A model generated the notes under the pieces. It did no database searches. It saw nothing but the letters and a program-made list of their open reading frames with translations, and was not told where the DNA came from. A stretch of 34,961 bases of DNA from Opitutia bacterium (GTDB lineage: Bacteria > Verrucomicrobiota > Verrucomicrobiia > Opitutales > T3Sed10-336): positions 1 through 34,961 of the forward strand of contig PXDN01000143.1 of NCBI GenBank assembly GCA_003566375.1. Direction: 5' to 3'. Shown here one piece after another: positions 1-34,961 of the stretch. Numbering within the stretch: the stretch's first letter is position 1; each line of letters opens with the position of its first letter. The translations under genes and the position numbers were made by a program.

Positions 1-56
1 AAGGAGCAAGGAGCAAGGAGCAAGGAGCAAGGAGCAAGGAGCGGGGAGCCGGGAGC
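1..56. repeat. Heptamer tandem repeat (AAGGAGC)n: six perfect copies (1-42), then GGGGAGC and CGGGAGC
   Basis: Read directly: aaggagc x6 followed by ggggagc, cgggagc; touches the window edge so may extend further left. Confidence 0.95.
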
Positions 57-81
57 AGCAGGGTGAGGGGAGCGGGGAGGG

Positions 82-1614
82 TTATTTTGCCGTTTCGATG
101 AAGCGTTGTTCGCGGATGACGGTGATTTTGATCACGCTCGGGGATTGCAGCTCTTCTTCGATTTTGCGGCGCAACGTGCGGGCCAGTTGCTGGGCGTCCT
201 CATCCCCAACTTTCTCGGGGGAGACGATGACCCGGATTTCGCGCCCGGCCTGGATGGCGTAGGCTTCCAGCACCCCCGGCAACTCGACGGCGAGGGCCTC
301 CAGCCGTTCCAGCCGTTGCAGGTAGTTGCCGTGGGATTCGATGCGCGCTCCCGGGCGCACCGCCGAGAGGGTGTCCGCGATGATGACCACCGGGGCGTAG
401 AGACTTTCGGCGGGAACTTCCTCGTGGTGGGCGGCGACCGCGTTGACGATGGCGCCCGGCTCGCCGCGGCGGCGCAACACATCCGCCCCAATGGTGGCGT
501 GGCTGCCCTCGTATTCGTGGTCCACCGCCTTGCCGATGTCATGGTAGAGACCCGCCCGCTTGGCCACATTCGGGTCGAGCCCGATTTCCGAGGCGATCAT
601 CGAACAGAGAAAGGCGACCTCGACGGAATGATCGAGCACGTTTTGGTTGAGGGAGAAACGGTAACGGAGTTTTCCGAGCAGGCTGAGGATGTCCGGATGC
701 ACCCCGGTGATTTTTAGTTTGTCCACCGCCTCCCCGCCGTAGGAACTGACCTCGGCCATGACCTGTTCCTGCGCTTTTTGCAGGAATTCCTCGATGCTGG
801 CCGGATGGATGCGGCCGTCCTCGATCAAATTGATCATGGCGATCTTGGCGATTTCCCGGCGCACCGGATCAAAGCAGGAGATCAAGAGGGTCTGCGGGGA
901 TTCATCAATCAGCAAGGTAGTGCCGGACAAAGCTTCAAAGCTTTTGATGTTGCGCCCCTCCTTGCCGATGATGCGGCCCTTCATTTCATCGTTGGGCAGA
1001 TCGACCACCGCCGAAAGCGCGTCGCCGTGAGGTTGGCTGGCCAGCCGTTGCATGACGGTGAGCAAGGTTTTGCGGGCCTCCTGCTGCACCTCCTTGTCCC
1101 CTTTTTCCAACAGCGCCCGGCGTTTGGCCCGGATTTCGCCTTGGCATTCGTGCTCCACTTCCTCCAGAAGAAATTTGCGCCCTTCTTCCTGGGTGATCCC
1201 GGCGATCTCCCGCAGTTTCCGCCGGTAGTGGCGGATCTGGTTGCCGAGGGACTGGCGCGATTCTTTCAGGGAGAGGACATCCTGTTCATGCTTTTGCCGT
1301 TGTTCGTCCAACTGTCGGCGGATGGTCTCCAACTCATGGCGCTCGCGTTGCAAATCGCGGCGGCTGTTTTCGAGCTCCATTTTGGCGCGGTCTTCGTCGC
1401 GCTTTAGCTCGGTTCGGCTGCGTTCGATTTCGACCTCGGCCTTGCTTTTGATTTCGCGGGCGGCGATTTCGGCCTCGCGACTGGCGTAGAAGAGGGTGGC
1501 CTTGGATTTCTCTTTATCCAGCCGCCGGTTGCGGATGGTCAAAATGGAAATGAGGATGGCGGTGAAAGTGGCGCCGAGTATGGCTGAAAAAAAGATGGCC
1601 CAAACCGCGTTCAT
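82..1614 (-). CDS. rny: Ribonuclease Y
   Basis: N-terminal TM helix, long coiled coil, KH motif IIGKEGRNIKSFEALSG, HD domain with HSVEVAFLCSMIASEIG...YHDIGKAVDHEYEGSHATIGADV...AAHHEE. Confidence 0.96.
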   Translation of the reverse strand: MNAVWAIFFSAILGATFTAILISILTIRNRRLDKEKSKATLFYASREAEIAAREIKSKAEVEIERSRTELKRDEDRAKMELENSRRDLQRERHELETIRRQLDEQRQKHEQDVLSLKESRQSLGNQIRHYRRKLREIAGITQEEGRKFLLEEVEHECQGEIRAKRRALLEKGDKEVQQEARKTLLTVMQRLASQPHGDALSAVVDLPNDEMKGRIIGKEGRNIKSFEALSGTTLLIDESPQTLLISCFDPVRREIAKIAMINLIEDGRIHPASIEEFLQKAQEQVMAEVSSYGGEAVDKLKITGVHPDILSLLGKLRYRFSLNQNVLDHSVEVAFLCSMIASEIGLDPNVAKRAGLYHDIGKAVDHEYEGSHATIGADVLRRRGEPGAIVNAVAAHHEEVPAESLYAPVVIIADTLSAVRPGARIESHGNYLQRLERLEALAVELPGVLEAYAIQAGREIRVIVSPEKVGDEDAQQLARTLRRKIEEELQSPSVIKITVIREQRFIETAK

Positions 1615-1935
1615 TATCAGTCAATCGCGATGGAAAAGTCCGCATGGAAAAACGGCGTTCGCCACCGGCGACCGCCGCAACCCGGGCTCCGCACCGGCGG
1701 AGTTTCCCATGCCCGTTACCGCAATAAACAAGCACCATTGAGAAAAAACCGAGCGGGTTCAACATCTTGTTTCACCACGGAAACGTTTACGCTAACCGCT
1801 TACCCGGAGCGGTTCCATTTTGGATAAACAACCAAGCCATAATTTGGAACGATTTCCGCGGCGAGTATTTGGCCCAGAATTTCCGTTTCTGGAACTCCAA
1901 GGTGAGAACCGTTGCGGTTGCTCCTGTGGGGTGTT

Positions 1936-3024
1936 TCAGCGGGCCGGGACAGGGCCCGCCGTTTCGCCGGGGTCGTAATCGGGCATGTGCCAATGGGGGG
2001 CGGGGGGGATGCTTCCGTCCACCGCCAGTTGGACGGCGAGGCGGGAAAGCCGTTCGGCGAAGGCCCGCCTGCGGAAGGTGTAGCGCGAAACCGGCGGGGT
2101 CAGGTAATCGAGCCAGCTGTCGTTGTCGCGCGAAATGATCGAGAGGTTTCCCGGCACGCCAACCCCCCGCCGGGCAAGGTGGGTGAGAGTGGTCAGGACG
2201 TGCAACGGGCGGCTCACCACCAGCGCGGTGGGCGGTTCGGCACGGGCGAGCAATTGGTCGAGTTTTTGGCAGATGCCGCGGGGCGTGCCGTCGTGTTCCA
2301 CCAGAACGACGGCGGCGTCGTCCCGGCTGCCGATTTCGACGCCGGCCCGCAACCCTTCCAGGCTGAGCCGACTGGCCGCCAAATGGGCTCCCGCCAGAAA
2401 CAAGGCGATGCGGCGGTGGCCGTGACGCAGCAAAACCCCCGCCGCGTGTCGGCAAACGGCTTGGTAATCCAAATCGATGAATGGCAGCGGGAGGCCGGTT
2501 TCCACCGTGCCGGCCACCAGCACCGGGAGGGCGCGTTCGGCGCACCAGGTCTGCGCGGCGGCGGTGGGGGCGGACAAGATCCAGCAGGCCACGTCCGGCT
2601 GGCGGGTGATTTTATCCAACGCGCGCTCCGGTTTGGCTTCTTCCAGAGCCGGATCGGCGAAAATCTCCAAGCGGAATCCGGCCTCCTGGAGATGGTTGCG
2701 CAGCTCGTTGAGATAAAACAAGGTGACCGGGGGCATCTGGTGAATCGGTTTCGACGTGATCACACCGACCCGGTCGCGCGGGACCGGCGCGGGCTCGACC
2801 GGTTCGGCCTGGATGCGCCGCCCGATGCCGCGTTGCCCTTTAAGCAAACCCTCCCGTTCCAGCAGCGCGATGGCGGCGCGCACGGTCGGACGGCTTACCT
2901 GGAGTTTGGCGGCCAAGGTGCGCTCGCCGGGAAGCACCGACTGCCATTCCCCGCCGCGGATGCCCTTGCGCAGGGCGGCGGCGGTCTGGTTGACGAGGGA
3001 ATGTCTTTGTGGAAGTTCAAGCAT
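1936..3024 (-). CDS. Transcriptional regulator, GntR-type wHTH fused to LacI-type periplasmic-binding-protein-like domain
   Basis: Start at MLELPQRHSLVNQTAAALRKGI...LPGERTLAAKLQVSRPTVRAAIALLEREGLL (GntR wHTH), then HRRIALFLAG...LSIISRDND...RLAVQL (LacI-like effector domain). The ORF track extends to 4605, but the extension is antisense to the next gene. Confidence 0.85.
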   Translation of the reverse strand: MLELPQRHSLVNQTAAALRKGIRGGEWQSVLPGERTLAAKLQVSRPTVRAAIALLEREGLLKGQRGIGRRIQAEPVEPAPVPRDRVGVITSKPIHQMPPVTLFYLNELRNHLQEAGFRLEIFADPALEEAKPERALDKITRQPDVACWILSAPTAAAQTWCAERALPVLVAGTVETGLPLPFIDLDYQAVCRHAAGVLLRHGHRRIALFLAGAHLAASRLSLEGLRAGVEIGSRDDAAVVLVEHDGTPRGICQKLDQLLARAEPPTALVVSRPLHVLTTLTHLARRGVGVPGNLSIISRDNDSWLDYLTPPVSRYTFRRRAFAERLSRLAVQLAVDGSIPPAPHWHMPDYDPGETAGPVPAR

Positions 3025-3135
3025 GGCGGCGGCCAACCCCGGCCCCCCGGCCCCCTGCGTCGGGGTGGCCCGGTTTGTTGACCAGTTTTTCCTTTTTGCT
3101 ACCCATGGCAAGCATTCCCCGTTATGGATGGCGTT

Positions 3136-4473
3136 ATGAAAGAACCCATTCGCGCGGTCATCGTCGGTGCCGGACACCGGGCACTCGTTTACGCCTCGTA
3201 TGCCTTGAAGCATCCGGAGGAGTTGCAAATCACCGGGGTGGCGGACCCGGTCGAACTGCGCCGGCGGCAAACCGCTGAAAAGTTCAACATCCCGGCGGCA
3301 AACTGCTTTGAGTCGGCCGAAGCCCTGGCCGCCGCGCCGAAACTGGGCGACGCGGTCATCAACGGGACCATGGACCACCAGCATGTGGAGACCTCCCTGC
3401 CGGTTTTGGAGGCCGGCTACGACCTGTTGCTGGAAAAGCCGTTCGCGACCCATCAGGATGAAATGTGGAAATTGGTCGAAGCCGCCCGCCGGTTTGACCG
3501 CAAGGTTATGATTTGCCATGTGTTGCGGTATGCTCCCTTTTACGCCGCGATCCGCCGGAAACTGGCGGAAGGGGCGGTCGGCAACATTATCAACATCCAA
3601 ACCACCGAGCATGTTTCCTTTCACCATGTCGCGATCAGTTTCGTGCGGGGCAAACACGGCAGCAAGGCCCGGTGCCATGCGAGCATGTTGTTGAGCAAGT
3701 GCTGCCATGATTTGGATTTGATCGCGTGGATGCGGGGCGGGGTGGACCCGGTTTCCGTGGCCAGTTTTGGCAGCCGTTCGTTTTTCCGGCCCGAGGGGGC
3801 GCCAGAGGGAGCCGGCAAGCATTGTCTGATCGATTGCCCCGCCGACGTCGAATCGGCCTGTCTTTACTCCGCCCGCAAACATTATCTGGACAATCCCGAC
3901 CGCTGGGCCTTCTACGTGTGGGCGGGTTTGGAGGGGAAGGACAACCCGACGCTGGAGGAAAAAGAAGCGCATCTGCGGCAAAAGGACAATCCCTACGGCC
4001 GGTGCGTGTTTCACCATGACAACGACGTGGTGGACCGCCAGTCGGTGGTGGTGGAATTCGCGGACGGGAGCACCGCCACCCACAACATGATCGGCGGCTC
4101 CGCCAAAAGCTCGCGGTCCCTGCACATCATCGGCACCCGGGGGGAGATTCTGGGGTGTTTGGAGGACAGCAAATTCACCGTCCGCACCATCAAAGCCGCT
4201 CCCGGGAAGGATTTCGACGAGGAATTGGTCGATTTGTCGGTAACCGGTGACATGCACGGGGCCTTTGGCGGCCACGGTGGCGGCGACCTGCGCCTGGTGG
4301 GTGATTTCGTGCGGGTGGTGCGCGGAGAAATGGCCTCGCTTTCGTCCACCACGCTGGAGGATTCCATCAAAGGCCACCTCCTCTGCTACCTCGCCGATCA
4401 AGCCATGGAGGAACGCCGGGTGGTGCCGGTGCCGGGCGATTTGGCCGCCCGCCTCAAGCCCTCCGCCAAATAG
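3136..4473 (+). CDS. Gfo/Idh/MocA family oxidoreductase
   Basis: IRAVIVGAGHRALVYASYAL (Rossmann), GVADPVELRR, LLEKPFATHQDEMWKLVEAA (EKP motif), NIQTTEHVSFHHVAISFVRG; start could be 3124 or 3136. Confidence 0.88.
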   Translation: MKEPIRAVIVGAGHRALVYASYALKHPEELQITGVADPVELRRRQTAEKFNIPAANCFESAEALAAAPKLGDAVINGTMDHQHVETSLPVLEAGYDLLLEKPFATHQDEMWKLVEAARRFDRKVMICHVLRYAPFYAAIRRKLAEGAVGNIINIQTTEHVSFHHVAISFVRGKHGSKARCHASMLLSKCCHDLDLIAWMRGGVDPVSVASFGSRSFFRPEGAPEGAGKHCLIDCPADVESACLYSARKHYLDNPDRWAFYVWAGLEGKDNPTLEEKEAHLRQKDNPYGRCVFHHDNDVVDRQSVVVEFADGSTATHNMIGGSAKSSRSLHIIGTRGEILGCLEDSKFTVRTIKAAPGKDFDEELVDLSVTGDMHGAFGGHGGGDLRLVGDFVRVVRGEMASLSSTTLEDSIKGHLLCYLADQAMEERRVVPVPGDLAARLKPSAK

Positions 4474-4743
4474 GCAAAAGATCCCCCCGCACTTCGGGTT
4501 GCGGGGCCGGTGGGAGAGGGCGAAAATATTTTTCCGCTCCCCCGCTTTTGCGCTTGAGCCGGGCGCGGTTCCTGTCAACGTTGGAACTCTTTTCGCGGCA
4601 TGCAAGCTTTGGCCGGGGAGCCGCGGGTTTCCGTCTCCGGTCCTTTTTCAATAAAAACCATTCCAACACCACCGGCCCGCGGGCCGCGCCGCCCATTCCC
4701 GGTTTCCCGGAAACCGACCGGGGACTGTGACGGCAAACTTCTA

Positions 4744-6408
<1,665 letters not shown>

Positions 6409-6449
6409 AGCGGTCTCCGGTTGGCCAACCCGCCACGGCAACAATTGAC

Positions 6450-6484
6450 ACGACCCTCCGGCGCTTGCGCCGGGGGGTCGTTTT
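6450..6484 (+). terminator. Rho-independent terminator downstream of rpsA
   Basis: cgaccctccggcgc-tt-gcgccggggggtcg hairpin (6451-6464/6467-6480, one G-T pair) followed by tttt. Confidence 0.8.
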
Positions 6485-6589
6485 GCCATGAAGGGCGCCG
6501 TTCAACAGGCCGGTCCGTAACCGGGGTTTTTACCTTTCCATCTTCTACTTGCCACGACGCGTCATTCTTTTAGGGTAAGCCTTCCGTTC

Positions 6590-7885
6590 ATGCCTTCCAT
6601 TCTCATAGTAGACGACCTGACCGCGATTCATGAAATGCTCGCCGCGGTGATTCAACCCACGGGCTTCTCCATGGCCTTTGCCGAGGATGGAAACAGCGCC
6701 CTCGAGCAATACAAAAGCGGTGAATTCGAGGTGGTGCTGGCCGATATTTCCATGACGCCGATGGACGGCATCGAACTACTGCGGCATCTCAAGCAATACG
6801 ACCCGGACTGCGTAGCGATCATGATGACCGGCTACGCAAGCACCGAGACCGCCATCAAGGCGCTCAAGCACGGTGCGTTCGATTACATTCAAAAGCCGTT
6901 TAAAATCGACGAGCTGCTCAAAACCTTGAAACGGGCGGTGGAGTTTCGGGCGAGAGCCAAAGGCCAAGCCCGCGGCGGCGCCGCGGAGGAGGAAATATCC
7001 CTCGACATCGATTCCCGGCTGGTCGGCCGCGGCGAGGCCAACCGGCGGCTCGTGCAGCAGGTGCGGAAGTTGATCCACGTGCACACCCCCATTCTCCTGC
7101 TGGGCGAAACCGGCACCGGGCGGCGGAGCATTGCCGAAATCGTGCACGCCGGGCAGAGCGGAAAGGACAAGCCGTTCATTTTGGTCGATTGCGCCCAGGT
7201 CGGCGAGGACGCCCTGCGCGTTTCCCTGCTGGGGGAAAACGGCGCTCCCGGCGAGTGGATCGCGCGGTCGCGCGGGGGAACCCTTTGTCTCCAAAACATT
7301 GAGACGCTCGGTCCCGCGGCGCAGGAGGGGCTGGTTGCGGTCATCAAACGCTGTGTCAGCGACACGCGCATCATTTGCACCTCCGCCGACGACTTGGAAG
7401 CCCGGATGGAGGAAGGATTGTTTGACGACGAGCTGTTTTACCGCATCGCGACCCTGCCGATTCATGTCGTTCCGTTGCGGGAACGGTTGGAGGACCTGCC
7501 CGAATTAATCCGGTTTTTTCTGGCCAAGGCCAAAAATCCACGGTTCGAGAGCGCGCAGATTGAATTCTCCCCCGCGGCCTTGGAGGCCATGCGGGCCTAC
7601 CCTTGGCCGGGGAACGTGCTGGAACTGCAGCAGATCGTAACCAGTGTCGCTTCCTCCACTGAAAACAGGGTGATCGACCCCGCCGGGTTGCCCCGCAAAG
7701 TGACCAGTATGGAAGGGTGGCCAACGTTGGAGGAGCACCTCGCCCGGCAGGAGCGCCGCTACATCCGCATCGTGCTCAACGCGGCGGGCGGCGACCGGGA
7801 AAAAGCGGCCCGCATTCTGGGCTGCGATCCGGCCAAGCTCGACGGGGTCGAAAACCCGGTCGAGGCTGAATCGGTTAATTCTTGA
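6590..7885 (+). CDS. NtrC-like response regulator with degenerate sigma54-activator AAA+ domain and truncated Fis-like HTH
   Basis: Receiver ILIVDDLTAIHEML...VVLADISMTPMDGIELL...MMTGYAS...IQKPF; AAA+ region GETGTGRRSIAE, GGTLCLQNIETLG, FDDELFYRIATLPIHVVPLRERLEDLPELIRFF; C-term NAAGGDREKAARILGCDPAKLDG. Confidence 0.88.
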   Translation: MPSILIVDDLTAIHEMLAAVIQPTGFSMAFAEDGNSALEQYKSGEFEVVLADISMTPMDGIELLRHLKQYDPDCVAIMMTGYASTETAIKALKHGAFDYIQKPFKIDELLKTLKRAVEFRARAKGQARGGAAEEEISLDIDSRLVGRGEANRRLVQQVRKLIHVHTPILLLGETGTGRRSIAEIVHAGQSGKDKPFILVDCAQVGEDALRVSLLGENGAPGEWIARSRGGTLCLQNIETLGPAAQEGLVAVIKRCVSDTRIICTSADDLEARMEEGLFDDELFYRIATLPIHVVPLRERLEDLPELIRFFLAKAKNPRFESAQIEFSPAALEAMRAYPWPGNVLELQQIVTSVASSTENRVIDPAGLPRKVTSMEGWPTLEEHLARQERRYIRIVLNAAGGDREKAARILGCDPAKLDGVENPVEAESVNS

Positions 7886-7900
7886 CGCCCCCGCGCCGGC

Positions 7901-8998
7901 TCAACCGGCGGCGGCCGCTTCGGTTGCTTCGTCGGCAATTTCCGCCAGCGTCACTTCGCGCCCTGTTTCCGCCGACCGGTAGATGGCGTTCAGCGTCCGC
8001 TGAACCGCCAGTGCCTGGGGGAGGGTGCAAACCGGTTCCGCCTTTCCGAGGATCACGTCGATCCAGTTTAGAAACCGGTTTTCGGTGGCGTGGGGCGTTT
8101 CGATCGGTTCCGGAGTGGTGACTTGATACTCCCCGCCTTCCGGGCCGAACCGGCAGAGCTTGGCATCGAAAGCGGTCAGGGCGGCTTCGGAGCCGAAAAT
8201 CTCGACGTTGTTGCGCCCTTTATCCTCCGGCTGGTGCATCGCCCACGCCACTTCCAAATTCAGGGTGGTCCCGTTTTTCAGACGGATCAGGGCTCCGGCG
8301 AAATCCTCCACGTCAAACACGTTTTCCGAGCGGTCCGACAGGCCCCAGCCTCCTTCGCCGAGGCCGCGGTGGCCAAAGGTGCGGTGGGTGATGCCGCTGA
8401 CCGATTCAATCTCGAAATTATCCATCAGGTAGAGGGCGAGATCGAGCAGGTGGACGCCGATGTCGAGCAGCCCTCCGCCCCCGGCCAGTTTCTTGCTGCC
8501 AAACCAAGTGCCGAGGCGCGGAATGCCGCTGCGGCGAAGCCAGTAGGCTTTGGCGTGGTAGATGTCGCCCAAATCGCCGCGCCCGATCATCGCCTTGACC
8601 GTTTGGGTTTCCTTGCGGAAGCGCATGTTCATGCTGACCATGAACGTCAGGCCGGTTTCGCGGGCCACCTCCGCCACTTGCACCGCTTCCGGGTAATTGG
8701 TGGTAAACGGCTTGTCCAGCATGACATGTTTGCCCGCCCGAAGAGCGGCGATGGCCAGGGGCGCGTGAAAGGCGTTGGGCACGGCGATGCTGACGGCATC
8801 GATGGAATCGTCGGCCAGCAGGTCGTCGGCGTTGGTGTGAACGCTTTCGATGGCGAATTCGTTTTGCAGGGCCTCCCCGCGTTCCCGGCTGGAATCGGCC
8901 ACCGCGACCACCCGCGCGTCGGGATGGGCGTTGATGGAATTGCAATTGTGGGCGGCGATGCGGCCGGCCCCGATCATGCCAATGCGAAGTGTGCTCAT
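7901..8998 (-). CDS. Gfo/Idh/MocA family oxidoreductase
   Basis: MSTLRIGMIGAGRIAAHNCNSINAHPDARVVAVAD...HVMLDKPFTTNYPEAVQVAEVARETG...GGGLLDIGVHLLDLALYLM. Confidence 0.93.
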   Translation of the reverse strand: MSTLRIGMIGAGRIAAHNCNSINAHPDARVVAVADSSRERGEALQNEFAIESVHTNADDLLADDSIDAVSIAVPNAFHAPLAIAALRAGKHVMLDKPFTTNYPEAVQVAEVARETGLTFMVSMNMRFRKETQTVKAMIGRGDLGDIYHAKAYWLRRSGIPRLGTWFGSKKLAGGGGLLDIGVHLLDLALYLMDNFEIESVSGITHRTFGHRGLGEGGWGLSDRSENVFDVEDFAGALIRLKNGTTLNLEVAWAMHQPEDKGRNNVEIFGSEAALTAFDAKLCRFGPEGGEYQVTTPEPIETPHATENRFLNWIDVILGKAEPVCTLPQALAVQRTLNAIYRSAETGREVTLAEIADEATEAAAAG

Positions 8999-9030
8999 GG
9001 ATGGGAAGAGATGGTCAAAAAGGAGTTGGG

Positions 9031-9792
9031 TCAATAACCGAGGGCGCGCAGGTTTTCCAAGCAAATCCGCGCGCATTCCATGGGCGGGTGCTTGTGCGTT
9101 TCCTGCTCGACGATGTTCCACTCGGTGCCGCCGTGTTCTCTGGAAAGGCGGAGCACCTCCTTCCAGTCGGTGTCCCCTTCGCCGATGAGGGCGGTTTTAT
9201 CGGCGGAATGTTCCTTGAGGTGCAGGGTCACCGCCCGCCCGGGGTAGCGGATGAGATAGGGGAGCGGATCGGCGCCGCCGGCGATGGCGTTGCCGGTGTC
9301 GATTTGCATGACCACCTCGGGCCGGGTGTGGTCAAAAAAGAGGTCCCAAGGCACCACGCCGTCCATCGGGGTGAATTCGATGGTGTGATTGTGATAGCCG
9401 GTCACCATGCCGCGGGAGGCGAGCTTGGCGGCGAGTTCGTTGAAGAGTTCGGCGGTTTTCCGCCAGGCGTCGGCGGAGGCCCGGTATTCTTCCAACAACC
9501 CCGGCACGATGAGAAACCGGTTGCCCAACGTTTCATTGTAGTCGGCGGTGGCTTCGAAGTCGGGCTCCAGCAGTTTGGCCAACGGGGTGTGGGAGCCGCA
9601 GCAGCGCAGGCCGATATCGTCCAGCATCTTGCGCAGTTCGCCGGCCGGGGTGTCGTAAAAGCCGGCGAATTCCACGCCTTCATAACCCATCGCCGCCACC
9701 TCGCGCAGAACGGCGGGGAGGCCGCGGTCGCGGCAGTCGTCGCGGACCGAATACAATTGGAGGCCAAGGGCCGCTTTCACCGGTGTGTTCAT
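9031..9792 (-). CDS. Sugar phosphate isomerase/epimerase (xylose isomerase-like TIM barrel)
   Basis: LGLQLYSVRDDC...VLREVAAMGYEGVEFAGFYD...GYHNHTIEF...VVMQIDTGNAIAGGADPLPYLIRYPGRAVTLHLKEHS...IVEQE. Confidence 0.92.
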   Translation of the reverse strand: MNTPVKAALGLQLYSVRDDCRDRGLPAVLREVAAMGYEGVEFAGFYDTPAGELRKMLDDIGLRCCGSHTPLAKLLEPDFEATADYNETLGNRFLIVPGLLEEYRASADAWRKTAELFNELAAKLASRGMVTGYHNHTIEFTPMDGVVPWDLFFDHTRPEVVMQIDTGNAIAGGADPLPYLIRYPGRAVTLHLKEHSADKTALIGEGDTDWKEVLRLSREHGGTEWNIVEQETHKHPPMECARICLENLRALGY

Positions 9793-9891
9793 GGGATTCG
9801 TGTTGTGGTTAAAAACCCGATGGCGTCAATCTCCATGCGGAGGCTCCGGCGCGGAAATCAGCGCTCGCGGGTGGATTGGCGCTGTCGGCTG

Positions 9892-10590
9892 TCAAGGGCA
9901 GCAGGGTTCCCGTTTCACGGGTGCGCCGATTTCCCGCAGGTGGTTGCCCACGATCTCCGTCCACAACTCGTACCCGGCCTCGTTCATGTGCAGTTCGTCG
10001 CCGACAAACAATTCTTCCCGCGGCGTCCCGTCCGGTCCGAGCATGGCGTCAAACACGTCGATGTAGGAAAGCTTTGGGTCCGTTTCGGTAAACGCCCGGA
10101 TGAGGGCGTTGCCTTTCCGCTTCTCCTCCGCCAAGTGCCACCGGCGGGGGCTTGGTTTCATGGAAATGAAGGCGATGTGGGTGTCGTCCAGCAGGGCGCG
10201 GGTTTGCCGGACGAATTCCTGGAAGTTCGCGCTTACCACCTCGGGAGGGGTTTTGCCGTTGATATCGTTTTCCCCCGCGTAAAAGACGATCACCTTCGGG
10301 AAATACGGGATCACAATCCGATCGAGGAAGTAAGTGCAGTCGGAAACCCAGGACCCGCCAAAACCGCGGTTGATCACATCGTGTTTGGGGAAATCCCGTT
10401 CCAGGGAGCGCCACCCCCGGATGCTGGAGCTGCCGATGAAGAGCACGCCGAATTGCGGGGGGAAGGTTTCCCGGTCGGCTTCCTCGAAAGCGGATATAGC
10501 CGGTTCCCACCGTTCGGCCGGCGCGGTGGCATGAAGGGGCTGGACTGGTGCCAGGGCGAGGAGAGCCAATGGAAGAAAACGAATTTTCAT
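9892..10590 (-). CDS. Secreted SGNH/GDSL hydrolase
   Basis: Signal peptide MKIRFLPLALLALAPVQPLHA; block I VLFIGSSSIRGW, block II NRGFGGSWVSD, block III YAGENDINGKT, block V ELHMNEAGYELW. Confidence 0.9.
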   Translation of the reverse strand: MKIRFLPLALLALAPVQPLHATAPAERWEPAISAFEEADRETFPPQFGVLFIGSSSIRGWRSLERDFPKHDVINRGFGGSWVSDCTYFLDRIVIPYFPKVIVFYAGENDINGKTPPEVVSANFQEFVRQTRALLDDTHIAFISMKPSPRRWHLAEEKRKGNALIRAFTETDPKLSYIDVFDAMLGPDGTPREELFVGDELHMNEAGYELWTEIVGNHLREIGAPVKREPCCP

Positions 10591-10642
10591 GTCCGCTGTT
10601 TATGGCGGCGAATTCCACCGGGTGTCAATCCGTTGTGCCGAA

Positions 10643-10691
10643 CGGAGGTCTGGCAGCTGTTGTTCGTCACACCGTAGCTGCCAGACCTCCG
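10643..10691. repeat. Perfect 16-bp inverted repeat with 17-nt spacer
   Basis: cggaggtctggcagct (10643-10658) ... agctgccagacctccg (10676-10691); lies in a divergent intergenic region. Confidence 0.93.
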
Positions 10692-10870
10692 GCCGGCAGT
10701 TTGGAAAAGCCGCGCAAGCCCGGAATCTCCGGCCAGCCATCACGCCCGCCGGTCCATAATCCGCATTCAGTCTCCCGGAGCCGTCCATTGGCAATGAACC
10801 GGTGAAGCGTTCGCAAAAAAACCTTCCTTGCATGGAGGGGGGAGCTATGTGTTATACTGTGCGGTTTTCC

Positions 10871-11563
10871 ATGTCAGATTCGAATATGAAACAGAATCAG
10901 CCTTTAACCGACGAAGAACCGAAACCGGGCGCCGCCGGGGATAATCCCGAACCCGCTTCCGAAAACGCCGGAACCGGCGGGGAGGGCGCTCCCGGAGAGG
11001 GGTTACGGAAGGAATCCGCGCCGGAGGCAAGCGCCCCGCAGCAAAATCCGGAGGATGATCCCGCCGCCGCGTTGGAGGCGGCCCTCCAGGAGAGTCGGCA
11101 AAACCTCGAAAAGTATTTGCGGCTTTCAGCCGATTTCGAGAACTATCGCCGCCGCATGGCCCGTGAAAAGGAGGAGTTGCGTCAATTCGCGGTGACTTCT
11201 TTCGTGGAGGAGTTCCTGCCGGTGCTCGATAACCTGGCCATTGGCCTGCAAACGGCGGAGAATCATCCCGAGGCGGCCAACGTTACCGCGGGATTCCGCA
11301 TGGTGGCCGAGCAAATCCGGGCCATTCTCAGCCGCCAGGGGGTCGAGGAAGTGGATCCGGCGGGTGAGGACTTTGATCCGCACCGCCATGAAAGCGTTTC
11401 CTCCCAACCCGATGACACGGTGGCGGAAGGGCATGTCTCCCACGTCGTGCGCCGCGGGTATTTGTTGAACGGCCGCTTGATTCGACCCGCCACCGTGGTG
11501 GTTTCCAGCGGGCCCGCTGGAAATGCGCCGGAATCCTCCGCATCGGAAGACGAACAAGCCTGA
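10871..11563 (+). CDS. grpE: Nucleotide exchange factor GrpE
   Basis: YLRLSADFENYRRRMAREKEELRQFAVTSFVEEFLPVLDNLAIGL...GFRMVAEQIRAILSRQGVEEVDPAGEDFDPHRHESVS; start could be 10871 or 10886. Confidence 0.95.
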   Translation: MSDSNMKQNQPLTDEEPKPGAAGDNPEPASENAGTGGEGAPGEGLRKESAPEASAPQQNPEDDPAAALEAALQESRQNLEKYLRLSADFENYRRRMAREKEELRQFAVTSFVEEFLPVLDNLAIGLQTAENHPEAANVTAGFRMVAEQIRAILSRQGVEEVDPAGEDFDPHRHESVSSQPDDTVAEGHVSHVVRRGYLLNGRLIRPATVVVSSGPAGNAPESSASEDEQA

Positions 11564-11566
11564 TCC

Positions 11567-12673
11567 ATGGCGAAAGAAGATTACTACGAATTGCTCGGCG
11601 TGGAGCGCGGAGCCTCGGCGGAGGATGTGAAAAAAGCCTACCGCAAGATGGCCGTGAAATTTCACCCGGACAAAAATCCCGGCAACAAAAAGGCAGAGGA
11701 GAAGTTTAAGAAAGTCTCCGAAGCCTACGAGGTGTTGAAGGATCCCGAGAAACGGGCCGCCTACGACCGTTACGGCCATGCCGCCTTCCAGGGCGCCGGG
11801 GCCGGGGCCGGCGGCGGAGGAGGGGGTGGCGGGTTTCACGACCCGTTTGACATCTTCCGGGAAGTGTTCAGCGGCGGCGGCGGTGGCGCCGCCGGTCCCC
11901 GCCGGGGCAACGACCTTCGCTACGATATGGAGATCACCTTGGCCGAAGCGGCTTCCGGGGTGGAAAAGGAGATTAATTATCGCCGACACGTCCATTGCGA
12001 CAAGTGCAACGGTTCCGGGGCTGAACCGGGCTCCTCCCCGGTACGCTGCCAGACTTGCGGCGGTCACGGGCAGGTGACCTCTTCCCGAGGGTTTTTCAGT
12101 ATCCGGCAAACCTGCCCTTCCTGCCACGGCGCGGGCACCCGCATCGACAGCCCCTGCAAAGCCTGCAAGGGGGACGGGCGCATGGTCACCACCAGCAAGT
12201 TGAAAGTGCGCGTGCCGGCCGGTGTGGACACCGGGTCGCGCCTCCGCTCCAGCGGCGGCGGCGAAACGGGCGGGGCCGGCGGCCAGCCGGGTGATCTTTA
12301 CGTCATCATCCACGTTAAGGAGCACGAGATTTTCGAGCGTCACGGCGACGACCTGTTCTGTGAAATCCCGATTAAGTTTACCTTGGCCGCCCTCGGGGGC
12401 AGCATTGACGTTCCAACGTTGAGCGGGCGCGCCAGCCTGAAAATACCGGCCGGCACCCAGTCCGGCACCACCTTTCGGTTGCGCGGCAAGGGGATGCCGC
12501 ACCTGCGGGGCGGCGGCTATGGGGACCATTTGGTGAAGGCGCACGTGGAGGTGCCGACTTCCCTGAACTCCGATCAGCGCAAAAAGCTGGAGGATTTCGC
12601 CATCTCCTGCGGCGACGGGCATCACCCGGCCGGCAACAGCTTCTTCGAAAAAGCCAAAAAGTTTTTCGAGTAA
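11567..12673 (+). CDS. dnaJ: Chaperone protein DnaJ
   Basis: J-domain [37 protein letters not shown]-rich linker, four CxxCxGxG zinc motifs ([32 protein letters not shown]). Confidence 0.98.
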
Positions 12674-12702
12674 GCGGCCATTTTTTCTTCCACCGCCGCG
12701 CC

Positions 12703-13302
12703 ATGGTTCCGGAACTCGACAACCCCAAACTGATGACGCTCGACCAAGCGGTGGAGCGGCGGGCCGGGTTGCGCCGACAAGGGGTGCGGTTGGTGTTGAC
12801 CAACGGTTGTTTCGACCTGTTGCACACCGGCCATCTCGCTTTTTTGCGGGACGCCCGCGCCCGGGGGGGGGCGCTTTGGGTTGGCATCAATGCCGACGAG
12901 AGCGTGAAAAAACTGAAAGGCCCGTTGCGTCCGGTGCAATCCCAGGAGGAACGCGCCTTCGCCCTGGCCGCCCTCGCCTGGGTGGACGGGGTCTTCCTGT
13001 TTGATGGAGAACGCCTGACTCCCGAAATCCACGCCCTCGCTCCCGACGTGTATGTGAAAGCCGGAGACTACACTCTGGAGACGCTCAACCCCGGGGAATT
13101 GGAAGCGTTGCGGGAGTGCGGGGCCGAAATCCGGTTTCTGCCGTTTTTAGCAGGATTCAGCACCACCTCGCTGATTGAACGCATCCACCGCGCGGCGGTT
13201 GGCGGGCCGGCCCCACCCGGGGCGGGACCTGATTTCACAACCTCCGAAAAAACGACGGCGGCGGGTTGCCGGGACTTGCCACGGCCCGGGGAAGGCGGTT
13301 AG
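12703..13302 (+). CDS. rfaE2: Stand-alone D-glycero-beta-D-manno-heptose 1-phosphate adenylyltransferase-like nucleotidyltransferase (RfaE2/HldE C-domain type)
   Basis: VLTNGCFDLLHTGHLAFLRDARARG...VGINADESVKKLKGPLRPVQSQEERAFALAALAWVD...VYVKAGDYTLETLNPGE...FSTTSLIERI. Confidence 0.88.
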   Translation: MVPELDNPKLMTLDQAVERRAGLRRQGVRLVLTNGCFDLLHTGHLAFLRDARARGGALWVGINADESVKKLKGPLRPVQSQEERAFALAALAWVDGVFLFDGERLTPEIHALAPDVYVKAGDYTLETLNPGELEALRECGAEIRFLPFLAGFSTTSLIERIHRAAVGGPAPPGAGPDFTTSEKTTAAGCRDLPRPGEGG

Positions 13303-13334
13303 ACTTTTCGGTTTTTCACAACATTAGCACAGTC

Positions 13335-15194
13335 ATGTCCACGACATCCGAATCCAATTCGTTTTCCTTCCAAGCCGAGGTTCAGCAACTGCTGGACATC
13401 GTCATCAATTCGCTCTACACCGACCGCGAAATTTTTGTGCGGGAGCTGGTTTCCAATGCCTCCGACGCGTTGGAAAAACTTCGCCACGTTCAGATCACCG
13501 AGAAAAAGATTTTCGACGACAACCTGAACCTGGAAATCAACATCACCTGCGACGAAAACGCCGGAACCCTCACGATTCAGGATTTTGGCATCGGCATGAC
13601 GCGGGAGGAGTTGGTGGAAAACCTCGGCACCATCGCCCACTCCGGGTCGAAGGCGTTTCTCAAGGCGCTCGGCGAGTCCGGCCAAAACAACGCCAACCTG
13701 ATCGGGCGTTTCGGGGTCGGTTTCTACAGCGCCTTCATGGTGGCCAAGCGCGTGCGCGTGTTCACCCGCACCTGGCATCCGGAAGGGAAGGGCTACTGCT
13801 GGAGCAGTGAGGGGAAAGGGCATTACGAAATCGAGGAGGTCGAGGGGCAGCGCCGCGGCTGCAAAATCATCATCGAGCTGCAAGAGGAGCACAAGGAATT
13901 CGCCAAAAACTGGCGGGTGAAACAAATTCTCGAGCGCTATTCCCGCTTCGTGCAGTTTCCCATCCATCTCGACGGGGAACAGACCAACAAAATGCAGGCC
14001 CTCTGGTTGCGGAGCAAAAACGAAATCAAGGAAGAGGAATACACCGAGTTCTACAAATTCGCGGCCAACACCAGCGACGAGCCCCGCTACCGGCTCCATT
14101 TCAACGCGGATGCCCCCCTCGCGCTTAACGCCCTGCTCTTCGTGCCGCAAAACAGCCCGGAAATTCAGGGCCTTGGCCGCATCGATCCCGGCGTGGCTCT
14201 TCACTGCCGGAAAATCCTGATCGATTCCCATCCCAAGGACTTGCTGCCCGAGTGGCTGCGATTTCTCAAGGGAGTGATCGACAGTGAGGACCTGCCGCTC
14301 AACATCTCGCGCGAAACCATGCAGGACAGCGCCTTGGTGCGGAAGTTGAACACGGTCATCACCAAGCGGTTTTTGAAATTCCTCGAAGAGGAGGCGGGCA
14401 AAAACCCGGAGGGGTACGCGGAATTTTTCAAGGAGTTCGGTTTCTTTCTGAAGGAGGGTGCGGCCACCGATTTTTCCCATCGCGAAACCTTGGCCAAATT
14501 GATTCGCTTTGAGTCAAGCCTGACCGAGGCGGGCAAAACGACCAGCTTGGCCGACTACGTTTCGCGGATGAAAGAGGGGCAAAAGGAAATTTATTATATC
14601 GTCGCTCCCTCCCGCCAGGCGATCGAGAGCGGGCCCTACCTTGAGGCATTTCGCGCCCGCAATCTGGAGGTGCTCTTCCTGCTGGAGCCGGTCGATGAAT
14701 TCGTGGTCTCCAACACGCGGGAGTTCGACGGCAAATCGTTTGTCGCCGCCGATCAGGACGATCTCCAGTTGGAGGAAACGCCTGAACCCGCCGGTGAATC
14801 GCTCGGCGCGGAGGAAACCAAGGAACTCTGCCTTTGGCTGCGGGGAGTTCTCGGCGAACGGGTGGGCGAGGTCAGCGCCGGAAAGCGGCTGGTGGAGAGC
14901 CCGGCCCTCATCCTCAACGCCGATAAAATGATGTCCATGATGATGCGCCGAATGATGAAAGCCATGAATCAGGAGGCGGACGCTCCCGTGAAGGTGAACA
15001 TGGAAATCAATCCGCGCCACCAACTCATCCGCAACGTGGCCACCCTGCGTTCGACCAACGAACCGCTGGCCCGACTCGTGGCGGAGCAACTGTTTGACAA
15101 CGCGCGCGCGGCCGCCGGCTTGCTGGAGGATCCCCGCGGCATGGTCAACCGCATCAACCAAATTCTCGAAGCCGCGACTTCCGCAAAACCGTGA
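13335..15194 (+). CDS. htpG: Chaperone HtpG (Hsp90 family)
   Basis: FQAEVQQLLDIVINSLYTDREIFVRELVSNASDALEKLR...IQDFGIGMTREELVENLGTIAHSGSKAF...LIGRFGVGFYSAFMVA. Confidence 0.97.
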   Translation: MSTTSESNSFSFQAEVQQLLDIVINSLYTDREIFVRELVSNASDALEKLRHVQITEKKIFDDNLNLEINITCDENAGTLTIQDFGIGMTREELVENLGTIAHSGSKAFLKALGESGQNNANLIGRFGVGFYSAFMVAKRVRVFTRTWHPEGKGYCWSSEGKGHYEIEEVEGQRRGCKIIIELQEEHKEFAKNWRVKQILERYSRFVQFPIHLDGEQTNKMQALWLRSKNEIKEEEYTEFYKFAANTSDEPRYRLHFNADAPLALNALLFVPQNSPEIQGLGRIDPGVALHCRKILIDSHPKDLLPEWLRFLKGVIDSEDLPLNISRETMQDSALVRKLNTVITKRFLKFLEEEAGKNPEGYAEFFKEFGFFLKEGAATDFSHRETLAKLIRFESSLTEAGKTTSLADYVSRMKEGQKEIYYIVAPSRQAIESGPYLEAFRARNLEVLFLLEPVDEFVVSNTREFDGKSFVAADQDDLQLEETPEPAGESLGAEETKELCLWLRGVLGERVGEVSAGKRLVESPALILNADKMMSMMMRRMMKAMNQEADAPVKVNMEINPRHQLIRNVATLRSTNEPLARLVAEQLFDNARAAAGLLEDPRGMVNRINQILEAATSAKP

Positions 15195-15251
15195 TCACCC
15201 CCGGCGGAGCCTCGGGTTGTTAACAGTTAAAAGGAAAAAAGAAGAAGGGGG

Positions 15252-18200
15252 TTATTCCTCCTCCGGGCGCAGGCGGTCGCGGCCGAGGGTACCGGCCAAT
15301 TCCTTGGCGGGGTCCCTTTGGTCCAACCGGGACAGATGCTCCTTCATTTGTTTGACCCGGCCGGCGATGTCCAATTCGGTCGCGATGTCGGCGTGGCTGG
15401 GGCGTTTTAGAAACGCCTCCATGTGTTCCAGCTTGCGCGCGGCCAGTTCGCGGTCCTTGCGGTTTTGCCGCACCAACCGTTCCCGGTACCAGTCGCTTTG
15501 CAGCATATTTTCCCGGGTGAAGAGAGCGCGGAATGCCGGATCATCCACCGTGGCGCCTTCGAACGAGCCTTCGGCCATGATGTGGAGCAACGCCCGCAGG
15601 GGAGGGCAGGCCAGTTCAATCGAGCCGTCTTCAAAATAGTGAGTGGCGACCCGGCGGGCGGTGGAGACCATATTGTCGAGACCATCGACAAACGCTTCCA
15701 TGTCCTGCAACTCCGGCCGCAGCATCTCTTCGGTGAAAATGACTCCCGGGTCGGTGAAAACACGTCCAAAGAAATAATTGATGAACCGGCGGTTGATGCG
15801 GTAGCCGAGCCGGCCGGCCGACACCGGTTTTCCGTTGTGTTCGAAATCATCCACCTTTTCCAGGAATCCATTCCCGATCAGGTATCCCGGCACTCGTTCC
15901 TCCGGCGTCATGCGGCACCAGATTTCCGGCACGAGCAGGCTGATGTCATGGTCGATGCGGAAACTCGGCCCGATCGATCCTCCGGCGGTGATGAAACCGG
16001 GAAGGCCGGTCAGGATGTAAGAGACCAGGGCGTTGTTGAGATCGGTTACGGGGAGCAGGGCGTTGAACGGTCCTTTGGTGAGGGCGCCCTCCGAGCCGGC
16101 CCCGGTGGTGGAGGGAGACTTGCCGGTCATGCTGGCGGTGAACTCCATGAAGAGTTCCGGCAATTCCAGGTAATGGATCGGGTTGAAGACAGCCAGCGAA
16201 CGGAGGTTGGAGGCGGGATCGGGCGGATTGTTGCGCCGACCGGGCAACACCGCGCCCACCGGCAGGCGCAGCGGCGCGTCGGCCGGGAGCCGCCGGAACA
16301 GGCGGATGCCGGTGGAGGCGAGGTAGGTTTCGACCGGATTCACCAGATCGGCCCGGTCCTGCAGGAAACGCGGATTTTTGCTCGGTTTTCCATCCACCAC
16401 CCGCGGGCGCGCGGTGCAGACAAAATAGTCCGGCTTGTCCATCACGGCGGCTTCGCGGATCAGGTTTTGCATCGGCGGGGTGAAGTTTTCAAATCCGATG
16501 GAATCCTCCAGCAGCTCGCGGGCGTCGCCCGGCCGCAGCGGTTCATAGTTGGAGAGAAAATTGCGGGGATGGGTGAAATCCTGTTCCGTTTGTTTATCAT
16601 GGCCGGGGTGCACCGCTTCGTCGGGCCGTTGGAAAAACCGGAATTCGCAGTTGTGCACGAATTTCACCGAGCCGTCATGGGCGTACTCCTCGGGCAGATG
16701 GTCCAGCTTGGCGACCGGGACCACCAAAGAGGCGGAGATGTCGTCCTCCATCTGCAACTTGGCCGCCGGGAAAAAATCATCGCGCAGACCGAAGACCCGC
16801 CAGGATCCATCCGATTCGTAGCCGACGCGGATATAGTCGGTGGAGAGGCGCCGGTCATCGCATTTCAATTCATGCCCCGGCTGGCCATTGATCATGTCCC
16901 CCTGGAAATGTTCCCGCCAGTTGTCACCCCATTCGGAGCGGTAATGGCGCTTGACCACGTGGACCAGATTTTTGATGCGGCTCGGAATGGCCCGCAACCA
17001 TTTGTTGTATTCGTCGGTGTATTCGGTCGCGGAGGGCGTCAGCAGTTTGATAACCGACCCGAGGGAGCGTTTTTCGCTTAAAATGGAGCGCCCGCGCGTC
17101 TTGTCAGGGCGTTTTTCGCGAAAGCGTTCATCGTAGTCATGGTTGAGCAGGGCTTCGACCTGATCCAAATCCTCCTTCAGGTCGCCGACAAACACCGGTC
17201 CGCGCAGAATGGCGTCGGTGATCGGTTTGGAGATTTCGGATTTCCCCCCGCCCGAAACGGTGGAGGGCTTGTGGCAAAACAGGCCCTCGGCCAGGGTGCC
17301 GATCAAACGCCAGGATTTGCTGTTTTCCGCCTTGGCGATGCGCACCTTGTAGCCGGAGGGGCGCACGTAGTATTTGCCGGGCAACAACCGGATGCTCTGC
17401 TTGCCGTCCTTGGTTTTCCATGACACGGTCAGTTTGTGGAGACTGAAGTGGGCGTTCTCCGGCACGTAGAGGATGTCTTTGAATTTGCGGTCGATGCCGT
17501 AACCGGCGGGCTGCAAATCCATTAAGTCGCCGCAGATCTTCACCATTTCGGCAAAGGTGTGGTTGTAGCGTTTGACGCGCGGTTGCAGCAAAAGGTCGTC
17601 ACCCAAATCGTAACTCGGGAAGGCGAGGGTCCCGCCCGCGTGCTCCTCTTCCGCCATCCCCATCAGGTTGGCGGCGTAGCTGATTTGGGTTTTCACCTCC
17701 TTCTTGCAGTAACCGAAATAGTTGTCGGCGATAAGGGTGACAATCACTCCCGATTCGTCCCGGCAGGTAAGCTTGAAGGCACCGCCGCCGTTGTAGAGTT
17801 CATCCTCCTCTTTCCAGCACATGCCGTCGCGGCGTTGGCGTTCGGTGGCGTCGTCCCAGGCCGGCAGTCCGATTTCTTTTTTCCTCAGGCCGACCAAATG
17901 GGTGGCGAGAATCACGCAGCCGGTGTGGCCGCTCCAGCCTTCGGCGTCGAGACCGGCATCATTGGCCGCCAAAAACGGATCCCCGGCGTTGCCGAAAATC
18001 GACTCCACGAAGTCGAGGTTGCAGGTCAGGTTGCCGGGAGCGAAGAAACGGATTTCCATGCGCTTGGCCTGGCGGAAGCCGGGCACTTCCGGGCAGACCG
18101 TCGGGCGCAGGTACAGGGAGACGAAACTTTCCGCCTGTTTCTCCCGGGTGGAGGTGAACGGCAGGCGGAGCAATTCCGGGGGCGGATTCAGAGCGTGCCG

Positions 18201-18716
18201 GAGCATGTTGGCAAACACCTTGCGGGGCACCGCTTTTTTGTCTTCCGGAACCGGCAGGCCGCCCTCGGCCACGTGGAAAACGCCGGCGGTGGTGCGCCGG
18301 TCTTTGTCGGGATTGTGCAGGATCCCCTGTTTGACGCGGAAGGATTGGATGATGTTGGAGGAAAATTTATCTTTGTCGGGCGGCAGCGAGAGGGCGCGGG
18401 CGAGACCGTGCCGGTCGAGAGTGAAGGTGCGCCGGGGCAGAATCGGTTCGCCGGCCGGGTAATCATCTCCCAGGTGTCGGCGGAGGAAATCCTCCACCCG
18501 CGAGTCCCCCGGACAGGGGCGGTCCCGCAGGAGACGTTCCTTTTCCCGGTGGTTTTCCAACAAGGCCGCGGCCACATGGTGCAGGCTGCCCGAACCGCCG
18601 CCATCGAAGGTCGGGCAGCCGATGGCGGCGAGTTTAAGGTTGATGTATTCGATCAAATCCTCGCCGGGAGTGTTGGCGGGGCCGCGGTAGTAACCGAGTT
18701 GCTTGCGTAAATCCAT
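15252..18716 (-). CDS. Large (1154 aa) protein; putative PPi-type phosphoenolpyruvate carboxykinase family
   Basis: Single uninterrupted ORF with GGAGG ribosome-binding site just upstream. Conserved-looking blocks SGHTGCVILATHLVGLRKKEIGLP, NYFGYCKKEVKTQISYAANLMGMAEEEHAGGTLAFPSYDLGDDL, GPSFRIDHDISLLVPEIWCRM. Length and the G..KK...I..A....EEH block are compatible with PPi-PEPCK; assignment from memory of the family, no search run. Confidence 0.58.
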   Translation of the reverse strand: MDLRKQLGYYRGPANTPGEDLIEYINLKLAAIGCPTFDGGGSGSLHHVAAALLENHREKERLLRDRPCPGDSRVEDFLRRHLGDDYPAGEPILPRRTFTLDRHGLARALSLPPDKDKFSSNIIQSFRVKQGILHNPDKDRRTTAGVFHVAEGGLPVPEDKKAVPRKVFANMLRHALNPPPELLRLPFTSTREKQAESFVSLYLRPTVCPEVPGFRQAKRMEIRFFAPGNLTCNLDFVESIFGNAGDPFLAANDAGLDAEGWSGHTGCVILATHLVGLRKKEIGLPAWDDATERQRRDGMCWKEEDELYNGGGAFKLTCRDESGVIVTLIADNYFGYCKKEVKTQISYAANLMGMAEEEHAGGTLAFPSYDLGDDLLLQPRVKRYNHTFAEMVKICGDLMDLQPAGYGIDRKFKDILYVPENAHFSLHKLTVSWKTKDGKQSIRLLPGKYYVRPSGYKVRIAKAENSKSWRLIGTLAEGLFCHKPSTVSGGGKSEISKPITDAILRGPVFVGDLKEDLDQVEALLNHDYDERFREKRPDKTRGRSILSEKRSLGSVIKLLTPSATEYTDEYNKWLRAIPSRIKNLVHVVKRHYRSEWGDNWREHFQGDMINGQPGHELKCDDRRLSTDYIRVGYESDGSWRVFGLRDDFFPAAKLQMEDDISASLVVPVAKLDHLPEEYAHDGSVKFVHNCEFRFFQRPDEAVHPGHDKQTEQDFTHPRNFLSNYEPLRPGDARELLEDSIGFENFTPPMQNLIREAAVMDKPDYFVCTARPRVVDGKPSKNPRFLQDRADLVNPVETYLASTGIRLFRRLPADAPLRLPVGAVLPGRRNNPPDPASNLRSLAVFNPIHYLELPELFMEFTASMTGKSPSTTGAGSEGALTKGPFNALLPVTDLNNALVSYILTGLPGFITAGGSIGPSFRIDHDISLLVPEIWCRMTPEERVPGYLIGNGFLEKVDDFEHNGKPVSAGRLGYRINRRFINYFFGRVFTDPGVIFTEEMLRPELQDMEAFVDGLDNMVSTARRVATHYFEDGSIELACPPLRALLHIMAEGSFEGATVDDPAFRALFTRENMLQSDWYRERLVRQNRKDRELAARKLEHMEAFLKRPSHADIATELDIAGRVKQMKEHLSRLDQRDPAKELAGTLGRDRLRPEEE

Positions 18717-18917
18717 GATATTCCTCCGTGGGTGTTCAGCCGAGCAAAAGGGAGCCGGGGGAGTTCTGGCAAGCCAGTAAAAAAACCGCTCCGCACGGCG
18801 CGGTCGAATCCCGGTTCCGAAAATCGTTAGGCCGGCGCAAGACCGGTCTCCGGGGCGGAAAGTTTGGGTTGACGTTGCTCATTGGGGAGTTGGTCATTTG
18901 ATGGGCAAGCGGATACT

Positions 18918-21824
18918 ATGAATATTTTCTCACTTCTCCCCGCGCGGATTCTGATTGTTGGCATGGTGTCGTGGACCGGATTGGCCGCTGTCGCGGAGGA
19001 GCCGCCCGCCGATTCCTGGCGCAGTGAATTATATGATGAAACGTGGAGCCCACCCGGTTTGGAGAAGGATTTTTATTCCGACAAAATCATCCAGGATTTC
19101 TCCCACGCCGGTTACCGGCTCGGGGCTCCGGTCCCCCGCATCAACGCTCCCGGGTTTGGGGTGAAGTTGTTCGACGTGACCCAGCCGCCGTATTCGGCGG
19201 ATCCCTCGGGAGCGACGGACAGCACTCTGGCCATCCAGCAAGCGCTGACCGAGGCCGGCAACTCCGGCGGCGGGGTTGTCTATTTGCCCGGGGGCACTTA
19301 CCGGGTTTCGATTCTGTCCGGCAACAGCGCCCTGGTCATCAACCACTCCAATGTTATTTTACGGGGTGCGGGGGTTGGGGAGACTTTCCTTTACAACACC
19401 ACCTACGACCGGCGGGGCGGCCGCATCATCAGCGTCACCCAATCGGGTGGCTGGAAAAACGACCGCAATCCGACCGTGTTGATCACCCGCGACCTGATGG
19501 GGCCGACGCGGGTCATCCAGGTGGCATCCACCCTCCCGTTCGCGGTGGGCAACTGGATTGTCATCCGCACCGACACCACCGTCCACTGGGTCGATGAACA
19601 CCAGGAACCGGATTGGCGGCCCCACGCCGGCACCGGCAACCTGACCGGCCTCTCCTACAAGCGGCAAATTCTCGCGATTGACCGGGAAGCCAACACCCTG
19701 CTTATCGACGCGCCGACCCGCTACGCGGTCAAAACCCGCGACCGGGCGCGGGTGCATCCGGCCGATGGCGCCATCAGCGAATTCGGGCTGGAGGATTTTT
19801 CCATCGGCAACCTCGAGCATCCCGGCACGGAATCCTCCCAGTGGTCGTCATTGAGCTACCAAAACCCGGACCACCACGCCTGGTCGGTCCACGGCAACGC
19901 CGCCATCTCCATCGCCAACGCCCGCAACGGCTGGGTGCGCAACGTCCATTCTTTCCGGCCCTCCGCCAACGGCCGCAACACCCACATCCTGAGCAACGGA
20001 TTGACGATGAGTTTTGTCCGCTCCGTCACGGTGGAAAACGTCCGCATGGAGCGGCCGCTCTACGGCGGGGGCGGCGGCAACGGCTACATGTTCCGCATGA
20101 CCAATTCCAGCGAAGTGCTGGTGCGCGATTCCCTGGCCGCTTACAACCGGCACGGATTTGTTTATTCGTCGATGGCTTCAACCGGCAATGTCATCCTCGA
20201 CAGCGAGGACCGGTTCACCAACCGCCAGGCCGCCACCACCGGCAACGCGGGCGGCGCCAACAGCGACCACCACATGTTTTTCTCCCACTCCAACCTGGTG
20301 GACCGCGGGCGGGTTCGCGATTCGATGTTCGAGGCCCGCTACCGGCCCTTCACCGCTTCTCCCCGCCACAACATCACGGCGGCGCACAGCGTGTTTTGGA
20401 ACACCATGGGTCTCGGCCCCGGCACCAACGCCGTGCACAGCGACCAAGCCCGTTATGGCTATGTCATCGGCACCCGGGGGCTGGACGGCTCCAGCCGTTT
20501 CGGGGTCATTTTGGGCGACGGCACCCGCCCGCAAACCCTGCCCACCGATCACGTCGAAGGGATTGGCGACGGGGCCAATCTGTATCCAGGTTCCCTTTAC
20601 CTGCACCAGCTCGACCGCCGCGAAACCGGCATCCAGCCCGAGTTTCTCCGCAATGATCCGGCGGTTTTCCCCGGCAACGCCGCCCGTTTGCGGGGCGCCG
20701 CCACCATCGGTCGGCGGGTCGGGGCCGGGCAGGGGAATTTGACCTTTGCCTGGACGCTGGTGGACGGACCCGGAGCGGCGGTGTTCACCGATCCCGCCTC
20801 CCCGGCCACCCGCTTGCTAATGGAGCGCCCCGGCGTTTACCGGGTGAGGCTGACCGTAACCGGCGGCGATGCCGAGGGGGTGCGCGAAGACGAAGTCCGC
20901 TTTCACGGTCCCGCCCGCGATGAACCGGAGCCGGAGGTTTTCGAGTTTTCTCCCACTGACGACACCCATGTTCAATCAAGCAACGCTCTGGCCAATTTCG
21001 GTGGCAACACCACCCTGTGGGTCAAGGCGCTCGGCAATACCAACGAACGGCAGGCCTACCTGCGGTTCGATCTTTCCGGGGTTGAAATGGATCCCGGCCG
21101 CATCCGCGATGCCGCCCTGTTTCTGCAAAAGACCAACGAAACCACTCCCCACGACGGCGCCTTGTTCCGCGGGACGGATCACAATTGGTCCGAGGGAACC
21201 ATGACTTACATCAACAAGCCGGTGGCCGACATTCCCGTGACCACCTGGTCCGGCAACGGCAGTCCCGGCCCGTTGAAGCTTGAAGTCGGCGGTGCCGTTT
21301 CCGCCGCGCTGACGGACGGCGGTTTGCTGACCCTTCGACTTGGCATTACCCGCCAAACCGACTCCGGTCCGATCATGCGTTACGCATCCAAGGAGTACGA
21401 AAATCAGAACCAGCGTCCGGTCTTGCGCGTGTCAGCCGTTCCGGCTCCGCTCTTCTATGACGCGTGGGTGGCGGAAAACGGGATTCCCGCCGAACGGGCC
21501 GGCCGGCACTTCGACCACTTTGGCGGCGGTCTCCCCAATCTTGTCACCTACCTGACCGGGGGAGGAACCTTTGCGGAGCGGCCGCGGCTATTTGTGGAAG
21601 ACGGTGTTATGCGTGTAACCCTGCCGTGGCGGCGGGATTTGGGGGAAACCAGTGGTTTCAGTCTGCAAGTTTCCGAAAACCTGCTCGACTGGGAGTTGGC
21701 CGAAACCAGCGATTGGTCGGCGGAGGATCTGGACGACGACCGCGTCTTGTGGAGCGGCCGGTCTCAGGAAAAGGCCACCGTCGGCGACCGCCGGTTCTTT
21801 CGACTCACCTTCTTTGGGGACTGA
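18918..21824 (+). CDS. Secreted right-handed beta-helix (pectate-lyase-3-like) protein with PKD-like and DNRLRE/CBM96-like domains
   Basis: Signal peptide; VTQPPYSADPSGATDSTLAIQQALTEAGNSGGGVVYLPGGTYRV...VILRGAGVGETFL; PKD-like LTFAWTLVDGPGAAVFTDP...GVYRVRLTVTGGD; DNRLRE-like DDTHVQSSNALANFGGNTTLWVKALGNTNERQAYLRFDLSGV...WSEGTMTYINKP. Confidence 0.85.
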   Translation: MNIFSLLPARILIVGMVSWTGLAAVAEEPPADSWRSELYDETWSPPGLEKDFYSDKIIQDFSHAGYRLGAPVPRINAPGFGVKLFDVTQPPYSADPSGATDSTLAIQQALTEAGNSGGGVVYLPGGTYRVSILSGNSALVINHSNVILRGAGVGETFLYNTTYDRRGGRIISVTQSGGWKNDRNPTVLITRDLMGPTRVIQVASTLPFAVGNWIVIRTDTTVHWVDEHQEPDWRPHAGTGNLTGLSYKRQILAIDREANTLLIDAPTRYAVKTRDRARVHPADGAISEFGLEDFSIGNLEHPGTESSQWSSLSYQNPDHHAWSVHGNAAISIANARNGWVRNVHSFRPSANGRNTHILSNGLTMSFVRSVTVENVRMERPLYGGGGGNGYMFRMTNSSEVLVRDSLAAYNRHGFVYSSMASTGNVILDSEDRFTNRQAATTGNAGGANSDHHMFFSHSNLVDRGRVRDSMFEARYRPFTASPRHNITAAHSVFWNTMGLGPGTNAVHSDQARYGYVIGTRGLDGSSRFGVILGDGTRPQTLPTDHVEGIGDGANLYPGSLYLHQLDRRETGIQPEFLRNDPAVFPGNAARLRGAATIGRRVGAGQGNLTFAWTLVDGPGAAVFTDPASPATRLLMERPGVYRVRLTVTGGDAEGVREDEVRFHGPARDEPEPEVFEFSPTDDTHVQSSNALANFGGNTTLWVKALGNTNERQAYLRFDLSGVEMDPGRIRDAALFLQKTNETTPHDGALFRGTDHNWSEGTMTYINKPVADIPVTTWSGNGSPGPLKLEVGGAVSAALTDGGLLTLRLGITRQTDSGPIMRYASKEYENQNQRPVLRVSAVPAPLFYDAWVAENGIPAERAGRHFDHFGGGLPNLVTYLTGGGTFAERPRLFVEDGVMRVTLPWRRDLGETSGFSLQVSENLLDWELAETSDWSAEDLDDDRVLWSGRSQEKATVGDRRFFRLTFFGD

Positions 21825-21846
21825 TCTCCCGCCATAAGCCCGAACC

Positions 21847-21915
21847 GGAGGCCCCGAAGCAATCGCTTGCAAACCGCATGCCGTCCGCTGAAGCGGGACG
21901 CTCCCGCTTACAAGC
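21847..21915 (+). repeat. Intergenic palindromic repeat, unit A copy 1
   Basis: ggaggccccgaagcaatcgcttgcaaaccgcatgccgtccgctgaagcgggacgctcccgcttacaagc; contains ccgc-tgaa-gcgg and agcggga-cgc-tcccgct hairpins. Confidence 0.92.
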
Positions 21916-21933
21916 CGGGGATCGCCGAAAAAA

Positions 21934-21957
21934 GGAGCGCCAGCCTTCAGGCGGCGA
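21934..21957 (-). repeat. Intergenic palindromic repeat, unit B (core of unit A in inverted orientation)
   Basis: ggagcgccagccttcaggcggcga; reverse complement tcgccgcctgaaggctggcgctcc resembles the unit A core cgtccgctgaagcgggacgctcc. Confidence 0.75.
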
Positions 21958-21960
21958 TCA

Positions 21961-22030
21961 GGAGGCCCCGAAGTAACCGCTTGCAAACCGCATGTCGTCC
22001 GCTGAAGCGGGGCGCTCCCCCTTTGCAAGC
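21961..22030 (+). repeat. Intergenic palindromic repeat, unit A copy 2
   Basis: ggaggccccgaagtaaccgcttgcaaaccgcatgtcgtccgctgaagcggggcgctccccctttgcaagc; nearly identical to 21847-21915; cgcttgcaaa pairs with tttgcaagcg at its end. Confidence 0.92.
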
Positions 22031-22197
22031 GCATGCGCCTCCTTACCCCGACAACTTCAAATCTGGCAGGCCGACTGCCATCTCTCACTTTTTTCCTTTT
22101 GCCCAACTTCCCGCCATGAGAAGGTGGCTTCTCCACAAACCGAAAACGGGTTTATTCGGGAACCCTTTTTTCCCGTCCTTGACTGAATTTTTTATTT

Positions 22198-23505
22198 ATG
22201 AACACCATCAGCCGAATCCCTTCATTCATCCAGTCGGCGCTGGCCGGCATCGTTTTGGCCTTTCTTTCTCCGGCCGTTTCCCAAGCGAGTGACTATATCC
22301 GCGCCTTGGAGCCGTCCACCGAACCGATCCACGTCCGCGTGCTGTTTGAGAGCAATCCCTCCCGCGAGGCCGTGGTCGCGTGGACCACCACCGCCCCCGG
22401 CGAAAACCACCGACTTTATTACGACACCGAACCGCGCGGAGGCGATTTGGATGCCTATCGGCACGACCTGCCGAGCACCCACAGCGCTCCCTACACCTTG
22501 CTGGATGCGGAACGGGAGGCGGGCATGCACTCGTGGTCCCACAACGTCTTTCTCGACGACCTCGAACCCGCCACCGCCTATTACCTGACCGTGGTTTCGG
22601 ACGGGGACGCGTCGGAAGAACTTCACTTCATCACCGCGCCCGCCGATGAAACGCCGGTGCGGTTGGTGGCGGTGGGTGATTCACGCACGCCCCGCGCCGG
22701 GAGAACCCACCCGGAAAACGACCGCCGCCTGGTCAACGCGCTGATGCGCCGCCAGATGGAGGAGCATCCGGACGTGCTCGCCATGATCCACGGGGCCGAC
22801 TACACCAACCGGGCCTACTGGGCTGAATTGTATTGGTGGTTAAAGGACCACGCTGAAATGACCACCACCGCGGACAACCGCCTGCTGCCGATCATACCCT
22901 CCCGCGGCAACCACGACCGGGATGTCGGGTTTGAGGAGATGTTTTGGTGGCCGGACCGGGAGAACGATTATTACTACACCACGCACCTGAACGCGGAGTC
23001 GGCCCTGATCACGCTCAACACGGAAATCAGCCGCGGCGGGAATCAGCGGGAATGGCTGGAATCGCAATTGGCCGAACTTCGTCCGGGGAAGCGCTGGCTG
23101 GTGGCGATGTATCACCGCCCGGCCTTCCCGAGCGTGCGGGATTTCGAAGGCGCGGCCCCGCAGCGGTTGGCCTGGGTTCCCTTGTTTGATCAATACGGGC
23201 TCGACCTCGGCTATGAGTCCCATGACCACGCCCTCAAACGCACCCATCCGATTTACCAAGGTCAAATCGACGAAGAGCGCGGGGTGATTTATTTTGGCGA
23301 CGGAGGCGGGGGCGTGCCGCAGCGGCGGCCCGACCCCGACCGTTGGTATTTGGCCGCCACCGGCCGCCACCACCACACCCACTTGCTGACCTTCACCAGC
23401 GACAAGCTGGAGGTGAAGGCGATCAACATCGACGATGAGGTGGTGGACGAATTCGCACTCACTCATGACCGGCGGGAGGTGGTGACCGCCGGGTCCATGC
23501 AATGA
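22198..23505 (+). CDS. Secreted purple-acid-phosphatase-like metallophosphoesterase
   Basis: Signal peptide; Fn3-like N-domain with AVVAWTTTAPGENHRLYYDT...LDDLEPATAYYLTVVS; metallophosphatase motifs VGDSR, HGADYT, SRGNHDRD, MYHRP, SHDHALKRTHP. Confidence 0.83.
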   Translation: MNTISRIPSFIQSALAGIVLAFLSPAVSQASDYIRALEPSTEPIHVRVLFESNPSREAVVAWTTTAPGENHRLYYDTEPRGGDLDAYRHDLPSTHSAPYTLLDAEREAGMHSWSHNVFLDDLEPATAYYLTVVSDGDASEELHFITAPADETPVRLVAVGDSRTPRAGRTHPENDRRLVNALMRRQMEEHPDVLAMIHGADYTNRAYWAELYWWLKDHAEMTTTADNRLLPIIPSRGNHDRDVGFEEMFWWPDRENDYYYTTHLNAESALITLNTEISRGGNQREWLESQLAELRPGKRWLVAMYHRPAFPSVRDFEGAAPQRLAWVPLFDQYGLDLGYESHDHALKRTHPIYQGQIDEERGVIYFGDGGGGVPQRRPDPDRWYLAATGRHHHTHLLTFTSDKLEVKAINIDDEVVDEFALTHDRREVVTAGSMQ

Positions 23506-24524
23506 GCCGGAATTTTCCCGGTGAACCGGCGGCCGCCTCCGCGAATGGCGGGGAGCGCGCCCTGGCCGCCGCGTCGTGGATATTGCGCGCGGCCATTTGT
23601 CTGCATGCCGTGGCGCTGTTCATCATCGTCTTTCAAAACCGGCAAACCCAGTTCGGGAATCTGCTCTTCATGGAGTGGCTCATCAATGTTGAGGACCCGT
23701 ATCTGGCGGCGGTTTTCGTGGAAAAAATCACGGTGTCGCTCTACCTTGCCGCCGGGTTGGTGATTCTGTTCAAACCGCTGTGGCCCCTCTTGCTGCTGAT
23801 GTCCGGCTACGCCTTTCTGGAAGCCTGCGCGGCCGTCTTCAACGCCGGGTTTCGCTTCAGCGAATGGAGCTTGGCGGCCCAGTCCCTCCGTTTCGGGCTC
23901 CCCCTGGTGTTGCTGATTTTGGTGGCCGGACCGCGGATGGCGGCGTTGCGGGAGTGGCGCGTGCCGCTGGCGGCGGGGCTGTTGCGGATTTTGGTGGCGC
24001 TGGTTTTTTTCACCCACGGCTACCTCGCCCTGTTGGAAAACCCGCGCTTCATCGACCTGATCATCGGCACCTCGGGCAACATTTTCGGTTCACGGCTCAG
24101 CGAGGCTTCGGCGGTGGTGTTGCTCAAATGGATTGCGATTATCGACTTTTGCGTGGCCCTCGCGGTGCTCATTTATCCGACTCCCCTGCTGGTGCCGCGA
24201 ACGTTTTGGGCCGCTCCCTGCCGCGTTTGCCCGATCCGGCGGGTGATCCTGCCCGCCTTGATGATTTGGCTGGCGGGCTGGGGGCTGGTCACCGCCCTTT
24301 CGCGCATGACCACCCTCGGCATACCCGCCGGGCTGGGCCAATACCCGGAGTTGTTGATCCGGGCTTCGCACGTTCTCGGCCCGCTGGCCTTGTGGGCGTT
24401 GTTCACCGCTTCCCTCCAACCGGGAACGTGCCGGTCGCCTGCCGTCGGCGGAGGCCGGGACCGCGAACCCGCCACCCCCGCGCCGGGCGGCCAACCGGAG
24501 GCCCTGCCGGGGCGCGCCGGGTAA
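23502..24524 (+). CDS. Multi-spanning membrane protein, DoxX-like, possible internal duplication
   Basis: Several hydrophobic TM segments; start codon overlaps the upstream stop (ATGA), consistent with translational coupling. Confidence 0.7.
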   Translation: MSRNFPGEPAAASANGGERALAAASWILRAAICLHAVALFIIVFQNRQTQFGNLLFMEWLINVEDPYLAAVFVEKITVSLYLAAGLVILFKPLWPLLLLMSGYAFLEACAAVFNAGFRFSEWSLAAQSLRFGLPLVLLILVAGPRMAALREWRVPLAAGLLRILVALVFFTHGYLALLENPRFIDLIIGTSGNIFGSRLSEASAVVLLKWIAIIDFCVALAVLIYPTPLLVPRTFWAAPCRVCPIRRVILPALMIWLAGWGLVTALSRMTTLGIPAGLGQYPELLIRASHVLGPLALWALFTASLQPGTCRSPAVGGGRDREPATPAPGGQPEALPGRAG

Positions 24525-24547
24525 GGGGTTGCCCCTTTGCGGCACCG

Positions 24548-26380
24548 ATGTTCATGAGATTCGCCTTGATGGGAAAAAAAACCACCTTGGTTTTATCGAT
24601 TGCGGCGGTCACGGGGTTGTTGATCCCGCGCGCGCTCGACGCCCATCCGGTTTCCCTAACCTCCAGCCTGATCGATGTCGGGGAGGAGGCGGTGTCGGTG
24701 GAGATGGAGGTGCTGGTCGAAGACTTGGTTCTGTATTACCGGCTCGAACACGACGGGGAGTTTCTCTTTCCGACCGGGGTGCTCCAACGGCAGGCGCGGG
24801 AACACGGATCGTTTCTGCTGAACTATTTTCAATTGCGCGACGGGGAGGGGCAACGGCTGGATGGGGAAGTCACCGGGATCGATTTTTCGGAATTCGAGGA
24901 CAAACCGGGGATTCATTTTGACGACCTAATGGCCTACTCGTTGATTTACGAGCTGCGCTACCCGTTGCGGGAACCGTTGGAACACCTGACGGTTTCCCAG
25001 GAATTCGGCGGGGCCGATCCGATCATTCCGGCCGAGATGGAGGTGTCGGTTTTTCACGGCGGAGCGCGGGTCGATACCCGCGTGGACCTGAGCCACCGCA
25101 CCGCCCACACCTTTACCCTTGATCCGTCGGAGACACCCGGAGCGAAAACGGATTTGGAAACCGCGCGCGAACGGCGGCGCGAGCGGCGGGACGAGACCCT
25201 TGGCATCACCAGCTACAGCGCGGTTTACAGCTACGTTTACGTCACCGACACCGAGGTTCGCCACGAAATGCTGATCCCGTTGCTGACCCTGGAGGAGTGG
25301 GTGCGGTTGGAGCGAAGCGACCCGGATTTCCTCACCGTGGAGGAACAGGAGGCGGCGCGGCCCCGCATCGACGGGTTTTTGCGGCAACAGCAACGGCTTG
25401 AAATCGACGGCACGGTTTCCACGCCCAGGCTGCAACGGGTGGAGTTTTTCGGCCCGGGCATCCGGGATTTCGCGGCCGGCGCGCCGGAGCGCAAAGTCAG
25501 CGTTTACAACACCCGGGTCGGGGTGATTTTCAGCCATCCGGTGGAGGCGCCGCCGCGGGAGATGACCTTTGCGTGGCGGTTTTACGAGGAACGCCTGCCG
25601 TTGTTGCGCCCGCGGATTTACGTATTCGAGGAGGAAGGACACGACGCCTTGCTCACGCCCGCCCGTCCGTCGTTTTCATGGCAACGGGAAACGGAGCGCG
25701 AGTTCGGCCGCCTGATTGAACCGCCCCCGCCGGAAATCGCCGAGGCCCCGCGAATTCCCCTTGCCATCCTGCTGGGGGGCGCGGCGGCGGTGTTGTTGGC
25801 GGTCGCCGGAGTCCGCGCCGCCGGTCGGTCCCGCCGGGTTTGTTTCGGGGTGGCGGGCGTCCTGGTTCTGGGCGTGATGGTTGCGCGGCAGGTAACAACG
25901 CCGCTGCCGGCTGTTTGGTTTTCCCCGCCCGGCGTTGCGGCGGAGGAAGCCCGTTCCATTTTCCAAACCCTGCACGGGAATATTCACCGCGCCTTTGATT
26001 ACCGGGAGGAGGAGCGGATTTATGATGCCTTGGCCGGGAGCGTGGCCGGGCCGTTGTTGGAGGAATTGTATTTGCAGGTTCGCCGACAGCTGACGGTGGA
26101 GGATCAGGGGGGAGCGGTCTCGCGGGTGGACGGGATTGAACTGCTGGAGGGGCAAAAGGAACCGCTGCCCGGTCGAAGCCGTTTCGGGCGCGGGTTTGTT
26201 TACCGGTCCTCTTGGACGGTGACCGGAACGGTCGAGCATTGGGGACACATCCACACGCGGACCAATCGGCACGAAGGGGTGTTTACGGTGGAAACCGTGG
26301 AAGGGCGCTGGAAAATCACGGAATTTGAACCGCTGGCGGAGGAGCCGGTGCGCCGTTCCATTCGGGTGCGGGATTTTTGA
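24548..26380 (+). CDS. Membrane-anchored protein of unknown function, exported N-domain and C-terminal domain separated by two TM helices
   Basis: Signal peptide MGKKTTLVLSIAAVTGLLIPRALDAHPVSLTSSLIDV; TMs IPLAILLGGAAAVLLAVAGV and RVCFGVAGVLVLGVMVA; the ORF-track N-extension overlaps the upstream gene and is discounted. Confidence 0.75.
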   Translation: MFMRFALMGKKTTLVLSIAAVTGLLIPRALDAHPVSLTSSLIDVGEEAVSVEMEVLVEDLVLYYRLEHDGEFLFPTGVLQRQAREHGSFLLNYFQLRDGEGQRLDGEVTGIDFSEFEDKPGIHFDDLMAYSLIYELRYPLREPLEHLTVSQEFGGADPIIPAEMEVSVFHGGARVDTRVDLSHRTAHTFTLDPSETPGAKTDLETARERRRERRDETLGITSYSAVYSYVYVTDTEVRHEMLIPLLTLEEWVRLERSDPDFLTVEEQEAARPRIDGFLRQQQRLEIDGTVSTPRLQRVEFFGPGIRDFAAGAPERKVSVYNTRVGVIFSHPVEAPPREMTFAWRFYEERLPLLRPRIYVFEEEGHDALLTPARPSFSWQRETEREFGRLIEPPPPEIAEAPRIPLAILLGGAAAVLLAVAGVRAAGRSRRVCFGVAGVLVLGVMVARQVTTPLPAVWFSPPGVAAEEARSIFQTLHGNIHRAFDYREEERIYDALAGSVAGPLLEELYLQVRRQLTVEDQGGAVSRVDGIELLEGQKEPLPGRSRFGRGFVYRSSWTVTGTVEHWGHIHTRTNRHEGVFTVETVEGRWKITEFEPLAEEPVRRSIRVRDF

Positions 26381-26400
26381 TCCCCCTAAATTGGTCCCTT

Positions 26401-26420
26401 CGGCGGGAAACTTCCCGCCG
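26401..26420. repeat. Perfect 9-bp inverted repeat (possible terminator hairpin without U-tract)
   Basis: cggcgggaa-ac-ttcccgccg just downstream of the stop at 26380. Confidence 0.6.
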
Positions 26421-26554
26421 CATGAAACGGCTCGTTAGAACAGCCACGGGTCGCGGTAAATCCGGGGGAGGCCAGGAGGCAAAGGGAAAGGGAGCGATCA
26501 GAGTGAACTTTGAAACTTGCTTTTTTGTTTGGGTAACTCTTTTTTCATCCGCCG

Positions 26555-28516
26555 ATGAACCCCGACAGCGAAAAACAGTCCTCCTCCAAACAACCTTCCT
26601 CTCCGCGGGAGAGTGAGCTTTTGCGGGCGGCCGACCAAGCCGGCGGCTTTCGCAAATTCCGCGCCTACCTTTCCCTTTCGGGGCCAGGCTTCCTGCAAAG
26701 CGCCATCACCCTCGGGGGCGGCTCCCTCGCCGGAAGCCTTTACCTGGGCGTCTTGGCCGGAACGAGCATGCTCTGGGTGCAGCCCCTGGCGATGTTTTTG
26801 GGAATCATCATGCTGTGCGCCATCGCCTACGTGACGCTCTCCACCGGCCGGCGGCCGTTTGAGGCGATCAACACGGAGGTGAACCCGGTCTTCGGCTGGG
26901 GGTGGGCGCTGGCGGCCTTCATTGCCAACATGGTTTGGGTGATGCCGCAATACACACTGGCGGTCGGGGTTTTCCGGGAAAACCTGTTGCCCGGTGTATT
27001 CGGCGACGCGGGCTTGTTCCCGTTGTGGCTCTCCAATCTAATTCTGGTGAGCATCATTTTCGCCATCGCGCTGGCAGTCACGTGGAATTACGGGCGGCCC
27101 GGGCTCGGGGTGAAGTTGTTTGAATTCATGGTGAAGTTGATGGTCGGCTTCATCGTGCTGGCCTTCATCGGTGTGGTAATCAGTCTGGCGCGCGAGCCGG
27201 GCATGTTGAACTGGGGCGAGATTCTGCGCGGGTTCATTCCCAATCCCGGGATGATCCTGCGCCCGGCCGAAGGATTTGAGGCAATCCTCGCGAATATTCC
27301 GATGGAATACGCCGATTACTGGCGCGAGATCATTGTGAGCGATCAGCGCGGCGTCATCGTGGCCACCGCCGCCACCGCCGTCGGCATCAACATGACTTTC
27401 CTGTTCGGCTACTCGCTGCTGCGCCGCGGGTGGGGCAAGGAGTTCCGGGGTTTCGTCAAATTCGACCTTGGCACCGGGATGCTGATTCCGTTTTTGATCG
27501 CCACCGGTTGCGTGGTGATCGCGGCCGCCAGCCAATTTCACCTCGTTCCGCATCCCGGCTTGATGGACCGGGAGGAGATGGTCCGGATCCAGCAGGATCT
27601 CGGCACCGACGCGCGGGCCTTGCCCGATGAAATGCGCGCCGCCTCCGGCGGTCAGGTTAACGAATACCGCCGCCTGCTGCTGGCGCGCGCCCTTCTTGAA
27701 TTGGGAGAAGCGGACCGGACCGAGTTGGAAGCGCTTCAAGCCGATCCACTCCGGGCGGAGGATTACGATCACCGGGTCTCCGAGGTGATCAACCTGACCA
27801 CGCCCCACGACCGCTACATTGCGGCGACTTTGGTGCGGCGGAACAATTTCGATCTCGCCAACTCCTTGGAGCCCTTGCTCGGCTGGTTTTTCGCCCAAGT
27901 GGTTTTCGGCCTCGGGGTGCTCGGGATGACTTTCTCCAGCATCACCCTGCTAATGGTGATCGCGGGCGTCGGCTTCTGTGAATTTCTGAACAAGCCTCAC
28001 GACAGCGTCTGGTTTAAAGTCGGCACGCTTTTCCCGGCTACCGGATTGCTGGCGCCGTTTTTCTGGTATGCGGCCGCGCCCTGGCTGGTGGTACCGACCT
28101 CGGTGATCGCCTTCTTGTTGATACCGCTGGCCTACATCTCGTTCTTCGCCCTGATGAACCAGAAAACCCTGTTGGGCGACGACATGCCGCGCGGCGGTCG
28201 ACGTTTGGCCTGGAATCTTTTCATGGGACTGGCTTTGTTGATCATCGTGCCGTCGAGTCTCTACATGCTGTATGTGCGCTTTGGCATAGGCGGGCTCAGT
28301 TCGGCGGGGATGTTGCTGGCTTTTGCCGGAATCGTGCATCTGGAGCGTAAAAACGCTCAAGGTCTGGCCACCATGCTGTCCTGGTTTCTTGTGGTTGCGG
28401 TATTTACCGTGTGCGCAACTTGGTTTGGTTGGGGCGCCGCCGTGTTGGCCACACTCGCCGCCGTGGCCTTTGCCATCCTGCTGCATACGTCGAGGAAAAA
28501 GAACGGCCTGAAATAA
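26555..28516 (+). CDS. NRAMP-fold transporter homolog lacking the canonical DPGN/MPHN metal motifs
   Basis: YLSLSGPGFLQSAITLGGGSLAGSLYLGVLAGTSMLWVQPLAMFLGIIM at the TM1 position; AVGINMTFLFGYSLLRRGWGKEFRGFVKFDLG at the TM6 position; many TM segments. Confidence 0.78.
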   Translation: MNPDSEKQSSSKQPSSPRESELLRAADQAGGFRKFRAYLSLSGPGFLQSAITLGGGSLAGSLYLGVLAGTSMLWVQPLAMFLGIIMLCAIAYVTLSTGRRPFEAINTEVNPVFGWGWALAAFIANMVWVMPQYTLAVGVFRENLLPGVFGDAGLFPLWLSNLILVSIIFAIALAVTWNYGRPGLGVKLFEFMVKLMVGFIVLAFIGVVISLAREPGMLNWGEILRGFIPNPGMILRPAEGFEAILANIPMEYADYWREIIVSDQRGVIVATAATAVGINMTFLFGYSLLRRGWGKEFRGFVKFDLGTGMLIPFLIATGCVVIAAASQFHLVPHPGLMDREEMVRIQQDLGTDARALPDEMRAASGGQVNEYRRLLLARALLELGEADRTELEALQADPLRAEDYDHRVSEVINLTTPHDRYIAATLVRRNNFDLANSLEPLLGWFFAQVVFGLGVLGMTFSSITLLMVIAGVGFCEFLNKPHDSVWFKVGTLFPATGLLAPFFWYAAAPWLVVPTSVIAFLLIPLAYISFFALMNQKTLLGDDMPRGGRRLAWNLFMGLALLIIVPSSLYMLYVRFGIGGLSSAGMLLAFAGIVHLERKNAQGLATMLSWFLVVAVFTVCATWFGWGAAVLATLAAVAFAILLHTSRKKNGLK

Positions 28517-28604
28517 ATCCATTATGGAGCCGCCAATCCACGCGGGGCAGGCGGGCGTCGGTTCAAATCAAACGGGCATCCGGCAAGGCCGCAGGCGGTG
28601 AACC

Positions 28605-28664
28605 GGAGGCCCCGCCGTGACCGCTTGCAAACCGCCTTCCGCCTGTCTGAAGCACGGCGCTCCC
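28605..28664 (+). repeat. Intergenic palindromic repeat, unit A copy 3 (diverged)
   Basis: ggaggccccgccgtgaccgcttgcaaaccgccttccgcctgtctgaagcacggcgctccc, alignable to 21847-21915 and 21961-22030. Confidence 0.85.
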
Positions 28665-28677
28665 ATGGCGGCTCTTC

Positions 28678-28704
28678 GGAGCGCCCGCCTTCAGGCGGCG
28701 GCGA
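28678..28704 (-). repeat. Intergenic palindromic repeat, unit B copy 2
   Basis: ggagcgcccgccttcaggcggcggcga; hairpin ccgcc-ttca-ggcgg; matches 21934-21957. Confidence 0.8.
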
Positions 28705-28818
28705 ACAGGAACCCGGCGTAACCGCTTACACACCGTTTTCGCCCGGATGCCTTCTTGCACGTACCCTTTTTTTTGTTGGCCACGGGAGCTTGGTTTTGCG
28801 AAGGTTGCTCTTTACGCC

Positions 28819-30387
28819 ATGGCACTGACACCATTCACCAGTAAGTTGATCGCCGATGTCGGCATCAGCATGGGCGACGAGGGCAAAGGTCGCCTCATCG
28901 CCGAAATCGCCGAAGAATTGCGCGCCGGAAGCGGCCGCCGCGACGCCGTTTCGATGGTGCTCAAGGTCAACGGCGGCGCCAACTCCGGCCACACCGCGGC
29001 CGGGCTCAAGCTCAACCTGCTGCCCGCCGGAGTGGTTGAGGAGGGGGTTTCCTGGCTCGCCCTTGGCAGCGGCGTGGTGGCGGATCCCCGCAAGGTTTGG
29101 TGGGAAACCAAACCTTTGGAGGCGCGGGGTTATTCGATTGTGCCGCGCCTGGTGATCGACCAGCGGACCATGGTCTCCGACCTTTCCCACCGGCTGTTGG
29201 ATTTGGCCTGGGAGCATTACCGGGTCCATGTTTTGCGGGAAGAACCGCGCGGTTCGACCGGACGGGGCATCTCCCCGGCCTTCGGTGACGAAACCGCCCA
29301 GTGGCAGATTTATTTCGCCGATTTCCAGGGAAGCCGGGAGACATTCGCGGGCCGGTTGACGCGCCGCATCGAGCGGGCGCTGGCGACCATTCGCCATGTC
29401 TGCCAAGTGGACGGGGTAGCGTGGGAAGGCTTTTTCGACACCCTGACCCAGGCGGAGACCCGCGCCAATGGCGAGGCGATCGAGGCGGGGATATTCTCCA
29501 AGGAAGAGTTTGATTTTACCCGTTTCCGGGGTTCCGAACCGTTCACCCTCAACACCGAGGCGGTGGTCGAGACCTATTGGCGGGCGGGGTCGTCGCTGGC
29601 CCGGAACGTGGGCGACGTGCGGGAGTTGATCCTGCAATCCCTGCGTGAGGATCGTTCCGTGCTGGGCGAGTTCGGCCAATCGTATTGGCTGGACAAGCGC
29701 CACGGCTTTTCCCCCAACGTGACGGCCTCCCATACCCACGCGCCCGAGTTTTTTCTTTCGGGTGGCATTCCCGCCCAACCGGTCCACACCATCGGCGTGG
29801 CCAAGGCCTACGACACCAAGGTCGGCACCCACACCTTTATTACGCAAATTCCGGACAGCCATCCTCTGGGTTCGATCCTGCGGAAGTTGGAATTCGGCAC
29901 CTCCACCGGCCGCCAGCGGATGGTTGGCTGGTTCGACGCGGTGGAAAAAGGGGACGCGCTCCGCTATTCCGGGTTTCAGTGCATGGCGATCAATAAATTG
30001 GACGCCCTCACCCATGCCGGGGACTGGCGGGGCGAGTTGCTGATTTGCACCGGCTACCGGGACGCTTCCGGAAATTTGGTTCGCCATGTTCCCCGCGATC
30101 CCGATGTTCACCAAACCCTGCAACCGGTTTTTGAATCGTATCCCGGCTGGAGCGAAGACATCGCTCCGGTTCGCCGCTACGCCGATCTTCCCGAAAACGC
30201 CCGCCGCTACATCGCGGGAATGCTGCGCCACACCTTCGAAGTGGCCTACGAGGGAGGACGGTGGCCGGAAACCCTGCCCAATCTCCGCTACATCGGAGTC
30301 GGGCCGCTGCCCGCGCAAGTGATTAAAGACATTCCCGCCTCGCGGGAAATCGTCGAGAGCGCATCTCCGGCACCCGCCGCGGGCTGA
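28819..30387 (+). CDS. purA: Adenylosuccinate synthetase, divergent and enlarged (522 aa)
   Basis: [93 protein letters not shown]. Confidence 0.88.
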
Positions 30388-30414
30388 GGCCGGATGCCGC
30401 TGTTTTACTAGCCG

Positions 30415-32031
30415 ATGAATTTGCAACAGGAAGTCGCCCGGCGGCGCACGTTCGCCATCATTTCCCATCCCGACGCCGGTAAAACCACGTTGACGGAGAA
30501 GTTCCTTCTCTACGGGGGGGCCGTTCACCTGGCCGGCTCCGTAACCGCCCGCAAACAACAGCGGTCCACGGTTTCCGATTGGATGGATTTGGAAAAGCAG
30601 CGCGGAATTTCGGTGAGTTCCACCGTGCTGCAATTCGATTTCAACGGGTTTCGGGTGAACCTGCTCGACACGCCGGGTCACCAGGATTTCTCGGAAGACA
30701 CCTACCGGGTGTTGATGGCGGTGGATGCCGTCATCATGGTCATTGACGGAGCCAAGGGCATCGAGACGCAAACCCGCAAGCTCTTCACCATTTGCCGCAG
30801 CCGGCGAATCCCGATTTTTACCTTTGTCAACAAATGGGACCGTCCCGGGCGGGAGCCGCTTGATTTGCTGGACGAGTTGGAACGGGAACTCGGCCTGGAA
30901 AGCTGGCCGGTCAACTGGCCGATCGGGCAGGGCGATCTGTTCCGCGGGGTTTTTGACCGGCACGACCGGCGGTTGCACCTTTACGAGCGCGTCCCCGGCG
31001 GGCGCTACCGCGCCCCGGTGGCGGTGGCCGACATCGATGATGAGGGCCTGGCCGAACGGTTCGAGCCGGGACAGTTTGCCACCTTCCGCGAGGAGTTGGA
31101 CATTTTGGAAATGGCCGCCGCCGCGTACGACGAGGAGCGCATTCGCCACGGGGAGCTGACCCCCGTTTTCTTTGGCAGCGCGGTTAACAATTTCGGGGTC
31201 GAATTGTTGCTGAACGGGTTTCTCCGCTGGGCGCCTCCGCCTCTGGCAAGAAGTTCCGAGGGCCGCGAAGTGTCGCCTGAAAACGAGGCTTTTTCCGGCT
31301 TTGTTTTTAAAATCCAAGCCAACATGGACCCGAAACACCGGGACCGGGTGGCCTTTCTGCGCATTTGCTCGGGCCGTTTCCGCCGGGACATGCGCGTCAT
31401 CCACGTCCGTACCGGCAAGGAAGTTCGCCTCTCCTTTTCCCACACCCTGTTTGGGCAGGAGCGTGTCACCGCCGACGAGGGCGCGGCCGGTGACATCATC
31501 GGTTTGGCCGGGCATGATGATTTCCAGATCGGGGATACTCTGGCGGAGGAGACGGGCATCCGGTTCGCGGAGATCCCCCGGTTTTCACCCGAGTGTTTTG
31601 CCTACCTGCACAATCCGAATGTAAGCGACTTCAAGCGGTTCCGGTCCGGCTTGGAGCAGTTGTTGCATGAAAAGGTGGTGCAGGCGTTTTCCCCGGTGGA
31701 TTCTTTGCGGCAGGTGCCGTTGCTCGGCGCGGTGGGACCGTTGCAATTCGACGTGGTGAAATACCGCCTGGAATTGGAATACCGTTGTGAGTCGCGCCTG
31801 GAATTGATGCCGTGGCGCATTTCCCGCTGGTTGCCCGACGGGATGACACCGGAAGAGGGCAAAGCCCTGCTCTTGCCCGGGGGGACCGGTTTGGTGGCCG
31901 ACGGCGACGGGCGATTGCTGTTGTTGTTCCGCGATGACTGGGAGGTCCGTTTTTTCGAGGAAAAGAACCCCGACATCAAACTGAGCGGCCCGCCCGGCCC
32001 CGCCCGTGTCGAGGCGGCGGCCGGGATGTGA
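30415..32031 (+). CDS. prfC: Peptide chain release factor 3
   Basis: ARRRTFAIISHPDAGKTTLTEKFLLYGGAVHLAGSVTARK...SDWMDLEKQRGISVSSTVLQFDF...LLDTPGHQDFSEDTYRVLMAVDAVIMVIDGAKGIE. Confidence 0.96.
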   Translation: MNLQQEVARRRTFAIISHPDAGKTTLTEKFLLYGGAVHLAGSVTARKQQRSTVSDWMDLEKQRGISVSSTVLQFDFNGFRVNLLDTPGHQDFSEDTYRVLMAVDAVIMVIDGAKGIETQTRKLFTICRSRRIPIFTFVNKWDRPGREPLDLLDELERELGLESWPVNWPIGQGDLFRGVFDRHDRRLHLYERVPGGRYRAPVAVADIDDEGLAERFEPGQFATFREELDILEMAAAAYDEERIRHGELTPVFFGSAVNNFGVELLLNGFLRWAPPPLARSSEGREVSPENEAFSGFVFKIQANMDPKHRDRVAFLRICSGRFRRDMRVIHVRTGKEVRLSFSHTLFGQERVTADEGAAGDIIGLAGHDDFQIGDTLAEETGIRFAEIPRFSPECFAYLHNPNVSDFKRFRSGLEQLLHEKVVQAFSPVDSLRQVPLLGAVGPLQFDVVKYRLELEYRCESRLELMPWRISRWLPDGMTPEEGKALLLPGGTGLVADGDGRLLLLFRDDWEVRFFEEKNPDIKLSGPPGPARVEAAAGM

Positions 32032-32036
32032 GTAGC

Positions 32037-34400
32037 TCAGGGCTCGAACGGCACGAAGAAGATTGGGGTGGGCAGGCAGGAGGCGCCGGGCGGCGAAAAT
32101 TCGATTTCGGCGATCAACGGTCCGTTGTCATCGGAGGGCGGATACACTTGCAACAGGACGTGGTTGCCCTCGCCGGAGAAGGTCACGCTTTCGCGGGGAA
32201 CCGGCACCACTTCGGCGGGAAAGCCGCCTTCCCCGACCTTCACCGCCGATGCCTGGTGGCGGCAGAAATCACTTCCGTGATAAAGATTGTGCATGAGCAC
32301 CGCCCATGAACGCCCGTCGGAATGCGTCAGGGGAACGCGGATGCGATAGACCACACCGTAATTGCCCTTGTTTTCGACGTCCTCCCCGGTCAGCCCGTCG
32401 CGCCCTTTGATCCAAGGGTCGCGGCGGCCGTCGGCCACCACGAGTTGCCGGACGCCGCCGGCGGTGTCGAGGGCCAGCGGCCCGGGGAGGGTGACCAGAA
32501 AATCGCTGATGGGGAAGCGGCCCCGGCCAGCTCCGCTCGGATGGGTGCCGGGGAGCACGCGGGGAAGCTCGGGAAGGGTCGCGAGAGCTTCGGCGTTGTC
32601 CATCTCCGGATCGCGTTGCAGGACGGTCACGCGGGCGGGTTGGTCGATGGAGAATTCATAAAATCCGTGCGCCAGTTGGTCCTTGCGCAGCACGGCCGCA
32701 TCCATGGCGGGGTCGATGGGAACCGCCTCGCCGGGCTCCACCACGCGGTCTTCCGGGCCGGGTCGGTGGGAGAAAAACTCCATTAAAGCGGTTTTGCCGA
32801 CCCGGTGGTAGTGGCCTTCGGGTCGGGGGAAGCTGCCGCGCTTGAAACGGAGATGAAGCGGTTCGCCGCCCATGTTTTCCAAAACCGCCGTGATGGTTTT
32901 GCGGTCGGCCTCCGGGTCGGGAACATGGTAGGTGTAGAGTCGATACTCCCCCGGGGGAACCGTCTCCCGCATGGCAATCCCGTCGCCGGTGCGGAAATAC
33001 TCCGGCATGTCGGAAAAAAGCAGTTCCGGACTTTCCAAGGCGGTCAGGCGCGCGGGTAAAATCGGCACGGCGTCAGCCGGCAAACCGGGCAACTTGACCA
33101 AATCGCCGGGTTTGGCCGCCGCCAGCGCCGCGGCGGCATCCGTGGCCGGTTGGGGACCGGCCGGCAGTTCGAGCGGCGTCGGCCGGGGGAGATCCTCTTC
33201 GGCGAAGTATGCCTCCCCCGGGTCCGGGTCGGGGCGGGTGCGGCGCGCTCCCATGGGGCTGATTTGGAAGCGTTCTTCTTCGGAATCAAGGTTGACGGTC
33301 AGCCGGTGGCGCTGGGGCCAGTTGTGGTTTTTGGCGAAATTGGCGTGATGGATGCGCAACACCCGTTCAGGGAAAGTCTCCGCGCCGCCCGTCTCCTTGA
33401 CTTCCCGGGCCACCGCGCGCGCGATGCCGGTGTCCGGATCGAAACGGGTGGGCAGGGGCTCGTCGTCGAGAAAGAATTGCACGGTGGAGGAGACGGTGCG
33501 GTTGCGGTTGGCGCCCCACCAGTTGGAGGGCATGCCGTCATCGATTTCGGCGGTGAACACGAGGGCGCCGTCCTCATCCTCCGCCACGGACAGGGTTTGG
33601 GTGGGCCGGCCGCCATAGGCGTATTCACAAAGGGCGGTGTAGATGGCGTACGCTTCCCGTAAATTGTAGAGCGGATCGCGCAGACGCTGTTCCTCCTCCG
33701 GATTGGAATGAAAGGAGCTTTCCAGCAAAACCGCCGGCACACGGGTGCTGTTGAGGACGCCGAATCCCCGCGGGAACATCTGCTGATCGCTCATCAAAAA
33801 CGAGGTCAGCCCGGCGTCGGTGCGCAATTCGCGGAAGAGGGCGTGGGCCGCCTTGCGGGCGAAGTCGAGATCGGGCTCCGACCAGTCGGTTTCACCGTGA
33901 AACCAAACGCTGGTGTAGTTGGTTTCCGGATTCGAGCTGGCGTTGTGATGAAGGCTGATGAACAGATCCGCCCCCCGGCCGCCGTCGGGACGGAGCACAT
34001 GGTTGGCGATTTCCGCCCGTTGCCTCAGGCTGACTTCATGGTCGCCGCTCCGGGTCATCACGACATGGACCCCGGCCTCCATCAACAGGCGTTCCAAATG
34101 CAGGGCGACCCGCCAATTGATGTCGGCCTCGCGGACGCCGGTCGGACCCCGTTTGTAACCCGGCAGGTGCCCGTCGCCGCCGTGGCCGGGATCGAGGGCG
34201 ATCACCCAATCCTTCAAAAACCGTTCGGCCGGGTGGCGGGGGAATTCCCGCTCGGGCCAACTGCGCCACGGCGCCCGTTCGTCGAGAGTTGTGAAAGCCC
34301 GCAAGACGGATTCGGCTCCGTGGGGAGCGGGGGAATCCGCGGCGGCGGTGAGGGGGGCGCAAGCCAGGCAAAAGATAGCGGTTGAAATGAAAAATCTCAT
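32037..34400 (-). CDS. N-acetylmuramoyl-L-alanine amidase (Amidase_3) with long C-terminal extension
   Basis: Signal peptide; WVIALDPGHGGD...GVREADINWRVALHLERLLMEAGVHVVMTRSGDHEVSLRQRAEIAN...ADLFISLHHNAS...PAVLLESSFHSNPEEE. ATG at 34400 (the ORF-track start at 34406 is a TTG). Confidence 0.92.
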   Translation of the reverse strand: MRFFISTAIFCLACAPLTAAADSPAPHGAESVLRAFTTLDERAPWRSWPEREFPRHPAERFLKDWVIALDPGHGGDGHLPGYKRGPTGVREADINWRVALHLERLLMEAGVHVVMTRSGDHEVSLRQRAEIANHVLRPDGGRGADLFISLHHNASSNPETNYTSVWFHGETDWSEPDLDFARKAAHALFRELRTDAGLTSFLMSDQQMFPRGFGVLNSTRVPAVLLESSFHSNPEEEQRLRDPLYNLREAYAIYTALCEYAYGGRPTQTLSVAEDEDGALVFTAEIDDGMPSNWWGANRNRTVSSTVQFFLDDEPLPTRFDPDTGIARAVAREVKETGGAETFPERVLRIHHANFAKNHNWPQRHRLTVNLDSEEERFQISPMGARRTRPDPDPGEAYFAEEDLPRPTPLELPAGPQPATDAAAALAAAKPGDLVKLPGLPADAVPILPARLTALESPELLFSDMPEYFRTGDGIAMRETVPPGEYRLYTYHVPDPEADRKTITAVLENMGGEPLHLRFKRGSFPRPEGHYHRVGKTALMEFFSHRPGPEDRVVEPGEAVPIDPAMDAAVLRKDQLAHGFYEFSIDQPARVTVLQRDPEMDNAEALATLPELPRVLPGTHPSGAGRGRFPISDFLVTLPGPLALDTAGGVRQLVVADGRRDPWIKGRDGLTGEDVENKGNYGVVYRIRVPLTHSDGRSWAVLMHNLYHGSDFCRHQASAVKVGEGGFPAEVVPVPRESVTFSGEGNHVLLQVYPPSDDNGPLIAEIEFSPPGASCLPTPIFFVPFEP

Positions 34401-34472
34401 GGTCAACCCGGATTATTCACGCTACCCGGAAACGGGAAAGCCCAAAGCGCGCGCCCGTATCATTTCCCGTTG

Positions 34473-34550
34473 TCATCGAAATCGGCATCGCCATCGCCAT
34501 CGAACCCGATCCTGAACCTGATCCCGATACCGATTAGGATTAGGATGAGG
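34473..34550. repeat. Degenerate hexameric tandem repeat (about 13 units)
   Basis: Minus-strand reading: CCTCAT CCTAAT CCTAAT CGGTAT CGGGAT CAGGTT CAGGAT CGGGTT CGATGG CGATGG CGATGC CGATTT CGATGA. Confidence 0.8.
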
Positions 34551-34563
34551 CCTGTCTTTGGGC

Positions 34564-34961
34564 TCAGGAGAATTTTTTCCACAAAGAGGGAAGAAACAAC
34601 ACCAGCACGGCGAAGAGTTCGATGCGTCCCATGATCATCAGGAGGCTGAGCAGGATTTTCCCCGGCGCTGTCAGTCCGCTGAAGTTTTCCGTCGGGCCAA
34701 ACTCGGCGAATCCGGGACCGATGTTGAAAAAGCAGGCCGCCACCGCCGAGACGGCGCCTTCCAGAGAATGGCCCGATTCAAACAAGGCGAGCAGGGGAAT
34801 CGACGCCAGCACGATCAAAAAGGTGAGAATGAAATATACCATGACGCCCTCGCGGGTGTCGGCGTCGAGCGGCCGGCCGTTGACCAGGATCGGGCGCACG
34901 ACATTGGTGCGGAAGGAGCGTTCGATGCTGTGGATCGCGATTTTGGCGCCAATGACCAAAC
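34564..34961 (-). CDS. trkH: TrkH/KtrB-type potassium uptake protein, C-terminal part (gene continues past window end)
   Basis: VSAVAACFFNIGPGFAEFGPTENFSGLTAPGKILLSLLMIMGRIELFAVLVLFLPSLWKK is the TrkH C-terminal signature. Confidence 0.88.
   Translation of the reverse strand, partial: LVIGAKIAIHSIERSFRTNVVRPILVNGRPLDADTREGVMVYFILTFLIVLASIPLLALFESGHSLEGAVSAVAACFFNIGPGFAEFGPTENFSGLTAPGKILLSLLMIMGRIELFAVLVLFLPSLWKKFS

Follow-up and report, generated by a model that had tools for sequence, protein, structure and literature searches.

A pilC-linked family of NtrC-type response regulators in Opitutales-like Verrucomicrobiota that has lost the sigma54-contacting loops, with a possible role as a phospho-switch on a type IV pilus-type machine

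The window analysed here (34,961 nt) is the whole of contig C109 in a genome of 3.6 Mb, 422 contigs and 88% completeness. Its forward strand carries the gene of a response regulator of NtrC architecture, flanked by rpsA (4600-6408, forward) and a Gfo/Idh/MocA gene (7901-9121, reverse). Both neighbours were identified by inspection and neither is a kinase, in line with the remark of the first-pass annotation that no histidine kinase is adjacent. The following features are distinguished:

6452-6487, forward: GC-rich inverted repeat followed by a T run, after rpsA (terminator-like by eye; loop too tight for the scan)
6590-7885, forward: pseudo-enhancer-binding response regulator, 431 aa plus stop, ATG start (ORF reading, Pfam, 102 distinct orthologs)
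6590-6943, forward: receiver domain, residues 1-118, with D8, D9, phospho-Asp D52, T80 and K102 intact (Pfam Response_reg)
6629-6661, forward: receiver helix alpha1, residues 14-24, candidate partner surface (identity comparison; bounds from the model)
7013-7468, forward: degenerate AAA+ core, residues 142-293, fold retained, predicted catalytically dead (Pfam; model pLDDT; Foldseek to NtrX, NtrC1 and FleQ)
7103-7126, forward: Walker A GETGTGRR, residues 172-179, Lys replaced by Arg in the window copy (motif reading)
7235-7273, forward: stump of the L1 loop, GAFTGA gone through an 8-residue deletion (spacing comparison)
7274-7303, forward: Walker B strand GGTLCLQNIE, residues 229-238, Asp-Glu replaced by Gln-Asn (motif reading; mostly QH or QN in the family, never DE)
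7346-7363, forward: site of an 11-residue deletion removing the L2 (pre-sensor I) loop (spacing comparison)
7442-7444, forward: arginine-finger equivalent R285 (ELFYR), retained (R in 98 of 102 orthologs)
7469-7705, forward: AAA+ lid subdomain, residues 294-372 (Pfam AAA_lid_14; model)
7715-7843, forward: truncated Fis-type tail, residues 376-418, first helices kept and recognition helix absent (HTH_8 profile positions 2-30 of 42)

Given the hairpin and T run after rpsA, the regulator gene is probably transcribed separately from rpsA and on its own. The rpsA neighbour is common to no other locus of the family.

The Pfam matches of the 431-aa protein comprise Response_reg (residues 4-113, 97.7 bits), Sigma54_activ_2 (145-296, 84.1 bits), Sigma54_activat (145-292, 76.8 bits against a cut-off of 20.2), AAA_lid_14 (297-373) and HTH_8 (384-412). 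The best NCBIfam scores are those of AtoC, NtrC and NtrX, all far below their equivalog cut-offs (NtrX NF051870, 207.9 bits against 600). The Pfam VpsR domain PF20161 reaches 12 bits, below its cut-off of 23.7, and no PATAN domain is found among the Pfam matches up to E=1. The window genome encodes RpoN, a point the first-pass annotation had raised, and six other Sigma54_activat loci, which score 158-254 bits as opposed to 77 bits for the window protein. One canonical enhancer-binding protein locus of this genome (L029, G000:C273:15581-16738) displays an in-frame TAA, which may reflect a pseudogene, a sequencing error or a split gene.

Orthologs with 37-55% identity over the full or nearly full length are present in all seven other genomes of the same family and in four further families of the order. 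The search of family and order recovered them in 24 of 132 genomes. A further 80 loci, most of them under the labels Opitutaceae, Opitutae or Verrucomicrobiota, came from scanning named genomes. All motif counts below rest on 102 distinct ortholog proteins of the same order (Opitutales-like Verrucomicrobiota); the sequences derive mostly from metagenome-assembled genomes, the sample leans to Opitutaceae, and assembly gaps could hide genes. In the full-length tree the family is split from the canonical proteins with 100/100 support. One contig labelled as an Akkermansia muciniphila MAG bears a clear Opitutaceae-type member (L069) and is probably a mislabelled bin. Genome G003 carries a second, diverged copy (L009, G003:C5:10978-12282), whose receiver has lost the phospho-Asp and the Lys (LARLSM, KIPF).

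The receiver, described as intact on first reading, is so throughout the family: D8, D9, D52, T80 and K102 are kept in 99-102 of the 102 orthologs. The readings of Walker A, Walker B and the missing GAFTGA were likewise accurate, and the comparison with the orthologs upholds the conclusion that the protein cannot be a normal sigma54 activator, as the Walker B Asp-Glu pair occurs in none of the 102 (QH in 41 and QN in 20 are the most frequent replacements) and L1 is lacking in all. The dead Walker A, by contrast, holds for the window copy and not for the family, in which the position is occupied by Lys in 85, Arg in 10 and His in 7 proteins. With Lys kept in so many orthologs, its loss here is best read as a late and local change, and for most members nucleotide binding without hydrolysis is possible.

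The family carries further losses that had not been noticed before, namely the second deletion, which takes L2, the change of the switch residue from the Asn of canonical proteins to Asp (98 of 102) and the loss of the sensor I Asn across the family. Spacings were compared between 60 family members and 24 canonical proteins, the latter being paralogs or class-level relatives. All 24 canonical proteins have an L1 segment of 22 residues, which is shortened to 14 in 57/60 family members and to 11-13 in the remaining three, and the segment holding L2 spans 42 residues in 24/24 as opposed to 31 in 60/60. The spacings from Walker A to the switch and from sensor I to the arginine finger are the same as in all 24 canonical proteins, apart from three family members that deviate in the first. 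Judged by these spacings, both loops that reach sigma54 are removed from the family while the remaining AAA+ core is in register. The GxxGxG pattern is near-invariant, and the RER motif is kept in 93 of 102. In enhancer-binding proteins, L1, L2, the Walker B pair and the switch Asn have established roles (PMC7175178). The ATPase activity has presumably been lost in the family.

The C-terminal HTH of the window protein ends after LGCDPAKLDG. The observation that it runs out is correct; the idea that it is eroding in this copy is not, for most orthologs are truncated at the same point and extend about seven residues beyond the LG of the HTH. Seven members have no tail at all, and in family f5 (L038-L040) about 113-126 further residues, Glu/Lys-rich and coiled-coil-like by eye, replace or follow the truncated HTH. 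By homology, the tail appears to stop before the recognition helix, and DNA binding was probably lost as well.

Selection on the domains is unequal. Median dN/dS (NG86, pairs with 0.2<dS<2) amounts to 0.067 for the receiver, 0.17 for the AAA+ domain, 0.19 for the lid and 0.21 for the tail, based on pairs that are not independent and of which many are near synonymous saturation. A cleaner, controlled comparison uses one set of eight genomes throughout: receiver and AAA+ core show identities of 74.6 and 45.8% in the family, as opposed to 76.9 and 82.0% in one canonical ortholog group and 74.6 and 79.1% in another. These comparisons indicate that the constraint on the AAA+ core is specifically relaxed, not gone. 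An AlphaFold2 model from 23 family sequences reaches a mean pLDDT of 78.5 and values of 84-93 over most of the AAA+ core. Its best Foldseek matches are NtrX (5m7o) and NtrC1 (1ny5); LuxO, FleQ and VpsR are also among them. Whole-chain TM-scores of the matches are low; the domain arrangement may either differ from that of any one solved structure or be poorly predicted.

Clustering of the ORFs around 100 loci brought out a pilC/gspF gene (T2SSF, about 400 aa) as a persistent neighbour: in 97 of them it immediately precedes the regulator gene, in the same orientation and with a median gap of about 70 nt. A carB gene follows downstream in 73 loci, but is absent in families f5 and f9 and in genus g2 while pilC stays. 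We therefore treat the link to carB as secondary. The linked T2SSF protein scores 353 bits with GspF and 337 and 335 bits with PilC, below the curated cut-off in each case, so that its machine may be of pilus or secretion type; its best solved relative is the Myxococcus PilC (3jc8). In the window genome the pair is split: contig C320 bears the corresponding pilC, 70% identical to that of genome G005, but no copy of the regulator, and the ORF after this pilC is unrelated and lies on the opposite strand. Because synteny is broken there, the pilC context is invisible in the window. T2SSF proteins number about three or more in each of several genomes, which also encode many T2SSE ATPases; no ATPase gene is adjacent to the regulator-linked pilC.

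Forms of the regulator without the AAA+ domain occur in nature. In family f21 of the same order, the gene after pilC at six loci (L161-L166) encodes a protein of 173-186 aa in which the family's receiver is joined to its truncated tail, with no AAA+ domain by Pfam, and at a further locus (L174) pilC is followed by the receiver only. In the receiver tree these forms nest inside the AAA-bearing family, next to f5 (98/83) and together with f9 (95/81), a placement that is good but not final, as the tree comprises 123 columns and the f21 branch is long. The receiver surfaces of the two kinds differ in what they retain. Identity among family members is 67% in helix alpha1 with its loop, 71% in alpha4 and 77% in beta5; compared with canonical paralog receivers it is 19, 49 and 56%, respectively. 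Between the AAA-less forms and the family, identity drops to 27% in alpha4 and 18% in beta5, but is still 45% in alpha1. From this pattern we infer that the alpha4-beta5 face couples the receiver to the AAA+ scaffold, and that alpha1 serves a partner common to the AAA-bearing and AAA-less forms. The alpha1 helix of receivers is commonly the one on which kinases dock.

Families f3, f4, f11, f22 and f23 have, where examined, pilC without such a regulator after it. As several families keep pilC in this way, the regulator is not essential to the pilC-linked machine. Among regulator-less genomes, G087 (L247:1642-2529) and G146 (L262) have a soluble HATPase_c kinase after pilC, and G009 (L242:1828-2595) has a HisKA-like protein in that position; two-component control of this pilC thus seems to be wider than the regulator-bearing genomes. 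The post-pilC kinase of G087 and G146 found no match in eight genomes of the window's family, that of the window included, at E<=1e-18, and the candidate of a conserved cognate kinase was rejected.

The closest known systems are regulators of the NtrC/AtoC/NtrX type, which share the receiver, AAA+ core, lid and Fis-type C-terminal region; the family differs from them in lacking L1, L2, the Walker B pair and the recognition helix. PilR is likewise of NtrC architecture, and a position close to pilC is reminiscent of pil clusters in other bacteria. PilR is, however, a sigma54 activator of pilA, which the present family cannot be. Descent from a pilC-linked PilR is unsupported, as none of the canonical class-level relatives (L203-L206, L208) has pilC next to it; their neighbours are an amidohydrolase and other genes. 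Among known proteins, GAFTGA-less NtrC and VpsR come closest in their deviation from the canonical type, but are still DNA-binding transcription factors. They bind DNA and regulate sigma70 promoters; the NtrC of Caulobacter has an L1 deletion of eight residues, as here, and needs its Walker A and Walker B residues (PMC10274813). The present family differs in having lost Walker B, L2 and the recognition helix as well. A working analogue, and not a sign of membership, is provided by receiver proteins that act on the pilus machine, such as PilG/PilH and PixE, a PATAN-CheY-like regulator reported to interact with PilB1 in Synechocystis (title cited in PMC7690835). The family has an AAA+ scaffold or a truncated Fis tail instead of a PATAN domain.

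A separate degenerate enhancer-binding protein was encountered in L207 (G293:C6) and L237:9019-10392, with GEFGVGKH, with HLAEV for Walker B and without GAFTGA, but with an intact HTH. Its gene and a PilN / T2SSM-like / secretin cluster are some 4 kb apart. The protein probably occurs in other f53 genomes as well, and looks like an independent inactivation.

On its residues and motifs, the family descends from an NtrC-type sigma54 activator and is now devoid of both pore loops, the Walker B pair, the switch and sensor I residues and the recognition helix. Taking together the observed architecture, conservation, relaxed AAA+ constraint, pilC linkage and natural AAA-less forms, the explanation we favour, to which we give about an even chance, is that of a non-transcriptional phospho-switch, derived from a sigma54 activator, that contacts, and thereby controls, a type IV pilus-type machine. 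In this mechanism a histidine kinase would phosphorylate D52, which would alter the packing of the receiver, via its alpha4-beta5 face, on an inert AAA+ scaffold. The regulator might then bind a component of the machine, most likely the PilC/GspF platform encoded next to it or the motor ATPases, and binding would tune assembly or retraction of the machine. The suggestion of a phospho-switch with the AAA+ fold as scaffold, made from the window sequence at the outset, thus survives as the best reading; the scaffold itself has to be regarded as dispensable, as related genomes carry the receiver and tail alone. Where present, the AAA+ domain is still under purifying selection, and therefore does something that the phospho-switch explanation does not account for.

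Other explanations have to be considered. A phosphate sink or kinase-feedback role, with the receiver as a competitor for phosphoryl groups or a kinase inhibitor and the remaining parts as a stabilising scaffold, would suit the receiver as the most constrained part, alpha1 as a family-specific conserved surface and the histidine-kinase-like genes right after pilC in the regulator-less G087, G146 and G009. We nevertheless consider it unlikely, since a sink alone does not explain why the AAA+ domain, lid and tail are kept under selection, and regulator-bearing genomes have no linked kinase. The retained AAA+ fold, arginine finger and lid, in a genome with rpoN and six other Sigma54_activat loci, could alternatively point to a dominant-negative or modulating subunit, which would join a canonical activator in mixed AAA+ rings and there block or tune transcription by sigma54. 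This is rather improbable: it leaves the pilC linkage and the AAA-less relatives unexplained, and an AAA+ domain that diverges so fast is hard to reconcile with a tight interface to partners that evolve slowly.

A persisting transcriptional role at sigma70 promoters, independent of ATP hydrolysis as in VpsR or the NtrC of Rhodobacter capsulatus, has precedents in GAFTGA-less enhancer-binding proteins (Caulobacter and R. capsulatus NtrC, VpsR; PMC10274813), and VpsR is among the structural neighbours in Foldseek. These precedents bind DNA, however, whereas here the recognition helix is missing in most proteins and the tail is absent in seven and replaced in f5; the same truncated tail is also found in the AAA-less f21 forms, and we regard such a role as very doubtful. 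Similarly slight is the chance that the AAA+ domain is a nucleotide sensor, for ATP or c-di-GMP, that gates the switch. Its near-invariant GxxGxG, the Lys in 85/102, the arginine finger in 98/102, the RER motif in 93/102 and the c-di-GMP binding of its fold neighbours FleQ and VpsR would agree with it, but the window copy and 16 others are without the Walker A Lys, and f21 does without the entire domain. Finally, the many motif losses and the broken receiver of the diverged second copy in G003 might evoke a decaying pseudogene or a sequencing error. This is hardly credible for the gene and refuted for the family, as 102 distinct open orthologs share the same losses with dN/dS far below 1 in every domain, which bears out the initial view, taken from the open frame, that the gene is not decaying.

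Read as a series, these forms suggest a transition in which a sigma54 activator became a regulator acting post-translationally on a type IV pilus-type platform. Both sigma54-contact loops and catalysis would have been lost first, the recognition helix would have been cut off and one lineage would have dropped the whole AAA+ domain, with the receiver and the pilC linkage maintained throughout. We propose this transition tentatively and give it slightly less than an even chance.

Response regulators are usually annotated by domain, and members of this family would be labelled as sigma54-dependent transcriptional regulators. On the present evidence this label is wrong for a whole family across one order of Verrucomicrobiota. 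The family constitutes a natural experiment on how a regulator at the DNA level may become one at the level of a machine, with intermediate forms alive today. None of the open-licence papers searched brings pilC together with Verrucomicrobia and their Opitutus-type lineages, and no pilus control is described there for this phylum, in which the family provides a candidate type IV pilus regulator that can be tested.
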